Origin: Vulcanimicrobiota bacterium
Lineage (GTDB): Bacteria; Vulcanimicrobiota; JAJTBE01
NCBI GenBank assembly: GCA_021107945.1
Contig: JAIORV010000052.1
Location: 1-64,000, forward strand
DNA length: 64,000 bases
Direction of reading: 5' to 3'
Shown: positions 1 through 64,000 of the stretch, one piece after another
Layout: the number at the start of each line of letters is the position of its first letter
Position numbering within the stretch: the stretch's first letter is position 1
The notes under the pieces: model-generated
The model's database searches: none
The model's input: only the letters and a program-made list of their open reading frames with translations
Told to the model about the DNA's origin: nothing
Made by a program: the position numbers and the translations under genes

Positions 1-326
1 TCAATTCTACAAAGAGGCTCATTATCTTGCTTAATAGCTTAATTCAGTGGTATTGTGTGTAGGAGGGACGTCCCCGTCCCGATAAACGGAGGACGGAGAT
101 CGGATTACGGAAGTCGGAGATCAGAGGTGAGTGTAGCGAAAAACCTCAAAATTCCGGTATTATCCTTTTTTCCCGTTTCCCTTTTCTCATTTCCATTTAC
201 CACAGAGGACACAGAGAGAATAATGTTTTTTCTCCGGTTATCCTTTGCGAACTCTGCGAACTCTGCATTGAAAAATCTCTTCTTCGATAGTCAAAAATTG
301 GAACCTTATACAGGAGACGTCTATTC
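1..326. repeat. Repeat-bearing spacer at window start
   Basis: No convincing gene is seen. Around 58-90 lies a short element of the form GAGGGACGTCCCCGTCCC, which recurs with small changes near 11303-11323 and 54904-54925. It is followed by purine-rich CGGAG/TCGGAG repeats. At 199-222 there is a copy of the periodic CACAGAGGACACAGAG motif that recurs in many spacers of this window, and 245-268 holds the related GCGAACTCTGCGAACTCTGC form. The downstream gene begins at 327, preceded by AGGAGA about ten bases upstream. Confidence 0.5.
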
Positions 327-1757
327 ATGCAAAAACGCATTTTATTTCTTTTTACTATTATCCTTCTGTTTTCCACCTGCGCCGCATTTGCTGATGATAA
401 AACAAAAGAGGAACGGGTAAATACAGAGATATTTATAGCAGAAATACTTCCTCTGACTCTTGTCAAGGATAGCTTTAAAGTAAGTCTCGATGGAAAACAT
501 GTTGCATACGCCGTAAGCAAAGACATCATGCAGTTTATTATGATGGACGGGAAAGCAGGCAAGGAATACGGAGGTTTAGGCAAGAAATCACCTTTCCTCA
601 GCCAGGACGGTAAGACTGTTGCATATGTAGCAAGGACGGGTAAGGATTGGTTTGTTGTTGTGGGTGATAAAGAGGGAAAGCATTATGACAGACTCACATA
701 TATGTCACTAAAATTCAGCCCCGACGGAAAACATGTCGCATACGGCGCAAGTAACAAGGGCAAATATTTCATCGTCCTGGACGGCAAAGAAGGGAAGAGA
801 TACGACGGTATTGCAAAGGGATCGCCTATATTCAGCCCAAATGGAAACAGACTGGTTTATGCCGCAAGTGTTGGCGGAAAATGGATGATTGTTGAGAACG
901 ATAAAGAGAGCAGGAAGTATGACGCCATTCTTAAAAACTCGATTGTTTTCAGTCCGGACGGCAAACATCTTGCTTATATGGCAAGGATTGGGGAAAAGCG
1001 AATTATCGTAGTGGATGGCAAGAAAAAATATACATATGACAAATTTGCAGGACCGCCGACTTTCAGCCCCGATGGCAAAAAAATGGCATTCCTGGTATCT
1101 GAAGGCGATAAGACGTTCCTGGTAATTGATGGAAAAGAAGGAAAGAAATATGATGGAATCGGGATTGAGCATCAGTTCTTCAGCCCCGATGGAAAGCATA
1201 TTATATATCCCGCTCAAATAGGAGGCAAATGGTTTATTGTCCGGGACGGCAAGGAAGGGAAGAAATACGACGGAATCCAGAAAGGAACACCTATATTCTC
1301 ACCCAACGGAAAAAGCTTCGCCTATGTAGCGGGTGAGGACGGAAAAGTCTTTGTTGTAATTGACGGCAAAGAAAGAAGAGGATACGATTCAATAGGTGAG
1401 AACACACTTGTTTTCAGTCCCAATGGAACAAGCATAGCTTATGCAGCTCAGGAGGGGAAGAAATGGTTCATTGTTGTGAATGAGAAAGAGGGCAAAAGAC
1501 ACGAGTCGATATTCACAATTCCAAGCTTCAGCCCTGACAGCAGGCGTTTTGCTTATGGGGCAGTGGATGGGGAAAAATGGTTCGTTGTTTTGAATGGTCA
1601 TGAGGGGAAAAAGTATGATGTTATTGTCACCGGGGGCAGGAAGATCAATTTTGATTCTCCGGACACTTTTAATTATATAGCTTTAAAGGGGAATGAGGTT
1701 TATCTTGTGGAGGAGATAATAAGAAAAATCAAGGAAGATCCGGACACGACTCTGTAA
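327..1757 (+). CDS. Secreted TolB/WD40-like beta-propeller protein
   Basis: A 476-residue protein with an N-terminal signal peptide (residues 1-22: basic start, hydrophobic core, small residues before ADD), so probably exported. The rest is about ten tandem repeats of roughly 40 residues. Each contains a FSPDGKHVAY-like strand, then an aromatic-hydrophobic strand (KWFIVV), then DGKEGKKYD. The FSPDG signature is that of PD40/TolB-type beta-propellers, which usually form six- to eight-bladed scaffolds for protein or ligand binding. No catalytic motif is visible. The start at 327 follows AGGAGA at 311-316. The gene is flanked by repeat-rich spacers, so no operon partner helps assign a role. Fold fairly sure; function unknown. 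Confidence 0.8.
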   Translation: MQKRILFLFTIILLFSTCAAFADDKTKEERVNTEIFIAEILPLTLVKDSFKVSLDGKHVAYAVSKDIMQFIMMDGKAGKEYGGLGKKSPFLSQDGKTVAYVARTGKDWFVVVGDKEGKHYDRLTYMSLKFSPDGKHVAYGASNKGKYFIVLDGKEGKRYDGIAKGSPIFSPNGNRLVYAASVGGKWMIVENDKESRKYDAILKNSIVFSPDGKHLAYMARIGEKRIIVVDGKKKYTYDKFAGPPTFSPDGKKMAFLVSEGDKTFLVIDGKEGKKYDGIGIEHQFFSPDGKHIIYPAQIGGKWFIVRDGKEGKKYDGIQKGTPIFSPNGKSFAYVAGEDGKVFVVIDGKERRGYDSIGENTLVFSPNGTSIAYAAQEGKKWFIVVNEKEGKRHESIFTIPSFSPDSRRFAYGAVDGEKWFVVLNGHEGKKYDVIVTGGRKINFDSPDTFNYIALKGNEVYLVEEIIRKIKEDPDTTL

Positions 1758-2183
1758 GTTATTGGGAACGGATGCCGAAGGATGGATTTTCACCATGAAG
1801 CCACGGAGAACACGGAGATTTTTTTACCGTAGAGAACGCAGAGATTTCGCAGGGGGAATGGATTGCGGATAATGGATGACGGATGTTTTTCACCACAAAG
1901 TCACTAAGTTCACGAAGAAAATGAATGAGTACGAAGACCGGAGGTTGGGTAGCGGAGGTTTTTAAACCTCCCATGAGATTATCCCCCGGATTCATTCGGG
2001 GGAAGAAGGGAATACACATAATCCATACAGCTTCAGGCGCTTCAGCGTCTTTCCGGGAAGGAAAATGGATGATAGAACACGGAGGATTTGTTTTCACCAC
2101 AAGGAACACAAAACCTTGAAAGTTTTATATCCCTGCGTCCTCTGTGCCCTCTGTGGTATATACAAACGAGAAATGGGATTTAC
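1758..2183. repeat. Spacer with periodic and palindromic repeats
   Basis: No gene is supported. The stretch holds several copies of the periodic motif family (CCACGGAGAACACGGAG near 1800, CACAAAGTCACTAAGTTCACGAAG near 1893, CTCTGTGCCCTCTGTGG near 2138). It also holds GGTAGCGGAGGTTTTTAAACCTCC near 1950, a member of the short self-complementary REP-like family seen also at 14729, 19165 and 43567. The opposed orientation of the first and last periodic copies would let the spacer fold into a long imperfect hairpin. Confidence 0.5.
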
Positions 2184-3434
2184 TCATCCAAACCGCATAT
2201 GTGGCGGGACCCTGACTGAGCCCCTGTTCTCCCAGTCGTAATTAAATGTCTTTTCGAATATACTTGTGGATTCTTCATCTCTCACAAGCACATTTGCCTC
2301 CCGGTTTGTGCGTTTGCCCGGCACTCCCTTGTCGAGGCCTTTCTTTGACCAGTTCGCACTTCCTATGATCGTTCGCTCGCCATCAAATGTCGCCCATTTG
2401 CCATGGAGCTTTTCTTCCGTGCCAACATCCACCTTGAACCATTTCACGGGGACGCCGGCATCTTTCAATTCATAGAATGCTTTCCTGTTAATGATATACA
2501 GGTTGGGATCCAGCATTACCTTGACATCAACCCCGCGATTGTGAGCGTCCTTGAGTGATTTCACTACATCCTTGTGTGTGAGGCAGAAAAGCTCGGCGTG
2601 AACGCTTTTCTTTGCGCCATTTATATTTTTAAGAATCTCCTCTTTAATTGTCTCACTCCCGCCGTCATGTTCCTCGGGTTGAGTGGTAAGTACTTTGATC
2701 TTATCCTCTCTGTCAGGGTTAAGTTCCGTCTGTTTTGGTTTACCACCCGAGAATCTGGCGGCGCTGTTGAATATCTGTTCTTTCAACTCAACCGCCTCTC
2801 TTCCCTCGATAAGGATATTGCCGTCACGATTGACCGGCGAATGAACTCCCCAGTTCATGCCGCCAATCATCGCACGCTTATCGTCAACCACAAGAAGTTT
2901 CACATGAGCAATACTTGCTTTTGATTTGGGATAACGCAAAACATCTATGCCGTTAGCCTTCAGGTGTTGCGCCATTTCCTCGTTGTGGATCTTACCGCCT
3001 TTCCTCCTGGATTGATCCAGAAGAACCTGGACGTCAACCCCGCGTTTTTTGGCAGATATCAACTCGTTGACAAGCGCTTTATGATCCTGAAAATGCTGCG
3101 CCTTTGTAACTCCGGGAACATTGTGTTTGTTCTGGACATCTGCATTCCCGAAAGAATATAACTCAATTGCAATGTTATCCTTTGCGCCCCGAATCATCTC
3201 ACGGGCTTTGGGGAATATCTGTTTCCCGTCTATTAACGGGGTAAGCTCCGTCTTGAATGTGTCTATGGGATCTCCCGCGGAAGCTGAGTCTTCTCCCCCT
3301 GTCTTAACCGGTAATTGGGGGGATCTTTTCTCTTGCTTTTTTGATATGGGAAAATCATTTCTTGTTTGCGACTGAGCCACATTTTGCCCCAACTGTGATA
3401 GAAGATTGGGATCAAAATTTATGGGATTTGGCAT
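2184..3434 (-). CDS. Phospholipase D-like protein with two HKD motifs
   Basis: A 416-residue protein carrying two phospholipase D signatures: HVKLLVVDD followed by GGMNW in the first half, and HGKWATFD followed by GSANW in the second. Two HxKxxxxD motifs together form one active site in the PLD superfamily, which hydrolyses or transfers phosphodiester bonds (cardiolipin synthases, phospholipases, nucleases). No membrane segment or signal peptide is evident. The N-terminal 60 residues are polar and low in complexity, unlike cardiolipin synthase, so a soluble lipase or nuclease is likelier. I place the start at 3434 because AAGGAGTG lies eight bases upstream; an upstream in-frame ATG at 3455 would put that site inside the gene. 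Substrate unknown. Confidence 0.85.
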   Translation of the reverse strand: MPNPINFDPNLLSQLGQNVAQSQTRNDFPISKKQEKRSPQLPVKTGGEDSASAGDPIDTFKTELTPLIDGKQIFPKAREMIRGAKDNIAIELYSFGNADVQNKHNVPGVTKAQHFQDHKALVNELISAKKRGVDVQVLLDQSRRKGGKIHNEEMAQHLKANGIDVLRYPKSKASIAHVKLLVVDDKRAMIGGMNWGVHSPVNRDGNILIEGREAVELKEQIFNSAARFSGGKPKQTELNPDREDKIKVLTTQPEEHDGGSETIKEEILKNINGAKKSVHAELFCLTHKDVVKSLKDAHNRGVDVKVMLDPNLYIINRKAFYELKDAGVPVKWFKVDVGTEEKLHGKWATFDGERTIIGSANWSKKGLDKGVPGKRTNREANVLVRDEESTSIFEKTFNYDWENRGSVRVPPHMRFG

Positions 3435-3467
3435 GATAAAGACACTCCTTTTCAAGATCAGCTACCC

Positions 3468-3496
3468 TTATAACTTATATCACATCATCTTGGCAA
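3468..3496 (-). promoter_or_regulatory. Predicted sigma-70 promoter of the PLD gene
   Basis: On the minus strand TTGCCA (3491-3496) and TTATAA (3468-3473) are separated by exactly 17 bases, with the gene start 34 bases below the -10 box. The -35 box lies within a short palindrome CATCTTGGCAAGATG (3486-3500), which could be an operator. Confidence 0.45.
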
Positions 3497-3584
3497 GATG
3501 TAAAGATGAAAAAAATAATAGTTAACCCAAAATGCCAGTTATATTTCTTTATGGAAACCTTCTTGAGGGAAAATTCTCAGCTTT

Positions 3585-3641
3585 AAGCCGCTGAAGCGGC
3601 TTGTCTTAAAGCCACCTCCCCTCAAGCCGCTTCAGCGGCTT
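3585..3641. repeat. Pair of 18-base palindromes
   Basis: AAGCCGCTGAAGCGGCTT (3585-3602) and AAGCCGCTTCAGCGGCTT (3624-3641) are near-identical self-complementary sequences separated by 21 bases. They resemble the palindromic start of the 180-200 base repeat found at 12706 and 24617 and may be a shortened member of it. They lie between the nth gene end (3705) and the PLD gene start. Confidence 0.6.
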
Positions 3642-3704
3642 AACAAGGAGGAAACCCGCTTCGCAATCAGGGGGCGTGGATGACGGCAAAACAAAATCTT
3701 AAAT

Positions 3705-4424
3705 TTAAAACGAAAATGCCGAGGGGCACAATTCGCTTAAAGAACAATCGTCACATAAAGGCTTTCTTGCCTTACAGAATCTCCTCCCGTGGAAAATCAG
3801 GGCAATGCCCATAAAAATCCACTTGTCTTTTGGGATAATTTTCATCAAATCTTTCTCGATTTTCTCGGGATTTGTCTGGTCGGTCAATCCAAGTCTGAAC
3901 GAAACTCTTTTTACATGTGTATCCACCACTATTCCCTCGCTCTTTCCAAACGCCGCCGACAGGACCACATTTGCAGTCTTGCGCGCCACGCCGGGAAGAG
4001 TTATGAGATCATCCATATTATCAGGCACTTTCCCGTTGAACTTTGCAACCAGTCCCTTTGCCATTTCCACAATATACTTGCTTTTCTGGTTAAAGAAACC
4101 CGTGGAACGGATTATATCCCTGAGTTCATCCATATCGGCTTCAGCGTAATCCTGAGCTGTCCTGTACCTGTTAAACAGAGTTTTTGTGACCTTGTTGACT
4201 CTCTCATCAGTACATTGAGCAGACAGAATGGTCGCAACGAGTATTTCAAGGGGATTATTAAATCGAAGAGCGACTTTTGCATCGGGATGTGTTTCGCCGA
4301 GAATAGCAATGATCTTGTCTATCTTTTCAGGTGGTGGTGGGGTAAAATTTCGTTTCTTCTTATCAGTTTTTTTCTTTGATTTTGATGCTTTTGTTCCTTT
4401 TTTCAGGCTTGATTCTGTTGCCAT
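3705..4424 (-). CDS. nth: Endonuclease III
   Basis: A 239-residue DNA glycosylase/AP lyase of the HhH-GPD superfamily, acting in base-excision repair of oxidised pyrimidines. The helix-hairpin-helix reads LPGVARKTA and contains the lysine expected to attack the sugar. The catalytic aspartate follows in VDTHVKR. The C-terminus carries the [4Fe-4S] loop with spacing C-x6-C-x2-C-x5-C (CKARKPLCDDCSLSELC). A Lys-rich N-terminal extension of about 35 residues precedes the usual domain. The start at 4424 is preferred, with AAGGAAATG just upstream; an in-frame ATG at 4463 would add 13 residues but has no clear ribosome site. It is the last gene of a leftward group. Confidence 0.95.
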   Translation of the reverse strand: MATESSLKKGTKASKSKKKTDKKKRNFTPPPPEKIDKIIAILGETHPDAKVALRFNNPLEILVATILSAQCTDERVNKVTKTLFNRYRTAQDYAEADMDELRDIIRSTGFFNQKSKYIVEMAKGLVAKFNGKVPDNMDDLITLPGVARKTANVVLSAAFGKSEGIVVDTHVKRVSFRLGLTDQTNPEKIEKDLMKIIPKDKWIFMGIALIFHGRRFCKARKPLCDDCSLSELCPSAFSF

Positions 4425-4512
4425 ATTAAAATCATTTCCTTGCGATTGATTAGTTGATTTCAAACAATCGGGGGGCGTTTATCTTCCGACTCTCCTACAC
4501 AGATGCCACATC

Positions 4513-5265
4513 TTAACTCTTCTTTTTTCTTTTCTTCTTATCTTCCTTTGTATCTTCTTTCTTATCTTCCCAATACAAAATCCGCATACAATTATTACAA
4601 GTGACAAGGTGATGCGCCTGCACCTGTTTTATCATGCTGTCGGGAAGATTCGTAAAACAACCGCCACATATTTCACCTTTGATTTTTGCCACAGCCATAT
4701 GATCTTTCATTATTCTTCTCAATTGTTCATATTTCTTGAGAAGGTTCTCTTCCACCGTCTTGGCTATCTTCTCTTTATTTGCCTCCATATCTGACATTTC
4801 AGACTCAAGTCTTTTTAACTCCGATTTATATGAACGGTTTGCAGTTTTAATTTCCTTTTCTTTCTCTTTAATTAATTGCTTGTTATCCTCTTTGTGCTCT
4901 TCAATAGACTCCATCTTTTCCATCATTTCAAGTATAAGATCTTCTTTCTCTTCCTGTTTCTTTTTCAGATGTTCGATTTCAAGCTGCCAGTTGAGAAGTT
5001 CTTTTGGATTTTTTGTCTTTCCATCATATATTTTTTTCTCAAGCTTCTTCCTGTGATTCACAACCCCATCTGTCTCAAGCTCCGACTTTTTCATCTTTAA
5101 ATGGAGCTTTTTTTTCTTCTCATCAAACTCCTCAAGTTCTTTCTCCAACTCCTTGCATTCTTTTTCAAGTTGGTCAGGTTTCATTAATTTATCTTTTTCA
5201 ATTGTTTTTTTATCTTTTTCTGTATCCAACTGATTCATTCGATAAAGTTGCCATAGTTGACTCAT
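4513..5265 (-). CDS. Coiled-coil protein with C4 zinc ribbon
   Basis: A 250-residue protein of the COG1579 type. Residues from about 15 to 195 are highly charged heptad-like sequence (long antiparallel coiled coil). The end carries a zinc ribbon with two CxxC pairs, CGGC and CNNC, about 22 residues apart, followed by ILYW. Members of this family are usually encoded beside nif3-like genes, and that is seen here two genes upstream. The role is unknown; a nucleic-acid-binding or scaffold function has been suggested for the family. GGAGG stands six bases before the ATG at 5265. The extreme C-terminus is a Lys-rich tail. Confidence 0.85.
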   Translation of the reverse strand: MSQLWQLYRMNQLDTEKDKKTIEKDKLMKPDQLEKECKELEKELEEFDEKKKKLHLKMKKSELETDGVVNHRKKLEKKIYDGKTKNPKELLNWQLEIEHLKKKQEEKEDLILEMMEKMESIEEHKEDNKQLIKEKEKEIKTANRSYKSELKRLESEMSDMEANKEKIAKTVEENLLKKYEQLRRIMKDHMAVAKIKGEICGGCFTNLPDSMIKQVQAHHLVTCNNCMRILYWEDKKEDTKEDKKKRKKKS

Positions 5266-5288
5266 TAAGGGGCCTCCGATTCTTAATA

Positions 5289-5885
5289 TTATATTTCTTC
5301 GTCGTCAAAATCCTTCCTGAAAGTACATATAAAAGGTATATGCCTGAATCTGTGCTTATGATCCAACCCATATCCCACTACGAAATGCTCAGGAATTGTA
5401 AATCCCACATAATCCGGAGCGGCTTTTGTTATACGGCGCGAGGTCTTGTCCAGCATTGTGCATATTTTTATATCGGCCGGATTTCGAAGCTTGAGGAGAT
5501 TTACCAGGTATTCCATCGTCAGACCTGTATCCAGGATATCCTCGGTTATTATAATATGCCTGCCCTCAACATCCTCTTCGAGATCCTTGGTAAGCCTGGC
5601 TATACCCGATGTTGTCGTGGAATTACCATAACTTGTAACAGCTATGAAATCAAGTGAGAGTGGAATATCTATATGACGGATGAGATCGGCGGTAAAATAT
5701 AGCGCCCCCTTTAAAACACAGATAACAAGAAGATCTTTTCCCGCAAAATCTTTGCTTATCTGTCGGCCCATTTCTTCAATTCTCTGCTCAATCTGCTCCT
5801 CGGTATAAAGAATCAACTCAACAGGCTCGAATATCTTTCCTTTTAAATTTTTAGATATACCCATTTCAGCCATAAAACGTCTCAC
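5289..5885 (-). CDS. hpt: Hypoxanthine phosphoribosyltransferase
   Basis: About 194-198 residues. Purine salvage enzyme that transfers ribose-5-phosphate from PRPP to hypoxanthine or guanine in the cytoplasm. The PRPP-binding motif IITEDILDTGLT is intact, the flexible-loop region contains TSYG, the pyrophosphate loop reads VLKGALYF, and the C-terminal base-binding region contains PDYVGF and VVGYGLD. The longest frame opens with GTG at 5885, an in-frame ATG lies at 5873, and neither has a strong Shine-Dalgarno sequence, so the start is uncertain by a few residues. It is co-directional with nif3-like and zinc-ribbon genes with gaps of 46 and 23 bases, which suggests one operon. Confidence 0.93.
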   Translation of the reverse strand: MRRFMAEMGISKNLKGKIFEPVELILYTEEQIEQRIEEMGRQISKDFAGKDLLVICVLKGALYFTADLIRHIDIPLSLDFIAVTSYGNSTTTSGIARLTKDLEEDVEGRHIIITEDILDTGLTMEYLVNLLKLRNPADIKICTMLDKTSRRITKAAPDYVGFTIPEHFVVGYGLDHKHRFRHIPFICTFRKDFDDEEI

Positions 5886-5931
5886 TTTATTATTGCTTCA
5901 TGTTCTTCAGGACATTCCATTTCCCTCCGGG

Positions 5932-6714
5932 CTATACAATTCGATAAGGCTCCCCGTCCCTTTCGGAAACTTCAATCGAAAGAGAGGTGAATTTTTCCCT
6001 GAACTTATCGGCAAGGTAATACATAACCGGCTTTTCAGAGATGAAATGCCCCATAATCGCTACGGCGCGCCCCTGATATTGAGCGCTAAGAGCTTCATGA
6101 TATGAAAGCTCCCCGGTTATTATAAGATCTACGGGAAGTGTCATTTTCCTTAAGAGCGAACTTGAACTACCCGGAATCACCGCCACTGTCAGGACATTCA
6201 CCGGATTCCCGACAAGTTTTATGCAATCACATTTTAGATTTCCCTTGAGAAGACTTATGACTTCATCCGCAGATAAAGGTTGTTCAAAACTGCCTGTTAC
6301 AACCATATTCATCTCATCGTCAGGATCATCAGAATATCTCTTGATTTTTTTAAGACCAATCCTGTCTGCAAGAATTTTCCCCGTACCCATAAAACTTCGA
6401 TCAAGATTTGTATGAGCGGTGAAAAGAACAATGCCATGCCTTATCAACTCACGAATCATCAACCCGTTTGTTGTTGAAAAGTCGATTCTTGAAACAGGAC
6501 GAAAAAGAAGAGGATGGTGGCTTATTATCAAATCCGCCGACAGACTCTCGGCTTCCTCGATTACAGACGGCGAAACATCCAGAGCAAACAGGACAGACCC
6601 TATTGAAGAACGGGGATCTCCCACCTGAAGTCCTACATTATCCCATTCCAGAGCAGTTGAACGCGGGGCGATCTGCTCCATATATTCAATTATTTCAGAA
6701 AGAGGAACTCTCAA
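5932..6714 (-). CDS. Nif3-like dinuclear metal-centre protein
   Basis: A 260-residue protein of the NIF3/YbgI/DUF34 family. It opens with the conserved LSEIIEYMEQIAP and WDNVGLQVG segments, has the metal-ligand motif SHHPLLF, then HTNLD, and near the end the GHFISE motif that supplies further ligands. It is the short form of the family, without the PII-like insertion seen in some Firmicutes members. Family proteins form hexamers with two metals per subunit; a GTP cyclohydrolase I type 2 label is often applied without firm support. Its neighbour two genes down, the COG1579 zinc ribbon, is a common family partner. Confidence 0.92.
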   Translation of the reverse strand: MRVPLSEIIEYMEQIAPRSTALEWDNVGLQVGDPRSSIGSVLFALDVSPSVIEEAESLSADLIISHHPLLFRPVSRIDFSTTNGLMIRELIRHGIVLFTAHTNLDRSFMGTGKILADRIGLKKIKRYSDDPDDEMNMVVTGSFEQPLSADEVISLLKGNLKCDCIKLVGNPVNVLTVAVIPGSSSSLLRKMTLPVDLIITGELSYHEALSAQYQGRAVAIMGHFISEKPVMYYLADKFREKFTSLSIEVSERDGEPYRIV

Positions 6715-6727
6715 AATAAAAACTCCG

Positions 6728-7006
6728 TCATTTTATCAAATTCTCCCACGTTCCTAACATGAGAACCGATTCAATCAGAAGAAGAAACGAGGAAATAAGA
6801 CAGAACAACCTCCAAGACAACGTAAGCTGAGGCTGCAAAAAAGAAAGAAGCAAAACCAAAGAGATAAGAGTCATTATTATGACCCTGGCCTCTGACGGCA
6901 AAATATTTAACGATTTTAAAATCTCAGGATAAAGAAATGTTAAAATTATGCTGAGAACACATAAAACCGTTACTATGATATTCAAATATGAAACCACTTT
7001 TTTCAT
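6728..7006 (-). CDS. Small three-helix membrane protein
   Basis: A 92-residue hydrophobic protein with three predicted transmembrane segments (about residues 5-26, 35-58 and 65-88) and little soluble sequence. I do not recognise a family. It lies 13 bases before the nif3-like gene and may share its message. The ATG at 7006 is preferred over an in-frame TTG nine bases upstream; no good ribosome-binding site is visible for either, so expression is less certain than for its neighbours. Confidence 0.55.
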   Translation of the reverse strand: MKKVVSYLNIIVTVLCVLSIILTFLYPEILKSLNILPSEARVIIMTLISLVLLLSFLQPQLTLSWRLFCLISSFLLLIESVLMLGTWENLIK

Positions 7007-7121
7007 TATAATCAAAGATTATATAAACTTATACAAAAATCCTTCGAAGGATAATTTGTTAATTAAACAAAAATATATTATCAAGGCAAATTAATAAAAT
7101 ACAAAAAAAGGAGGGGAGGCA

Positions 7122-8159
7122 GTGGCAACTGTTTTCTTTATGAAATTCAACCGTGATCAGGGAGCCATTATTGCAGATGAAATGACCTGGCATTTAAGCT
7201 TCAAGTATGGATACAGACCCTCCCGCTATGGAGATAATATCATGAACCTCCTGGATGCAGAAACTTCCATGAAAAATGATTTTGTGGCAGTTTACGCGGG
7301 AATCGGATTTCCATCATTCCATTTTGAAGTGGCAAGAAAGGCCGCAAAAAAACTGAACATGGATGGAGAAACAATAGGTAATCTTGATAAAACCGGCGAA
7401 TTCGTGGAAAATATTTATCAGGAAGTCCACGCAAGACTTATTAACGACCGTCTCAGGTTTAACTTCGGATTTGATCGCGACCAGTTGAACAACAGGAAAT
7501 TCAAATACGAAGGAAAGGAATACGATATAAATCAGGAATCCGTTATCGACGAGGCCAAAAAAATTCTGAATTTCGGTGACAAGCAGGAGGCATATCAAAG
7601 AATCTTCGACAATGAAGGGCTTGTTATGGGGTATGATAAAGATAATGGAATAAGAGCATACCACATCGAAAACAGCGGAAGAGGACTTGAATTTGCATAT
7701 CCTTTTGATGCAATGGGACCGGGAAAAGAGCTTGGGACAAGAGTTTTCGCTGATACAAGCTACAGGATGCAGTTGGAAGAAAGAAGAAAAGGATTCAGTT
7801 TCTCAGATGGACTTTTCCTGCTTCTCAACTGTTTCATCGAGTCATATGATTCTAATATGAAAACCGGTGGGTATTTCCAGATTTTCATGATTGACGGAAA
7901 GCGTGAGTTTTTCAACGAGCTGACAAAAGAACGAAATGATCACAACTGTCACCTTGCGGCGGAAATAATAAGGGGATACCGCTGGGGATACCTCACAAGA
8001 AGTATCGCACAACCCCTGATTGACAGGCTGGTTATACAGGGTGAAGATTGGGAGCCGATTGAAAACGAGATGTTCGAAGCTTCATCGGATCCAGGATTGC
8101 TGAAGAAATACCTGATGGGATTCAAACCCGCTAACGTGCCAAACAAACCGCTTAAATAG
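7122..8159 (+). CDS. Proteasome-fold (Ntn-hydrolase-like) protein, paralogue 1
   Basis: 345 residues. I read it as a divergent 20S-proteasome beta-type fold. Taking Thr3 as residue 1 of the mature chain, an aspartate falls at position 17 (AIIADE, Asp19), as in proteasome beta subunits. The expected lysine 33 is arginine (Arg35) or displaced. Further matches follow in order: FVAVYAG (strand after the first helix pair), GLVMGYDKDNG (the GG-D strand), MGPGKE (GSGS loop, Ser replaced by Pro) and ESYDSNMKTGG (Asp243, equivalent to Asp166). There is a roughly 50-residue insertion before GLVMG and about 90 extra C-terminal residues. The GTG start follows AAAGGAGGGG at 7107-7116. The next gene is its paralogue. 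If active it would be a threonine hydrolase; loss of Lys33 argues for caution. Confidence 0.55.
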   Translation: MATVFFMKFNRDQGAIIADEMTWHLSFKYGYRPSRYGDNIMNLLDAETSMKNDFVAVYAGIGFPSFHFEVARKAAKKLNMDGETIGNLDKTGEFVENIYQEVHARLINDRLRFNFGFDRDQLNNRKFKYEGKEYDINQESVIDEAKKILNFGDKQEAYQRIFDNEGLVMGYDKDNGIRAYHIENSGRGLEFAYPFDAMGPGKELGTRVFADTSYRMQLEERRKGFSFSDGLFLLLNCFIESYDSNMKTGGYFQIFMIDGKREFFNELTKERNDHNCHLAAEIIRGYRWGYLTRSIAQPLIDRLVIQGEDWEPIENEMFEASSDPGLLKKYLMGFKPANVPNKPLK

Positions 8160-8258
8160 AGGTTGGAGGTCAAAAGTCAGAAGTCGGATCCCGTTTCCCG
8201 CTTCTCATTTCCCACTTCCCACTTCCCACTTCTCGTAAAAGATTGGAGGTTTTATTAA
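8160..8258 (+). repeat. CCCACTTCC tandem microrepeat between paralogues
   Basis: Between the two proteasome-like genes the sequence runs through GGAGGTCAAAAGTCAGAAGTCGG and then CCCACTTCCCACTTCCCACTTC-type repeats (period eight) before the ribosome-binding site of the second gene. Related purine or pyrimidine microrepeats occur at 42036-42070 and 34593-34625. Confidence 0.5.
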
Positions 8259-9311
8259 ATGACATCAATAAATGCGCTTCGGTTTGATAAATATTCCGGA
8301 ATATGCATTGGCGACGAGAGTATCTCGACAGTCGCCGAGATCAAGATAAACGTCGGAGAGAAAGTCAGTCCTTTCATACCGGGGGAAATTGTTGAAAACT
8401 ACGGTATCGTCGGGGCACTTGGCTCAACGGGGACTTGCTCAATAGGAGACACGATACAGGAAAAAATTGAGAACAAGTTGAGGGGAATCTTTCACAAGGA
8501 GATTGAAAAAACCGGCAAGAAACCAGACAGTTTCATGAACCTGGAAGAAATAATGGCTCTATGTTTCGATGTTGTGATAGAAATAAAAAACTCCCGTATA
8601 TCGGAAAAAATAAAGGGTACATATAATTTCACCGTGCCGGAGTTCATCGAGGGCAAATATAAGAGGAACGACGAAACATACGAGATAAAAGACAAGGATG
8701 TTATCAGGAAAATTACCGAACAAGTGACCTGGAAAAATAAAGATGAAGAAGTCGGTTTTATCTATCTCAATGCCGGGCTGGTTGCCGGATATGACAACGA
8801 ACTCGGGTTCCAGATATACCACTTTGATCTTCGCGACGGTTACTGGCACAGGGTGCAGAACTGCTATATGGCGGAGGGATCCGGCAGGCATTCCGTGGAC
8901 CCGGCCGTATATGGGTACGCCGAGAAATGGCTGCTTGAAGAAAGGAGAGGTAATATTGATCCTGTCGAAGGAAGCATCGCCCTGATTCATGGGGTCAATT
9001 ACGCCTCGGACCACGAAATCGGCGTCGGGGGATATTACAACATAATACTCATTGACGGCAGAGAGAAGGACTACAAAAAGAGACTTCGTGAAATAAATGA
9101 CGACAGGTCTCTTCTTGCAAACCATATTGTCCGTGCTCTCGACAGCAATTTCCTCACATACAAGCAAACACACAATCTGATAAAAAAGCTGTTGTTTGAA
9201 GGGGTATCGTTTGAAGAGATATATGATGAATTATGGAGTACGGTAAAAGAGCCTGAGCAATTCAGCAGAATTCTCCGTGGATATAAGATAATCGCAAAGA
9301 GGTTGTTTTGA
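8259..9311 (+). CDS. Proteasome-fold (Ntn-hydrolase-like) protein, paralogue 2
   Basis: 350 residues, homologous along its length to the preceding gene. Aligning the two N-termini puts Ser3 opposite Thr3 of the partner; from Ser3 as residue 1, Asp19 falls at position 17 (CIGDE) and Lys35 at position 33 (GEKVSPF), the exact proteasome spacing. Later landmarks are GALGSTG, GLVAGYDNELGFQIY, the GSG loop in AEGSGRH (residues 206-209) and Asp251 in YASDHEIGVGG (Asp166 equivalent). So this copy keeps Lys33 and the GSG serine but has serine as the candidate nucleophile, whereas the partner keeps threonine. GGAGG stands before the ATG. The gap to paralogue 1 is 99 bases and holds only short repeats, so the two are probably co-transcribed and may form a mixed ring. 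Confidence 0.57.
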   Translation: MTSINALRFDKYSGICIGDESISTVAEIKINVGEKVSPFIPGEIVENYGIVGALGSTGTCSIGDTIQEKIENKLRGIFHKEIEKTGKKPDSFMNLEEIMALCFDVVIEIKNSRISEKIKGTYNFTVPEFIEGKYKRNDETYEIKDKDVIRKITEQVTWKNKDEEVGFIYLNAGLVAGYDNELGFQIYHFDLRDGYWHRVQNCYMAEGSGRHSVDPAVYGYAEKWLLEERRGNIDPVEGSIALIHGVNYASDHEIGVGGYYNIILIDGREKDYKKRLREINDDRSLLANHIVRALDSNFLTYKQTHNLIKKLLFEGVSFEEIYDELWSTVKEPEQFSRILRGYKIIAKRLF

Positions 9312-9376
9312 TCAACTAAATGTGCCGGTTGCCCGGAGAGAAACCTAATTAAATATAAATTGTCTAATCATCAAAA

Positions 9377-9400
9377 TGTGGAGGGCTACTGCCCTCCACA
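9377..9400. terminator. Hairpin between convergent genes
   Basis: TGTGGAGGG (9377-9385) and CCCTCCACA (9392-9400) form a perfect nine-pair stem with a six-base loop. It lies between the rightward proteasome-like gene and the leftward symporter gene. Read leftward it is followed by TTTTGATGA, so it more likely ends transcripts from the right; the run of T is short. Confidence 0.45.
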
Positions 9401-9416
9401 TTCATTATAATTACTA

Positions 9417-9540
9417 TAAGCTATTTCTTGAAAACAATGTCTTATTATTTGGGCGATGTCCCGCCGCCCCCACCATTACACAACATCGGTGGTTGCGGCG
9501 TCTCACCGCAGAAAAAATAGACTTCATATCTCCCATATTA
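9417..9540. repeat. Repeat family B, diverged copy
   Basis: Begins with TAAGCTATTTCTTG and contains TATTTGGGCGATGTCCCGCC and GCGGCGTCTCACCGCAG. It matches in order the copies at 31709-31824 and 36281-36409, which share TAAGCT at the left end, TTATTGGGAGGCGAGAC in the middle and GCGGCGTCTCGCCGC towards the right. The right terminus here is degraded. Confidence 0.5.
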
Positions 9541-9570
9541 AAGCCAATGAATCAACTGTGTTCTTGATAT

Positions 9571-11199
9571 TTAGTGTTTTAATATCGCCGGCAGGTAGTA
9601 GCAAAGGACAACCATCAGGATGAAATAGGCAAGCAGAATAGCATATTTCCAGATCCACTTCTTCTCGCCCTCTATAATCTCCTTATCTTCCCACAATACA
9701 TATTTCTTTATCTTTTCCATATCAGGAGCTTTCATAAAGAGGGATGAAATATAAGCGACTATGATTGTCACAAAACATCCCAGGAAATTCCACCACATCC
9801 AGAAGACCTCTGTGGGAGCGAATATCCACAGGAGTATATTGAATAAAACTCCCGCTATGATACCGATAATAACGCCCCATCCTGTCACTCGTTTTGTAGT
9901 TACACCCAGTAAAAATGCGGCAAGAATAGGTCCGTAAAATGCGGAGCCGATTTTATTAATCATCTCGATAACGGTGGATTTTTCTCCCATTTTCATGAAG
10001 AGAAAAGCTGAGGCTGTAATGAAAATTCCCCAGCCAACTGTAGTTATTTTTGACCAGAGCAGGTATTTCTTCTCGGCTGCATCCTTCATCCAGAACTTTT
10101 CCACAAAATCTCTCATTGTAGAGGCTGAAAGAGAATTTAGGGCTGAGTCCAGGCTGGACATAGCCGCCGATAGTATGGCGGCAAAGATTATTGCTTTGAT
10201 GCCGTGCGGAAGTTTATGCATTATAAACAATGGAAGCATATAGTCAGGCTTTGGCGCACTTGAAACCATCTGACCAAAGCCTGCATGGCTTTGTACATAA
10301 GCTCCTACAACTATTCCAAGAATAATATAGATAATAACCAATGGGAATCGTAGAAAGCCGTTAAGCATAAGAGAATATTTTGTGGCATCAAGCGTAGGAG
10401 CCGATAACTCACGCTGAGCCTGGGACTGGTCGCATCCATAGTAAGATGAGTAAAGGAAGAATCCTCCTACGAGGAAACCCCAGAACGGGTATTTTCCAGA
10501 ATCGCCAAGCCCATGCTTTGCAAAATCCAAAGTCTGCAACCTTTCCGGAGAAAGAAGACTGATAGCATTTGACCATCCACCGACATATTGAAGAGCATAG
10601 TAGGCGCAGGCAAATGTTCCGCCGAGAAGGATCACCATCTGGATTACATCGGAATAGACTACTACCGACATTCCGCCGATGGTGTCATAAATAATGGTAA
10701 CCACGCCAATTAACAGAATGGTTGCCCACATTGGAATGCCCAGACATATAGATAAAACAATTGCCGAGGCAAATATGGTTACTCCCGTGGCAAGTCCCCG
10801 GCTTAATAAAAAGACGGATGATAGAAATGTTCTTGTAGCTGGATTAAACCGCCCTTCAAGATATTCGTAAATTGAGATTAGTTTTAATTTCCTGAAAAAT
10901 GGTATAAAAAATATCATTATAAATATCATTGCAAGAGGGACGGCAAGCTCATATTGAAGCCAGCGAAGTCCGCCACCTGGTTTTAATGCAACAAACGCGG
11001 GTATTGAGATGAACGAAACGGCACTCAGTTGCGTTGCCATTGTGGAGATTCCGACTGCCCACCATGGGAGTTTACGTCCACCAACATAGTAATCTTCCTG
11101 GCTTTCCTGACTCTTTCCAAGATAGATACTCAGGCCGATCAGTCCTGCCATATATCCTATGATAATAGCCCAATCCAGCCAATTCATTCCACCATTCAT
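9571..11199 (-). CDS. Sodium:solute symporter (SSS family)
   Basis: 542 residues and about fourteen hydrophobic segments. The N-terminus carries family landmarks: DYYVGGRKLPWW after the first helix, then GISTMATQLSAVSF, and later GGMSVVVYSDVIQ and ILSAAMSSLDSALNSLS, the latter close to the sodium-site serine/threonine region on TM8. This LeuT-fold family imports sugars, amino acids, carboxylates or sialic acid with Na+. The closest feel is the SLC5-like/sialic-acid or sugar branch, but the substrate cannot be read from sequence. GGAGGCG precedes the ATG. The next leftward gene upstream (11319-12650) is another secondary transporter, 119 bases away. Confidence 0.9.
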   Translation of the reverse strand: MNGGMNWLDWAIIIGYMAGLIGLSIYLGKSQESQEDYYVGGRKLPWWAVGISTMATQLSAVSFISIPAFVALKPGGGLRWLQYELAVPLAMIFIMIFFIPFFRKLKLISIYEYLEGRFNPATRTFLSSVFLLSRGLATGVTIFASAIVLSICLGIPMWATILLIGVVTIIYDTIGGMSVVVYSDVIQMVILLGGTFACAYYALQYVGGWSNAISLLSPERLQTLDFAKHGLGDSGKYPFWGFLVGGFFLYSSYYGCDQSQAQRELSAPTLDATKYSLMLNGFLRFPLVIIYIILGIVVGAYVQSHAGFGQMVSSAPKPDYMLPLFIMHKLPHGIKAIIFAAILSAAMSSLDSALNSLSASTMRDFVEKFWMKDAAEKKYLLWSKITTVGWGIFITASAFLFMKMGEKSTVIEMINKIGSAFYGPILAAFLLGVTTKRVTGWGVIIGIIAGVLFNILLWIFAPTEVFWMWWNFLGCFVTIIVAYISSLFMKAPDMEKIKKYVLWEDKEIIEGEKKWIWKYAILLAYFILMVVLCYYLPAILKH

Positions 11200-11318
11200 T
11201 TTCTCGCCTCCAGTAAAGAATTTTATGTATATTTTCCGTATATTTTCCGGGGGGATCCTCTTATTTCCTCTATTAATGTAGAAGTTAATATTTCATTATC
11301 GGGATGAGGACATCCCTC

Positions 11319-12650
11319 CTACAGATTCGGATTGTCATCTGTCTTTGATTCCAATGCGGTCGGACTATTTGTTCTATTTCCCTCCGATTGAGATACGACG
11401 CAAGTAACGGCGGAATCGCCGGTAATGTTAACAACAGATCTGAACATATCGATTATTCTCTCTACCCCCAGGACAAGGGCGATTCCCTCGATTGGGATAT
11501 TTATGGCCTGCATCACAATTACCAGCATGACGACGCCGGCTCCGGGGACTCCCGCCGCCCCTATTGATGCGAGGGTACATGTGAGAATCACAGTAATTTG
11601 ATCCATAAATGTAAGGTTGATTCCCATTATATGAGCTATAAACACAACGGAGATCGCCTGGTAAATTGATGTCCCGTCCATGTTAACCGTAGCTCCTACC
11701 GGCAATGTAAAGCTTGTTATCTCCTCAGGAAGCCCCAATTCCTTCTCGCAGCATTCCATTGTGATGGGTAATGTCGCCGCGCTTGAGCTTGTGCTGAAGG
11801 CAATGAGCATTGCGGGTTGAATCGCCTTAAAGAATTCTTTTATACTGATTTTAGTGAAAAGCTTTAACATTCCGATATAAACGAACATAACATGGAGAAA
11901 CAGGGCGAGAATAACCATAAACAGGTATAACCCCAGCGCCTTTAGAACCCTCATGGCATTTGCAGGATCATTCCCCGCAAGCTCGGTTATCACACTTGCA
12001 AGTTGAGCGAAAACTCCGAACGGAGCTATGACCATAATCAATTCAACTATCCTGAGGATCAATTCATTTGCGCTCTCAAATATCTTGCTGATTATTCCCG
12101 TTTTTTCCTTATTGGATTTAACAAGTCCGATACCTATAAGAATTGCGAGAAAAACCATCTGGAGCATATTCCTGTTATTAGAAGCGGCATCAACCGCATT
12201 CTGAGGGATGATATTGACAATGGACTGAAGAGGCCCTTTTTTTATTTGTTTTGCGGCAATGTCCTGTTTTTCTTGTATCTTGCCGGCATACATCTCTTTT
12301 AATTGCTTTCTCAACTCACCTGAAAACGCGCCCGTTGATTTGAATGCATTTGCAACGAGAAGAGCAAGTATGACGGCGATAATTGTGGTGATAATATAAA
12401 GCCCGATGGTTTTTCCGCCGATTCTCGAAAGTTTCGTGAGGTCACTCAGGCTTGCGATTCCTGTTACGAGAGAAGCGAGAATCATGGGCATGGCGATGAG
12501 CTTGAGCAGGTTAATGAAAATCGTGCCCCAGGGTTTTATCCAGTATTCTGTAAATTTCACCCACCCGAAACGACTTGCAATAAGTCCGTAAATCAAGCCA
12601 AGGATCATTGCTATTATTATCTGCCAATGTAATTTCTTATACCAGGGCAT
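11319..12650 (-). CDS. Dicarboxylate/amino acid:cation symporter (DAACS)
   Basis: 443 residues of the GltP/DctA/GltPh family of Na+- or H+-coupled transporters for glutamate, aspartate or C4-dicarboxylates. It has the serine-rich re-entrant loop (STSSSAATLP), the NMDGT motif in TM7, and the second re-entrant loop region around GAAGVPGAGVVML. The C-terminal substrate-binding helix reads RIIDMFRSVVNITGDSAV: the conserved Asp is present, while the Arg that often specifies acidic amino acids is not obvious. The tail is hydrophilic and ends in a dispersed spacer repeat (11303-11325), so the last few residues may not be ancestral. GGGGGAGG precedes the ATG. Confidence 0.92.
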   Translation of the reverse strand: MPWYKKLHWQIIIAMILGLIYGLIASRFGWVKFTEYWIKPWGTIFINLLKLIAMPMILASLVTGIASLSDLTKLSRIGGKTIGLYIITTIIAVILALLVANAFKSTGAFSGELRKQLKEMYAGKIQEKQDIAAKQIKKGPLQSIVNIIPQNAVDAASNNRNMLQMVFLAILIGIGLVKSNKEKTGIISKIFESANELILRIVELIMVIAPFGVFAQLASVITELAGNDPANAMRVLKALGLYLFMVILALFLHVMFVYIGMLKLFTKISIKEFFKAIQPAMLIAFSTSSSAATLPITMECCEKELGLPEEITSFTLPVGATVNMDGTSIYQAISVVFIAHIMGINLTFMDQITVILTCTLASIGAAGVPGAGVVMLVIVMQAINIPIEGIALVLGVERIIDMFRSVVNITGDSAVTCVVSQSEGNRTNSPTALESKTDDNPNL

Positions 12651-12705
12651 TGTGCCTCCCCCATTTCAAAGATTATTGTATGATATTTCTTAGATTTCGC
12701 ACACC

Positions 12706-12881
12706 TTGATGAGATAAACCACTGAAGTGGTTAGGACGCTGTAGCGGTGGGGTTTACATCCAATTCACCACAATGAATTGTGGTGCTGTCTTAAACACCT
12801 TAAAACACCAGCTATCACCTCAAAGCACATAAAATAAATTCTATTACTTCTCAACAAATTCACATGTGCGAAATGTGAGGA
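12706..12881. repeat. Repeat family D, copy 1
   Basis: About 175 bases nearly identical to 24617-24815. It opens with the palindrome ACCACTGAAGTGGT, has TAGCGGTGGGGTTTACA, then the palindrome CACCACAATGAATTGTGGTG, then CACCTCAAAGCAC, and ends with TCACATGTGCGAAATGTGA. The copy at 24617 has an extra tandem CACCTGTTATCACC unit. No coding capacity. Confidence 0.8.
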
Positions 12882-12968
12882 CTTTTCTTTCAATATGAGT
12901 ACTTTTCTTTCGATGTATTCCAGTATCCTTTATTTAAGTAGTATGACAGCTTTCATTCTATTTAATAA

Positions 12969-13060
12969 CTATTCAGCCCCTTTTTGTCGGGGATATCTAA
13001 AACACGATTTCACAATGTTCCAGGCAGGTCAGGAGACCATCCTCCACCCAGATATCATAG
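12969..13060. repeat. Repeat family A, truncated copy
   Basis: Begins with CTATTCAGCCC and carries the internal landmark TTCCAGGCAGGTCAGGAGACCATCCTC-type sequence shared with the full copies at 24369, 34654 and 36421, but the right terminal inverted repeat is missing. Confidence 0.55.
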
Positions 13061-13235
13061 AATTAACAATAGTCAAAAGTGTTAATTTCATTTATAACTC
13101 TGCGCCCTCCGCGTCCTCCGCGTTGAATAATTACCTTTTTCACAATAAGGAAGGGCATATTCTTTTGTAATAGAACGATATAAACAAATTTGAAGCTTCA
13201 TTATGACAGAGTAATAATGCAGATGGAGGATCACA

Positions 13236-14687
13236 ATGGCATATGAAACGGTAATAGGACTTGAAGTACATGTTGAACTAAATACAAAAACAAAGCTTTT
13301 CTGTGGATGTGAAAACAGGTTCGCAGCGGAGCCTAATTCACTTGCATGCCCTGTATGCCTTGGTCTTCCGGGGTTACTTCCTGTTGTGAATAAAAGGGCG
13401 GTTGAAAAGCACATTATGGCGGCTATTGCGCTGGGATGTGAGATACTTGAATATTCCAAGTTTGACAGGAAGAATTATTATTACCCTGATATGCCCAAGA
13501 ACTACCAGATTTCGCAGTACGATCTTCCCATTGCAATAAAGGGCTGCCTGGAGATTGAGAAGTCCGACGGTACAAAGAAAGTAATCGGCATAACAAGAAT
13601 CCACCTGGAGGAGGATACAGGCAAATCAATCCACGGTGGAGGGTCGGGCTCCATTATGGAATCGGATTACACTCTCCTGGATTATAACCGTGCAGGTGTT
13701 CCCCTGATGGAGATAGTCTCGGAGCCTGACATGAGGAGCCCGGAGGAAGCTTACCTATATCTCACCGGGCTGAAGAAAATCCTTAACTGGATTGGTGTCA
13801 GTGATTGCAAGATGGAACAGGGGAGCTTGAGATGTGATGCAAATATTTCCCTGAGGAAAAAGGGAGAGTTGGAATTCGGAGTTAAGACAGAAATAAAAAA
13901 TATGAACTCATTCAAATCAGTAAGATCAGCTCTTGAATTTGAAGAGAAAAGACAGGCTGAAGTTCTCGAAAACGGGGGGAAGATTTCACAGGAAACCCGG
14001 GGATGGGAGGAGGACAAGGGAATAACCGTCAGCATGAGGAGCAAGGAAGACGCTCATGATTACAGGTACTTCCCCGAGCCGGATCTTGCGCCGTTGAAGA
14101 TTAGCAGGGAGTGGGTTGACGAGATTGGGAAAGACCTACCGGAACTTCCCGATGACAGGAGGGAGAGATTTATCCGGGAATACAGGCTCCCTGAATACGA
14201 TGCCGGCGTCCTTACAACATCAAGGGAGATGTCCGACTTCCTGGAAGAGGCTGTTGTTGTTTGCAATGATCCCAAACAGGTATCCAACTGGCTGATGAGT
14301 GATATTTCGAAGTATCTAAATGAAAAACAGGTGGAAATTCAGGAAACGAAATTGTCTGCGTCCACCCTGGGCGGGATGATAAATATGATAAAAAAGGGGA
14401 CAATAAGCGGGAAGATAGGCAAGAAGCTTATTGCGGAGCTATTAAATAAAGGCGGGGATCCTGAAGAGATTGTAAAGAAAAAAGGATGGATTCAGGTATC
14501 ATCGGAAGAAGAGCTTTTACCCCTTGTTAAAGAGGCGATAGATGCCAATCCGAAGGCAGTTGAGGAATACCTTGGAGGAAAGAAATCCGCTATTGGATTC
14601 TTTGTGGGACAGGTGATGAAGGCAACAGGCGGAAAAGCCAATCCCGGCGTTGTGAACAAGATACTTATGAGAGAGCTTGAAAAATAA
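13236..14687 (+). CDS. gatB: Asp-tRNA(Asn)/Glu-tRNA(Gln) amidotransferase subunit B
   Basis: 483 residues, usual length. GatB is the kinase/tRNA-binding subunit of GatCAB, which converts misacylated Asp-tRNA(Asn) or Glu-tRNA(Gln). It opens with YETVIGLEVHVELNTKTKLF, has the zinc-site region (CGC and CPVCLGLPG), the family segments YYPDMPKNYQISQYD and DYNRAGVPLMEIVSEPD, RYFPEPDLAPL, and a C-terminal YqeY-like helical domain ending in GKANPGVVNKIL. GGAGG lies nine bases before the ATG. gatA and gatC are not adjacent, so the complex is encoded at scattered loci. Confidence 0.97.
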   Translation: MAYETVIGLEVHVELNTKTKLFCGCENRFAAEPNSLACPVCLGLPGLLPVVNKRAVEKHIMAAIALGCEILEYSKFDRKNYYYPDMPKNYQISQYDLPIAIKGCLEIEKSDGTKKVIGITRIHLEEDTGKSIHGGGSGSIMESDYTLLDYNRAGVPLMEIVSEPDMRSPEEAYLYLTGLKKILNWIGVSDCKMEQGSLRCDANISLRKKGELEFGVKTEIKNMNSFKSVRSALEFEEKRQAEVLENGGKISQETRGWEEDKGITVSMRSKEDAHDYRYFPEPDLAPLKISREWVDEIGKDLPELPDDRRERFIREYRLPEYDAGVLTTSREMSDFLEEAVVVCNDPKQVSNWLMSDISKYLNEKQVEIQETKLSASTLGGMINMIKKGTISGKIGKKLIAELLNKGGDPEEIVKKKGWIQVSSEEELLPLVKEAIDANPKAVEEYLGGKKSAIGFFVGQVMKATGGKANPGVVNKILMRELEK

Positions 14688-14700
14688 AAGTTACTATCTC

Positions 14701-14811
14701 GACAATGTTAAATTAGCTTGCAGATCACGGCATGGGAGGTCTTTAGACCTCCCATGCCAAGGAAAGCTGAAGCTTTCCGCTACCGGCATTTGAGGATAAT
14801 GTAACATTGTC
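14701..14811. repeat. Nested palindromic element with 10-base terminal inverted repeats
   Basis: Bounded by perfect inverted repeats GACAATGTTA (14701-14710) and TAACATTGTC (14802-14811). Inside are a 13-pair palindrome GGCATGGGAGGTC/GACCTCCCATGCC (14729-14758) and a shorter one GGAAAGC/GCTTTCC (14761-14778), followed by GCTACC. At about 111 bases with no ORF it has the architecture of a miniature inverted-repeat element. Confidence 0.65.
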
Positions 14812-14912
14812 AAAATGCTTACCATAATTTATCTCCTTATAGAAAAATTGGAATTTAGTCTATCCACATGAAACAGCGAAGAACCCAAAAAAAATTGGAA
14901 CACACATGGAAC

Positions 14913-14942
14913 TTATTTGCGACATTGAAATCTTGTATTATA
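14913..14942 (+). promoter_or_regulatory. Conserved TTATTTGCGACATT motif, copy 1
   Basis: TTATTTGCGACATT (14913-14926) is repeated exactly at 15669-15682. In both places it lies 80-100 bases upstream of a small glycine-rich membrane protein gene. TTGCGA within it can act as a -35 box with TATTAT or TATAAA at 14937-14942 as -10. It is either a shared promoter or an operator overlapping one. Confidence 0.5.
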
Positions 14943-15009
14943 AATGCAAGGAAAAAGAATTGTGAAATAAGCAATGAAATGAAATTTAGATTAATAAGGA
15001 GAGACTAAA

Positions 15010-15528
15010 ATGACAATATCAGGAGCAGGCAACAAAATCGCAACAAAACTGGGAATAAAGTTTGGTAAAAATGCTGGAACATCCAGTGAAGGCAAAAACG
15101 GGATAGTCTCAGATAGATTTACCCGGAATGGTAAGGCTGAAAAGCTTGATGCCGATATGATGAAAGAAATGGGAAATGTTTCTGCAAAGGAAGGCAGTAT
15201 AACAAAAGGGCTTATCCTTGCAGGAGTTTCAGCGGGACTTATCGGTGTAGCGTCTGTCGGGCTTCCCGGAGTTGGAGCTGTTGGACCCGGGCTTCTCAAT
15301 TGCGCACTTAGATTTGCCGGTGTAATATCAATTGCAAATGGAGGGGAGCAAATCGAGCAAGGAAATAAGAATACTGCTTTGAGAGGCGTCTTACTTACGG
15401 GATTGGGAGCTGTCAGTATAGCGGGGGCTGTAGGAGTGTTTGGACCTATCGGTGGGCTGACTGCACTGGCACTTGGAGTAGGCGGATTTTTTGGTGGAGT
15501 ATTGAGCGGAATTGACAAGCTCTCTTAA
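15010..15528 (+). CDS. Glycine-rich membrane protein
   Basis: 172 residues; no family recognised. Residues 1-55 are polar and basic. From about 58 to the end the chain is hydrophobic and glycine-rich, with three candidate membrane segments (GLILAGVSAGLIGVASVG, GVLLTGLGAVSIAGAVGVFG, ALALGVGGFFGGVLSG) and GxxxG spacing typical of tightly packed helices or glycine zippers. AAGGAG is placed nine bases before the ATG. It shares an upstream motif with the next gene and is followed by a strong terminator, so it is a single-gene unit. Similar composition to the proteins at 15763 and 25114. Confidence 0.65.
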   Translation: MTISGAGNKIATKLGIKFGKNAGTSSEGKNGIVSDRFTRNGKAEKLDADMMKEMGNVSAKEGSITKGLILAGVSAGLIGVASVGLPGVGAVGPGLLNCALRFAGVISIANGGEQIEQGNKNTALRGVLLTGLGAVSIAGAVGVFGPIGGLTALALGVGGFFGGVLSGIDKLS

Positions 15529-15603
15529 GTAGGGACTTAATCGGGAACTCTCTGAATATTGAGAAATTAACGACCGATAAAAGGTTAACAATATTGAAAA
15601 ATG

Positions 15604-15645
15604 GGCGGGAAGAAACTATTAAAAACCCGCCTGTTTTTTATTTTT
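15604..15645 (+). terminator. Intrinsic terminator
   Basis: GGCGGG (15604-15609) pairs with CCCGCC (15626-15631) around an A-rich loop; the stem is followed by TGTTTTTTATTTTT. It ends the transcript of the 15010 gene. Confidence 0.8.
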
Positions 15646-15668
15646 GGTAATCGGAACAAGATAGGAAG

Positions 15669-15702
15669 TTATTTGCGACATTAATATACGTTATCATTAT
15701 AA
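15669..15702 (+). promoter_or_regulatory. Conserved TTATTTGCGACATT motif, copy 2
   Basis: Second exact copy of the 14-base motif (15669-15682), followed within 20 bases by AT-rich sequence containing TATAAT (15699-15704), upstream of the gene at 15763. See copy 1 at 14913. Confidence 0.5.
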
Positions 15703-15762
15703 TATAATCATTATGATAGTAAGAAAAGGTCAAGGCAAAAAGACGGGGAGGAATTAATAAAG

Positions 15763-16449
15763 ATGAATATATTAGACTCAATCAAACATAGACTTTCCAA
15801 AGGAAATAAGATTCCAGTGGGTCATAATGACGAAGCGGGTGAGACCGTGGCTCAGAATAATATCGAAGACAAGGTCAGTCTTTCATCCGGATCGGGCGAT
15901 AAGAATGATTCAATGTCATTAAAGGATGTCGCAACTGCCGGCGGTGTCGGACTGTCTCTTGGTATCGGAATGGGTAACAGCGGTAAGATAGAAAATCTGG
16001 AAAAAGAAATCAGGGATATGAAATCCGGGAAAGCACTGTATTATGTTCCGTCATGGAGCGAGGGAAACGAGCCTGAAATGACACCCCGGGAGATGAAAGC
16101 ATTGAAGATGATTTCGAAAAATGCATTCCTCAAAGGGGTGAAGAATCCTGATAATTCAAATAATGGAGTGGCGCTTGTTCTGGCAGGCATAATAGGTGTG
16201 TATGCATCTATGACTATGATTCCAATTGGGACCGTAGGATTAGCCGCTTTTGCCACTTTTATGGGTATTCCTGTTTTAGGAATGACTTTGGTGCAGACGG
16301 TTGCTTGCTTAGCAAGTGGAAAAAATAAGGCAAATCAGGAAAAGACAAAATGGGCAAAAACCTTCTCGGATAAAACTGAGGCAGAGAGTATGGCGGAATT
16401 TAAAGATAATAATCCTGAAATATGGATGAATATAATGATGAAACGCTAA
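15763..16449 (+). CDS. Hypothetical protein with two C-proximal membrane segments
   Basis: 228 residues; no family recognised. The first 60 residues are polar. A short glycine-rich hydrophobic stretch (GGVGLSLGIGMG) follows, then a soluble charged region with PREMKALKM. Two adjacent membrane-length segments follow (VALVLAGIIGVYASMTMIP and TVGLAAFATFMGIPVLGM), then a Lys/Glu-rich tail. GGGGAGG stands about thirteen bases before the ATG, somewhat far. The gene shares its upstream motif with the one at 15010. Possibly a membrane-anchored regulator or stress protein of this lineage; function not inferable. Confidence 0.6.
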   Translation: MNILDSIKHRLSKGNKIPVGHNDEAGETVAQNNIEDKVSLSSGSGDKNDSMSLKDVATAGGVGLSLGIGMGNSGKIENLEKEIRDMKSGKALYYVPSWSEGNEPEMTPREMKALKMISKNAFLKGVKNPDNSNNGVALVLAGIIGVYASMTMIPIGTVGLAAFATFMGIPVLGMTLVQTVACLASGKNKANQEKTKWAKTFSDKTEAESMAEFKDNNPEIWMNIMMKR

Positions 16450-16574
16450 ATGATTTGTCTTGAAGCTGAACAGTTACAAAAAAAGATAAATCCTGACAGG
16501 CAAATTGCCCGGTTTACAACAGTCGCACAATCACAACAAACAGGAAATAATTTGTATTTGTATAAATATTTTTT

Positions 16575-19085
16575 ATGACTATAAAGAAAGTAAAAAATTC
16601 AACGGACCGGAAAAACAACAATAATCGGGACAAGACCGAGCCGAAGGTAATTCCTCCCGAGGTATTGAAAAAACGAACGCGTGTAGTTTCAGAAATATTC
16701 GGTCTTGCGTTGATATTTGTCGGAATATTTCTTTTCATTTGCTTTGCAACATCGAGTCCCGAGTCCATGGGGATAATCGGGAAGGTATTAAATGATGTAT
16801 TCAAATCTCTTTTTGGATGGGGCGCACTTTTATTTCCCTGGGTTCTTATATACATAGGGCTTCAACTGGCACTCAAAGGTGTGGAGTTATCATGGAAGTG
16901 GATATTGATTCTCATTTTTCTGTTTTATGTTGATTTGGTAATCCTTGTCCAACTATTTGGCGGCAATAACGCCTCCCTACCGTTACAGGCCGTTCAGGGA
17001 GACGGCGGTGTTATAGGACGTTTTCTTTGCGGTGGATTGATCAGGATAGTGGGGAGACCCGGCACTTATCTTTTTGTTATCGCATCGGTAATAGTCCTGA
17101 TAATGTTTTTGACCCAGCTTTCCCTGAAACAACTTATTAAACAGGTTCTGCCGTTTTTTATCGTAATCGGCAAGGGATTGAAAAAAGCATATAACTTCCT
17201 TGTTCTCAGAAGTGGGAGTATGTCGGAAGATGATAAACTTCTGAATGCAGGTATGGAGGAGATGCCTGATTTATCCGATATTGGAAAGGCAAAGACAAAG
17301 GCAAAGGGCACCACTCACATAAAAGGTCAGGAAGATGATGAAGATGAAGAATCAGGTAAAAATGAGCCTGTAGATGATATTGAAGATGAGCCGGGGACCA
17401 AACGTGTTATTTTCTTTGATGAGGAAGACTTCCAGGAGGATGAGGAACCGGAAACGCAGGAAAGGCAGGCTCAACCTGAATCAGAAGAGATTACCCTGCA
17501 GCCACAGCAGAGCATTAAAACCGAGCTTCCTTCGTTCCCGGGAGCAAACGACGAAATATTTGAGTTGACAGGTGGCAAGCCCGGGGGATATAAGCAATTG
17601 AACCTGTTTGACACGGGGGAGAGGAAAAGCAAGCCTGCTTCAGATGGCAAGAGACCCGCTCCTGTGAAAAATTATCATTACAAGCTTCCCCCTTTGAGTC
17701 TTCTCAAGGGGAAGAAGAAGGACTTCGTTGAGAAGCCCACACGAGATTATTCAAAAATCCTGGAGGAAACTCTTGGGAATTTTGGTGTAACTGTCAGGGT
17801 GATTAATTCCGTTCGAGGTCCGACTGTTACCAGGTATGAACTCCAGCCTGCCAAGGGTGTTAAGGTGAGCAAGATTACGAACCTTGCCAGTGATATTGCG
17901 CTTGCCCTGGCGGCTTATTCCATCAGAATTGAAGCTCCGATACCGGGGAAATCCGCCATAGGAATCGAGGTCCCCAATCATCATATCGATCCTGTTTTCC
18001 TGAGGGATATTTTGTATGAAGCCAGGTACAAGAAAAGACCTGTGTTGTCATTGGCTTTCGGCAAGGATATCACAGGAAAGCCTATTATGGGTGATCTCCT
18101 GAAAATGCCGCATCTTTTAATTGCCGGAGCAACGGGATCGGGCAAATCAGTATGTATAAACAGCATTATCGCAAGCATTCTTTACAAAGCTACACCAATG
18201 GATGTGCAGATGATGATGGTTGATCCCAAGCGCGTGGAGCTTTCTCTTTTCGAGGGAATTCCACATCTCCTGGATATAAAGTCGCCTACCAGCCACAAGA
18301 TTATCACCGATCCGAAGATTGCGACACTTGCCCTGAAGACAATCAGCGATATAATGGATACAAGGTATGAGGATTTCGTGGCTCTAAAAGTGCGAAATAT
18401 AAAAGAATATAACGAAAAAGCGGAAGAAAAGATTCCGTATATTGTAATAGTCATTGATGAGTTGGCAGATTTAATGATGATTTCATCATCCACCGTCGAA
18501 CAACATATCTGCCGTATTGCTCAACTGGGAAGAGCTTCGGGTATTCACCTTATTTTGGCAACCCAGCGCCCGTCCGTTGATGTCATAACCGGGCTTATAA
18601 AAGCCAATGTCCCTTCGAGGATAGCTTTTGCGGTTTCTTCGCAGGTCGATTCCCGGACTATCCTGGACAGGGTCGGAGCGGAGAAATTGCTGGGCAAGGG
18701 AGATATGCTTTATCTGCCGGTGGATGCCAGCGAACCGCGGCGGATTCAGGGAGTATTCGTATCAGGAGAGGAGATTGAGAAAGTGGTTGAATTCTGGAAA
18801 AAACAACCGCCACCGGAGAATATCATACCCATTGTAATTGAAGAATCGCCCGGCAAGGGTAAAGGCAAGTCCGACGATGAAGGAGATGAGCTTTTGCCCG
18901 ATGCCATCGAGATTATCAAGATGACCCGGCAGGCAAGCGTCTCAAACCTTCAAAGAAAAATGAAAATAGGGTATGCCCGGGCAGGCAGAATTATGGATCA
19001 ACTTGAAAACAGGGGAGTAGTAGGTCCTGCCCAGGGAAGCAAACCCAGAAAGATATTGCTTCCCGGATATACCAGTATGGATTGA
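16575..19085 (+). CDS. ftsK: FtsK/SpoIIIE-type DNA translocase
   Basis: 836 residues. Septal DNA pump that clears chromosome from the closing septum. Layout: four transmembrane helices in residues 45-200, an acidic Pro/Gln-rich linker (about 215-370), the alpha/beta motor with Walker A GATGSGKS near residue 518, Walker B IVIVIDELADLMM, the LATQRPS motif, and a winged-helix gamma domain at the end (LLPDAIEIIKMTRQASVSNLQ) that reads KOPS/SRS polarity sites. Length and order are those of typical SpoIIIE/FtsK. The ATG at 16575 lacks a clear Shine-Dalgarno sequence, so the exact start is a little uncertain. The gene stands alone on its strand. Confidence 0.96.
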   Translation: MTIKKVKNSTDRKNNNNRDKTEPKVIPPEVLKKRTRVVSEIFGLALIFVGIFLFICFATSSPESMGIIGKVLNDVFKSLFGWGALLFPWVLIYIGLQLALKGVELSWKWILILIFLFYVDLVILVQLFGGNNASLPLQAVQGDGGVIGRFLCGGLIRIVGRPGTYLFVIASVIVLIMFLTQLSLKQLIKQVLPFFIVIGKGLKKAYNFLVLRSGSMSEDDKLLNAGMEEMPDLSDIGKAKTKAKGTTHIKGQEDDEDEESGKNEPVDDIEDEPGTKRVIFFDEEDFQEDEEPETQERQAQPESEEITLQPQQSIKTELPSFPGANDEIFELTGGKPGGYKQLNLFDTGERKSKPASDGKRPAPVKNYHYKLPPLSLLKGKKKDFVEKPTRDYSKILEETLGNFGVTVRVINSVRGPTVTRYELQPAKGVKVSKITNLASDIALALAAYSIRIEAPIPGKSAIGIEVPNHHIDPVFLRDILYEARYKKRPVLSLAFGKDITGKPIMGDLLKMPHLLIAGATGSGKSVCINSIIASILYKATPMDVQMMMVDPKRVELSLFEGIPHLLDIKSPTSHKIITDPKIATLALKTISDIMDTRYEDFVALKVRNIKEYNEKAEEKIPYIVIVIDELADLMMISSSTVEQHICRIAQLGRASGIHLILATQRPSVDVITGLIKANVPSRIAFAVSSQVDSRTILDRVGAEKLLGKGDMLYLPVDASEPRRIQGVFVSGEEIEKVVEFWKKQPPPENIIPIVIEESPGKGKGKSDDEGDELLPDAIEIIKMTRQASVSNLQRKMKIGYARAGRIMDQLENRGVVGPAQGSKPRKILLPGYTSMD

Positions 19086-19264
19086 TCGTAGAAGTTTAAG
19101 TTTATATTATTCACCACGAAGTCACGAAGAACACGAAGAAGTTTTTTACTTCCAGGCTTTATCGGTAGCGGAAACCTTCAGGTTTCCCTGTATTAGCTTT
19201 ATTTTTTTTTGAAAAATTTCATTAAAACTATACAACTTTTCTTTAAATAGAGAAAAGAAAACTC

Positions 19265-19561
19265 TTATACTTCGCCCAGTTTTTCTTTCAAGCTTTCTAT
19301 CTTTGTTTTCATCATCTCATCGTGTCCCTTGCGATCATCAATTGTAATTGTTGTATAGACTCTATCTGAATTTTCTTTCAGGACATGATGACAACGCTTT
19401 ATGACATCCATCACATCATCCCATTCTCCCTCGATGATTGTCGCCATTGGGGTCAATTGGTATGAAATTCCGCTTTCCCTGATAATCTTTATAACCCTCG
19501 CAACGTCACTACTGACGCTTTCTCCCTTTCCTATGGGAAATGTGGCAAAAGTTGCAAGCAT
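19265..19561 (-). CDS. MTH1187/YkoF-type thiamine-binding protein
   Basis: 98 residues, the usual length of the MTH1187 (DUF77, UPF0045) family, a ferredoxin-like fold that forms tetramers and is annotated as thiamine-binding or as an anion/metabolite binder. Family features visible: opening LATFATFPIGKG, the central YQLTPMATIIEGEWDDVMDVI, and a C-terminal basic/acidic helix. The start at 19561 is chosen because AAAGGAGG lies nine bases upstream; the longer frame to 19630 has no such site. It is monocistronic and convergent with ftsK. Confidence 0.85.
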   Translation of the reverse strand: MLATFATFPIGKGESVSSDVARVIKIIRESGISYQLTPMATIIEGEWDDVMDVIKRCHHVLKENSDRVYTTITIDDRKGHDEMMKTKIESLKEKLGEV

Positions 19562-20008
19562 CTTGATGCCTCCTTTCTTTATTGGAAGTGAGAGACGAGA
19601 CTGTCGAAAACCGAATTTATTCAGATCCACTTCATTTCATTGTAGTATAAATATTCTATATATGCTGATTATTCTTTTATGGATTGGTATTCGACATAAA
19701 TTCCAGAATTCCTTCGAACTCCCGGATATATCCTGGATTAATATTGCCAACGCAGAAAAAGTAGAAATTGACAAATTCAAGACCTTACCCCATAGTATCC
19801 CCAATTGTCAATATCATACTAAAGAAGTTGACTTCCAGGAGGGGCTGGACTATGGCTTGTATGTCGGGTGCGCCTCATGGAATACTGTATTTTGCTTTCA
19901 ACGGGAGGGATTCAAGAAAACATGAAGAAGCAAAAGTTTCTGGCATTTGAGTGTCCTTTATGGATTTAATGGATTTATCGGATAAAATTGGTTAGCGAGG
20001 CATAATTA

Positions 20009-21478
20009 ATGGCTGGGATGTCCTTCAAATCAGATGAAAGCTTTCTTGAAAAACTTGCCATCGGGACAATCGGCACTCGAAAAGTAATGGAGAGCCTGAT
20101 GGCCAGCGGTCATTCTCCAATTGAGTTGGAAAGGGGATCCACCGGGTACAAAATCTGGAAATCGATAAAAATCAAACGTATTCGCGTTCCCGATATATTA
20201 TGTGTCAATTCTGGGATTCGTATTGAATCAAGGGCGAAAACAAAACTGGCTATTTCAATGTCGCACTCACAAAATGATCCTTCCAGGGGATGGGATCACG
20301 GACTAAAAGACGATGACTATACTGCATTTGTCGTGTGTAGTAAATGTGGAGACGAGCCAATTGACTGGATGGCGCAGGATTTGGTTCAGTATATTAAAGT
20401 AACTGATCTGAGGGAAGCATTCAAATCAGGCAGGATAACAGAAGAACGTCGTAAGGGGGCTGAAGAAGGCTCCGAATCCCGCCTGACCTGGCCTTCCGCA
20501 ATAGCAAGCAGCGATGGGGTTGTTTCTTCAGTCAACAACAGCAGAATACAATTCAAAAGAATAAGTGATAATCGCATTATTTCTTTGCAATTAATAAATA
20601 AAAAAGGTGTATCCTTGAATCCTATGTTCAGGAAGGGACAGAGGATTCAGAAAAATACAATTTTGGCCTCGGTAGTGCCCGTACACTTGAATGTCGAGGC
20701 CACAGATGTTGACAACTCCCATTATCTCGACCTCCTCCGCAGTAGCTCAATTGCAGATAGGTATACAGCGGCCAAAGCCCTCTCACACCTGGACGAAAGT
20801 TATGATGACCGCCTGAAGGAGTGCATTCGGGACGAGAATGAACACATCTACGTGCGCCTTGAAATCGCGGCCACCTTGGCAAGAAAGGGGGATGCGGACG
20901 GATTTGATTTCATTAGGTCGATTTTGAATGACACGTACTTGCCATATCGTCTTGAAGCCATTATAATTCTGGGAGAGATACCATTACAAAAATCCTGTGA
21001 AATACTTTGTTCGGTGTTGAGGGATAATGGGCAAAGCAATAATGTCCGTGCGGGAGCAGCTTGGGCGCTGGGAGAAATCAATCTCGAATCATGCATACCA
21101 GGCCTGATAAATGCTTTCAACGAACTCGACACGGGTATTCGCATCGAGGCGGCGAGAGCGCTCAGGAAATTAGCTGACTCATACACGAGAAATGTTGTCT
21201 CTCAATTTGCCAGCGCCTCGGAGAACGTAAGACCCGGTATTGCCTGGGCGCTTGGTAAGTCCGAAAGATGGAAGTTTGAGCAACTGGTTTCGTTATTAGG
21301 CTCCGAGGCAGAACCTGACCTTCGGTACTGGATTGCATATGTGATTGGCCACGCTGAGCAAAGTCGCATGATACAAGATATAGAGGTTCTGAGAAAACGG
21401 GATTCTGAAATTTATTTTGCAGTAACGCTCTTGTGGAAACTTTTGGACAGTTGGATTTATGGGCTTAAGGAATATTGA
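20009..21478 (+). CDS. HEAT-repeat protein, putative restriction endonuclease
   Basis: 489 residues. The C-terminal half (from about 230) consists of HEAT/PBS-lyase-type repeats with units such as YTAAKALSHLD, VRLEIAATLARKGD, YRLEAIIILGEI, VRAGAAWALGEIN and IRIEAARALRKLAD. The N-terminal 150 residues contain VPDILC (Asp62) and IESRAK (Glu73 to Lys77), reminiscent of a PD-(D/E)xK nuclease core, followed by a CxxC in VCSKCGD. The next gene, three bases downstream, is an M.PvuII-like methyltransferase, so by position this should be the cognate endonuclease with HEAT repeats for DNA or protein contact. No PvuII endonuclease resemblance is seen. The nuclease assignment is inference from context. 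Confidence 0.6.
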   Translation: MAGMSFKSDESFLEKLAIGTIGTRKVMESLMASGHSPIELERGSTGYKIWKSIKIKRIRVPDILCVNSGIRIESRAKTKLAISMSHSQNDPSRGWDHGLKDDDYTAFVVCSKCGDEPIDWMAQDLVQYIKVTDLREAFKSGRITEERRKGAEEGSESRLTWPSAIASSDGVVSSVNNSRIQFKRISDNRIISLQLINKKGVSLNPMFRKGQRIQKNTILASVVPVHLNVEATDVDNSHYLDLLRSSSIADRYTAAKALSHLDESYDDRLKECIRDENEHIYVRLEIAATLARKGDADGFDFIRSILNDTYLPYRLEAIIILGEIPLQKSCEILCSVLRDNGQSNNVRAGAAWALGEINLESCIPGLINAFNELDTGIRIEAARALRKLADSYTRNVVSQFASASENVRPGIAWALGKSERWKFEQLVSLLGSEAEPDLRYWIAYVIGHAEQSRMIQDIEVLRKRDSEIYFAVTLLWKLLDSWIYGLKEY

Positions 21479-21481
21479 GAT

Positions 21482-22483
21482 ATGTTTGAACTCTATCACA
21501 CAAAAATGGGTAAGGCATTTGTCGGCGACTCCCTCGATTGGCTTCACAAGGCCGATTCCAACTCGGTCGATCTCGTTATTACCTCTCCACCGTTTGCCCT
21601 TCAACGAAAAAAAGAATATGGAAATGAAGACCAAGCTGCATACGTCGACTGGATAATCCCGTTCGGACATGAAATATTCCGTGTATTAAAAGATACCGGT
21701 AGTTTTATACTTGACCTAGGCGGAGCATACAAAAAGGGCAAGCCTGTTCGTTCACTCTATAATTACCGTGTTTTAATAAGAATGTGTGACGGATGCGGCT
21801 TTAACCTTGCAGAAGAATTCTTCTGGCACAACCCGTCAAAGTTGCCTTCTCCCATCGAGTGGGTTAATAAAAGGAAAATCCGGGTGAAAGACTCTGTAAA
21901 TACTGTGTGGTGGTTTTCCAAAACAGACTTTCCCAGGGCGGACGTTCGTAAGGTACTGGTGCCGTACTCGGACAGGATGAAGAAGCTCCTTGAAAATCCG
22001 GATAAATTTTATAAGCCCAAAAAGAGACCTTCCGGGCACGATATCTCCAGGAGCTTTGGAAATAATAAGAACGGTGGAGCAATACCTCCAAACTTGCTGC
22101 AAATTCCAAACTCGGAGAGCAATTCACAATACTTGCGTTTATGTAAAGAGATTGGGGCTAAAAGACATCCGGCCCGTTTCCCCTCAAAATTGCCTGCGTT
22201 CTTTATCGATTTTCTCACCAACGAAGGAGACTTGGTCGTTGATATTTTTGCGGGGTCCAATACGACAGGAGAAGTCGCAGGTAAAAAAGGCCGGCGTTGG
22301 ATTGCCTGCGACCTGAACAGGGAATACCTTGCAGCTTCCTGTTTTCGTTTCTTTGACCATAATGATTATGAAAAAATCAATAATATATATGAACTGTTAC
22401 TAAAGGGGAAGCTTAAAAATTTACCTGCTGACATTGAGGGACAATCATTGCAGGTCAAACAAATGGAGTTGGAGTTTAAATAG
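21482..22483 (+). CDS. M.PvuII-like N4-cytosine DNA methyltransferase
   Basis: 333 residues, close to M.PvuII (about 336). It is a beta-class (permuted) methyltransferase: catalytic motif IV TSPPF at residues 34-38 near the N-terminus, and the AdoMet motif I VVDIFAGSNTTGEVAG near residue 252. From memory of M.PvuII the match is extensive, e.g. FALQRKKEYGN, NPSKLPSPIEWVNKRKIRVK, VNTVWWFSKT, YSDRMKKL, RPSGHDI, NLLQI.NSESN and HPARFP. On this basis it should methylate the N4 of a cytosine, possibly within CAGCTG. It is probably co-translated with the preceding HEAT-repeat gene (AAGGA inside that gene's end serves as ribosome site). This makes a type II restriction-modification pair. Confidence 0.9.
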   Translation: MFELYHTKMGKAFVGDSLDWLHKADSNSVDLVITSPPFALQRKKEYGNEDQAAYVDWIIPFGHEIFRVLKDTGSFILDLGGAYKKGKPVRSLYNYRVLIRMCDGCGFNLAEEFFWHNPSKLPSPIEWVNKRKIRVKDSVNTVWWFSKTDFPRADVRKVLVPYSDRMKKLLENPDKFYKPKKRPSGHDISRSFGNNKNGGAIPPNLLQIPNSESNSQYLRLCKEIGAKRHPARFPSKLPAFFIDFLTNEGDLVVDIFAGSNTTGEVAGKKGRRWIACDLNREYLAASCFRFFDHNDYEKINNIYELLLKGKLKNLPADIEGQSLQVKQMELEFK

Positions 22484-22771
22484 ATACAACAGATGGTAAG
22501 GGATTCGAATAGGTAACTATTTGAAAACTGGGGAAAGCGTCCTATTTAATGCACCTATCTTATGTAGAGAAATACTTATTCAACTATTAATGAAGAGGTA
22601 ACAAGTAAATAAAAACAACCCGCAAAGCCCGATGAATCGTCTCAAATAGTCAGGTTGCCATGACGCCACTGAATTCGAGGGGATTATTAGGGGAGACTAA
22701 TATTCGCTTTCCAGTGATGTCCTTATTAACCTCGATGAATACTGACTGCAAAACCGACCTCCGGCCTCCGA

Positions 22772-24232
22772 TTATCCAAACCCTCCGACTCCGGCTTCAG
22801 CAGTATTTAAATGAATCCGTACCGTATCCTCGAATTTATCAGCATAACCTCCGGCCAATACCACCGCTACAGGGATTCCTCTTCTTCTGCATTGCCCGAT
22901 AACAAGCTGATCTCTCTGGAGAAGCCCGTTTAAGCTAAGGTTTAATCCTCCTAATTGATCATTCCTGTAAGGATCGCCACCGGCAAGGTAGAAGACAATA
23001 TCCGGTTCGTGGAACTCGAGAATTGCGGGGATATTCCGCCTTAGTCTTGCCAGATAAATGTCATCACCCGCTCCGTCCTCCAGCCCTATGTCAAGATCGC
23101 TTTTCTCTTTGAGTGGATAATTATTCTCCTGGTGAATTGAAAATGTAAACACATCGGGATCATCCCTGAATATGAATGCGGTTCCATTCCCCTGGTGAAG
23201 ATCGCAGTCAAGAACGGCAGCTTTTTCTATCAGACCTTCTTTCTTCAGCTTCAGGATTGCATATGCCACATCATTGATATAGCAGAAACCCTCTGCATGA
23301 TCCCGGTATGCATGATGAAATCCGCCGGTCAGGTTCAGGGCGAATCCGCAATCAAGAGCGTTAACACCGGCAAGATATGTGCCGCCGGCCGCAAGCTTGA
23401 ATGCGTCTGTTATCTCTTTATTCAATGGAAGCTCGGAGCTAAATGTTCTTTTACTCCAATTCAGGTTCTTCATATCATCAATATATTCAGGTTCAAGGAA
23501 AATCGAGAGGTCTTCCCATGACGCAGGCTCTGGTGTCAGGACATTCTCCGGGGAAGTTATTCCGCCATCAATCAATTTCTCATATATTACACGGTATTTT
23601 ATAACAGGGAATACATGTTGACCTATATCCGCAAAATAACCGGGAGAATAAATAAACTTCACATCTGTCGCATTTTCGTGTTTCGCTACAGGAACCGAGT
23701 AGCTCTTTGAAGATATCTCATAACATTTCTCACAAAATTCGTCGGCTTTCTCATCAAGATGATAAATACTCTCCGATTTACTCATAACACAAGTCGAATC
23801 AGAACAATGCAGAAGACCGAAGATATGCCCGGTTTCGTGGATGATAAGCTTTTTGATCCTGGATTTTATCAGTCCGTCGCTACTCTTTTTTGGATCTAAA
23901 TGGGAAGTGGAAATTAGAATGGAATTGTTACCCGGAAATGAATCGGCAAGAATTCTGGAAAGCCCCGGCATGTATATGGGTAAATTTGTAATTCCCAGAT
24001 GAATAATATCGTTTTCTATGTTCTTATCATGTTTTTCCCGCTGAGACATCCGGTGATGAAAAGGCAGCGCCCAGCAGGAGCATGTATATTGATTCAGGCT
24101 ATACGGAGGGATTTCTTCTTCTCTTGTACTTATAATTTCCCATCCTGTTTCGGAGAAGAAATCAAATATACCACCGGGAATTTCATCCCCGGCTCCCTTG
24201 AATATATGCAATACAATTCTGAGGTTTCTCAT
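22772..24232 (-). CDS. Archaemetzincin-histone deacetylase-like fusion
   Basis: 486 residues with two enzyme domains. Residues 1-175 match archaemetzincin: HETGHIFGLLHC (His132, His136, His142, Cys143), then CVM (Cys148, Met150) and CEKC (Cys167, Cys170), the second zinc site of the family. Residues 190-480 match the arginase/deacetylase fold of AcuC/HDAC enzymes: HH dyad (306-307), GFCYINDVAYAI, LDCDLHQGNG (Asp342, Asp344, His346), Asp420 in AGGDPY and the transition-state tyrosine Tyr463 in LAGGYAD. All expected metal ligands are present in both halves. The frame is continuous with no weak junction. It could pair limited proteolysis with lysine deacetylation; substrates unknown. GGTGA precedes the ATG. 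Confidence 0.85.
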   Translation of the reverse strand: MRNLRIVLHIFKGAGDEIPGGIFDFFSETGWEIISTREEEIPPYSLNQYTCSCWALPFHHRMSQREKHDKNIENDIIHLGITNLPIYMPGLSRILADSFPGNNSILISTSHLDPKKSSDGLIKSRIKKLIIHETGHIFGLLHCSDSTCVMSKSESIYHLDEKADEFCEKCYEISSKSYSVPVAKHENATDVKFIYSPGYFADIGQHVFPVIKYRVIYEKLIDGGITSPENVLTPEPASWEDLSIFLEPEYIDDMKNLNWSKRTFSSELPLNKEITDAFKLAAGGTYLAGVNALDCGFALNLTGGFHHAYRDHAEGFCYINDVAYAILKLKKEGLIEKAAVLDCDLHQGNGTAFIFRDDPDVFTFSIHQENNYPLKEKSDLDIGLEDGAGDDIYLARLRRNIPAILEFHEPDIVFYLAGGDPYRNDQLGGLNLSLNGLLQRDQLVIGQCRRRGIPVAVVLAGGYADKFEDTVRIHLNTAEAGVGGFG

Positions 24233-24368
24233 ATTTTCACCATTATCTTATCTCTTAACTTCGTAATTATTCAACGCAGAGGACGCAGAGGATCTTCTTT
24301 TTTTTATCTCCGTCCCTTCGTGCTCATGGCGTTCTTTAATGGTTGAGAATCAGAGGAAAAAACGTATG

Positions 24369-24474
24369 TATTCAGACCCATCCCTGTATGAGTGGTTTCC
24401 CAACCCCGATTTCATGCCGCTTCCAGGATGGTCGGGAGACCAGCCTCTACCCAAATAGTGGGGTGGTCTGAATA
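24369..24474. repeat. Repeat family A, full copy (miniature inverted-repeat element)
   Basis: Perfect ten-base terminal inverted repeats TATTCAGACC (24369-24378) and GGTCTGAATA (24465-24474) bound 106 bases. The interior shares with 34654-34761 the order GGTTTCCCAA.CCCCGATTTCATGCCG, TTCCAGG.TGGTCGGGAGACCA and CCTCTACC. No ORF. Confidence 0.75.
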
Positions 24475-24616
24475 ATTACGAAAAAACAAAAGAAAAACGC
24501 AAACATAAAAATTTGAGCAGTAAAGAAAATCCTTCCAATTCATAAGGGTGCGAAATCGGGTGGTTAGAAGCCTATAAAATCTACCTCCCACCTCAATTCA
24601 ACCGTTTCAACGATTT

Positions 24617-24815
24617 TTTGATGATATAAACCACTGAAGTGGTTAAGACGCTGTAGTGGTGGGGTTTACACTCAATTCACCACAATAAATTGTGGTGCTG
24701 TCTTAAACCCCTTATAACGCCTGTTATCACCTGAAAAACACCTGTTATCACCTCAAAGCACTTGAAATTAATTCTATTACTTCTCAAGAAATTCACATGT
24801 GCGAAATGTGAGAAC
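24617..24815. repeat. Repeat family D, copy 2
   Basis: About 200 bases nearly identical to 12706-12881, with one additional internal CACCTGTTATCACC unit. Palindromes ACCACTGAAGTGGT and CACCACAATAAATTGTGGTG are kept. From 24816 to 25113, upstream of the next gene, I see only AT-rich sequence with no clear signal. Confidence 0.8.
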
Positions 24816-25113
24816 TTAACTTCTTATCCCCATAATTTCTTTCAGTATTGCAGATTAAAAGTCCTTTAGGTTATTAACATTATGTTAAATAATCAACAAA
24901 AAAAATAATATGAAACGCTGAGAGTCAGGTAGTATCGAGTTTTCTGGACCCATTACTTATCATGTAAAAATCCAACAAATTCTTTACTTGTTTGTTAGAT
25001 TGAGGTAAAATATATATTGAGCAAGGTGTATCGCCCGGTAATTCGTATGTAATAATGATACATTAGATTGTAAATTTCATAAAAATTAAAACTATAAATC
25101 CGGAGGATATGAT

Positions 25114-26148
25114 ATGAAAATGAGGCATGTTCCGGCACACATAGGGAATAAAGTTATTTCCCCATTTAAAAAAGCAGGTAAAAAAGTTGTGGAGAAGGTT
25201 AAGGACGGGGTAGAATTTATAGATGACTACACTTCTCCCAGGGAAGAAACCGCGGGGAATTTCAAAAAAGCTTCATATTTCCAGGCTTGTTTTACCGGCG
25301 CGACGGAAGGGTTTTATGTCATGGGTCTTCCCGGCGTTGCTATGGGTGCCGTTCCTGCCGCGGTAGGTGTGGCGGTTTCGAATAAAACAGGCAAAGAAAG
25401 TCTTGGAGTTGTGGCAGGTGTCATTTCCGGCGCTGCAGTGGGTGCGGGAGTCGGTGCTATCGTAACAGGCCCTGCCGGTGTAGTCGCAGGTGCAATTACC
25501 GGCGCAATTCTGGGTGCCATGGAGACATTCCGTGGAAGTTCAAAATCCGAGACAAGGGATGGGGGCGGAAATGCAAATATGATTTCAGCTCCGTTCATTC
25601 CAGGTCCTGCCAAGATGGCCGGTGGAATCGGCTCGGCAATTGGAACAAGAATGAAGAGTAAAACCGCCAAGTCAGTAGTCGGTGGTATTGCGGCCGCCGC
25701 AATCGGTGGAACCCTTGCAGCTATAGGATTCGCCCCGGTAAGCATACCTGTCGCTATTGCCGCGTGTGGAGCGGCCGGAGTGTTGGGACCCATTATGGGA
25801 CCGAGATATAGCCAACTCTTCAGAAATCTCTCCAATGATATCGGTAAGTTGGTGGGTAAAGCGGCGAAAAAGATAGGGCTGGTCAAGGAAGGCAAAGATA
25901 TGGATCCCAATAAGAAAAATATCATAGGAGCTATTCCTTCAAGTTTCGTCAAAGAAGGATTGAGAGGGTTTGCGCTTTCCGACGGCAATATTGGAAAGAT
26001 GCTGTTAGGCGGAGTTATGGAGTCAATTGAGCAGGCGCATATATTTCTTACACAGAAGAAAGGCAAGGATCAAGCCAAAAAAGCTAGCCAGGCTCCTAAA
26101 ACAATCACACAGGGAATAGAAGCCAAAGATTCTGTGAAAAATAAATAG
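25114..26148 (+). CDS. Glycine-zipper membrane protein
   Basis: 344 residues; no family recognised. After 60 polar, basic residues come long stretches with GxxxG/GxxxA periodicity: GVVAGVISGAAVGAGVGAIV and GVVAGAITGAILGAM (residues 105-145), GGIAAAAIGGTLAAIGFAP and ACGAAGVLGPIMG (190-232). The tail is Lys-rich. This is the composition of glycine-zipper proteins that pack or oligomerise in membranes, and it also resembles pore-forming or phage tail-tape-like segments. CGGAGG lies before the ATG, and a strong terminator follows, so it is transcribed alone. It is similar in style to the 15010 and 15763 genes. Confidence 0.65.
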   Translation: MKMRHVPAHIGNKVISPFKKAGKKVVEKVKDGVEFIDDYTSPREETAGNFKKASYFQACFTGATEGFYVMGLPGVAMGAVPAAVGVAVSNKTGKESLGVVAGVISGAAVGAGVGAIVTGPAGVVAGAITGAILGAMETFRGSSKSETRDGGGNANMISAPFIPGPAKMAGGIGSAIGTRMKSKTAKSVVGGIAAAAIGGTLAAIGFAPVSIPVAIAACGAAGVLGPIMGPRYSQLFRNLSNDIGKLVGKAAKKIGLVKEGKDMDPNKKNIIGAIPSSFVKEGLRGFALSDGNIGKMLLGGVMESIEQAHIFLTQKKGKDQAKKASQAPKTITQGIEAKDSVKNK

Positions 26149-26170
26149 TGATATTTAAATATATTAAGAA

Positions 26171-26198
26171 AAGCCCGGTGAAAGCCGGCTTTTTTTTT
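26171..26198 (+). terminator. Intrinsic terminator
   Basis: AAGCCCGG pairs with CCGGCTT (one bulged C) around a short loop, followed by nine T residues (26190-26198). Ends the 25114 transcript. Confidence 0.8.
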
Positions 26199-26491
26199 AG
26201 AACTATTCAGTCCCCTGGGAGTAGGATAAAAAATAATGGTGATTTTCTTATAAACCGCAGAGAGGCAAAGAGCGCAAAGATTTCCGCAAAGAAATTTTAG
26301 AAATTATACTTAATCGAATTAATTTTGCCCTCATCTAAAACTTCAAAGCCGCTGAGGATAATTGCAGGTTGTCCAGATAGTATCTATTTAAAAGCATGAG
26401 GTGTAAACGAGGCACATATTATATAACCGTCGGTCAGTCAACCTCTTGAACCCTCTGTGGTCTTTGCGGTATTTGCGGTGAACAGGTACTT
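26199..26491. repeat. Spacer with repeat fragments
   Basis: Begins with AACTATTCAGTCCCC (26201-), a fragment of the family A end. Copies of the periodic AACCGCAGAGAGGCAAAGAGCGCAAAG type lie near 26253 and CCTCTGTGGTCTTTGCGG near 26452. No gene seen. Confidence 0.45.
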
Positions 26492-27721
26492 TTATTTTGC
26501 ACAGATATCTACAATACTTCTTGCTATATGTGTCAATTCATCTTTTGAAATCCCGGGATAGACGGGGATATGAATCTGCATCCTCTCCATACGTTCGGCC
26601 ATCTTACATCTGACGTGAAATTTATCAAATATTTTCATATTGGCGCAATTGCGAAGATACCCGGGAGAAGTATCAATACCCTTGAAAAGAAGCTCTTTTT
26701 TTATTTTCTTGGGATCTTCCACCATTAAGACAAAACTCATAAAAATATGATAATGTCCCTTCTTTATGCGGGGGATTATTACTCCCTTTATACCCTTGAG
26801 GTTATCAATCAGGAATTTACCGTTCCTGTTTCTGGTTTCGTTTCGCCTGTCAAGTCTCCTTATTTTTCGAGTACCCAAGGCTGCCTGAATCGGGTTTGGC
26901 ATTGGAACCTTGGCAGGTGGTTTCTTTATTTCCGTTTTCTCTATAAACCTATCATGTATTGGGTCAATACCAAATATTGATGCAAACATGAGTGCCGGGT
27001 GTACAATTGTCTTGTACATTGCCGGTGCTGTATATTTTTTTGCCTTTTCACATAAATCAAGTACCGCCGATAACTCCGAGCCTGGCACAAAAGAGTCCAT
27101 CCTCAAGCTTCGCAGGTGGTTTGCCAGTTTGGAATCGTCGGTGCAGATCATTCCACCTTTCAATGTTGTCAGGTTTTTTGTTATGGACAGGCTGAATATG
27201 GAAGCGGCGCCAAATGCTCCTGTCAATGTGCCGTGAATAGTCGCCCCCAGGGATTGTGCGCAGTCTTCGATTATTATGAGATTATTCTTCTCGGCAAGTT
27301 CTTTCAATTCTTCCACAGGCGCGGGACACCCGTAAAGGCTTGTAATGATAATCGCTTTAGCCTTATTCCAGTAGTCTTTGGGGACAGTATTATGAGTCAT
27401 ATTGTATGTACCGCCCTCGATGTCCACAAACATGGGTCTGAGATCCGCAGCGGCGATCATTGCGGGAACCGAAGTGTGAGTCCATGCAGGCACAATTACA
27501 CCGTCGCCGGGTTTGAGATTCAGACCTTTGAGAATATGGTAAAGTCCGATTCTTGCGGACGGGAAGAATATTGCATTTTTTCTCCTTATATAGGCGGCAA
27601 ATAGTCTTTCAAATTTTTCAACTTCACCCTTTTTATCAGACTGCGATTGGTTTAAATCAGCTCTCAACTCGGCAATATCCTTCTTGGAAAGAGATATTCG
27701 AAAACGTGGTATGGCAGCCAT
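26492..27721 (-). CDS. DegT/DnrJ/EryC1/StrS-family aminotransferase
   Basis: 409 residues. PLP-dependent sugar aminotransferase family, fold-type I. Landmarks: GDGVIVPAWTHTSVPAMI near residue 70, MFVDIEGGTYNM, TSLYGCPAP, IIEDCAQSLGA (the Asp that contacts the PLP pyridine nitrogen) and the Schiff-base lysine in SLSITKNLT followed by GGMI. Members aminate nucleotide-linked keto sugars for surface polysaccharides or antibiotics; some act in other pathways. No other sugar-nucleotide gene is adjacent, so the substrate is open. GGGAGGAG stands before the ATG. A 51-residue ORF lies 36 bases upstream on the same strand and may be co-transcribed. Confidence 0.9.
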   Translation of the reverse strand: MAAIPRFRISLSKKDIAELRADLNQSQSDKKGEVEKFERLFAAYIRRKNAIFFPSARIGLYHILKGLNLKPGDGVIVPAWTHTSVPAMIAAADLRPMFVDIEGGTYNMTHNTVPKDYWNKAKAIIITSLYGCPAPVEELKELAEKNNLIIIEDCAQSLGATIHGTLTGAFGAASIFSLSITKNLTTLKGGMICTDDSKLANHLRSLRMDSFVPGSELSAVLDLCEKAKKYTAPAMYKTIVHPALMFASIFGIDPIHDRFIEKTEIKKPPAKVPMPNPIQAALGTRKIRRLDRRNETRNRNGKFLIDNLKGIKGVIIPRIKKGHYHIFMSFVLMVEDPKKIKKELLFKGIDTSPGYLRNCANMKIFDKFHVRCKMAERMERMQIHIPVYPGISKDELTHIARSIVDICAK

Positions 27722-27757
27722 AGGACTCCTCCCTCATCGTTATTTAATTCAACCGGT

Positions 27758-27913
27758 TCAACCTACCGAGGATTTGTGGATATTAAGAAAATCTGCAAGT
27801 TTCAGAACGCTTTTTCGAAAATAATCGGCAAACCGGGACATCTCTTCTTTATTCCCGGATATTGGCTTTACAAAACCAAGCTCTTCTATATTTATAGCTA
27901 AAGCATCAATCAT
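27758..27913 (-). CDS. Short conserved-looking ORF upstream of aminotransferase
   Basis: 51 codons from the ATG at 27913 to a TGA at 27758-27760, beginning MIDALAINIEELGF and ending NIHKSSVG. AGAGGTGA lies six bases before the ATG, a good Shine-Dalgarno sequence. The translation is balanced in composition, with amphipathic helix-like character (RFADYFRKSVLKLADFL). It sits between the MBL-fold gene and the aminotransferase on the same strand and fills most of that gap. No family recognised; it could be a leader or small regulatory protein. Confidence 0.5.
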   Translation of the reverse strand: MIDALAINIEELGFVKPISGNKEEMSRFADYFRKSVLKLADFLNIHKSSVG

Positions 27914-27957
27914 TATCTTCACCTCTTACGATGTTTCACCTGTTATTTAACAATTCA

Positions 27958-28980
27958 TTAAAGGTATGTTTTTGCCTTCTCAACATTGGGAAATACTTCC
28001 CTTACTTCCTCGTATAATTTGTGATATTTTCCTTCGTAGCGTCTTGAAAAATGAAACGGAATCAATGTTTTCACTTCGCCTTCTTTTGCGATTGTCCCCG
28101 CTTGCCTTGCTGTAAGATGATAATTCCGACGGGCAAGCTCTCTTTCCGATGTCAGGTATGCACACTCACAGAAAAAATAATCCGATCCACTTACAAAATT
28201 CTTTAACGGGCCGGCCGTTTTTTTGTTGAATATGGTATCAACAACATATGTGATTACATGCCCCGGCGACTTCTTAATAAGTTTTTTGAGGAGTTTCCCG
28301 GCGTTGTATTTCTTACCGTCTATCTCAATCTCATCATTATCGGGTAAATCGTTTTGCAGTCTCTTCTTTAACTCTCCAACCCATTTACCGGGAGACAGGT
28401 TCATTGAATCCATTGCACTCTTATCGGCGTTGTATGAGTCATCCGCCTTTATTTTATAGCCCAGGACAGGCATACGATGCTCAAGAAAAACAGTATAGAC
28501 GGAATAATCGTCGGTCTCTGCAATGGGATCATTTATATCCCAGGGGATCACTTCCGGAAGGTTGTCATTTATATAGCCATCCCTTGCGCGAAATCGCTTC
28601 CTCAGCATTTTGTCCCTGTGGATCTCGAATACATCGTAATTAAGGTTTATGCTGTCTTTTAAATTCCAATAATATCCGGACAATTTCCCCTGAACGTTTC
28701 CGATGAAGCCCGGAGGCCCGTAGATGGATATTGTCTTCTTCATGTCGATGGAAAGCCTGAGTATGTGATCAAAACCTGCAAAATGATCGATATGTGTATG
28801 TGTAATAAATATTTTGGATATCTTCTGGATATCCCGTATTTTCAACCTGAAGCAATAGCCCAGATCAAATAACAACATTTCCGATTTCTGGGGAATCGGT
28901 ACGGCAAGTATGGGATCCTGGAATTCAGGATTAACAAGAACGGGTTTCATTTTCATAGGTTGAAAATTTGACGTACACAT
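27958..28980 (-). CDS. RNase Z-like MBL-fold hydrolase
   Basis: 340 residues of the metallo-beta-lactamase superfamily. The metal motif is THTHIDHFAGFDH near residue 70, as in the RNase Z/ElaC branch, with a second conserved histidine in VFLEHR and a late HLTARQAG/FHFSRRY region that supplies the remaining ligands. An insertion between the two halves (KLSGYYWNL..) may replace the RNase Z exosite arm. tRNA 3' processing is possible, but the length and divergence also allow another phosphodiesterase role. I set the start at 28980 where AAGGGAT precedes the ATG; the frame is open to 29061. Confidence 0.8.
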   Translation of the reverse strand: MCTSNFQPMKMKPVLVNPEFQDPILAVPIPQKSEMLLFDLGYCFRLKIRDIQKISKIFITHTHIDHFAGFDHILRLSIDMKKTISIYGPPGFIGNVQGKLSGYYWNLKDSINLNYDVFEIHRDKMLRKRFRARDGYINDNLPEVIPWDINDPIAETDDYSVYTVFLEHRMPVLGYKIKADDSYNADKSAMDSMNLSPGKWVGELKKRLQNDLPDNDEIEIDGKKYNAGKLLKKLIKKSPGHVITYVVDTIFNKKTAGPLKNFVSGSDYFFCECAYLTSERELARRNYHLTARQAGTIAKEGEVKTLIPFHFSRRYEGKYHKLYEEVREVFPNVEKAKTYL

Positions 28981-29403
28981 AATAAATCCCTTCACAATAA
29001 TATGGGGATGCAGAATAATTCCATTATCATAACTGTTCAGCCTCTGATGTTTTTTTGCCACAGAGAGCGCAGAGATAAATCAGAAAATTCTCTATGCCTG
29101 CGCTGAACCCTGGCCTTCGCCAGGGCAGGCTTGTTTCAGTGTCCTCAGTAGTTGCTATAAAAACAAACATCTCAATTCCGTCAATTAATTTCTTCACATT
29201 AAAATTTACAAGCAATCCAACATACTCACCGGCGAACTTCATATGTGGTCTTTGCGTTAAAAACTATTTTATCCATACTTTCAAATATCATAAGCTCATA
29301 CCCCCGATTTTGAAGTGGATTTTAAAAGCACCAATTACAACAAGGGAATAAATGTGGTGAGATAGAATTTCACTAAAAATAGATTATTGCGAGGGAAATA
29401 CAT
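28981..29403. repeat. Spacer with periodic motif and inverted repeats
   Basis: No gene is supported. It holds a CCACAGAGAGCGCAGAG copy (29058-29075) and CCCTGGCCTTCGCCAGGG, a perfect palindrome near 29108-29125 that recurs in shortened form near 54657. A leftward ORF and a rightward ORF here are repeat-derived and not convincing. Confidence 0.45.
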
Positions 29404-30597
29404 TTGGAACCAATAAAAAAGAAATTTTACTATGCAGGCTACATAATATTCCTGCTGATATTGATAAGTGTTGTCCTCTGGCTTCTGTCTCATATAATCC
29501 ATGTTGTGATTACTCTTGTGGGTTCTATTTTTCTTGCCTATTTTCTCCACCCCATGGTGAAATTTTTCGAGAATCCCATAAACCTGATCATTCCGGAAGA
29601 TATTTTAATATTCAGGAAAAAGATCAGATTGGGTAATAATGAACGGCGGTTCAATCTTCATAAAAAAGGATACAGCAAGATCGTATCCATAATTATCGTC
29701 TATCTTATCATGGCGTTTCTGGCAATTATGTTGATATCGTTTATTATACCCCGAGTCAATTCCGAATTCAACACATTCACAACCAAACTCCCTCAATTTA
29801 CAGAGGAGGCTCAGAAAAAAATTGATGATTTCAACAAAAGTCTTGAGCCCAAATTGCCTTCCTTTGCAAGAAATATAATCCCGAATATGATAGAAAAAAT
29901 AAGCACGGAGCTTGAAAACTTCACAGTCAGGGTACTTTCCCATTCATTCTCGATGGCCGGGAAAGTATTCTCAACCGCAGTTACAATAATAATAATCCCC
30001 CTCTTTACATTTTATATATTGATGGATGCCAAGGTATTTAAACGTGGTATAAGAATACTCATTCCCGAATCTCGAAAGGAAGAAATCCTGGGACTTCTCA
30101 AAGAGATTGATATGATGATCGGCAGGTATATACGAGGACAGGTATTGATTTGCATAATTATCGGTACGTCAATATCCATTGTGCTTACCATTCTGGGTAT
30201 CGAGTACGCATTCCTGATCGGAATATTTGCCGGACTTGTCGAGGTTATTCCATACCTCGGCGTTGTAATAGGCTTGATTCCCGCTTTTGGAATAGCACTT
30301 TTCAGCAAGGGATTTGGGTTTGCAATCCTTGTGCTTATTGTACTTGAATCTGTCCACTGGTTCGAGGGACATATAATTGTCCCCGCAGTTATGGGAAAAA
30401 CCGTGGGACTACCCCCGCTTATCGTTATAGTCGCTCTTTTTGTGGGAGGAGAGTTGATGGGGTTACTGGGGATGTTCATTGCCATCCCAATCGCCGCAAT
30501 AATCAGGGTAGTGTTTAATTATTACCTGAGATTACATGAAAAGAGACGGAAAATAGAGGAAGAGGAAGTAAGGGAGATAGAGTCCGGGGAGAAATAG
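29404..30597 (+). CDS. AI-2E family (PF01594) membrane transporter
   Basis: 397 residues. Typical architecture: two N-terminal membrane helices, a third after about residue 95, a cytoplasmic/periplasmic coiled segment with FTEEAQKKIDDF, then a cluster of hydrophobic segments from residue 180 with the family signature region GLVEVIPYLGVVIGLIPA and EGHIIVPAVMGKTVGLPPL. This family includes a reported AI-2 exporter and Na+/H+ antiporters, so the substrate is uncertain. It starts with TTG at 29404, supported by GAGGGAA eight bases upstream. The C-terminal tail is acidic and Arg-rich. Confidence 0.9.
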   Translation: MEPIKKKFYYAGYIIFLLILISVVLWLLSHIIHVVITLVGSIFLAYFLHPMVKFFENPINLIIPEDILIFRKKIRLGNNERRFNLHKKGYSKIVSIIIVYLIMAFLAIMLISFIIPRVNSEFNTFTTKLPQFTEEAQKKIDDFNKSLEPKLPSFARNIIPNMIEKISTELENFTVRVLSHSFSMAGKVFSTAVTIIIIPLFTFYILMDAKVFKRGIRILIPESRKEEILGLLKEIDMMIGRYIRGQVLICIIIGTSISIVLTILGIEYAFLIGIFAGLVEVIPYLGVVIGLIPAFGIALFSKGFGFAILVLIVLESVHWFEGHIIVPAVMGKTVGLPPLIVIVALFVGGELMGLLGMFIAIPIAAIIRVVFNYYLRLHEKRRKIEEEEVREIESGEK

Positions 30598-30599
30598 AA

Positions 30600-30627
30600 A
30601 ATCGGCAGATCGGGAGACCCGCCGATT
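30600..30627. terminator. Hairpin between convergent genes
   Basis: AATCGGC (30600-30606) pairs with GCCGATT (30621-30627), with an inner CGGG/CCCG. Read leftward it is followed by TTCTATTTC, read rightward by AACC, so it may serve mainly the leftward NifX-like operon end. Confidence 0.45.
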
Positions 30628-30672
30628 AACCTGGAAAAGTAATCATTAAAGCAGAAAATTATGATTCCTGTT

Positions 30673-31005
30673 TTAATGATCGCAAAAATTTTCCCTTGCC
30701 TCTAAATCACCTTTCAAATAGTCATTCACAACCTTTTCCGGTGTTTCTGACGACTTTCCATAGATTATATCTATACCAAATTTATTGAAGTATCCAACTG
30801 CCCTTGTTCCCATTCCCCCTACAATTACTTTGTCAACTTTCTTTGAATTAAGCCATGTTGGGAGTACGCCGGGTTCATAGCCCGGGGGAATGGCAATTTC
30901 CTTGCTTGTGATTTTTCCATCTTCCACCTTGATAAATTCGAAATCTCTTGCATGTCCGAAATGTGCCGCAAGTTTTCCATCAATTGTCGGCATTGCGAAT
31001 ATCAT
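30673..31005 (-). CDS. NifX/NifB-domain (DUF-NifX) protein
   Basis: 110 residues, dinitrogenase iron-molybdenum cofactor fold (PF02579). Landmarks: opening MPTIDGKLAAHFGHARDFEF with the family GHA motif, GMGTRAV in the middle and a C-terminal helix. Such single-domain proteins occur in anaerobes that lack nitrogenase; the Desulfovibrio orange protein carries a Mo-Cu-S cluster in this fold. The C-terminus ends FCDH, which could add a metal ligand. It lies last in a leftward cluster with a second NifX-like gene and two MinD-type ferredoxin ATPases. Confidence 0.88.
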   Translation of the reverse strand: MIFAMPTIDGKLAAHFGHARDFEFIKVEDGKITSKEIAIPPGYEPGVLPTWLNSKKVDKVIVGGMGTRAVGYFNKFGIDIIYGKSSETPEKVVNDYLKGDLEARENFCDH

Positions 31006-31115
31006 TGTATTCCTCCTTAATTTTTTAAATGTAAAAACCGTGAATTTTTTACCACATAGATCGCGGATTATTTACCGCATAGGCCGCGGGATTCGCAGAG
31101 ATATTAAGGGTAAAC

Positions 31116-31172
31116 CACGAAGACACAGAGTTTTCTTAATGATTTTCTTCGTGTTCTCCATAACTCCGTGGT
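31116..31172. repeat. Inverted periodic repeat
   Basis: ACCACGAAGACACAGAG on the left faces CTTCGTGTTCTCC..ACTCCGTGGT on the right, giving an imperfect hairpin of about 25 pairs. Same family as 42091-42163 and 1791-2155. Confidence 0.6.
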
Positions 31173-31204
31173 GAAAAATCCGTCCTCCTACCTCCGATTT
31201 CCGA

Positions 31205-31564
31205 TTACCAATGACCTTTCACACTCGCTCCCGATGACTTTTTCAACTCACCTTTCTTGAAAGCATTGATAGCTTCAAAGACAGTACCGGAAAATCCCGT
31301 ATAGACTTCAATTCCCGCCGCTCCGAGAACACGGAATGCATTGGGCCCACAATTACCGGTTATCAGTACCTTGGCGCCTGTTCTTGAGATATTTTCGGCC
31401 GCCTGTGGCCCGGCTCCATGAACGGCGTCCGCAGACTGGGCATTGTCAACAACTTCGTGAGAATCATTATCAACGTCATATACAATGAAATACGATGCCC
31501 TTGCAAACCGGGGATCGACCTCGGATTGAAGCGTGGTTCCATTTGATGTTATTACAATTTTCAT
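31205..31564 (-). CDS. NifX/orange-protein-like cofactor-binding protein
   Basis: 119 residues, same fold as the 30673 product. Opening MKIVITSNG then EVDPRFARASYFIVYDVD, the family's DPRFGRA-type motif, followed by GAGPQAAENISRTGAKVLITG and GPNAFRVLGAAGIEVY. The GPNAFRVL segment matches the GP.A...L signature of MTH1175/ORP proteins. The start at 31564 is fixed by AAAGGAGG nine bases upstream. Probably carries or transfers a Mo/Cu or Fe-S cluster together with the ferredoxin ATPases upstream in the cluster. Confidence 0.9.
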   Translation of the reverse strand: MKIVITSNGTTLQSEVDPRFARASYFIVYDVDNDSHEVVDNAQSADAVHGAGPQAAENISRTGAKVLITGNCGPNAFRVLGAAGIEVYTGFSGTVFEAINAFKKGELKKSSGASVKGHW

Positions 31565-31708
31565 ATTTTTTCCTCCTTTTTTTGTAATTGATGACATTTT
31601 TTTCACCGCAAAGACCACAAAGGTTAAAAATAATTTTCTTTGCATTCTTTGCAGATTTGCGTTTTTATTAATATTCTAATAAAAACGACATTACTTATTG
31701 AAAAAAGT

Positions 31709-31824
31709 TTAAGCTGTCTTCAGGAAATATTGTCATTTTATTGGGAGGCGAGACGCCTCCCCTACCGGTAGATGCGGCGTCTCGCCGCATAAGAAATGGA
31801 CTTTATTAATTGAAAAAAGCTTAT
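31709..31824. repeat. Repeat family B, copy with TAAGCT/AGCTTA ends
   Basis: TTAAGCT at the left and AGCTTA at 31819-31824 bound a 116-base element containing the palindrome GGGAGGCGAGACGCCTCCC, CTACCGGTAG and GCGGCGTCTCGCCGC. The right end reaches into the last codons of the leftward ATPase gene (31821). Confidence 0.6.
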
Positions 31825-32711
31825 GATAAATTTTGTCCCACTTTCGAAACTAATGAAACAAGATGATTCCATGCCTTTTCAAACGAATCATGAATATAGG
31901 GAGTTACATCCTTCATATCCGGTATTGTCTTCTTCTGAAGAATCGCCCTGTAGAAAACTTCATCGTAGGGGAATTTGCCTATTACCGGAATGCCCTGTTG
32001 GCCAAGTTTTTCCTCAAGAGACGAGCAGGCCGCAAGGTTAAGATCATATTTATTGATCAGCACTGCGGACGGAATATCGAGAAAATCAACAAGCTCCATA
32101 ACTCTCTCCATATCATGAACTCCCGATACCGTTGCTTCAACGACAACACATACAAAATCGGCGCCGGTTAAAGATGATATTACGGAACACCCTATGCCGG
32201 GCGGTCCGTCGGTTATGATAAAATCTTTCTTCATATCCCTTGCAAGTGCCTTTCCGGACTTCCTCACAATGGACACAAGCAACCCCGAGTTCTCTCCGCC
32301 GGGATCAAGCTTCGCATGAACAAGAGGCCCGTAAGGGGTTTCGGATACATACCACTCGCCCATCGGGCATTCTTTCAGAGAAATCGCCTCTTCGGGGCAG
32401 AAATTATAACATACCTGGCATCCCTCGCAAAGTAACGTATCAATTTTAATATCCGGCGATATTGCATCGAAACGACATAATTCAACACACTTGCCGCATT
32501 TCGTACACTTATCCATATCAACAACCGGAGTCGGCAGCCCCTTGAATTCATTTTTCTTCAAAATCTTTGAATCCATAAGCAAGCTCAGATCCGCCGCATC
32601 GACATCGGCATCTACAAGAACCGCGTTTTTACCGGTAAGCCTGGAGAATCCGGCGGCAAATGATGTTTTTCCTGCGCCGCCCTTTCCGCTTATTACAACT
32701 ATCTCCTTCAT
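31821..32711 (-). CDS. MinD/Mrp-type ATPase with ferredoxin insert (copy 1)
   Basis: 296 residues. Deviant Walker A ISGKGGAGKTS at the N-terminus, as in MinD/Mrp, then two [4Fe-4S] motifs inserted after about residue 60 (CTKCGKCVELC and CEGCQVCYNFC), then the switch region DGPPGIGC and the C-terminal MinD fold with INKYDLN. COG1149-type proteins are thought to assemble or deliver metal clusters to NifX/ORP-like partners in an ATP-dependent way. The ATG at 32711 overlaps the TGA of the upstream copy (ATGA), implying coupled translation and a heterodimer. Its last residues fall in a dispersed repeat. Confidence 0.93.
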   Translation of the reverse strand: MKEIVVISGKGGAGKTSFAAGFSRLTGKNAVLVDADVDAADLSLLMDSKILKKNEFKGLPTPVVDMDKCTKCGKCVELCRFDAISPDIKIDTLLCEGCQVCYNFCPEEAISLKECPMGEWYVSETPYGPLVHAKLDPGGENSGLLVSIVRKSGKALARDMKKDFIITDGPPGIGCSVISSLTGADFVCVVVEATVSGVHDMERVMELVDFLDIPSAVLINKYDLNLAACSSLEEKLGQQGIPVIGKFPYDEVFYRAILQKKTIPDMKDVTPYIHDSFEKAWNHLVSLVSKVGQNLS

Positions 32712-33562
32712 ACCCGTGTCACCTCCTCAATCAACCCCGGCAACCTGTCAGCAAGCCCCTGAAGCAGATTCCTTATATCGGGAAGCTCTTCAATAACTAT
32801 TTCTCCCCGGGCGTATATTTCGGCGATCTCCCTTCTGTGAGGGATTTTCAGGAGTATTTCCAGTCCCTCTTCCCGGCAGTATGTCTCGACCTTGTTATCT
32901 CCGATTCCGACACGATTTATCACAACACCCGTGGGGACACCCATCTGGCTTACCATCTCAACAGCAAGCTTGAGATCATTCAAACCGAATGGAGTCGGCT
33001 CCGTTACCAGGATGCAATAGTCTGTATTCGAAACAGCCGTTACCGTGGGGCATGTTGTCCCGGGTGGAGCGTCGATAAGGCTTATAACATCGGGCTTTAT
33101 GTGTTCTTTTACTTTTCGGATCAGATGAGGAGCGGCGACTTCTTTTATATTCATCTTCCCCGCAGAAAAGTTTATGTCGCCTGACCTGCCCTTTTCTATG
33201 ATGCCGACAATATGATCTATCTCGGTAATTGCATCAACAGGGCATACAATTTTACACGCTCCACATCCATGACACATCTGGGGAAACACCAGAACTTTCG
33301 CGCCGACATCGGTTATGGCGTGATAGACGCATACCTGTGAGCATTTGCCGCAATGGATGCAAATATCTTCATCGACATCAGGAATGGGAATTCCCACATT
33401 TATTGTTTCCTTAATCCTGGGTTTCAGGAAAAGGTGATCGTCAGGCTCCTCCACATCACAATCCAATACCTGTACACCCTGAGATTCCATAATCTTTGCC
33501 AGATTAGTGGCGAGGAAAGTCTTCCCCGTTCCACCTTTTCCACTTGCTATGCTTATTATCAT
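32708..33562 (-). CDS. MinD/Mrp-type ATPase with ferredoxin insert (copy 2)
   Basis: 284 residues, paralogous to the downstream gene. Walker A ASGKGGTGKTF, ferredoxin motifs CIHCGKCSQVC and CHGCGACKIVC, switch II region DAPPGTTCP, and INRVGIG near the nucleotide-base site. It lies immediately before copy 1 with a four-base overlap. This tandem pair is the hallmark of ORP-type clusters in sulfate reducers and of similar loci in Thermotogae and archaea. The ferredoxin cysteines are all present, so both copies should bind two [4Fe-4S] clusters. Confidence 0.93.
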   Translation of the reverse strand: MIISIASGKGGTGKTFLATNLAKIMESQGVQVLDCDVEEPDDHLFLKPRIKETINVGIPIPDVDEDICIHCGKCSQVCVYHAITDVGAKVLVFPQMCHGCGACKIVCPVDAITEIDHIVGIIEKGRSGDINFSAGKMNIKEVAAPHLIRKVKEHIKPDVISLIDAPPGTTCPTVTAVSNTDYCILVTEPTPFGLNDLKLAVEMVSQMGVPTGVVINRVGIGDNKVETYCREEGLEILLKIPHRREIAEIYARGEIVIEELPDIRNLLQGLADRLPGLIEEVTRV

Positions 33563-33603
33563 AATAATTCCTTTTTTTCATTTAAACAACCGGTTTCTAC
33601 TCA

Positions 33604-33783
33604 TCAGCCTTTTCTCGACATGGTGGTTCCACATTTGGGGCATTTAATTGCATTGCAGGGTACTCCTCTTTGGTGGGGTTGTGTGTGTCCGCAGTTGGTG
33701 CATACGCATTCTCCACTTGCGCCGAGTCCCATTCCTCGTCCTCCGCCCATTCCCTGAGGTCCTTGTCCGTCCAATCTTGGCAT
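33604..33783 (-). CDS. Small rubredoxin/zinc-ribbon-like protein
   Basis: 59 residues. Opening MPRLDGQGPQGMGGG, the start shared by many small proteins beside NifX/MinD genes (compare MPAFDGTGPMGQG of the 34118 gene). The second half is a four-cysteine knuckle: CVCTNCG and CPKCG with an intervening PHQRGVPC, able to bind Zn or Fe. Start at 33783 with AAGGTGA seven bases upstream. It lies 41 bases before the first MinD-type gene in the same direction. Confidence 0.85.
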   Translation of the reverse strand: MPRLDGQGPQGMGGGRGMGLGASGECVCTNCGHTQPHQRGVPCNAIKCPKCGTTMSRKG

Positions 33784-33819
33784 ATTTTTCACCTTCTTTT
33801 TATGATAATTTTCTTTTCA

Positions 33820-33900
33820 ACGCAGAAACCGCAGAGCATAAGTAAAGAAAAATGGTAATATCTCTGTGTCCTCTGTGTCCTCTGTGTCCTCTGTTGTGAA
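33820..33900. repeat. Periodic CTCTGTGTC repeat
   Basis: AACGCAGAAACCGCAGAGC (33821-) on the left and an exact tandem of CTCTGTGTC (period nine to ten, at about 33863-33892) on the right, forming an imperfect inverted pair. Member of the periodic spacer family. Confidence 0.6.
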
Positions 33901-33942
33901 ATAGATTATAGAAATTAGAAGTTTGAATTTGAATCGGTTTTA

Positions 33943-33972
33943 AAAGGCCGGCGCTAAATTACACCGGCCTTT
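33943..33972. terminator. Strong hairpin, possible terminator
   Basis: AAAGGCCGG (33943-33951) and CCGGCCTTT (33964-33972) form a nine-pair stem with a 12-base loop. Leftward reading gives a run TTTTAAAACC after the stem, consistent with a terminator or attenuator between the DUF5320-like gene (34118) and the zinc-ribbon/MinD part of the cluster. Confidence 0.6.
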
Positions 33973-34001
33973 ATCCCGTCGAATTGTAACCCGGTTGTCT
34001 T

Positions 34002-34030
34002 TTGACAAGTCTGATAATATCAAGTATAAT
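34002..34030 (+). promoter_or_regulatory. Consensus sigma-70 promoter, no ORF downstream
   Basis: TTGACA (34002-34007) and TATAAT (34025-34030), both perfect, with a 17-base spacer. Initiation is expected near 34037. The palindrome AACTTG/CAAGTT (34033-34047) covers the start point and could be an operator. The only thing downstream on this strand is the RNA candidate ending at 34136. Confidence 0.75.
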
Positions 34031-34036
34031 CGAACT

Positions 34037-34136
34037 TGTTACAAGTTAAGTGATAAGTCGGCGTCGATACAGCCGACGACAGTCTGAGAAAATCTCCCGG
34101 GCTTGCCGTAATCAAGTTCAGGAGGTTTTTTCTTTT
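34037..34136 (+). ncRNA. Candidate small RNA (about 100 nt)
   Basis: Bounded by a perfect consensus promoter at 34002-34030 and an intrinsic terminator. The terminator stem is CTCCCGGGCTTG (34094-34105) with CAAGTTCAGGAG (34113-34124): twelve positions, one C-A mismatch and two G-U pairs, seven-base loop, then G and T6 C T4 (34126-34136). Between them is a hairpin GTCGGC/GCCGAC (34057-34077) and an A-rich single-stranded stretch GAGAAAATCT. No ORF with a ribosome-binding site is present. I do not recognise it as 6S, SRP, RNase P or a known riboswitch. Its last 19 bases are antisense to the 3' end of the leftward gene at 34118, so it might regulate that transcript in cis. Confidence 0.65.
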
Positions 34137-34486
34137 GATTGCAGTTCATTGATTCTCTCGTTGATTCTTTCCAATTCCCGCTGAAGCAATCCGGATTGAT
34201 CTTTCAGAGTTGCGATCTCCCCCTCCGGGGCAAGACCATAGTCATAGGGATACGGGGTACCCCCTGGAAAGGGAGGCGCCCATCCCTGGGCACGACCTCT
34301 GCCTCTGCCTCTTCCATAACCGCGGCCGTAGCCACTTCCTCTTCCGAATCCGCCGCGTCCTCGGCCCAATCCTTCGGAGTATTGAGGCGGACGAGCATAG
34401 ACAGGAGCCCCCGGCGGGCAATATCCCATACCCCACCCGGTTCTCTGTCCCTGACCCATTGGTCCCGTTCCGTCAAATGCCGGCAT
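34118..34486 (-). CDS. DUF5320-like Gly/Arg-rich protein
   Basis: 122 residues. Opening MPAFDGTGPMGQGQRTGWGMGYC is the DUF5320 start (…DGTGPMG…G.G.GYC). The middle is a Gly/Arg/Tyr low-complexity tract (GRGRGGFGRGSGYGRGYGRG) and the end is a coiled coil with EGEIATLKDQSGLLQRELERINERI. This architecture is common beside NifX-like genes, where the N-terminal Gly-Cys patch may touch the metal cofactor; the function is not established. The stop codon lies inside the terminator of the antisense RNA candidate. Confidence 0.85.
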   Translation of the reverse strand: MPAFDGTGPMGQGQRTGWGMGYCPPGAPVYARPPQYSEGLGRGRGGFGRGSGYGRGYGRGRGRGRAQGWAPPFPGGTPYPYDYGLAPEGEIATLKDQSGLLQRELERINERINELQSKEKTS

Positions 34487-34882
34487 ATTTATTCACTCCT
34501 TTCGTTTTGTGATAATATATCATATTTGAATTTCCTTCATATTATTCTTCTTCCCATTCACCACAGAGGACACAGAGGAGACAGAGGAGAGGTGGGAGAC
34601 GAGAATATCTCTCATTTCCCATTTCTATTTCAGAGATATCATCATTTTTGTGTCTATTCAGACCTCTCTTGCAAGAGGGATTTCCCAATCCCGATTTCAT
34701 GCCGTTTCCAGCCTGGTCGGGAGACCATCCTCTACCTAAATTCATGGGGTGGCCTGAATAGCAACCTTTTTTCTTTCTCTTTCCTCCGTGAACTCTGCGA
34801 TCTCTGCGGTGAAATATACCTTTTTCTACAGTCTCATCCCCAATCTCATGAGGGGAAAATCGGCGATAGAAAAATCCTGATT
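34487..34882. repeat. Spacer carrying a family A element and periodic repeats
   Basis: Holds ACCACAGAGGACACAGAGGAGACAGAGG (34558-34585), the full family A element 34654-34761, and CTCCGTGAACTCTGCGATCTCTGCGGTG (34785-34812) in the opposite sense. No gene seen. It separates two genes of the ORP-like cluster. Confidence 0.6.
34654..34761. repeat. Repeat family A, full copy
   Basis: 108 bases bounded by CTATTCAGACC (34654-34664) and GGCCTGAATAG (34751-34761), an 11-base inverted repeat with one mismatch. Interior very similar to 24369-24474, including GATTTCATGCCG, TTCCAG and TGGTCGGGAGACCA. Confidence 0.8.
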
Positions 34883-35326
34883 TTACTCTTTTTCCTCGCC
34901 TTCATTGCATTCGTTCAGTTCGTCAATGCGCTGTTGAATCTTTCCTGCAGTCTCTTTTAGTTGCCCCTGGTACTCTATCAGCATCTCTATCTCTTGCTCA
35001 TTTGTCATCTCCGGAGGTGGAGAACTTTCGTATGTTTCAGGATGTCCTCCATAGTAATCCGGTTGATAAGATGGTGAGTATCCATAGTAAGGTGGTGGCG
35101 GCTGCGGCGGATATCCATACCCATATCCATAATATGGAGGTGGAGGTGGTGGAGGTGGTGGAGGTGGATATCCATAACCATATCCTTGATATGGCGGCGG
35201 CGGTGGAGGCGGCGGTGGTGGTGGCGGTGCGCCCCATCCATATCCTCCAGGATGCTGCATCTGAGGATGCTCCTCATCAGATTCAGGCTCACCCCACCAG
35301 TGGGGTCCCCCATGATAACCGTGCAT
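34883..35326 (-). CDS. Polyproline/tyrosine-rich protein with coiled-coil tail
   Basis: 147 residues. The opening MHGYHGGPHWWGEPESDEEHP is His/Trp-rich. Then come two uninterrupted runs of eleven to twelve prolines separated by YQGYGYGYP and similar, and further PPYYGYGYGYP units. The last 45 residues (NEQEIEMLIEYQGQLKETAGKIQQRIDEL) form a coiled coil like the DUF5320 tail of its neighbours. It appears to be a rapidly evolving relative of those proteins with the Gly-rich tract replaced by polyproline. Bacterial polyproline tracts this long normally require EF-P for translation. The GGTGG repeats in DNA here are the coding complement, not a separate repeat. Confidence 0.75.
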   Translation of the reverse strand: MHGYHGGPHWWGEPESDEEHPQMQHPGGYGWGAPPPPPPPPPPPPYQGYGYGYPPPPPPPPPPPYYGYGYGYPPQPPPPYYGYSPSYQPDYYGGHPETYESSPPPEMTNEQEIEMLIEYQGQLKETAGKIQQRIDELNECNEGEEKE

Positions 35327-35387
35327 ATTATTCCCTCTCTTTCAAAATAATTCCTGATCGAAAATTATTAATCAGTAATATGTTCCT

Positions 35388-35822
35388 TTACCCCTTCCCC
35401 TGTTTTTCCTCTTCCGGAACATCCTTTGCCGAGGCCAATGAATCAAGTTTCCCCTGAATCTTCCTGAGTATTTTATATATGATCTTGATATCATCCTTGA
35501 GCATATTGATTTCAGCCCTTAATGACAGGTTCTCTTCACCGTTACGAACCGGAGCATCGGTTGTGCGCCCTGCTCCAGGCATATCAACTACATCGACAAC
35601 CTTCACAGGCTCGCCCACCGGTTGGATTCTCATCGTATCTTCTCCGAAAAAAATCCGGCCAATGTTCTGAGAAACATCGCCAAGCCCCATATCGCGGGTA
35701 CCGTCTGCCCCCTGACCGCCTCCTCTTCCCGAGCCGCGCTCCGATCCCTGTCCCTTTCCACGACCAGAACCGCGTCCTCCTCCACAGCCCATTCCGCCCC
35801 CTCTTCCTTTACCTCCCTGCAT
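35388..35822 (-). CDS. Gly/Arg-rich protein with DUF5320-like tail
   Basis: 144 residues. Residues 1-42 are almost only Gly, Arg, Ser, Gln and Lys (GRGSGRGKGQGSERGSGRG) with one cysteine. The middle (VGEPVKVVDVVDMPGAGRT) is ordinary, and residues 95-130 form a coiled coil (ENLSLRAEINMLKDDIKIIYKILRKI). It is the second gene of the leftward cluster: its ATG at 35822 follows the DUF134 stop by one base, and its ribosome site AGAGGAGG lies within the DUF134 coding end, so the two are translationally coupled. Probably accessory to the NifX/MinD proteins. Confidence 0.8.
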   Translation of the reverse strand: MQGGKGRGGGMGCGGGRGSGRGKGQGSERGSGRGGGQGADGTRDMGLGDVSQNIGRIFFGEDTMRIQPVGEPVKVVDVVDMPGAGRTTDAPVRNGEENLSLRAEINMLKDDIKIIYKILRKIQGKLDSLASAKDVPEEEKQGKG

Positions 35823-35823
35823 T

Positions 35824-36198
35824 TCATCTACCTCCTCTTAATCTTCCATGACGGTGACGCTTCATTGCACATTTTCCAATCATATACCCACCTGGGGAAT
35901 GCATATCGGACGATACATAATCTCCCCCCTCGATTGAAAGTGTACTTCCTTTAACAAGAGCCTCCGCGATAACTCTGTGAGCGGAGTTAAGAATCCTGCC
36001 AAAAGTTGCCCTTGAAACGCCCATTTCTTTTGCCCCTTCTTCCTGGGACATTCCCATAAAATCCGCAAGCCTTATTGCTTCGTATTCCTCGTGGGAGAGT
36101 ATTAAAACTTCAAGCTCCTTAGCCGGAATACCCGCGGGTTTGAACATGTGCACAGGTGGACATCCCTTGATGATTCGTCTTTTTATCGGGCGTGGCAT
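35824..36198 (-). CDS. DUF134 (UPF0251) family regulator
   Basis: 124 residues. Opening RPIKRRIIKGCPPVHMFKPAGIP and then EYEAIRLADFMGMSQEEGAKEMGVSRATFGRILNSAHRVIAEAL, a sigma-70 region 4/LuxR-like helix-turn-helix that defines the family. DUF134 genes accompany NifX/ORP clusters in many anaerobes and are thought to regulate them. Here it is first in the cluster and its promoter contains a perfect palindrome just below the -10 box, which fits autoregulation. The C-terminal region (CAMKRHRHGRLRGGR) is His/Arg-rich and might sense metal. Confidence 0.92.
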   Translation of the reverse strand: MPRPIKRRIIKGCPPVHMFKPAGIPAKELEVLILSHEEYEAIRLADFMGMSQEEGAKEMGVSRATFGRILNSAHRVIAEALVKGSTLSIEGGDYVSSDMHSPGGYMIGKCAMKRHRHGRLRGGR

Positions 36199-36218
36199 GA
36201 TTCATTTCCTTTCAAAAT

Positions 36219-36271
36219 GTTATGAGCATATTCTCATAACTCATTATAATGGATGTTAATTCATCTGTCAA
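36219..36271 (-). promoter_or_regulatory. Promoter and operator of the DUF134/NifX-MinD cluster
   Basis: On the minus strand TTGACA (36266-36271) and TATAAT (36243-36248) are both perfect and 17 bases apart. Directly below the -10 is the perfect palindrome GTTATGAG-6-CTCATAAC (36219-36240), overlapping the expected start of transcription. The DUF134 ATG is at 36198 with AAAGGAAATG just before it. This is the layout of a repressor site, most simply for DUF134 itself. Confidence 0.75.
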
Positions 36272-36280
36272 CCCCCTATA

Positions 36281-36409
36281 TAAGCTGTTTTCAGAAAATA
36301 TTCTCATGTTATTGGGAGGCGAGACACCGCCCAATAACATGAGAACAATGCTGGTGGCTGCGGCGTCTCGCCGCAGAAAAAACAAACATCATTAATTATA
36401 AAAAGCTTA
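36281..36409. repeat. Repeat family B, copy with TAAGCT/AGCTTA ends
   Basis: 129 bases from TAAGCT (36281-36286) to AGCTTA (36404-36409). Interior: TTATTGGGAGGCGAGAC, then CAATAACATGAGAA pairing back with the left TTCTCATGTTATTG, then GCGGCGTCTCGCCGC. Parallel to 31709-31824. Confidence 0.65.
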
Positions 36410-36420
36410 AATAAATGTAA

Positions 36421-36574
36421 CTATTCAGACCTCCCACCTTAGGAGCAATACCGCTGAATTAAGGTCAGGAGTGAGGCTTCCAGCCTCGATTTCAGGATAG
36501 CATCTCTATTTCATACCATTTCCAGGCTGGTCAGGAGACCAGCCTCCACTCAAATCGGGGGGTGATCTGAATAG
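36421..36574. repeat. Repeat family A, long copy
   Basis: 154 bases from CTATTCAGACC (36421-36431) to GATCTGAATAG (36564-36574). The right half matches the other copies (TTTCATACCATTTCCAGGCTGG, GTCAGGAGACCAGCCTCCAC-type). The left half is enlarged by a unit with GAGGCTTCCAGCCTCG that recurs alone near 51053 and 51297. Confidence 0.7.
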
Positions 36575-36700
36575 ATACAAAAAAATTAAATCAAAGAAAA
36601 CTTTACCGTTAAAATTTCCTGTAGGAATATCGGATATTCCGTAGAATAAAAAGTCAATTCAGTTTTGATATGTAGTTTTTATACCGAGGAGGTTTTATAA

Positions 36701-36946
36701 TTGCCTGACGAAGAAAAAATGAAAGAAGCTATGACTTCCCTGGGAAGAGCTTTAAAGACATTAACGAAGGATGAGAAACTTTACCTGAAAGAGCTAAAGG
36801 GACAGATCGATGCCGCAGTGGAAGCAGATCCAAGCTTGGACAAGCAGATGGAATTTTGTTATGGAGTTATTTTCGCTCCTGATAAAATTAAAAATCAGCC
36901 TTTGATGAAGGCGGCGAAGTGGTATATAAAAGTGGCAGAGGAATAA
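36701..36946 (+). CDS. Small acidic helical protein
   Basis: 81 residues starting with TTG at 36701; GAGGAGG lies nine bases upstream. Mostly helical and charged (EKMKEAMTSLGRALKTLTKDEKLYLKELKGQIDAAVEAD), ending in a segment with AAKWYIKVAEE. No signal, membrane segment or known motif. Single gene between repeat-rich spacers; function unknown. Confidence 0.6.
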   Translation: MPDEEKMKEAMTSLGRALKTLTKDEKLYLKELKGQIDAAVEADPSLDKQMEFCYGVIFAPDKIKNQPLMKAAKWYIKVAEE

Positions 36947-37139
36947 GGTTACTTTTCACCGCGGAAGCCTACCCTGAGCTTGCTTCAGGGTCTATTGTAA
37001 AAACATTGTCATTATTAGATTCCGATACAGGCTTCGAAATGATGTTCGCGTAACTCCCGATATCGCCATGGGTTGGAATTCGTCAGGGAAGGATATGATT
37101 TTCTTCCTTGAAATATTTCCCCTGTAAAAGGGGCTTTTA

Positions 37140-39350
37140 ATGAATAATACAGAAAATAAACTTATTCAAAAAATAATAATGCTGATTATATCATTCTCCT
37201 TATTTGCCCTTGCGGCACTTATAAGGAGTGGGCATTTATTCAGAGGCGGGGGTGGACTTGATTTTTTCATATCCCCATATACAGGAGCCGCCTCGGCGCA
37301 GATGCTTTTTCACGATTACCCTCCCACCGGTGAAATTTTTGTTTTCGGGAATATGGTAAAAACACTCCTCCTTAATTTTTCAATATTATACATATTAAGC
37401 TTATTTTTATTTATTGCCTCGATATATATAGCTCTAAACGCTCTTTCAAAATCCGGCAAAGGTGAAGTTCTTTCATTCCTCGACCGGGCATGGAGTCTGT
37501 CGGAGGAAAAGCCGCTGCTGATTGCATTCTGCCTGTTTCTCATCACAATAGTTCTTATAATTCCGATGCAGAGAATCATCGTCGGAGACAACCTCACATC
37601 CTCGGATGAATTCTCATACCTGTTTCAATCAAAAGTCCTGTTAAAGGGGAAACTGTATGCCGATTCTCCTGAGCCTGTCGCTCCTTTTTGCGCCGCACAG
37701 ATTGTAAATAATGGGAAATGGTATTCGAAATATACAACTGGTTGGCCGTTGATATTAACTGCCGGGTCAATATTTAACATTCCCTGGATTGTCAATTGTC
37801 TGCTCTCGGCAATTGTTATCATGCTGGTTTTTTACGCGGGCAGGGAGATATACGACGGCAGAACCGGGCTGCTCGCAGCCTTCTTTCTTCTTCTCTCACC
37901 AATGTTTATATTAAATGGACTCACAATGTATCCCCACACATCCCACCTGCTGTTTGTCCTGCTCTTTACATTTTTATTCTTCCGTTCCCTGAAGCACGAG
38001 GGTAAATGGTATCATCCTTTGCTGGCGGGAATATCTCTGGGGTTTGCTCTTTTAATTAGGCCTGCGGGGACAGTAATTTGCGCCTTTATGTTTTTTATTT
38101 TTGCAATTATATTGTTAATTTCGGGAAAATATGAAAAGAAGTTTCTTTTGAAACGATTCTCAATCGCCATAGGTGGGTTCGTTATCGGGCTTACTGCGCT
38201 TCTCCTAATCAATAAAATCCAAAACGGATCATATACCATATTTGCATATAATGCATACGACAGGGCGGAGAAATGGGGAATGGGAAATTTTGGACATGAC
38301 TATATAAAGGGCTTCTGGAATACCCTGGTATCTTCTTCCCGATTGGTATTCTGGACATCTGTTTTCATGCTGGAATCCGCATTGATTTCATTATTTGAGA
38401 AAAAGAGGGAGAATTATTTTCTGTTTGCTCTTATAATAATCCCCATAACATTTTTCTTTTTCTTTTACTCCCTCGGTGTTATTGAATTCGGTCCCAGGTT
38501 TTATTTTATATTTCTTGGATTCCTTGCAATCCTTGCTTCCAGGGGGATTATTGCCGCCGGATATAAGCTTTCAAAGAAATTTCCCAATACGAATCCTGTT
38601 CACCTGTTTCTTGTATCCTCGCTCTTGTTTATGTTACTTTCCATATATCCGCCGATCCTGGAAGGAGCGTATAAATTCACCCGGGGAAATTCAATAAATA
38701 TTGTCCGCAATCTCATCGAAAGTCAGACTCCTCTTGAAGGGAAATCTCTTGTGTTCTTGCGCTCGGATCCCCATAATAAATGCTCCGTTTTCAACAGCAA
38801 TTTACCGGGACTGGACGACAAGATTGTTACCGCGATATTCCTGGATCCCGACACGAACAATCTTATTCGAAAGAAGTTCAAAGACAGATCACATTTTACA
38901 CTTGATTTTGACTACAGGGTCAACAGATATATTATCCGTCCCGACTATGATATGCCGTTTGAAAAAAGGGATGGAAATACTAAAATCCAGGATCTGACAT
39001 ATTCTTCATATAACTATGCCCGGTCAGTTCTGGATAAGGAAAAGGCAATTGAGCAGATAAACATAGCGCTGGGCATTTCGCCGGATAACACAGACCTGTT
39101 ATTGATAAAAGCATCCATCCTGATGAATATGGAAGATTATGCAAATGCCATTACTATACTGGAAAAAATAACAAGAGAGAAACCTGGTGAAGGCAGGGTC
39201 TATTTTGCCTTGGGTATATGCCGATTGAAAACAGGTAGAAAAAAAGAAGCACAGGATGCCTTTAAAAGATTCCTGGAGACAAGACCGGACGGTGTAAACG
39301 CAATCAAAGCGCGGTTCTGGCTTGCATATCTTCAGGCTTCACAAAAATAG
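37140..39350 (+). CDS. GT39-like membrane glycosyltransferase with TPR tail
   Basis: 736 residues. About eleven membrane segments from residue 12 to 510. After the second cluster lies the likely active-site loop NLTSSDEFSYLFQSK with Asp-Glu, as in ArnT/PMT-type (PF13231/GT39) enzymes that use lipid-linked sugars. The KYTTGWPLIL segment further supports this family. After residue 520 the chain becomes soluble, ending in two to three TPR units (QINIALGISPDNTDLLLIKASILMN, AITILEKITREKPGEGRVYFALGICRLKTG). It presumably glycosylates a lipid or protein on the outer side of the inner membrane. AAAGGGGC precedes the ATG. Its last 47 bases overlap the convergent rqcH-like gene. Confidence 0.85.
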   Translation: MNNTENKLIQKIIMLIISFSLFALAALIRSGHLFRGGGGLDFFISPYTGAASAQMLFHDYPPTGEIFVFGNMVKTLLLNFSILYILSLFLFIASIYIALNALSKSGKGEVLSFLDRAWSLSEEKPLLIAFCLFLITIVLIIPMQRIIVGDNLTSSDEFSYLFQSKVLLKGKLYADSPEPVAPFCAAQIVNNGKWYSKYTTGWPLILTAGSIFNIPWIVNCLLSAIVIMLVFYAGREIYDGRTGLLAAFFLLLSPMFILNGLTMYPHTSHLLFVLLFTFLFFRSLKHEGKWYHPLLAGISLGFALLIRPAGTVICAFMFFIFAIILLISGKYEKKFLLKRFSIAIGGFVIGLTALLLINKIQNGSYTIFAYNAYDRAEKWGMGNFGHDYIKGFWNTLVSSSRLVFWTSVFMLESALISLFEKKRENYFLFALIIIPITFFFFFYSLGVIEFGPRFYFIFLGFLAILASRGIIAAGYKLSKKFPNTNPVHLFLVSSLLFMLLSIYPPILEGAYKFTRGNSINIVRNLIESQTPLEGKSLVFLRSDPHNKCSVFNSNLPGLDDKIVTAIFLDPDTNNLIRKKFKDRSHFTLDFDYRVNRYIIRPDYDMPFEKRDGNTKIQDLTYSSYNYARSVLDKEKAIEQINIALGISPDNTDLLLIKASILMNMEDYANAITILEKITREKPGEGRVYFALGICRLKTGRKKEAQDAFKRFLETRPDGVNAIKARFWLAYLQASQK

Positions 39351-41073
39351 TTTTTTCATTCACAATAAAGACTTTTCCCGCTTTTTGTCCCTTTGACTTT
39401 CGCACATTCTTTATGGGCGTATAATCAACGGGAACCTTGGATGAATTCCTGCCCTTGCTATAATATGCGGCGATAGAGGCGGTTTTATATATAACCTCAT
39501 CGGGCACAGGCTTCGACGGTTTCTGAATCCTCAGCACAACATGACTTCCCGGTATATGCCTTGCATGGAACCATAGATCCTCTTTTTGAGCAATATGAAG
39601 GGTAAGTTCATCATTCTGCCTGGAATTTCTCCCCACAAGCGCCACATACCCGGGGGCAATCTCGAATTTCCTTGGACCCAGAGGGGCATCGGTCTTCTTC
39701 CTGCCTGGTTTTGCCGTCAGGGGTAGAATATCCTGAAATTGAAGTGACTCAATTACATCGGTCAACTCATCGATTGATTCCGCCTCTTCAACCTCATACA
39801 GGGCGGTTTCCAGGTCGGAATGTTCATCGGCGGAAATCCGCAGCCTTTTTCTTATGATTGAAAGCCCTCTTTTTGCTTTTTTATATTTCTTGAAGTATGC
39901 CTGCGCGTTATCAGATGGCGAGAGTGAGGGGTCAAGCTTTATAGTAATCTTCTCCGGTGGATCTATGTAGTAATCATCCAATTCAATCTCTCTTGCTTTT
40001 TTAGGGATGCTGTCCATGTAAGCAAGAATCAACTCGCCCCATTTCTTCAAAGCGACGGAGCCCTCCGCCCCCTTGAGATCCAGCTCCTGCTTTTTTATCC
40101 TGCGGGCAACTTTCTTTATTCTCTTTTTCAACACACTAATATATTCTTTTTTCATATCATCAAACAGCCTGTCTGATGTTGTTGGATAGAAAACAGCCTG
40201 CAAAGCGTCCCCGATACTTCCAACCGCCTCTTTCGGGATATTTGCAAATATATCGAAGTCCTGGAATGCAAACCGGGTGGGGTTGCCCTCCAGATTTTCG
40301 TCATCTTTAGAATAATATACCGTAGGTCGGAGGTCGAATTCTTTCACCTTTTTAATAATGTTGAAGAACGAATTATAAAGCGTAATTTTCTGCCGTTCAC
40401 TCATATTTTTCATAGGAGTGCCCTGACCAATTCCCGAGTGAAATATAATCTCCCTGGCAAAATCGCCAGTCATGCCTGTAAATGTGCTAAATAGAAGCTC
40501 TTTTATTGGTTGCTCGCGGTTTTTTTCAGCTTCAATCAAGCTGAAAAAATCTTTTTCTTCTATAAGGAAAGGATTGATTCCCTGCGGTGGAGGCGGAAGT
40601 TCATATTGCTGTCCTGTCGTCAGGTCACGCCTGGGATCTTTGCGGTTGAACGCGCTGATAACCCTTTCTTTTCCGTCACATAGAATCAGGTTAGAAGTTT
40701 TTCCTGTCAATTCAATTATCAAAATTCGCTCAATTGCGCCCTCGGACTCCATATAAGAAGCAATATCCAGACGAAGGATCCTGTCGCTCCCCATTTGATC
40801 CACATAAAGAACCTTTCCGCCTTCGATATGTTTCCTCAATAACATGCAGTACGAAGTTGGCAGTCTGCTTTTTGAATACTTGCCGGGGATGGGATGTATT
40901 CTCTGGTTGTTTGCTTCCAGAGACAAAAAGAGAAAATAATTATCGCCCGGAATACGAAATCTGAAGACAAATTCGAAATCTCCGGGTTGAAATATCTTCT
41001 GAAGCCTGGAATTTACAAGTTTTTCTTCTAACTCCTGTGAAAAAAGGCGAAAAGTTATTGCATCTATTTTCAT
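39304..41073 (-). CDS. rqcH: Rqc2/RqcH-like NFACT protein
   Basis: 589 residues. NFACT-N domain at the start (MKIDAITFRLFSQELEEKLVNSRLQKIFQPG), the formamidopyrimidine-glycosylase-like part with LRKHIEGGKV, a long coiled coil (residues 330-440) and the NFACT-R domain at the end (PGYVALVGRNSRQNDELT, DLWFHARHIPGSHVVL, then the STKVPVDYT-like SKVPVDYTPIKNVRK). RqcH binds obstructed 50S subunits and recruits Ala-tRNA to add alanine tails to stalled peptides; older annotation is fibronectin-binding protein. The gene overlaps the end of the convergent glycosyltransferase gene by 47 bases and lies nine bases after the phosphofructokinase gene. Confidence 0.93.
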   Translation of the reverse strand: MKIDAITFRLFSQELEEKLVNSRLQKIFQPGDFEFVFRFRIPGDNYFLFLSLEANNQRIHPIPGKYSKSRLPTSYCMLLRKHIEGGKVLYVDQMGSDRILRLDIASYMESEGAIERILIIELTGKTSNLILCDGKERVISAFNRKDPRRDLTTGQQYELPPPPQGINPFLIEEKDFFSLIEAEKNREQPIKELLFSTFTGMTGDFAREIIFHSGIGQGTPMKNMSERQKITLYNSFFNIIKKVKEFDLRPTVYYSKDDENLEGNPTRFAFQDFDIFANIPKEAVGSIGDALQAVFYPTTSDRLFDDMKKEYISVLKKRIKKVARRIKKQELDLKGAEGSVALKKWGELILAYMDSIPKKAREIELDDYYIDPPEKITIKLDPSLSPSDNAQAYFKKYKKAKRGLSIIRKRLRISADEHSDLETALYEVEEAESIDELTDVIESLQFQDILPLTAKPGRKKTDAPLGPRKFEIAPGYVALVGRNSRQNDELTLHIAQKEDLWFHARHIPGSHVVLRIQKPSKPVPDEVIYKTASIAAYYSKGRNSSKVPVDYTPIKNVRKSKGQKAGKVFIVNEKTIFVKPEDMQARTAL

Positions 41074-41082
41074 TTTGTTTCC

Positions 41083-42018
41083 TTATATGTCAATTTCTTC
41101 AACCCTTACCGACTCGAATATCCGGTCAATTATATCCTTTGTGCAAAGAGTGGTTCCAGGGGTTGTGGCAGTTGCCGTTCCACAAGCGACACCGAGCTTG
41201 AAAGCGGATTGCAGCGAGTCGCCCTTCCGGATTCCCACGCATAAACCGGCAACAAGCGAGTCTCCCGCACCGACAGCACTTTTTACCTGCACAATGGGAG
41301 TTATCGCTCTGAAGACTCCGTCCTTACAAGCCATAACAGCGCCGTCCTTGCCCAGGGAGATTACCGCGATACCAATACCCTGCTCCCGGAATTCTTTGCA
41401 AGCCCGGGCGGCGTCTTCAATGGATTTTACCTCCCAGCCCAGAAGATCCGATGCCTCATCCTGGTTGGGCTTGATCAGATAGGGTTTCGCTTTCAATCCC
41501 TCTTTCAAAGCTTCGCCCCTGGTATCAAGAACCGCCGTCCCGCCTCTGTTCACGACAAGCCCGATAAGCCTGTTGTATGTAGTAGGCGGGCATCCTTCGG
41601 GGAGACTTCCCGCAAATACAAAGAACTTGCTTTCCGGCAATGTGTCCAGAATTTTCATTTCCACATCCAGGATAATCCTCTCATCAATTTTCGGTCCCGG
41701 TTCGTTTAACTTGGTGGCCGGAGGATCATCCCTGTCGATGATAGTTAAATTCGTCCTTGTGTTTTGATCAACTTCGACAAAACCGGTGGGAATTCCCTTA
41801 TTCTCAAGATAGTTCTTTATAAAGAGCCCCGTATCGCCACCGATAATTCCAAGTACTTTTGTGGGAAATTCAAGCTCACGAACGATACGTGAGACATTTA
41901 TCCCCTTGCCTCCGGGGTCAAACCTTACCTCTTTAATCTCATTAACATGGTGAGGTATGAGATCGGTTACCTCCACAGTTTTATCATAAGCTGGGTTTAA
42001 TGTTACAGTGCAAATCAA
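41083..42018 (-). CDS. fruK: 1-phosphofructokinase-type PfkB kinase
   Basis: 311 residues, ribokinase-like PfkB family. Opening CTVTLNPAYDKTVEV typical of FruK/LacC, then FDPGGKGINVSRIV (sugar site), and the C-terminal signature SAVGAGDSLVAGLCVG with the catalytic Asp in GAGDS. FruK phosphorylates fructose-1-phosphate; LacC (tagatose-6-P kinase) and PfkB (fructose-6-P) share the same layout, so the exact substrate is not certain and there is no neighbouring PTS gene to decide it. The same-strand rqcH-like gene follows nine bases downstream. Confidence 0.88.
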   Translation of the reverse strand: MICTVTLNPAYDKTVEVTDLIPHHVNEIKEVRFDPGGKGINVSRIVRELEFPTKVLGIIGGDTGLFIKNYLENKGIPTGFVEVDQNTRTNLTIIDRDDPPATKLNEPGPKIDERIILDVEMKILDTLPESKFFVFAGSLPEGCPPTTYNRLIGLVVNRGGTAVLDTRGEALKEGLKAKPYLIKPNQDEASDLLGWEVKSIEDAARACKEFREQGIGIAVISLGKDGAVMACKDGVFRAITPIVQVKSAVGAGDSLVAGLCVGIRKGDSLQSAFKLGVACGTATATTPGTTLCTKDIIDRIFESVRVEEIDI

Positions 42019-42090
42019 TTAAAAGCCCTCCCTATTTGAAGTGAGAAACGAGAAGCGAGAAGTGGGAAACGGGATCCTGCCTCTGATATT

Positions 42091-42163
42091 TACCACGAAG
42101 ACACGAAGAACACGGAGTTTCTTTTATAATTTTCTTCGTGTACTCCGTGACTTCGTGGTGAAA
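42091..42163. repeat. Inverted periodic repeat, long hairpin
   Basis: ACCACGAAGACACGAAGAACACGGAG on the left and its near-complement CTTCGTGTACTCCGTGACTTCGTGGT on the right enclose a 14-base AT-rich loop. About 26 pairs with four mismatches. Best-formed member of the periodic family. (The left arm is split here as ACCACGAAGACACGAAG and AACACGGAG.). Confidence 0.7.
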
Positions 42164-42190
42164 AAACGACCTCCGACCTCCGTCATCCGT

Positions 42191-42709
42191 TCACGGTTTC
42201 TCCTGCCCCGCAAATTTCCCGCTGTAAGTAGCTTCTCCCAGCGTTTTCTGGAAGATAAACTGGCATATTCTTGTCCCCGGGTGCAATGCAAGAGGCACTG
42301 ATGAGACATTGGCAATTTCGAGAACCTGATGATTATTGATTCCCGGCTGCATGAATCCGGCAGTTATATGCACCATGAGTCCCAGTCTGGCGAACCTGCT
42401 CCTGCCCTCGAGCCATCCACAAATATACGGAGGAAGTTTTACCCTCTCACGAGTGATTCCCAAAATCGTTTCCTGAGGCATGAGGACGAAGCGTTCACCA
42501 TTACTTATTTCAACCACATTGGTTATCTCGTGAAAATTGGCGTCATCGGTGACATCATATATTTCGTGGAGTTTTCTGAATGTCCGGAACCGGTTGCCCA
42601 GGGAAAGATCAACGGAGCCTGGTCCTACCATATCTTCAGTGAAAGGCTCAATCTCAATTTTCCCGTTTCTAATTTCTTTCAGAATCTCATCACGGGTCAG
42701 TATCGACAT
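42191..42709 (-). CDS. dcd: dCTP deaminase
   Basis: 172 residues, trimeric dUTPase-fold enzyme making dUTP from dCTP for thymidylate synthesis. Opening ILTRDEILKEI, then GPGSVDLSLGNRF, the substrate motif EGRSRFARLGL (Ser/Arg/Arg) and a catalytic-region HITAGFMQPG, then LEIANVSSVPLALHPGTRICQFIF. The usual form reads SSLARLG; SRFARLG seen here is a modest variation found in bifunctional dCTP deaminase-dUTPases and archaeal types, so a dUMP-producing enzyme is possible. It lies 30 bases after the lipoprotein gene, same strand. Confidence 0.9.
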   Translation of the reverse strand: MSILTRDEILKEIRNGKIEIEPFTEDMVGPGSVDLSLGNRFRTFRKLHEIYDVTDDANFHEITNVVEISNGERFVLMPQETILGITRERVKLPPYICGWLEGRSRFARLGLMVHITAGFMQPGINNHQVLEIANVSSVPLALHPGTRICQFIFQKTLGEATYSGKFAGQEKP

Positions 42710-42739
42710 CTTATATCTCCTTTATATAATAATAAAAAT

Positions 42740-43459
42740 CTATTCACCGGTCTTCTTTTCCTCCCTGTATTTTTTCAGAATTGTCGTATAGGTGGTTTTT
42801 ACGCCGGGCGGAGGCTCTTCTATTTCCATTATTTCCTTGACCCTGCCCACTCCTTTTGCATACCATTGGTATGCGGTGAATTTTCCTCCATCGGGAGTGG
42901 TCCCGTGGGATTCGATTTTCAACGCTTCAAATTCTCCCGCAGGTGTTATGACTTTCTCTTTCTCTTTCACCCAGAAAGTCGTATCCATTACCAGATTTGC
43001 CCTCTTGACCTCTTTCAGCCAACTTTTACCCACCTTCAGGGGAAATTGCAGAATAAGTTTTGGAGGCTCTATCTCCTGCTCCTTATATTCCAGAGATTTG
43101 TGCTTCATGCTGTATTCATAATACCCGATCATTTTCAGGTAAAGTCCTGACTCAGGGTCAATATGGTAATATTGCTTGGGTCCCTTTTGCGCCTGTGTTA
43201 TTGTCTTGAGAACATAACAGGGAACACCGTTGACATCCTCCGTGCCAGTTACTTTCAACATCTCCAGTGCTTCCTGAGGCTCTTCCGCTCCCACTTTCAT
43301 TTCAATGGAGTATATCCACACATTGCCTGTCTTGAAATTGATATATTCAGGAGATTCATCCAGCTCTTTTTTATTTGAGCAGGAAGTTACAAGGATCATT
43401 ATCGAGAGAAACATTATAAATATAATTGAAATGACAGGATCTCTGAAATTTCTCATCAT
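42740..43459 (-). CDS. Putative lipoprotein
   Basis: 239 residues. Signal peptide with hydrophobic core IIFIMFLSIMILV and lipobox VTSC (Cys at about residue 27), so predicted to be lipid-anchored. The mature part is beta-rich, with repeated patterns such as GNVWIYSIEM, GTEDVNGVPCYVLKT, YHIDPESGLYLKMIGY and FPLKVGKSWL. These resemble periplasmic substrate-coupled beta-sandwich proteins (DUF3108-like), but I am not sure of the family. TSAL-type motifs or catalytic residues are not apparent. Upstream of dcd in the same direction; the pairing may be accidental. Confidence 0.7.
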   Translation of the reverse strand: MMRNFRDPVISIIFIMFLSIMILVTSCSNKKELDESPEYINFKTGNVWIYSIEMKVGAEEPQEALEMLKVTGTEDVNGVPCYVLKTITQAQKGPKQYYHIDPESGLYLKMIGYYEYSMKHKSLEYKEQEIEPPKLILQFPLKVGKSWLKEVKRANLVMDTTFWVKEKEKVITPAGEFEALKIESHGTTPDGGKFTAYQWYAKGVGRVKEIMEIEEPPPGVKTTYTTILKKYREEKKTGE

Positions 43460-43566
43460 CCCGTTTTTTTCTCCGGGAATTTCATTTTTACAGTTAACAA
43501 TCTTTTTCTTTGCGTTATTTGCAGATTTGCGGTCTATTTTAAATCCTCCTTATATTCTTCTCATCA

Positions 43567-43624
43567 CGTAGCGCGGGTCTTTAGACCCGCAAATATATAG
43601 GGAGGTCTGAAGACCTCAGCTACG
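43567..43624. repeat. Double-palindrome REP-like element
   Basis: CGTAGC (43567-43572) and GCTACG (43619-43624) bracket two palindromes, GCGGGTCTTTAGACCCGC and GAGGTCTGAAGACCTC, giving a cruciform or two-hairpin structure. The GTAGCGG/TTTA-centred palindrome style recurs at 1950, 14729-14785 and 19163-19188. Confidence 0.65.
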
Positions 43625-43717
43625 TTTTTGGACCGAATTCAAGCCCTGAAACATTAAAGTTTTACAAATTAATTCATTATCCTTTTATAATCGGTAGATG
43701 TTAGGGAATCCGCCCGG

Positions 43718-43915
43718 GTGCACATTGTCGTTGATAAGAGTGTTCTTGATTTCATTAATGTTGCACTTAAAAAGGAGAACCTGCGCAACATCAGAACTGT
43801 GTTATCAAGGGCGGGTGGTGTATCTCTTCCCACAGATTCACATGATGAGGTTTGCCTGCCGGGAATGAAAACGGGGATCAAATCAATTCTTTCTTATGGT
43901 TTCAGTATTGTTTAA
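43718..43915 (+). pseudogene. Remnant of a duplicated methyltransferase domain
   Basis: An open stretch of 65 codons (first possible start GTG) reading VDKSVLDFINVALKKENL, then RNIRTVLS, TDSHDEV and ending KSILSYGFSIV. It matches the methyltransferase half of the next gene (IDKSVLDFINVVKQKENL, KNIRTVLS, PDSCDEI, DAILSMGF) but lacks the AdoMet motif I before it and about 45 residues in the middle (from the LGTLHC to RIDA region). So it is the trace of a tandem duplication with deletions. Its TAA is immediately followed by the ATG of the full-length gene at 43916. Confidence 0.8.
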
Positions 43916-45376
43916 ATGAATTTCGAAGGTGACATTCCTATTACCATATTCAAAAAAACAAATTTTAGACAAAATTACAGTAATTTAGTTTCGACTTCAA
44001 TAATTCCAATAATTCTTTTTTTCTTTCTATTCTGCCTGTCTGGCGCCTGTGTAAAAAAGGAAGATAAAAAAGATAAGTCGCTCAAAATAAATATAAAGAG
44101 AGAAAAAGCAATCCCGACTCCCAAGAAAAGCCTGGAAAATATGGTTCTTATTCCTGCAGGCGAATATATAATCGGTAGCGGCCTGAAAAATGAAAGAAAC
44201 AAGGAAAGAGTCAAAATAGATGCCTTTTATATCGATAAATACCCGGTAACAATAAAAGATTATAACAAATACTTGAAATCCACAGGCTCTACTCCTGCTG
44301 ATTATCTGCGCGATCTTAAAAGCATAGGCTCTCCCGATTGCCCTATTACCGGGCTGACATACAAACAAGCGGAAGCATATGCAAGGTGGCGAGGAATGCG
44401 ACTTCCCACCGAGGAGGAGTACGAAGCATCTGCAAGAGGCAAGGATGGTTTTTTATATCCCTGGGGAAATAAATGGGACAAAAATAATATTGATGCTAAT
44501 TGCAAGAAACCGCATCCTGTGGGGAAATATCCGGAAGCTATAAGTTCTTTCGGTCTTCACGATACAGTCGGAAATGTTTTTCACTGGACATGTACACCGA
44601 TTACATTGAATTTATCCGCCAATATTGAATCGGGGAAGGTTATAAAGGCAGGCAGTTGGACATATTTCCCCAAAAAAAACAAATGCACCTTCAGAACAAT
44701 GTATTCCGATATCAATCATTCTTACTGGATTGGGTTTCGATGTGTGAAACCTGTGGATAAGAAAAACGACCCCAATTTAATGAATACAAAGAAATGGAAT
44801 ATTCCCGGCCCTGATGCGAAGTATTTTGATACAACCGAGGGCACAAGGGCGATGCTTACATATCAGCTTTACCCAAAAAGAGTGTTGCCCACCGATATTG
44901 AGGAGCATTTATCTCACTTAAAAGGGGAGAAGGTTGTTGCCGATGTGGGATGCGGCATAGGTTTTCTCACATTCAAGCTTTCCCGGCAGTTGAAAAACAG
45001 GGGAAAAGTATATGCTGTGGATATTGACAAAAGCGTCCTGGACTTCATTAATGTTGTGAAGCAAAAAGAGAATTTGAAAAACATCAGAACCGTGCTGTCA
45101 AAAGAAGATAATATTTCATTACCACCTGACTCATGCGATGAGATATACCTTCTTGGCACATTACACTGTTTGAGGAGAAAGGAAATAGTGAAGCCTTTCA
45201 TCGAGAGTTGTCATATGGCATTGAAGCCCGGGGGATTACTGATTGTTATAGATTCAAGAGGGTATGATATAAAGGACAGAATAGATGCTATCCTGTCAAT
45301 GGGTTTTGACGCAAAAGAACAGCACCTCAATGATGATATCCCCAATGCTATATATATAAAAAGGGGGGCAAGGTAA
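43916..45376 (+). CDS. Lipoprotein with FGE-sulfatase-like and methyltransferase domains
   Basis: 486 residues. A long N-region then hydrophobic IIPIILFFFLFCLSGAC: lipobox LSGAC, predicted lipid attachment. Residues 70-285 form an FGE/SUMF1-type domain (MVLIPAGEYIIGSG, DKYPVTIKDYNKYL, RWRGMRLPTEEEYEASARG, YPWGN, DTVGNVFHWT, GFRCVKP). The paired active-site cysteines of true formylglycine-generating enzymes are not evident, so it may be a binding or other C-lectin-like domain. Residues 295-486 are a class I methyltransferase (VVADVGCGIGFLTFKL, VDIDKSVLDF, LKPGGLLIV). A methyltransferase would be expected in the cytoplasm, which conflicts with a lipoprotein anchor. No clear Shine-Dalgarno sequence. 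Confidence 0.8.
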   Translation: MNFEGDIPITIFKKTNFRQNYSNLVSTSIIPIILFFFLFCLSGACVKKEDKKDKSLKINIKREKAIPTPKKSLENMVLIPAGEYIIGSGLKNERNKERVKIDAFYIDKYPVTIKDYNKYLKSTGSTPADYLRDLKSIGSPDCPITGLTYKQAEAYARWRGMRLPTEEEYEASARGKDGFLYPWGNKWDKNNIDANCKKPHPVGKYPEAISSFGLHDTVGNVFHWTCTPITLNLSANIESGKVIKAGSWTYFPKKNKCTFRTMYSDINHSYWIGFRCVKPVDKKNDPNLMNTKKWNIPGPDAKYFDTTEGTRAMLTYQLYPKRVLPTDIEEHLSHLKGEKVVADVGCGIGFLTFKLSRQLKNRGKVYAVDIDKSVLDFINVVKQKENLKNIRTVLSKEDNISLPPDSCDEIYLLGTLHCLRRKEIVKPFIESCHMALKPGGLLIVIDSRGYDIKDRIDAILSMGFDAKEQHLNDDIPNAIYIKRGAR

Positions 45377-45445
45377 GGAAAGAAATCTGGTTTGGGATCT
45401 GAATAGCAACAAATTGCCATGGTTTATCTCAATTTCAATAATCCT

Positions 45446-48400
45446 TTATAATATTTTTGAATATCCTCCATATTTCCCATTAATTATTTTTCTCTCCCGG
45501 GTCGATAATCCATATAAATCATATATCATATTGTCAATTTCTCCGTCTATCTTGCTTATTTCATTGTCCATACGTCTCAACCTGTCCGAGTAGGAATTGA
45601 AGAAACTTCTCAAATCAAGTGATTTACCTTTCAAATCAACATTTTTCGATTTTAAATAAGAAATAAAATCCTCAAAATCTTTTTTATATAGACACTTATC
45701 CGGGTGTTTTATAATAATGTCGTACTCGTAATTCAATTGATCCCGGAAATTTTCAAGATTGTGATGTAACAAGTCAATATTTTTTATGATTTTTCCGGCG
45801 TACTCAATCAACTTTTCCTTTTCACTAAAAGTATCATAATCTTTATAAATAGGCAGTGGAAAAATGAATTGCTTATTTGCGGAATAATAATTCCCCCTGA
45901 ATCTCACGCTGGAAATCCTGAAAATATAATCAAGTAATCTGGAATTTATTATTGCCGAAAGCATGTATGTATTCTCAATGGAATTATTAACAATTATTCC
46001 GTTGACATCAACATTATCAAGACAAAATATACCGTCAAAGTCAATAATACATTTCAACCTGTTCACCAATCTTGGAACGCAGATTTTTCTCTTGTTCTGT
46101 CTATAAATATTCTGATTTCGCCCAAATGCATACCACTTATCATGATCCATCTTCCCCTTTTCCCTGCCACGTAAAATTTCCTCATTTTGTTTTAAATATT
46201 TGTATGTAAGCGGGTATCTCTCACTTATCTCATCTTCGGCAAATAAACTCGCCGTATCGTTGTGAATCTCGTACGGGAATATTATGTATTTATTAATAAT
46301 CGGGGTGGCATACCTATCCACATCTTCTCCCGATATGAGAGGTCGTAATATGGGGCATTTTTCCAGGATAACCTCGCTGTTTTGAGATTTTGAATACAAT
46401 CTTATGGTGTTGTCCTCTTCCTTTATTTTTGAGAGAATATACACATCATCGGCGCTTGTCTGGACGCCCACGAATATCTTCTTTACAAGATTTCCCAGCG
46501 GGATTGAATTCCTGTATATCCTGTCAAAATCAATCCCCTGTTCCGTGATAAATCGCCAGGGTTTGCCGGAATAATTTATTATTTCAAATTTTCCATATTT
46601 ACAACGGGAATCGATGAAATCATCTTCGAAGATAATGGGCAATTCTTTTTCCGGTTTCTCGAGCTTTTCGATTTTTCTGTATTCAATTTCATTATTTTCT
46701 TTTCCGGATAAAAACAGCAGGTTTGTATATGTTGTCTGTCGGGGAAATATCTGGTTGTCACCGAAGTCAATAATCTCCTCGACAAGCTTTTGTCCCGAAA
46801 GCATATTCCTGAGCTTCTCCCCGTAGTCCAGGCTATAGAATTTATTTGGCATTATGTATGACAGCTTCCCGTGTTCCTTGATTAATTGCAGTCCCTTTTC
46901 CACGAATAAAATATATATATCAAAATTCTTGAATGGTGTTACAAAGGTTTTCCTGTAATATTTCTTCTCCTCATCATCAAGGCTTTGAATCCTTACATAA
47001 GGAGGATTTCCCACAACGCAGTCAAAACCGGGGGTTTCCAGTTCTCCCGTCCGGTCAAAGAAAATCTCCGGGAACTCCAATTCCCAGTGGAAGAATCGTT
47101 TCTTCTCGGCAATTTTCTGGGCGATGAGGAACCTTTTCTGATCAACTTCCCTGAGGCTTTTTTTATAAGCTACATCCATAGCCCGACCCAGTGCCGCGTT
47201 TCTGACAATCCGGTTATTCCCCGACAGTATCTCCGCCAGCTCGCCGAAATGCTGTGCGGAATCGACATGCAATCTCTCCTTTGTAGGCTCCATCCACTTG
47301 CATGTTTCCTCGTATAATCGAGCCGATTCTTCCACTTCACTGATGGTTGAATCGGTCATCTCCGAGACCAGAAGCAAATTTGACACCGCCATGAGAAATT
47401 GCATATACCTTCTGGATGTGTCCGGAATATGTGAAGAGATATTTCCCGATCCTATCAGGGAATTTCCGCATTTTAAATGATGATCCAGAAATGACAACGG
47501 CGCGCCCAGAGTGAAGGAATCCAGCCACAAGGATAATTTTGCAAGCTCCACCGCCATAGGATTGAGATCCACGCCATAGACACATTTCTTGAGAATTGTT
47601 CTTTTTATCAACTTATCATCGGTCAATTTTTCTTCATCAATCCTGACGCCCTGCCTTTCCAGGTCCTCAAGAATCGATTTCCTTGTTTTCTCTATGTATT
47701 TCATCAGGGGACTTGACGGATTCTGACTGACATAATCACATAGCCTGTTTGAAATAAAATCAACCGCGCCTACAAGAAAATGCCCCGATCCCATTGCCGG
47801 ATCAAGAATCCTTATATTGAACTCTTCCATAACTTCTTTTTGGATTTTCTCAATTTCCGGCCTTAATAATCGGCGGATTTTGAATGTGTCATCGGTTCTC
47901 CTTGCTTCTTTCAGCTTCTTTTTGATTTCTTTTTCCAATATTTTTATTTTGTCTATCTTTTCCTCAATCACCGGGGAAACGGTTTTCCTTATAATGTATT
48001 TCACGATATAATCGGGTGTATAATATGAGCCATATTGTTTTCTCTCTCCCATTTCGTTGGAAATATAAGCTTCGCCCTTTTTCCGGATCAACTCACATTT
48101 TCCCCTGTTTCTTTTCGATAAAGGTTTCCATATTTCGCGCCCGTTTTTGTCTCTGAGAAGAGCCATTTCTTTATCAGCAATTTTAATATTAAATTCCAGG
48201 AGTCCCTCATAAATCTCACCAAGGTGCCTGACCCCCAGGGAAGTATAATCGACAAACCCGGAGGCTTTTTCTTCAGATGTTGTCTCGCTGTCGAGAAGCA
48301 ATGAGCAAAACGCTTCCGCAAGTGGAATATCTGTCAATTCATTGTCTCTGAGGAATTTCAATCCTTTATCAAGGTATCCGCCTGAGTCCCTGAAAAGACC

Positions 48401-49516
48401 ACCATTATAAATGGGTAAATTACATGACGGATCGCCCCTGTTTATCTTTTTAAAGAGTGTCCTCAATTTTGCCCAGATTCCCAGCCCGTCTTTATCCAAT
48501 TCACCTTTTTTTAATTTCTCAATTGCCTCGTTTGCGATCTTACTCATGCTGAATTCATGGTAATCCGGCTGATTTACAGGCAGAAGTCCCCTTGCCTCCG
48601 CATAAAGGACGAAGAGCAATCTGAACAGCAAGGTCAGCGTGGCCTCAAATAATGTGCCTTCGATTTCACCTGATTCATCGTGAATATCTTTAAAATTTCT
48701 TCGATAATATAAAAATCCGTCTGCGATTTTTTCAAATATGCTTTCATATATTCTGTCTTTTATTATTTCTCCGATTTCGCTGGAGTATTGTATGCTACCG
48801 TGGAGTATCGAATCAAGCCTTGATTTGTTGTATTGAGGTATTATATCGTGAGAGCGCTCTCCAAAAATGATATAGAAATATTTAAAGCCTTCCTTATCAT
48901 CTCTATTAATGACTTCTTCAAGGTCAATCTCAAAATAATTTCCCGCCCAATTCGAGGAAAGAGTTGTATGAAGCCTCCATATTTTCCCGTTTGTCAATAT
49001 CCCCCAAATATGCTTTGAAAATTTAGAAATCCTTTCATATATGTCCGTAATATACCCGGTCATCTGTGTTGTCGGGTTGATGAATCCAATTTCCCTTTTT
49101 ACAGGATTCAACGGGCTGTTCCAGGATTTTGATTCAGACACAAATATTGCATTTTCCCAGTATTTCAAAAGATTCTTCCGGTTTTTCCTCGATTTTTTAT
49201 AATCATCAATAGATTTGAATAATGCCTGATCCGGATGTTTGGTCTTGCCTCCTCTTTGTGTTCTCACCTGGCAATCATAATACATGCCAAGCACTTCTGT
49301 GAATATCGGTCTTATAAACCTGTCTTCCAGCTTCGCTTCTTCTCCTGGCAAGTCCAGTTTCTCATCTTTTATCCTGTGATATAACTCTTTCAATTTATTG
49401 AAATGCCGGTCAAGCTCATCGTCATCAACATCCCATAACAATGGATTCATCGGGAGTCTTTTTTCGAGGAAATAATTTGAAAAAAGCCCCTGGTTGTTGA
49501 AAGAATATGTCTCCAA
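45446..49516 (-). CDS. Type IIG restriction-methylation enzyme
   Basis: 1356 residues. N-terminal PD-(D/E)xK nuclease pattern (HPDQALF, Asp96; VSESK, Glu128-Lys130), helical linker, then a gamma-class N6-adenine methyltransferase with motif I DPAMGSGHFLVGAVDFI near residue 573 and catalytic NPPYVRI near 837. From about residue 1020 there is a TaqI-like target-recognition region ending in a coiled coil. Cutting and methylation in one chain define type IIG (Eco57I-like). No separate specificity or accessory subunit is adjacent. It starts with TTG at 49516, backed by AAGGAGTG six bases upstream. A second restriction system lies at 20009-22483. Recognition site not readable. Confidence 0.88.
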   Translation of the reverse strand: METYSFNNQGLFSNYFLEKRLPMNPLLWDVDDDELDRHFNKLKELYHRIKDEKLDLPGEEAKLEDRFIRPIFTEVLGMYYDCQVRTQRGGKTKHPDQALFKSIDDYKKSRKNRKNLLKYWENAIFVSESKSWNSPLNPVKREIGFINPTTQMTGYITDIYERISKFSKHIWGILTNGKIWRLHTTLSSNWAGNYFEIDLEEVINRDDKEGFKYFYIIFGERSHDIIPQYNKSRLDSILHGSIQYSSEIGEIIKDRIYESIFEKIADGFLYYRRNFKDIHDESGEIEGTLFEATLTLLFRLLFVLYAEARGLLPVNQPDYHEFSMSKIANEAIEKLKKGELDKDGLGIWAKLRTLFKKINRGDPSCNLPIYNGGLFRDSGGYLDKGLKFLRDNELTDIPLAEAFCSLLLDSETTSEEKASGFVDYTSLGVRHLGEIYEGLLEFNIKIADKEMALLRDKNGREIWKPLSKRNRGKCELIRKKGEAYISNEMGERKQYGSYYTPDYIVKYIIRKTVSPVIEEKIDKIKILEKEIKKKLKEARRTDDTFKIRRLLRPEIEKIQKEVMEEFNIRILDPAMGSGHFLVGAVDFISNRLCDYVSQNPSSPLMKYIEKTRKSILEDLERQGVRIDEEKLTDDKLIKRTILKKCVYGVDLNPMAVELAKLSLWLDSFTLGAPLSFLDHHLKCGNSLIGSGNISSHIPDTSRRYMQFLMAVSNLLLVSEMTDSTISEVEESARLYEETCKWMEPTKERLHVDSAQHFGELAEILSGNNRIVRNAALGRAMDVAYKKSLREVDQKRFLIAQKIAEKKRFFHWELEFPEIFFDRTGELETPGFDCVVGNPPYVRIQSLDDEEKKYYRKTFVTPFKNFDIYILFVEKGLQLIKEHGKLSYIMPNKFYSLDYGEKLRNMLSGQKLVEEIIDFGDNQIFPRQTTYTNLLFLSGKENNEIEYRKIEKLEKPEKELPIIFEDDFIDSRCKYGKFEIINYSGKPWRFITEQGIDFDRIYRNSIPLGNLVKKIFVGVQTSADDVYILSKIKEEDNTIRLYSKSQNSEVILEKCPILRPLISGEDVDRYATPIINKYIIFPYEIHNDTASLFAEDEISERYPLTYKYLKQNEEILRGREKGKMDHDKWYAFGRNQNIYRQNKRKICVPRLVNRLKCIIDFDGIFCLDNVDVNGIIVNNSIENTYMLSAIINSRLLDYIFRISSVRFRGNYYSANKQFIFPLPIYKDYDTFSEKEKLIEYAGKIIKNIDLLHHNLENFRDQLNYEYDIIIKHPDKCLYKKDFEDFISYLKSKNVDLKGKSLDLRSFFNSYSDRLRRMDNEISKIDGEIDNMIYDLYGLSTRERKIINGKYGGYSKIL

Positions 49517-49605
49517 ATTTTTACACTCCTTATTGTCAGGTTATTATTCACCGCAGAGGTTATTGAAACAATCCTGTCCGGGATTAAATCCACACACGGC
49601 AGGCT

Positions 49606-49944
49606 CTACGATGCCAGTCCTTTTGTCAGGCAATATATCGCCTCTTGATTCAAGCTCACTCTCTCCTCGGCGGCTCTTTCCGCAAGACGCCGATGAAGGG
49701 ATTTCGGCGCCCTGATATATATAGTGCCACTATATTCTTTCCTGCTGAGAGGCTCAGGTATCGGGTCCCCATCTTCTTCCTGTATCCTGCAGTAATCCTC
49801 GAAAACTTCTTCAATTTTTTTTAACGCTTCCTCAGGAGATTCGGCGAATGCCGACAGGGAAGGAATCTCCTTTATATACGCCACGAAGTCCCTATCTTCG
49901 GCATCATAAAAAACTTCAATTTTATATTCATAAAGATTTCTCAA
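49606..49944 (-). CDS. HicB-like antitoxin with C-terminal DNA-binding helix region
   Basis: 112 residues. The N-terminal half is the HicB RNase-H-like fold (YKIEVFYDAEDRDFVAYIKEIPSLSAFAESPEEALKKIEE). The C-terminal half, from about 72, is a ribbon-helix-helix motif (YIRAPKSLHRRLAERAAEERVSLNQEAIYCL). Such proteins neutralise HicA mRNA interferases and repress their own promoter. No hicA is found up- or downstream, so this is an orphan antitoxin or a regulator. It starts with TTG at 49944 with GGAGG upstream and follows the restriction gene's promoter side. Its promoter region contains an operator-like palindrome. Confidence 0.85.
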   Translation of the reverse strand: MRNLYEYKIEVFYDAEDRDFVAYIKEIPSLSAFAESPEEALKKIEEVFEDYCRIQEEDGDPIPEPLSRKEYSGTIYIRAPKSLHRRLAERAAEERVSLNQEAIYCLTKGLAS

Positions 49945-49967
49945 GGTTATACCTCCTCACAAACAAT

Positions 49968-49995
49968 TGATAGCATATAAGCTATCATCTGTCAA
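49968..49995 (-). promoter_or_regulatory. HicB-gene promoter with embedded palindrome
   Basis: On the minus strand TTGACA (49990-49995) stands as -35 box. The perfect palindrome TGATAGC-6-GCTATCA (49968-49987) fills the spacer and ends at the expected -10 zone (TATCAA, 17 bases below). This is the layout of an autoregulatory antitoxin operator. Confidence 0.6.
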
Positions 49996-49998
49996 GAT

Positions 49999-50028
49999 GG
50001 CTATAATCTTTAGGATTGGATTATAGCC
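49999..50028. repeat. Ten-pair inverted repeat upstream of HicB promoter
   Basis: GGCTATAATC (49999-50008) and GATTATAGCC (50019-50028) are perfect complements around a ten-base centre. It could be a second operator or a terminator for the region between the divergent hicB-like and HD-GYP genes. Confidence 0.55.
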
Positions 50029-50098
50029 TTTGTAGTAGTATCGTCTCATCCCGATTCCCTTTATTACGAGAGTTAACAAATTGTTAATATTAACTGGA

Positions 50099-50127
50099 TT
50101 GTCATTGGCGCTGAAATGCAGTAGAAT
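50099..50127 (+). promoter_or_regulatory. Promoter of the HD-GYP gene
   Basis: TTGTCA (50099-50104) and TAGAAT (50122-50127) with a 17-base spacer, 41 bases before the start codon at 50169. TTAACAA/TTGTTAA (50073-50087) lies just above as a possible operator. Confidence 0.55.
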
Positions 50128-50168
50128 AAAAGGCACGGAAAACTATACTTTCTTTGGATTAGAGGATT

Positions 50169-50999
50169 ATGAACATAAGAAATGTTGACATACAGCGGGG
50201 GGATAACGCCTTTCGAAAGCCGATCTCAGGAGGTAATTTGAAATCTCCGGGTTCGCTTTATGATTGTAATGATCAGTTGGTAAAAAAAGAAAGCAATAAT
50301 CTGAAGCTTATAGATCCCCAGTCGATTGGAAATATCAATAAGGGCAAAGAGACTGAAAACAAAGGGCTTGGAGCCTCTGAGCTGACCGGCAAAGCCGGCA
50401 CAATTGCCCTCGATGCCGCTCTTGGCATTGTTTCTTCACCTCTCAGGTCATTTCCCGGGCTTCTGCAGACTCTCCAGGTCAAAGATAACTATACCCGCTG
50501 GCATGTTAAGAGGGTGGCGGAAATCTCATCACAACTGGCAAAAGAATTAAAGCTATCGCCGGTAGAGGTGAAAAGAGTTGAGAAGGCAGCAGTCCTTCAC
50601 GACGTAGGCAAGATACTGACGCCGGATAAAATCCTGGGAAATCAGGGTCCCCTGGATGATAAGGGATGGAAGATAATGAAAAGGCACGTTACGGATAGCG
50701 TCAAGCTTCTATCCGGGGTAACGGGCGGCGTAGATGACAAGGTAAAGGAATATGTTGGCGCACATCACGAACGATGGGACGGAAAAGGATACCCCAAAGG
50801 CCTGAAGGGAGATCAGATACCCCTGGGAGCACAGATTATTGCCATCGCCGATACTTATGACGCCATAACAACAGATCGCTCATACCAAAAGGGCAGGTCG
50901 AAGGATGATGCTCTGTCTCTTATGTCTAAACTTGAGGGACAGCATAATCCAAAGGTGCTGAAAACTTTTCTGAGGATGATGGGTTACAGGGAAAACTAG
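50169..50999 (+). CDS. HD-GYP domain phosphodiesterase
   Basis: 276 residues. After about 100 low-complexity residues comes an HD-GYP domain: HVKRVAEISSQLAKEL, the metal motif LHDVGK, then HHERWDGKGYPKGLKGDQIPLGAQIIAIADTYDAIT, the HHExxDGxGYP signature. It should hydrolyse cyclic di-GMP (or a related cyclic dinucleotide) to lower the second-messenger level. No receiver or sensor domain is attached and there is no membrane anchor, so input must come through the N-terminal region or partners. A good promoter precedes it and the gene seems monocistronic. Confidence 0.92.
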   Translation: MNIRNVDIQRGDNAFRKPISGGNLKSPGSLYDCNDQLVKKESNNLKLIDPQSIGNINKGKETENKGLGASELTGKAGTIALDAALGIVSSPLRSFPGLLQTLQVKDNYTRWHVKRVAEISSQLAKELKLSPVEVKRVEKAAVLHDVGKILTPDKILGNQGPLDDKGWKIMKRHVTDSVKLLSGVTGGVDDKVKEYVGAHHERWDGKGYPKGLKGDQIPLGAQIIAIADTYDAITTDRSYQKGRSKDDALSLMSKLEGQHNPKVLKTFLRMMGYREN

Positions 51000-51337
51000 A
51001 TAGAGGGAATCTCTTTTATATATACCTATATACGCCACGAAGCTGCGAATGTCGAGGCTGGAAGCTTCTCCTACAGTCAATACCCCTGAATTAGCGAGTC
51101 AATATTTGAGTGATGCCAGTGTTGGTGTTGGATTACAACCACAATATTCCGATAATATCATCCACCGTTGACCGTTATTGTTAACAGTTGTTTAATATTG
51201 CCTTTGTCGCCTTTAGGAAAAGGCTCCTACAATTAGAGCCCTGCCCTTGTCGCTTTTGGGGAAGGCGTGCAGGAGTGGCGTCTTACCGTAATAATCGAGG
51301 CTGGAAGCCTCTCCTGCAAATTGGCGATCTGAACGAT
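51000..51337. repeat. Spacer with GAGGCTGGAAGC repeats
   Basis: Contains CGAGGCTGGAAGCTTCTCCTACA (51053-) and CGAGGCTGGAAGCCTCTCCTGCA (51297-), near-direct repeats each with an internal palindrome. The same unit in reverse lies inside the long family A copy near 36480. Another related piece, AAAGGCTCCTACAATTAGAGCC, lies near 51220. No gene seen. Confidence 0.5.
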
Positions 51338-52699
51338 CTAATTCCTCAAGCTGTTCACCGGTGCCGGGATTCTGCCGCCTCTTCTGATAAATTTTGATGA
51401 CGAAAACCTGTTAACAGGCATGATTGGTGCGGATCCCAGGAGTCCACCGTACTCCACAAGACCACCTTCTTTTCCTCCCGGTATCGGAAGAATCCTGACC
51501 GCTGTTGTCTTGTTGTTTATCATGCCAATAGCCATCTCATCAGCAATTATCGCCGCTATTGTCTCCACGGGAGTATCCCCCGGAACCGCGAACATGTCAA
51601 GCCCCACCGAACAAACTGAGGTCATCGCCTCGAGTTTGTCGAGGGAAAGCGCTCCTCTTTGAACCGCTCTTATCATTCCCTCATCTTCGCTGATCGGTAT
51701 GAATGCGCCGGAAAGTCCGCCTACGTATGATGAAGCCATCGCTCCTCCTTTTTTAACAGCGTCAATCATCATTGCAAGCGCCGCCGTTGTCCCGTGAGTA
51801 CCGCACATTTCCAGTCCCATTTCCTCAAGAATATTGGCAACGGAATCACCGGGTGCAGGAGTGGGAGCAAGTGAAAGGTCAACAATGCCGAAGTCGAATC
51901 CCAATCTTTTTGAGACCTCTCTTCCGACAAGCTCTCCCATACGTGTAATTTTGAAAGATGTTTTCTTTATCGCTTCTGCAATCTCACCCAGATCAGCGTC
52001 TTCCATTCTCGTCAGGACAGATCTGACAACACCGGGACCGCTCACCCCCATATTGATAGTACATTCACCCTCGCCGAATCCATGCATTGCGCCTGCTATA
52101 AACGGGTTATCCTCGGTGATATTACAAAAAACCACCAGCTTGGCACAACCGACTCCCTGCCTGTCCGCCGTTCTGAAAGCCGTCTCCTTTATTATCTCCG
52201 ACATTCTGAGAACTGCGTCCATGTTGATCCCTGCCCTTGTCGAGGCAAGGCTCAGCGATGAGCAAACGGTATCGGTCTTTTCCAGGGTTTCGGGAATGGA
52301 GTTCATCAGGATATCGTCACAAGTTTTTATCCCCTTATGAACAAGAGCGGAGAATCCTCCGATGTAATTAATATCCAATTCTTTCGCCGCCCTGTCCATT
52401 GCATATGCTATGGGAAGGTAAGAATCTGTCCTGCAGGACGACGCGACATACGAGATGGGAGTCACGGCAAGCCTGCAGTTGGCGATGGGTATTCCGTATT
52501 CATCTGATATTTCATCTACAACCGCTCTCAGGTTCTGCGCCTTAGATACGATTTTTTCATATATCCTTTTTGCCGTTTCCTCACAGGAATTATGTGAGCA
52601 GTCGCTCAAGCTGATTCCAAGAGTGACGGTCCTTATATCGAAGTTTTCCATCTCGATCATGCGAATTGTCTCGAAAACTTCTTCTGCAGTAAAAAGCAT
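51338..52699 (-). CDS. PFL-like family (UPF0210/DUF711) protein
   Basis: 453 residues, usual length. Opening [33 protein letters not shown] and the family stretches [74 protein letters not shown] and closing [12 protein letters not shown]. Structural work places the family in the PFL/ribonucleotide-reductase-like barrel, without a known reaction. In many genomes an ACT-domain protein (UPF0237) is next to it; it is missing here. GAGGTAA precedes the ATG. Confidence 0.95.
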
Positions 52700-52748
52700 C
52701 TGTTACCTCAATTCTATATTTAAATAAGAAATATACATTATCCGTAAG

Positions 52749-52830
52749 TATTCAGTTCCCCTTTACAAGAGTGACTTCCTGCCTCGAAAATCGTAGCCGT
52801 CAGTCTCTCCTGCATTAAGTGGGCTGAATA
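52749..52830. repeat. Repeat family A, short copy
   Basis: 82 bases from TATTCAG (52749-52755) to CTGAATA (52824-52830). The interior contains GACTTCCTGCCTCG and CAGTCTCTCCTGC of the long copy at 36421, but lacks the central GGTCGGGAGACC part. Confidence 0.55.
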
Positions 52831-52837
52831 AATACTG

Positions 52838-53803
52838 TTACCCCAGGTTCTTTTGCATATATTCGAATGAAGTGCCACGGGGGGATCTTTTCATTATGAA
52901 GTCATAAGCCTTTTGTTTTATAATTAGCCATAAAAGCTCATCAATCATGCATAGTTCCGAGGATATTTTTCCCGTTGGATTGATCACTTGTTCGAAGAAA
53001 AGGTCAAATTTATCCTTGATATATTGGTGTGAGACCTCATCACGCATTAATTTCGCAAGGTCTCCCAGTATTTCGCCCTGCTTGCGGTAGAATGGAATTT
53101 GCCCCCTGAGAAGATCCCTTTGCTTCAAGTAATATTGATATTTCTTGCTATCCATTTTTTTGATCTCAACATCCGAATATTTCTCCAGGTTCTTCCATCG
53201 ATAATTCCTTCGTTTAAGCATTCCCGGAATTCTTTTGAGGGCTATCTCTAATAAATGCTGCCCCACTCTGACTGTCTTGTCAATTTTCCTGTGATCCATT
53301 AAAAGTACATAATACCCGGCAATCTCGATAAGACTCATTCCGATAGCTTCATACGCATATTTTTTGGAGGAGGACGCTTTCAATTTGATCATAAGAACGT
53401 TTTCATCCGCTTGAAGCTCTGACAGGTTATGTTGGTAAATTTCGAAAATATCTTTTTGTCCGTATCTAAGCAGATCATCAAAGATCTCCCGGTTTCTTTT
53501 GGTAAGAAGACTTTGTAATATTGAATCATCCAGGCGATTTGTTCTTATCCATTGCGTTACCATGCGGAAGAGGAAATATCTTGAATCATCGATTAAGGAG
53601 CCCATTCTGAAAGCAAAGTGTTCACATTGGTCAATGAACTTCATTCCCAGTTTTTCATTTCCGACCATGATCAATGAAACCCCTTTTTCCAGGGAGTCGG
53701 ATGCATAAGCATTAATGAGGGGCAAGGGAATCAGGTCGGCGAGATTCTCTTCCCCGGGCTCTATTGCACTTGCGTGGTTCTGCCAGTATTCCAGATTTTT
53801 CAA
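52838..53803 (-). CDS. Hypothetical helical protein
   Basis: 321 residues; I do not recognise a family. All-helical appearance with charged and aromatic residues, no signal peptide and no transmembrane segment. Features: a mid-region with KKYAYEAIGMSLIEIAGYYVLLMDHRKID that could be a buried helix pair, and a Lys/Tyr-rich stretch (NYRWKNLEKYSDVEIKKMDSKKYQYYLKQRD). It is followed, 34 bases from its start codon, by the divergently placed end of the PEBP lipoprotein gene (53838), both on the minus strand. No Shine-Dalgarno sequence stands out before 53803. Function unknown. Confidence 0.6.
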   Translation of the reverse strand: MKNLEYWQNHASAIEPGEENLADLIPLPLINAYASDSLEKGVSLIMVGNEKLGMKFIDQCEHFAFRMGSLIDDSRYFLFRMVTQWIRTNRLDDSILQSLLTKRNREIFDDLLRYGQKDIFEIYQHNLSELQADENVLMIKLKASSSKKYAYEAIGMSLIEIAGYYVLLMDHRKIDKTVRVGQHLLEIALKRIPGMLKRRNYRWKNLEKYSDVEIKKMDSKKYQYYLKQRDLLRGQIPFYRKQGEILGDLAKLMRDEVSHQYIKDKFDLFFEQVINPTGKISSELCMIDELLWLIIKQKAYDFIMKRSPRGTSFEYMQKNLG

Positions 53804-53837
53804 GATATTATACCGTAGTTAATTGTTCGACTTGAAT

Positions 53838-54563
53838 TTATCTCTTATATTGTCCCATCAACTGCCCTCTGGCAAGTATGTGTCCTTCCATTGCCTTTTC
53901 GATCTCCACTTTTCTTGAGGCGGCAGGCAGTGCCAATTCCTTATCCAGAGCATAAATTTTGAATAAATATCGGTGAGGGCTTCCAGGAGGCGGCTTCGGC
54001 CCATAATAACCAATTCTGCCAAAGCTATTCGCGCCTTGTTTTACGGTTCCCATTATTTGAAGCAGTTTCGGGACATTTTCAGGGAGTGATGTAGTATCAG
54101 ACTTGATGTTGAATATCACCCAGTGAGTCCATACGCCTGCCGTGGCGTCAGAGTCGTCGCATATAATAGCGAAGCTTCTTGTGCCTATCGGTGGTTTGTT
54201 CCAGGACAGAGCGGGAGAAACATCCATAGAATCACCGGTGAATTTCTTCGGAATAAACATTCCTTCCATAAAAGCTTCACTTTTCAGATTAAGATCAATA
54301 CTCTTTCCCCCAGGTGTTGCAGTATCAATGGGAGACAGGGGAGATTGTGTAGCTACCAGGATGGGCGTCCCAACAGGCATAATTCCCATTGTCTTTTCGG
54401 GTGACGGTACAGTCGAAGATTCGATCCTTGGTTTGGGATTTTTTGCCGGAGTTACTGTTGCTCGAGGACTCCGACTTTTAGGACTGCTACAGGAGCAAAG
54501 AAGAAACATTGTTACGGCCAAAACTATGAATAGCGCCCACCAACAATTTCTTTTTTTATTCAA
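53838..54563 (-). CDS. PEBP-family (YbhB/YbcL-like) lipoprotein
   Basis: 241 residues. Begins with TTG at 54563 behind AAAGGAGG at 54572-54579, encoding a signal peptide WWALFIVLAVTMFLLCSC with lipobox (LLCSC) and a Pro/Ser/Thr-rich linker. Residues 85-240 are a phosphatidylethanolamine-binding fold: LKSEAFMEGMFIPKKFTGDSMDVSPALSW, FAIICDDSDA, WTHWVIFNI, YYGPKPPPGSPHRYLFKIYALD and a closing helix with AMEGHILARGQLMGQY, matching YbhB/YbcL. The DxxxP and GxPH ligand-site residues are present. Its periplasmic ligand is unknown. Upstream codons in frame to 54695 fall in a repeat and are not part of the gene. Confidence 0.88.
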   Translation of the reverse strand: MNKKRNCWWALFIVLAVTMFLLCSCSSPKSRSPRATVTPAKNPKPRIESSTVPSPEKTMGIMPVGTPILVATQSPLSPIDTATPGGKSIDLNLKSEAFMEGMFIPKKFTGDSMDVSPALSWNKPPIGTRSFAIICDDSDATAGVWTHWVIFNIKSDTTSLPENVPKLLQIMGTVKQGANSFGRIGYYGPKPPPGSPHRYLFKIYALDKELALPAASRKVEIEKAMEGHILARGQLMGQYKR

Positions 54564-55014
54564 TAGAAAATGACCTCCTTTATTTTTCTCACATTCAGGC
54601 TGCTTCCAGTGATTGATGATACTTTTTACTGCAAAGACCAATAATTTTCTTTGCGCCTGCCCTGGCGAAGACCAGGATTCTTTGCAGATTTGCATCTTTA
54701 TTATTATTCCAACTAACTAAGCTGATTTCAAAAAGTATTGTCCGTTATTTTTTTACTCGAAACCTTTCTATTACGGGAGAATTAATTAATAGTTTATTTT
54801 TGCCATTTTCTAAAAATGGCTTTTCATAAGAGAAAATCGTTAAAGGGTATTTTCTTTCTTGTGAAAATATCTCCTCCATCGTAACTCCTTGAAAAATATT
54901 TTATGGAAGAGACATCCCCATCCCGATAAAATGAAGGATTAATTTGATATTATGTTAAAATAACCTGATACGGGATTTAATCTAAAACTCAGGTAAGGAT
55001 GTTGAAATTATCGA
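54564..55014. repeat. Spacer with repeat fragments
   Basis: Contains CTGCAAAGACCAATAATTTTCTTTGCGCCTG (periodic family), CCTGGCGAAGACCAGG (compare 29108), TAAGCTGATTTCAAAAAGTATTGTC at 54718 (left end of family B) and AGAGACATCCCCATCCCGATAA at 54906 (compare 60-85). Nothing resembling a gene. Confidence 0.5.
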
Positions 55015-56529
55015 ATGGATATGATTGGTGATATACTTCTCGATCGCTACCGCATTGATCTTATGATTGGCGAAGGTGGCATGGGCAAGGTATTTCGAGC
55101 AAAGGATATGTACACGGGAAAAGATGTAGCTGTCAAAATTCTCAAGGAAGAACTGTCTTTGAAATCCACATATCTCCGGAGGTTCAAACGTGAGATAAGA
55201 TCCGGAGGAATGCTGGATCATGAAAGCATAGTAAAATTACTTGATAATGATAAGATAAACGGAAAGCCTTTCCTTGTGATGGAATATGTGGAAGGACAGA
55301 ATCTCAGGCATTGGTCGAGAAATAAAAGACGCGCAATTCCACTTCTTCTTGAAAAATTCGAGATGATCTGCGATGCCATCGATCACGCCCACAAGCTTGG
55401 CATTATTCACAGGGATATGAAACCAGAGAATGTACTTGTCACATACAACGGCAAGGTAAAAATAATGGATTTTGGTCTTGCCCGCAAGGTGCAAGAGACA
55501 AGCATGATCACATCCCCGGGCACATTTATAGGGACGGTTGTATATACTTCACCGGAGCAGGCATCCGGCAAGGAAGTTGACCACAGGTGCGACCTATATG
55601 CAATAGGCGTTATGATGTTTGAAATGTTGTCGGGCAAACTTCCATTCAAGGGAGATGACCCTATATCGGTTCTTTTCCAGCATATTCACAACGACCCACC
55701 CTTTATCAGGGAATTCGGTAAGCATATACCTGAATCAATCGAAGTATTCCTCCAGAAAGTCATGGCCAAGGAACCTCCGGAAAGACCTCAGACGGCAAAA
55801 GAAATGGCACAGATAATCAAAGCTATCAGGCTTGCCCTTGTCGGCAGTTCAGCATCACATGGTAAGGTTGTCTATCCCGGAACCAGGAGAAAAACCGCCA
55901 TACCGCAGCAAGTGAAAAGAGAAAAGAAAGAGTCGGAGCCTTCAACTAAGGCAAGTGTGAAACCTGTGGGATCGGTGGAAGTCTCTTTCCTGTTGCTTGA
56001 ACTTTCGGATTTTACTACATTGACCAAAAGTATCGATGCAAGAACAGTATTGGAATTCCTGGATAATTTCTCCCGGAGGATAGATTACGACATTACCCGG
56101 CATGGAGGCAAGGTCATACAAAGCAGCGGTCCCAGCGCATTTTATATATTCCGCTCGACGGACAGCAAGGAATATGCCATGGATGCCGCTCTTGCCGCTA
56201 TTGAATGTCAACGCTCCATGAAAGAGATGAAAGAGGGAAAAGGAGCTATCCCGTTCAGACGAATATCAATGAATGTGGGAATTCAAACAGAAAAAATCCC
56301 TGCCGAGTTTTCAGTCGAGGAAGGATTCTCGAAAATAATAATAAGAGGAAGCCTTTATCACACCGCCAGATTAATTCAAAAACGAAGCAAATCACTAAGG
56401 GGAGATTCCATCCTTGTCTGTGAAAACACATTCAAAAGAGCACAAGAGAAAATAGAAGGCTCCATTTATAAAAAGATGTATGTAAGAGGAAAACGGGATC
56501 CGGTGATTGTTTATAACGTGGATTGGTAG
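55015..56529 (+). CDS. Ser/Thr protein kinase with degenerate cyclase domain
   Basis: 504 residues. Residues 10-275 are a Hanks-type kinase: glycine loop GEGGMGKV, VAVK with Lys41, catalytic HRDMKPEN (132-139), MDFG (151-154) and GTVVYTSPEQASG activation segment; all catalytic residues are intact. No membrane anchor or PASTA domain. Residues 320-500 match a class III nucleotidyl cyclase (LELSDFTTLTKSI, HGGKVIQSSGPSAFYIF, MNVGIQTE, YHTARLIQKRS), but the first metal Asp is Glu (LEL) and the second, in the GDG motif, is Pro (SGPSA). So it is probably a pseudo-cyclase used for sensing. No good Shine-Dalgarno sequence. Confidence 0.9.
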   Translation: MDMIGDILLDRYRIDLMIGEGGMGKVFRAKDMYTGKDVAVKILKEELSLKSTYLRRFKREIRSGGMLDHESIVKLLDNDKINGKPFLVMEYVEGQNLRHWSRNKRRAIPLLLEKFEMICDAIDHAHKLGIIHRDMKPENVLVTYNGKVKIMDFGLARKVQETSMITSPGTFIGTVVYTSPEQASGKEVDHRCDLYAIGVMMFEMLSGKLPFKGDDPISVLFQHIHNDPPFIREFGKHIPESIEVFLQKVMAKEPPERPQTAKEMAQIIKAIRLALVGSSASHGKVVYPGTRRKTAIPQQVKREKKESEPSTKASVKPVGSVEVSFLLLELSDFTTLTKSIDARTVLEFLDNFSRRIDYDITRHGGKVIQSSGPSAFYIFRSTDSKEYAMDAALAAIECQRSMKEMKEGKGAIPFRRISMNVGIQTEKIPAEFSVEEGFSKIIIRGSLYHTARLIQKRSKSLRGDSILVCENTFKRAQEKIEGSIYKKMYVRGKRDPVIVYNVDW

Positions 56530-56642
56530 AAGAGTATGGAGGGCGGAAGGCGGAGACCGGATGACGGAAAATAGGTCGTATAGCGAGTCAAAACCCGGGA
56601 TTCATTTATTCTCATATAATTCGCAACGAAAGGAAACCTAAA

Positions 56643-57083
56643 ATGAGAGACAAAAAACAAATTGAGGAGAAAGCTCAGAAGCTCGTTGAAATGACATCAG
56701 GTTTCTGCAAAGAGCGACTTGACGAGGATTATGAAGGCTTGTGCAAAAAGCTGATCTTGAAAATGAGCAGGAAGCGGAATGTCCCCTTTCTTACAGGAAG
56801 GTTGAATATCTGGGCGGCTGCGGTCGTTTATTCCCTCGGACAGATTAATTTTCTCTTCGACAAACAAACCAAGCCTTATGTGAATGCCGACGATATATGC
56901 GGCTATTTCAAAACATCCAGGACCACGACCTCGCAAAAAGCTAAGAAAATCAGAGATATGTTTAAAATGACATATTGGGACGCTGAGTTTTCCAGGCAAC
57001 AAATGATGGACGATAATCCGTATGCCAAATTTGCAATGGTTGACGGTTTTATTGTGTCTGTCGATGACTTGCCAGAGCCTTGA
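56643..57083 (+). CDS. DUF6398 family protein
   Basis: 146 residues. The sequence reads as the DUF6398 domain: EEKAQKLVEMTSGFCKERLDEDYEGLCKKL, then FLTGRLNIWAAAVVYSLGQINFLFDK, ADDICGYFKTSRTTTSQKAKKIRDMFKM. The second half is a helix-turn-helix-like region (TSRTTTSQKAKKIR) that may bind nucleic acid. The family often sits in mobile or defence-associated neighbourhoods, but its function is unknown. Start at 56643 with AAAGGAAACC ahead of the ATG. Confidence 0.75.
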   Translation: MRDKKQIEEKAQKLVEMTSGFCKERLDEDYEGLCKKLILKMSRKRNVPFLTGRLNIWAAAVVYSLGQINFLFDKQTKPYVNADDICGYFKTSRTTTSQKAKKIRDMFKMTYWDAEFSRQQMMDDNPYAKFAMVDGFIVSVDDLPEP

Positions 57084-57348
57084 TGAGGACGAATAATCCA
57101 GGGTATTCCATAATTGGATTGAAGTATATAATATAGAATATGAAAATATTGGGCGCTGCCCCTAGTTTTCCGGGAGTGTCCTCACCGGAGCCTGAAGTAT
57201 ATGACCCCGGCAAAGGTTATGGATGTGGATAGAAGGGGATACCGGCGTCAGCATAGAAGGAGAGGGCTAAACCAAACCGGACCGGATGAAGGTTCTTCTT
57301 CACACCTTGAAGTTAGTAAAAAACCTGTCATAACAATGGGGTCGCTTA

Positions 57349-57564
57349 ATGGACATAAAAAAACGTCCAAATCATAAGATATACATTCAAGTGCTTCGTA
57401 AAATGTCGCCTGAAGAAAGGTTGCTCAAGGCATTTGAGTTGTCTGAATTTGCCAGGCAGCTTTTTATTCATGGGTTGCGCAAGAGGTTCCCGAATCTTGA
57501 CAATGAAGAATTCAAAAAACTACTCCTGGAGCGTCTGGATAAATGTCACAACAGGAATTATTAA
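57349..57564 (+). CDS. Small partner protein of a nucleotidyltransferase pair
   Basis: 71 residues. Contains RKMSPEERLLKAFELSEFARQLFIHGLRKRFP and ends DKCHNRNY, a pattern I have seen repeatedly directly upstream of MNT-like nucleotidyltransferase genes in bacteria and archaea. It overlaps the next gene by 22 bases (57543-57564), as tight toxin-antitoxin pairs do. No known domain name. It is probably the regulator or antitoxin of the pair, by analogy. Confidence 0.65.
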   Translation: MDIKKRPNHKIYIQVLRKMSPEERLLKAFELSEFARQLFIHGLRKRFPNLDNEEFKKLLLERLDKCHNRNY

Positions 57565-58109
57565 AAAAGGTTATTCAAGTACTTGCTCAAGTTGGAATCC
57601 AATATATGATAACGGGTTCTACCGTTTCAAGCTTACAAGGCGAACCACGGGCCACCCATGATATAGATATAGTCATTGCTATTCAAAAATCACAAGCTAT
57701 GAAATTAGTCGAAGCTTTCCCTGTGTCGGATTTTTATTTAGATGAAGACAGTATTCTTGATGCAATTAACAGGCAGAAGATGTTTAATCTAATTGATATA
57801 AACAGTGGGGATAAGGTTGATTTTTGGATGTTAACCGATGCGCCTTTTGACCGGTCACGTTTTTCACGCAAGGTTAGTGAAGAATTTATGGGCATATATA
57901 TGCAATTCTCAAGCCCGGAAGACACAATCCTGGCTAAATTGAGATGGGCAAAACTCTCAGGTGGCAGTAAAAAACAATTTATCGATGCCCTACGGGTTTA
58001 TGAAGTGCAGTATGGCAAATTAGACATAGATTATCTTGGAGATTGGGCAAAGAAATTAAAGGTTGAATCATTGTGGAAGCGATTATTGGAAGAAGCGGAA
58101 ACAATATAA
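57543..58109 (+). CDS. MNT/AbiEii-like nucleotidyltransferase
   Basis: 188 residues of the nucleotidyltransferase superfamily. The fingerprint is ITGSTVSSLQG (GS motif), then THDIDIVI (DxD metal ligands) and KVDFWML (third Asp), followed by a helical part with EDTILAKLRWAKLSGG and the basic DALRVYEVQYGKLDIDYLGDWA. Relatives include AbiEii and MenT toxins (which add nucleotides to tRNA) and DUF6036 proteins. With the overlapping partner gene upstream it forms a likely toxin-antitoxin or phage-defence pair. All catalytic residues are present. Confidence 0.78.
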   Translation: MSQQELLKKVIQVLAQVGIQYMITGSTVSSLQGEPRATHDIDIVIAIQKSQAMKLVEAFPVSDFYLDEDSILDAINRQKMFNLIDINSGDKVDFWMLTDAPFDRSRFSRKVSEEFMGIYMQFSSPEDTILAKLRWAKLSGGSKKQFIDALRVYEVQYGKLDIDYLGDWAKKLKVESLWKRLLEEAETI

Positions 58110-58782
58110 TTGAGGTACGGCAATAGAAAAAAAACAAACCTGATATGTGTGCTTCAAGAAATCAGGTGTGATAATTCTCCTTGCATTGACGACCGAATTT
58201 TTGCCGGCTGATGGCGAATTGGTATTAATTTGCGGTTGTCAGTTATCGGTTATCGGTTGTGTTTTTTTACCGCAAAGACCACAAAGGACGCAAAGGGGAA
58301 TGGATTGCGAGAGGTCAACCAAAGGGGTCAGGTCTTGAATTTGGTAATTTCTACCTCTTTCAAATCCTCCCGATCCTTTATTTCTCTTTTTCATCTTCCA
58401 TCTCTTACCCATATTTCTTCTTTTACTTCTTTTCACGCTGATTCTTCTCTTTCCTCACAATCTTACTGAGAGTTGAATTATGGATCTTTAAGAAATCCGC
58501 TATCTCTTTAAAGTATAGCCATATTCGACAATGTCAACTTATTACCAGAAGCCTGGAAGACAATCTTTCCATCTTGGGAATTTCCTTCGTCTTTCACTTT
58601 CTCTCGTTATAAAAAATTATTATTTTCAAGACCATACACCTACCCCTTTTCCAAGACCTGCCCCAAATCTCTCTATCTCTTGTCATTTTTCTGAGCACAT
58701 CAATTTTTTCCTATAAGCAGGATTCCCCAATTTTCAGAATGAATTATGGCCGGGTATGAATTCTTTATAAGGAGTATTCGGC
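58110..58782. other. Accessory spacer with RAYT scar
   Basis: A periodic-motif copy (CCGCAAAGACCACAAAGGACGCAAAG at 58270-58295), the REP-like end and RAYT remnant at 58324-58529, then low-complexity AT-rich sequence up to the ribosome-binding site AAGGAG of the next gene (58769-58774). No further gene is convincing. Confidence 0.5.
58324..58529 (-). mobile_element. Decayed REP-associated tyrosine transposase (RAYT) fragment 1
   Basis: Minus strand 58529 to about 58445 encodes VEYGYTLK then, after one lost base, EIADFLKIHNSTLSKIVRK, the C-terminal helix-turn-helix typical of RAYT (Y1) transposases. The rest of the transposase, including its catalytic HuH and tyrosine region, is gone. At 58324-58345 on the plus strand stands the REP-like end GGGGTCAGGTCTTGAATTTGG-type that marks such elements. 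The single-base frameshift and missing domains show this is an inactive scar. Confidence 0.75.
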
Positions 58783-59826
58783 TTGGAAGTAAAATTTCTT
58801 GAAAATTATATGTTAAAATGCAAAGGAAAAATTCTTGTTCAGGAAGGTAACCCATTATTTGCTGAAGTGATGGAAATAAAAGCCATTCAGTATTCTGCAG
58901 AAGAAGATTGTTGTCCGGTTTGTCGTTATTTTGATGGCGTGCTTTTCGATCCTTTATCCCCAGAATATGAGGAGTTTGCTCCAGCAAATAAATATTGTTT
59001 AAATAAAGAATGTCGTTGTATTCCTGTATATACTGGTAAAGATGAGATTGGAACAAAGCCTGAAAAAGTGAGGAGACCATCTAAGCAGCTATTAGAGACG
59101 GGAATTCCAACTCAAGAAGATTTAGATTTTATGAATAGGGATGAAATTGCTAATAAAAAGAAAGAAGAAAGAGAGAGAAAAAAAGAAGCAAGAGTGCAAG
59201 TCCAAAAAAGACAGTTTGAGGAAAATATTGAGAAGGCAATTTCTTTTATCGATGAAAAGCAATTAGATAAAGCAGAAAACATTCTTATCAAAGCATTTAA
59301 AATTAAAACAGTTCATATGTATTATAAAATACAGGCAATCAAAAAACTTATTAAAAAGAAAAAATATGACATTGCATTTGGGTTTGCAGATGAAAATTAC
59401 AATAATGAATTATTACAAATGGAAAAACTAAGAAATATGAAGTCAAAAAAAAATGATTTAATCTATAGAATTAATATCTGTAAAAAAAATCTAAAAGAAT
59501 TGATCCAATTAAAAATTAACATTTTGCAAAAAAAAGGCAACATACAGAAAGCCTTGGATATATTCGAAGAAAAACTAAAATTGCCTTGGAATGCAAGCGA
59601 ATATTTAGGAATGGCAAAAACAGCATTAAAGGCAGAAAGGGAAGATCTTAGTAAAAAGTATTGTAAATTAGGTTTAAAGATAAATTCAAAACATAAATCT
59701 CTATTGAAGTTTAGTGAGAAATTTGGGATCAAGTTGAAGAGTAGAGATTTACAACTCACCAAAAAGCCAGAAGTAATGGCTAAACCAGATGAGTCCCAAA
59801 AAAGATGGTGGGAATTCTGGAAATGA
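58783..59826 (+). CDS. Hypothetical protein with phage Mu F-like Cys motif and helical repeats
   Basis: 347 residues starting with TTG behind AAGGAG. Residues 40-85 have CPVCRYFDG, then FAPANKYCLNKECRCIPVY, a pattern like the C-terminal cysteine/histidine zinc cluster of phage head-morphogenesis (Mu F-type) proteins (CxxC..DG..C..CRC). The central part is very rich in Lys, Asn and Ile, with TPR-like helices (QKKGNIQKALDIFEEKL) and a long basic coil (KKKEERERKKEARV). It ends in the aromatic RWWEFWK. The base composition is markedly more A-rich than neighbouring genes, and RAYT scars flank it on both sides, so it is probably acquired. Function unknown. Confidence 0.65.
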   Translation: MEVKFLENYMLKCKGKILVQEGNPLFAEVMEIKAIQYSAEEDCCPVCRYFDGVLFDPLSPEYEEFAPANKYCLNKECRCIPVYTGKDEIGTKPEKVRRPSKQLLETGIPTQEDLDFMNRDEIANKKKEERERKKEARVQVQKRQFEENIEKAISFIDEKQLDKAENILIKAFKIKTVHMYYKIQAIKKLIKKKKYDIAFGFADENYNNELLQMEKLRNMKSKKNDLIYRINICKKNLKELIQLKINILQKKGNIQKALDIFEEKLKLPWNASEYLGMAKTALKAEREDLSKKYCKLGLKINSKHKSLLKFSEKFGIKLKSRDLQLTKKPEVMAKPDESQKRWWEFWK

Positions 59827-59841
59827 CTTTAGAAGAGGCAT

Positions 59842-59965
59842 GGGGTCAAAAAAATTCGCAATCTCATTAAGAGTATAACCGTGGGTCAAATAAGCACAAT
59901 AAATCCTTTCATTCCTCACCTTCTTATCCTCAAATAAAGAATTACCAATTTCAAGACCTGACCTC
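59842..59965 (-). mobile_element. RAYT-derived miniature element (fragment 2)
   Basis: About 124 bases whose plus-strand ends are GGGGTCA (59842-59848) and TCAAGACCTGACC (inverted REP end near 59951-59963). The minus strand between encodes FEDKKVRNERIYCAYLTHGYTL and NEIANFFDP, again the C-terminal RAYT region (helix before the VEYGYTLKEIA motif). So this is an internally deleted transposon of the same family as 58324-58529. The two flank the 58783 gene. Confidence 0.75.
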
Positions 59966-60002
59966 TATCTTGTTTGCCCCCCAGCTTGTTGGAACATTGA
60001 AC

Positions 60003-60800
60003 TTACCCGGTCTCACCGGATTTATCCATCTCGACTTCATAAATATCAAAAAATGTCTTTTCCAATTCGTCAATTTTATCTTTGTGTCCCAGATTCTCTA
60101 TAAAATCCATAGCCCGTAATGATGCTAGTAGAGAAGTAAAACCTAACATTAAAGCCTTGTCTCCTTGTTTTTTTGCTTCCTTGGTAACATTTGTATAAAG
60201 TATCTTGTCATTTTTTCTTTCCATTTTTGCTGCAAGTCCATGCGGATTGAAGTGTGCTATATTACAAAGATCCTTATACATTCGATAATGAAGTCCTTTA
60301 TGTGTTTTCTCAGGTAGCAATCCAAACATGTCTTTATATGTTACTCCGCCATACCATTCCTTATGATATCCCCCCTTTTTTGTTAGAAAATCGCCTTTTA
60401 TCTGATTATAGTTTTCAATGATTTCTCTCCTATCATTATCAGGACACTTTATTCCAAACTCCTCATTATCGATCATTTTATAATAATCTTCCATGTAGCC
60501 AAATTTACACCATTTATCCGCCTTTTCTTCGTGCAATGCATAATTAAGTTGAGCCAATCCCTCGAAGGCATGTCTTGCCAATATTGACGCACTTAAGGGT
60601 CTTTCCTCTTCAAGCAGAATTAATATATCCATCAAAGTATCAATTTGGCGGTAGATAAAAAAGGTAACCATATGTTTTTCATAGTACTCATTTTCTGTTT
60701 CCCATTTCATACGACGCCCATTTAATTGTTGGGTAATAGCCTGAGAAACATCCAAAAGACGATCGCATATTTCCTCAGCCATTTGTGTTTTGTTTTTCAT
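60003..60800 (-). CDS. DUF5677 domain protein
   Basis: 265 residues. All-helical; matches DUF5677 by the FIYRQIDTLMDILILLEEERPLSASILARHAFEGLAQLNYAL region and CNIAHFNPHGL. The function of the family is unknown. It is frequent in accessory and defence-like regions. The ATG at 60800 is preceded by GGGGGA eight bases upstream; an alternate ATG at 60818 is poorer. AT content is a little higher than in the operons to the left. Confidence 0.75.
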   Translation of the reverse strand: MKNKTQMAEEICDRLLDVSQAITQQLNGRRMKWETENEYYEKHMVTFFIYRQIDTLMDILILLEEERPLSASILARHAFEGLAQLNYALHEEKADKWCKFGYMEDYYKMIDNEEFGIKCPDNDRREIIENYNQIKGDFLTKKGGYHKEWYGGVTYKDMFGLLPEKTHKGLHYRMYKDLCNIAHFNPHGLAAKMERKNDKILYTNVTKEAKKQGDKALMLGFTSLLASLRAMDFIENLGHKDKIDELEKTFFDIYEVEMDKSGETG

Positions 60801-60892
60801 ATGATTATCCCCCATCATTTTGTTTGAGTAATTATATCATAATCAAATTTTGTTGAAAAGCCTCTTTCCATTCTTGGACTTTGAGCATCTAT

Positions 60893-60938
60893 GGGGTCAG
60901 GTCTTGGATTTGGCAATTTCTATCTCTTTTTAATTCTA
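60893..60938 (+). repeat. REP-like GGGGTCAGGTCTTG end, solo copy
   Basis: GGGGTCAGGTCTTG then GATTTGGCAATTTCTATCTC, almost the same as 58324-58352 (GGTAATTTCTACCTC). It abuts the stop of the leftward nucleotidase gene at 60936. No transposase sequence next to it. Confidence 0.6.
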
Positions 60939-62501
60939 TGCCCTCTGGACAGTCACCCTGTCATCAGAATCATCCTGCCACGGGGAGCCTTTTTGGAAAT
61001 AGTCGAAAAACACCTTCTGGCACTTGCCGATTTCTTTTTTGTCTTTAGCATCGGCGAAGCCTTTGCCATTAGCTACACTGGTATTCATGGCAACGGTGTA
61101 TTCTTTATCTGGATCCAGGGGCTTCCCATCTGCTGTTGTTATCGAGGTTACTCGTTTGCCCTCGGGGCGGGAGGGATCGTATTTGTATTTGAATCCCGCC
61201 GGGATCCTTATTCCCCTGCTGCCGTCTTTTAAACGATTTTCAATCTCTGTGATAACCTGTTGTCCTGTGGTTCTGACGGTACATAGGTTCTCTTCCGTGA
61301 GAGGAAAGGCGCCATACAGGCTCTTATATGTCACATCGCCCTTTTTTATATTTCCCCTTAACATCTTGGCACTGCAAAGCCCGATATCAGCACCCGATGC
61401 TTTAAATAGACTGTCGGTGAAAATCTGGTTCAATTTTGCCGCTTCCTTGTAAGCATAGTGGAGATCTTCCCCTGCGCGCCCCATAACCTCCGCGCCCTTT
61501 TTATCCGCCATCATCAGGTAAGGTGTTATTATATCCAATATTTCCGGGTCCGGTTCAATATCTTTTACTATGATGGGAATCAGCTTGGCGTTATGCCCGG
61601 TGATTTTTTTGGAGGCAGGATCCAATTCCAACTCCAGGTTCCCCAAAAACCGACTCTGTGAACCTGCCTGAACTATGATTGTATTCCCCTCCCGATGTCC
61701 TTCCGGGAGTTCCGTGTGGCTGTGGCCGCCGACAATTACATCAATGCCCTTCACCTTCTGCGCCAATTCCTTATCTGCCTTGAAGCCAAGATGAGATAAC
61801 ACAATCACCATGTCCGCGCCTTTTTCCTTCACCTCGGGCAGATATTTTTTCACCGTGGCGGCCCCGTCGTCGAAGCGTATTCCCTCTAATTTCTCTTTAT
61901 CAACATAGCGTACCGTATCAGGGGTATCGAGCCCTATGATTGCGATGTTTACGCCCTTAACATTCTTCATAACATAAGGCTTCGCTCCGTCGAAAACATT
62001 CCCATTGTCCGTCCTGACCACATTGGCGGCAACCACGGGAGAATTTAGATCCTGCACGATGGTTTTCAGCTCTTCCCTACCCCATTCGAAATCGTGATTT
62101 CCAAGGGCGATGGCGTCAAATTTTATCCGGTTAAATGCGTCGGTAACAATTTTTCCACGCGTCACATAAGAGACCATTGTACCCTCGGCAAGATCGCCGG
62201 CGTTGAGGGTCAGCGTCCCATCAGAATTTTTCTCTTTTTCACTGTCAATAACGGTCTTCATATAGGCGACGCCCCCCACAGGGCTGTCCTCGGATATTTT
62301 CAGATCTTCCATCGGTTCAACCGCGCCATGAACATCATTCAAGTGAAGGATGTTAATCTTAATTGCTTCCTTCTCATGAGCGGGTTTCTTCCCAATAGAA
62401 ACGGAATCAGCAGGAAGAGCGGGTTCCGGATCATTCTTTGCAATATTCTTTGCATTTGGGCCGATCCTGATTTGCTGAGATTTAATTCTCTTAATATCCA
62501 A
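60936..62501 (-). CDS. 5'-nucleotidase/metallophosphatase (UshA-like)
   Basis: 521 residues. Metallophosphatase domain with INILHLNDVHG, NAGDLAEG, ALGNHDFEWG (GNHD), VVLSHLGF and GGHSH motifs, then the C-terminal 5_nucleotid_C domain (DIGLCSAKMLRGNIKKGDVTY, LCTVRTTGQQVI, NTSVANGKG). All metal ligands are present. UshA-type enzymes hydrolyse nucleotides or cyclic nucleotides, usually in the periplasm, yet no signal peptide is seen. I place the start at a TTG (62501) with GGAGGAG seven bases upstream; an upstream frame to 62528 is also open. Its 3' end borders a REP-like end. Confidence 0.9.
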   Translation of the reverse strand: MDIKRIKSQQIRIGPNAKNIAKNDPEPALPADSVSIGKKPAHEKEAIKINILHLNDVHGAVEPMEDLKISEDSPVGGVAYMKTVIDSEKEKNSDGTLTLNAGDLAEGTMVSYVTRGKIVTDAFNRIKFDAIALGNHDFEWGREELKTIVQDLNSPVVAANVVRTDNGNVFDGAKPYVMKNVKGVNIAIIGLDTPDTVRYVDKEKLEGIRFDDGAATVKKYLPEVKEKGADMVIVLSHLGFKADKELAQKVKGIDVIVGGHSHTELPEGHREGNTIIVQAGSQSRFLGNLELELDPASKKITGHNAKLIPIIVKDIEPDPEILDIITPYLMMADKKGAEVMGRAGEDLHYAYKEAAKLNQIFTDSLFKASGADIGLCSAKMLRGNIKKGDVTYKSLYGAFPLTEENLCTVRTTGQQVITEIENRLKDGSRGIRIPAGFKYKYDPSRPEGKRVTSITTADGKPLDPDKEYTVAMNTSVANGKGFADAKDKKEIGKCQKVFFDYFQKGSPWQDDSDDRVTVQRA

Positions 62502-62664
62502 CGCCCTACTCCTCCAAATAAAATCCAAAACGCCCCGCGCCTATGTTTATATTCTATCATATATTTATGATTATCGGGAGTAACCTGATGTTAACTTTGT
62601 GTAAACTTGGTGAGAGAATGGGGGTGGGAAAAAATATTCTTTTATTACACAACTTGCCACTTTT

Positions 62665-62693
62665 TTGACATTTTTCATATAACTCGTTAGAAT
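62665..62693 (+). promoter_or_regulatory. Predicted sigma-70 promoter of the M48-like gene
   Basis: TTGACA (62665-62670) perfect, TAGAAT (62688-62693) one off, 17-base spacer, 55 bases before the ATG at 62748. Confidence 0.65.
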
Positions 62694-62747
62694 AAGAAGA
62701 AATCTTCAAAAGAAGCGGCCATCAAGTTTGAGGGGGAAGGGTTAATC

Positions 62748-63947
62748 ATGCCCTGGATTGACACAGATGCATTTACAGCGTCAGCCATCGCTGTTTCCAT
62801 ACCGTTCACAATCTTTGTCATCCTGTCTATTAAAATATTTTTTGACCTGAATTCCTGTGAACCATCCAGGGCTAATGAACAAATTCGAAATTTACTGGGC
62901 TTGACATTTGCCATCATTATAGGCTCGGCAATTATGGGAATAGCACTCCTGAATGGAACGGGACAATTTAGCAGAATTTTTTACATTCCGGGTTTTTGGG
63001 CAAAATTCAAAATTATTTACTCAATTTTGATTCCATACATTTTCAGCCTATTGATTATGTTCGGCATTTATGGCTGGGCAAAAAGAAAGTATATTCCAGT
63101 AAAAACTGAAGAAAAAGAAGCTATTTTAACCTGGCCTGTTTCGTTGATCATTATTTTCATGATTCTCTTCCTGGCTTTCTGTGCCATAATTGGATGGCTT
63201 TTTACTTCCTATCTAAAAAAGCCCGAATTGCTTTTTATGATCATAAATCTCCCGTTTTTCGCCGTGTATTTCATTTACATTCCTTACTTGCGGTTCTCTG
63301 GAAAAGCAAAAGAAATAAAGGATGGAGAGATTTTCGAGGATTACCGGGATCTCCTGAAAAAGTCGGGAATCGGGCAGAGAAGGTTATGGCTTACCTCTAC
63401 CGACAAAGAAAAGGCAAATGGGTCGGAGGCAGGAATTCTACAGAGGCTGGGAGGCATATTCCTCGATCAATCGCTTGTCAACTCATCAAACAGGGACGAG
63501 ATCAGATCTATTATCGCCCACAAAATATGTCATATTAAAAAGAGGCATTATCTCGTCTCATTATTGATTTCACTTGTATTTGTGGGAATATGCTGGTATT
63601 TCTTTTTGGTCGGATCAGGGGAGATTGTATTTGTTCTTGTTGTTATCTATTGGTATTTTTTCTTTACATATATTCGCAGAAAGCAGGAATACTCGGCAGA
63701 TTTATATGCCGCCCGGTTGACCGGCGCGGCGAATACCATCTCCTCTCTCGAGAAAATGGGGCGGAGATGCCCGGAGCAAGCAAAATCAAGTGCGGAGCAG
63801 GCAAAATTAAATATTCCAGTAATATTCAAGGCAGATGAGAGCGTTGATTTATGTGATACTCATCCGACACTCAATAAAAGAATCAGGCATATTCAGAAGG
63901 CATTTCCGAATGAGATACCGGCGGGTCATAAAGGGGTCAGATCTTGA
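62748..63947 (+). CDS. M48-like membrane protein lacking the catalytic Glu
   Basis: 399 residues. Six to seven membrane segments; between the fourth and fifth lies an M48/HtpX-like domain: LQRLGGIFLDQSLVNSSNRDEIRSIIAHKICHIKKRHY. The normal HExxH zinc site reads HKICH (His258, Lys259, His262), so the general base Glu is replaced by Lys, although the third ligand motif RKQEYSADLYAARLTG and THPTLNKRI remain. This argues for an inactive, zinc-binding or structural relative. GGGAAGGG precedes the ATG. The last codons and the stop lie inside a REP-like sequence (63933-63950), so the C-terminus could have been altered by an insertion. Confidence 0.8.
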   Translation: MPWIDTDAFTASAIAVSIPFTIFVILSIKIFFDLNSCEPSRANEQIRNLLGLTFAIIIGSAIMGIALLNGTGQFSRIFYIPGFWAKFKIIYSILIPYIFSLLIMFGIYGWAKRKYIPVKTEEKEAILTWPVSLIIIFMILFLAFCAIIGWLFTSYLKKPELLFMIINLPFFAVYFIYIPYLRFSGKAKEIKDGEIFEDYRDLLKKSGIGQRRLWLTSTDKEKANGSEAGILQRLGGIFLDQSLVNSSNRDEIRSIIAHKICHIKKRHYLVSLLISLVFVGICWYFFLVGSGEIVFVLVVIYWYFFFTYIRRKQEYSADLYAARLTGAANTISSLEKMGRRCPEQAKSSAEQAKLNIPVIFKADESVDLCDTHPTLNKRIRHIQKAFPNEIPAGHKGVRS

Positions 63948-63952
63948 CCCTA
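63931..63952. repeat. REP-like GGGGTCAGATCTTGACCC palindrome
   Basis: GGGTCA and TGACCC flank GATCT to make a compact palindrome at 63934-63950. The left half equals the GGGGTCAGGTCTTG ends found at 58324 and 60893. It supplies the TGA of the gene at 62748. Beyond it the window holds no further feature. Confidence 0.55.
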
Positions 63953-64000
63953 CCCACACCCAATGATACAATAATATAACATTAAGATTCGCTTTCAAAC

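Follow-up and report, generated by a model that had tools for sequence, protein, structure and literature searches.

In the proteasome the catalytic residues follow the order and placement Thr1, Asp17, Lys33, Gly47 and Ser129, and the duplication that divided its ancestor into active and inactive subunit types is regarded as having happened once, in ancient times. HslV has the same fold and triad but is a single subunit of about 175 amino acids whose gene adjoins hslU. Anbu is encoded by a single gene without a dead partner, in an operon with transglutaminase, ATP-grasp and Alpha-E genes; the ATP-grasp gene of these operons has been described (PMC5666114), as has the maturation of the Met-Thr start of Anbu by methionine aminopeptidase, which leaves a free Thr1 (PMC5666114). 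In 2021 Fuchs, Alva and Lupas added 22 subfamilies to the proteasome-like family, which is characterized by a Thr-Asp-Lys triad and Gly47 (PMC8665760). Active-site conservation was an acceptance criterion for candidates in that survey, the text of which nowhere mentions tandem genes, paralogues or operons of the PHI and PMI proteins (PMC8665760).

The window analyzed here is a stretch of 64,000 nt of contig JAIORV010000052.1 from a Vulcanimicrobiota bacterium, in which two adjacent genes, A and B, occupy positions 7122-9311. We consider it likely that their products form a heteromeric Ntn-threonine hydrolase whose most probable activity is that of a peptidase, with B as the catalytic subunit and A as a dead partner. 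The features of the locus are as follows:

7110..7119, + strand: ribosome-binding site of A, GGAGGGGAGG, from the sequence
7122..8159, + strand: gene A, predicted catalytically dead proteasome-fold subunit, 345 aa, GTG start (MATVFFMKF...), 29 homologues
8160..8250, + strand: stretch between A and B, a heptamer-repeat element with near-identical 11-bp copies at its two sides
8160-8170, + strand: 11-bp copy AGGTTGGAGGT, left flank of the heptamer-repeat element
8240-8250, + strand: 11-bp copy AGATTGGAGGT, right flank of the element and ribosome-binding site of B
8259..9311, + strand: gene B, predicted catalytic proteasome-fold subunit, 350 aa, ATG start (MTSINALRF...), 32 homologues
9375..9402, + strand: terminator-like hairpin 3' of B, a consensus match only

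An earlier note on this DNA had described two tandem open reading frames encoding paralogues with a proteasome fold, a large insertion and a C-terminal extension, matching neither Anbu nor HslV, and all of these points were borne out. The frames lie at 7122-8159 and 8259-9311, and the proteins are paralogues with 25% identity across 271 amino acids (BLASTP, E 1e-25), the profiles of the two subfamilies aligning over 350 columns with 100% probability in a profile-profile comparison. AlphaFold2 run on the family alignment gave models with pLDDT values of 93.5 for B and 91.9 for A and a pTM of 0.90 for both. Comparison of the models with the PDB by Foldseek, a search that the note had proposed, returned 1128 matches for B and 784 for A at E ≤ 0.001, with best E values of 5.9e-11 (B, to a 20S entry) and 4.5e-8 (A) and target TM values of about 0.75-0.79 against 20S; the best 50 of the 1128 and the best 50 of the 784 are all 20S or Anbu entries. 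On these models A and B belong to the proteasome-like (Ntn-threonine) family, with a predicted alpha-beta-beta-alpha fold. The family profile matched 20S alpha5 with an E value of 5e-4 and a 20S beta pair with 3e-4, compared with 0.1-0.4 for reversed and shuffled controls. By sequence alone the link to HslV is weak (hhalign E 0.04 for B and 0.007 for A), so the fold comparison carries the proteasome argument. No Pfam or NCBIfam model recognizes A or B, and the curated Anbu and HslV models gave no significant match. With Pfam PF00227, A scored 12.1 bits, under the gathering cut-off of 22.4, and B, in a further difference from 20S subunits, was not matched; 2 of 14 family members were matched weakly, and in 16 genomes the model exceeded its cut-off in other proteasome-type genes only, at none of the family loci. 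The PHROGs search gave nothing firm, with weak matches of two members to phrog_1040, a phage HslV family (best E 0.005). A role in anti-phage defence was considered and set aside, as no PADLOC model matched. Because no Pfam, NCBIfam, PHROGs or PADLOC model recognizes the family, annotation probably lists these proteins as hypothetical.

The two elements that enlarge both chains are located in B as follows:

8625..8771, + strand: insertion after helix H2, residues 123-171, helices and a small hairpin (AlphaFold2 model; spanned by the A-B profile alignment)
9060..9287, + strand: C-terminal helical extension, residues 268-343, four helices (AlphaFold2 model; common to A)

The insertion, of about 50 residues and common to A and B, lies at the proteasome pore-loop site and follows two long helices, H1 (60-85) and H2 (95-122) in the B model. 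The distance from the GSG motif to the GG block is about 7 residues greater in the family than in a 20S beta subunit. All 30 A proteins begin directly at strand S1, with no N-terminal H0 helical extension. Near the C-terminus, R340 in B and K335 in A are invariant. In both chains the four-helix extension ends in LRGYK; a motif of this type is nearly invariant at the C-terminal end (9258-9287 in B and 8104-8130 in A) and is possibly a docking tail. A long insertion after H1/H2 is shared with PHI, PMI-3 and PMI-4, corresponding to residues 123-171 here, whereas the H3/H4 insertion of PMI-3 and PMI-4 is nearly absent in A and B (PMC8665760). The PHI and PMI proteins are also similar in being divergent proteasome-like proteins of rare bacteria with no AAA+ partner (PMC8665760). 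A and B were compared with them on the published descriptions; the proteasome-like family itself was already known. The survey would tend to discard A because it selected for conserved active-site residues, and most of the metagenome-assembled genomes (MAGs) with the family appear, from their accession series, to postdate its August 2020 database (PMC8665760).

The catalytic positions in B were named beforehand from the known fold and then located in an alignment of 63 sequences (alignment A4), comprising 33 B and 30 A proteins:

8262..8264, + strand: Thr2 codon of B, putative nucleophile (Thr1 of the mature chain), 33 of 33 B and 0 of 30 A
8313..8315, + strand: Asp19 codon of B, Asp17 equivalent at the end of strand S2 (13-18 in the model), 63 of 63 sequences
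8361..8363, + strand: Lys35 codon of B, Lys33 equivalent at the start of strand 36-38, 33 of 33 B
8430..8432, + strand: Gly58 codon of B, equivalent of the Gly47 of the oxyanion hole, after strand 51-57, 33 of 33 B and 29 of 30 A
8877..8885, + strand: GSG motif of B, G207-S208-G209 (Ser208 equivalent to Ser129), before helix H3, 33 of 33 B

All of Thr2, Asp19, Lys35, Gly58 and the GSG motif were found among the 20 invariant columns of B. In the B model, S1 spans residues 3-8 and S2 13-18, Asp19 comes directly after S2, Lys35 stands before strand 36-38, Gly58 comes after strand 51-57 and the GSG motif precedes helix 210-221. The order and placement of these positions match those of the proteasome with one extra residue in the turn between S1 and S2, which is why the spacing from Thr2 to the aspartate is 18 and not 17. 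Residue 2 is a threonine in every B protein and in no A protein, where it is Ala (18), Gly (7) or Ser (5), and residue 3 varies among the 33 B proteins (20 have Ser, 12 Val and one Thr) and is Thr in only 2 of 30 A, which identifies Thr2 as the putative nucleophile of B. The Lys column holds a lysine in 33 of 33 B and never in the 30 A, where Asn, His, Ser, Cys, Tyr, Phe or Ala is found; the A protein of the window carries Asn39. The serine of the GSG motif is retained in just 2 of 30 A, against all 33 B. Asp166 and Ser169 of the proteasome appear to be replaced in B, the alignment placing mostly Asn253 and Val256 in their columns. Because B has the whole triad and A retains only the aspartate, B is the predicted catalytic subunit and A a predicted catalytically dead one. 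The count of 0 in 30 A proteins does not amount to 30 independent losses, because the loss of Thr and Lys probably was one event in the tree, an ancestral loss of both residues in A after which the Lys column drifted. The informative part is the constraint on B across wide divergence.

The earlier note had assigned the catalytic residues differently, taking Thr3 of the first chain and Ser3 of the second as residue 1, a count that puts an aspartate at position 17 in both, and holding that neither chain has the full triad alone. Its shared aspartate (the D19 column, 63 of 63 sequences), the lysine of the second chain (K35) and the VAVYAG, GLVxGYD, GSG and GG blocks are all present, but the residue that it gave as Arg in the first chain is Asn39, and the register itself does not hold, as residue 3 is unconserved in A and B and Thr2 is invariant in B. 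Two half-active subunits completing one triad across their interface would be the consequence of that register; with B alone carrying Thr, Asp and Lys in 33 of 33 cases, and 30 of 30 A lacking both Thr and Lys, such a sharing of catalysis is extremely improbable.

Of the known systems, the 20S alpha/beta proteasome, as in Mycobacterium tuberculosis PrcA/PrcB, is alike in fold and in combining one active and one inactive subunit type, and the equivalents of its Thr1, Asp17, Lys33, Gly47 and Ser129 are present in B. It differs in that the insertion and C-terminal domain of A and B are missing there, the closest relative of A is B and vice versa, A lacks H0, B lacks a propeptide (Met-Thr start in 33 of 33) and Asp166 and Ser169 seem to have no counterpart in B. 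Anbu (PDB ID 5nyw and 5lox), the second-best group of fold matches, shares with the family the Met-Thr start without a propeptide, a C-terminal helical extension and, in one A-B lineage, an ATP-grasp gene as neighbour; the window contains no transglutaminase, ATP-grasp or Alpha-E gene, and beside A-B pairs ATP-grasp occurs only in two CSSED10-310 genomes. The 20S-like fold, the presence of one active and one dead type and their 1:1 co-inheritance would suit a classical self-compartmentalized ring protease, a bacterial analogue of the 20S core in which A and B rings alternate or are stacked and a housekeeping unfoldase delivers the substrate. This arrangement is rather doubtful, since A has no N-terminal H0 extension of the 20S alpha kind (0 of 30) and the insertion after H2 and the long C-terminal domain may be incompatible with ring closure, an argument already made for other insertion-bearing homologues (PMC8665760). 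In addition, the neighbourhoods of the pairs examined contained neither an AAA+ unfoldase like HslU, PAN or Mpa nor an hslU gene, and most of the family's genomes also carry HslV or 20S genes, the window's own genome having its HslV at G000:C30.

The two genes are inherited together. Of the 68 family members 65 lie in tandem, the exceptions being two solitary B genes and one copy at a contig edge. The two-component system that the earlier note inferred is supported, here as a predicted catalytic plus a predicted dead subunit. In 29 of 29 complete aligned pairs A is 5' of B on the same strand, with overlaps of 4 nt in 12 pairs and of 1 nt in 2, often of the ATGA type. A and B form reciprocal clades with support of 100 and 99 in a midpoint-rooted tree, their sequence similarity to 20S and HslV being too low for rooting with either. 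The A and B divergences over the 29 pairs are correlated (Mantel r 0.91, 0 of 5000 permutations), a value that owes something to the common history of the genomes. As both chains have the insertion and C-terminal domain, and 20S, HslV and Anbu lack them, the A/B duplication is best placed inside the subfamily and would then be independent of the 20S alpha/beta split. We infer that the division into active and inactive chains evolved apart from that of 20S alpha/beta. Linked inheritance in several uncultured bacterial groups suggests that the "active plus inactive subunit" design evolved twice, A/B representing a second split, one within a divergent branch of bacteria in which the two partners are inherited together in more than one phylum. 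The pair also offers a compact two-gene system for asking what a dead partner does, be it assembly, gating, activation of a neighbouring active site or substrate choice.

One solitary B gene, in the window's own genome (L033, G000:C42, 8167-9252), encodes a protein that begins MTVVSAMKF, keeps the triad and falls at the base of the B clade under the midpoint root; 3' of it are an overlapping universal stress protein gene and then an amino-acid permease gene. The other solitary B gene (G003:C281) adjoins a transposase domain. Since neither has an A neighbour, A is perhaps not always required. A triple arrangement A-B-B' occurs at L098 (G101:C154, 7201-10437), where B' also starts with Met-Thr.

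The genes around the pairs differ between lineages, so that no single pathway can be assigned to A-B; one conserved neighbour pathway was considered and rejected on the same grounds. Two CSSED10-310 genomes (G098 and G099) have an operon of the order M20 peptidase - A - B - ATP-grasp (L131, 7029-11878; L099, 6062-10938). An M20 gene is also found upstream of the pair in L028 and an M29 gene downstream in L096. The neighbouring ATP-grasp proteins fall partly below the curated cut-off of the Pfam model and match a putative glutathionylspermidine synthase in the PDB (E 1e-4). Circularly permuted ATP-grasp genes are multi-copy in the CSSED10-310 genomes with this operon. CP_ATPgrasp_2 gave no match in the window's own genome, and the ATP-grasp neighbour is therefore lineage-specific; where present, it recalls the Anbu operons and suggests a connection with peptide metabolism. 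ATP-grasp and peptidase genes beside the pair in one lineage, and the precedent of connectase, which shows that the proteasome-like family is able to switch to ligation (PMC8665760), could also indicate a transpeptidase or protein ligase. Connectase, however, carries a two-helix insertion between S3 and S4 and has no H1/H2, whereas H1 and H2 are long here and the insertion comes after H2, making a connectase-like ligase very unlikely.

In five Ignavibacteria-type genomes (L027, L029, L030, L104 and L105) the pair sits within a kynurenine operon, in the order cyclase-type formamidase - A - B - kynureninase - FAD mono-oxygenase; an enoyl-CoA hydratase gene adjoins the pair in two genomes and a polyprenyl synthase gene in several CSSED10-310 genomes. 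These contexts would be consistent with a small-molecule amidohydrolase serving the pathway of its operon, comparable to the Ntn enzymes penicillin acylase and cholylglycine hydrolase. We regard this as unlikely, because the active site stays constant across paralogues whose contexts vary, the fold matches are proteasome-like and not acylase-like, and M20, M29 and ATP-grasp are among the neighbours too. Large Ser/Thr kinases, several with beta-propeller domains, adjoin four pairs (L032, L034, L035 and L097) and were considered as candidate regulators. A dedicated AAA+ unfoldase was considered and rejected, as none adjoins the pairs and the sole AAA domain near one of them is an AAA_16/STAND part of a large kinase at L097.

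For a hydrolase with B as the catalytic and A as the dead subunit, the following mechanism is proposed. Methionine aminopeptidase would take off Met1 of B, turning Thr2 into the N-terminal nucleophile of a Thr-based hydrolysis, with Asp19, Lys35 and Gly58, aided by Ser208, presumably completing a proteasome-type active site. Co-inheritance and gene overlap suggest that A is an obligate structural or regulatory partner, made just ahead of B from the same transcript and probably in a 1:1 ratio. The reaction would be peptide-bond cleavage, probably of selected peptides over bulk protein, because no AAA+ unfoldase is linked, the insertion occupies the pore-loop site and the M20 - A - B - ATP-grasp operon exists. 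A more specific picture, put forward tentatively, is a second bacterial active/dead proteasome-like machine with a non-classical quaternary structure, whose role in a peptide-ligase pathway would be that of a selective peptidase or transpeptidase and which diversified into several paralogous pairs per genome.

The family comprises 68 members in 16 genomes, from the window's phylum, CSSED10-310 and Ignavibacteria/Bacteroidota MAGs. Five members are found in the window's own genome (the pair in the window, another on C17 and the solitary B on C42) and nine in a second genome of its phylum, which are the 2 positive genomes of 149 searched in that phylum. In the CSSED10-310 phylum group whole-genome searches were positive for 7 of 8 genomes, and in the class holding the Ignavibacteria MAG for 7 of 294. 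A contig scan with one peptide pattern found 12 loci, five from the second genome of the window's phylum and the others from CSSED10-310, Ignavibacteria and Bacteroidetes MAGs and an unplaced bacterium; as the pattern is narrow, this number is a lower bound. No match was found in phages, plasmids or IMG/VR contigs, the last searched with two short peptide patterns that can miss distant members, and a phage or plasmid origin of the pair was set aside.

The pair in the window stands alone, with the flanking genes on both sides on the opposite strand; we take these from their sequences to be a Nif3-like gene upstream and a sodium-solute symporter gene downstream. Its A-B gap of 99 nt is unusual among the pairs and contains heptamer units, TTCCCAC, between two flanking, near-identical 11-bp copies of the ribosome-binding site that lie 80 bp apart. 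A pattern search found the heptamer repeat at 73 sites in the window's own genome, compared with 0 for a control pattern. The stretch looks like a dispersed element inserted between A and B, without which the gap would be 19 nt.
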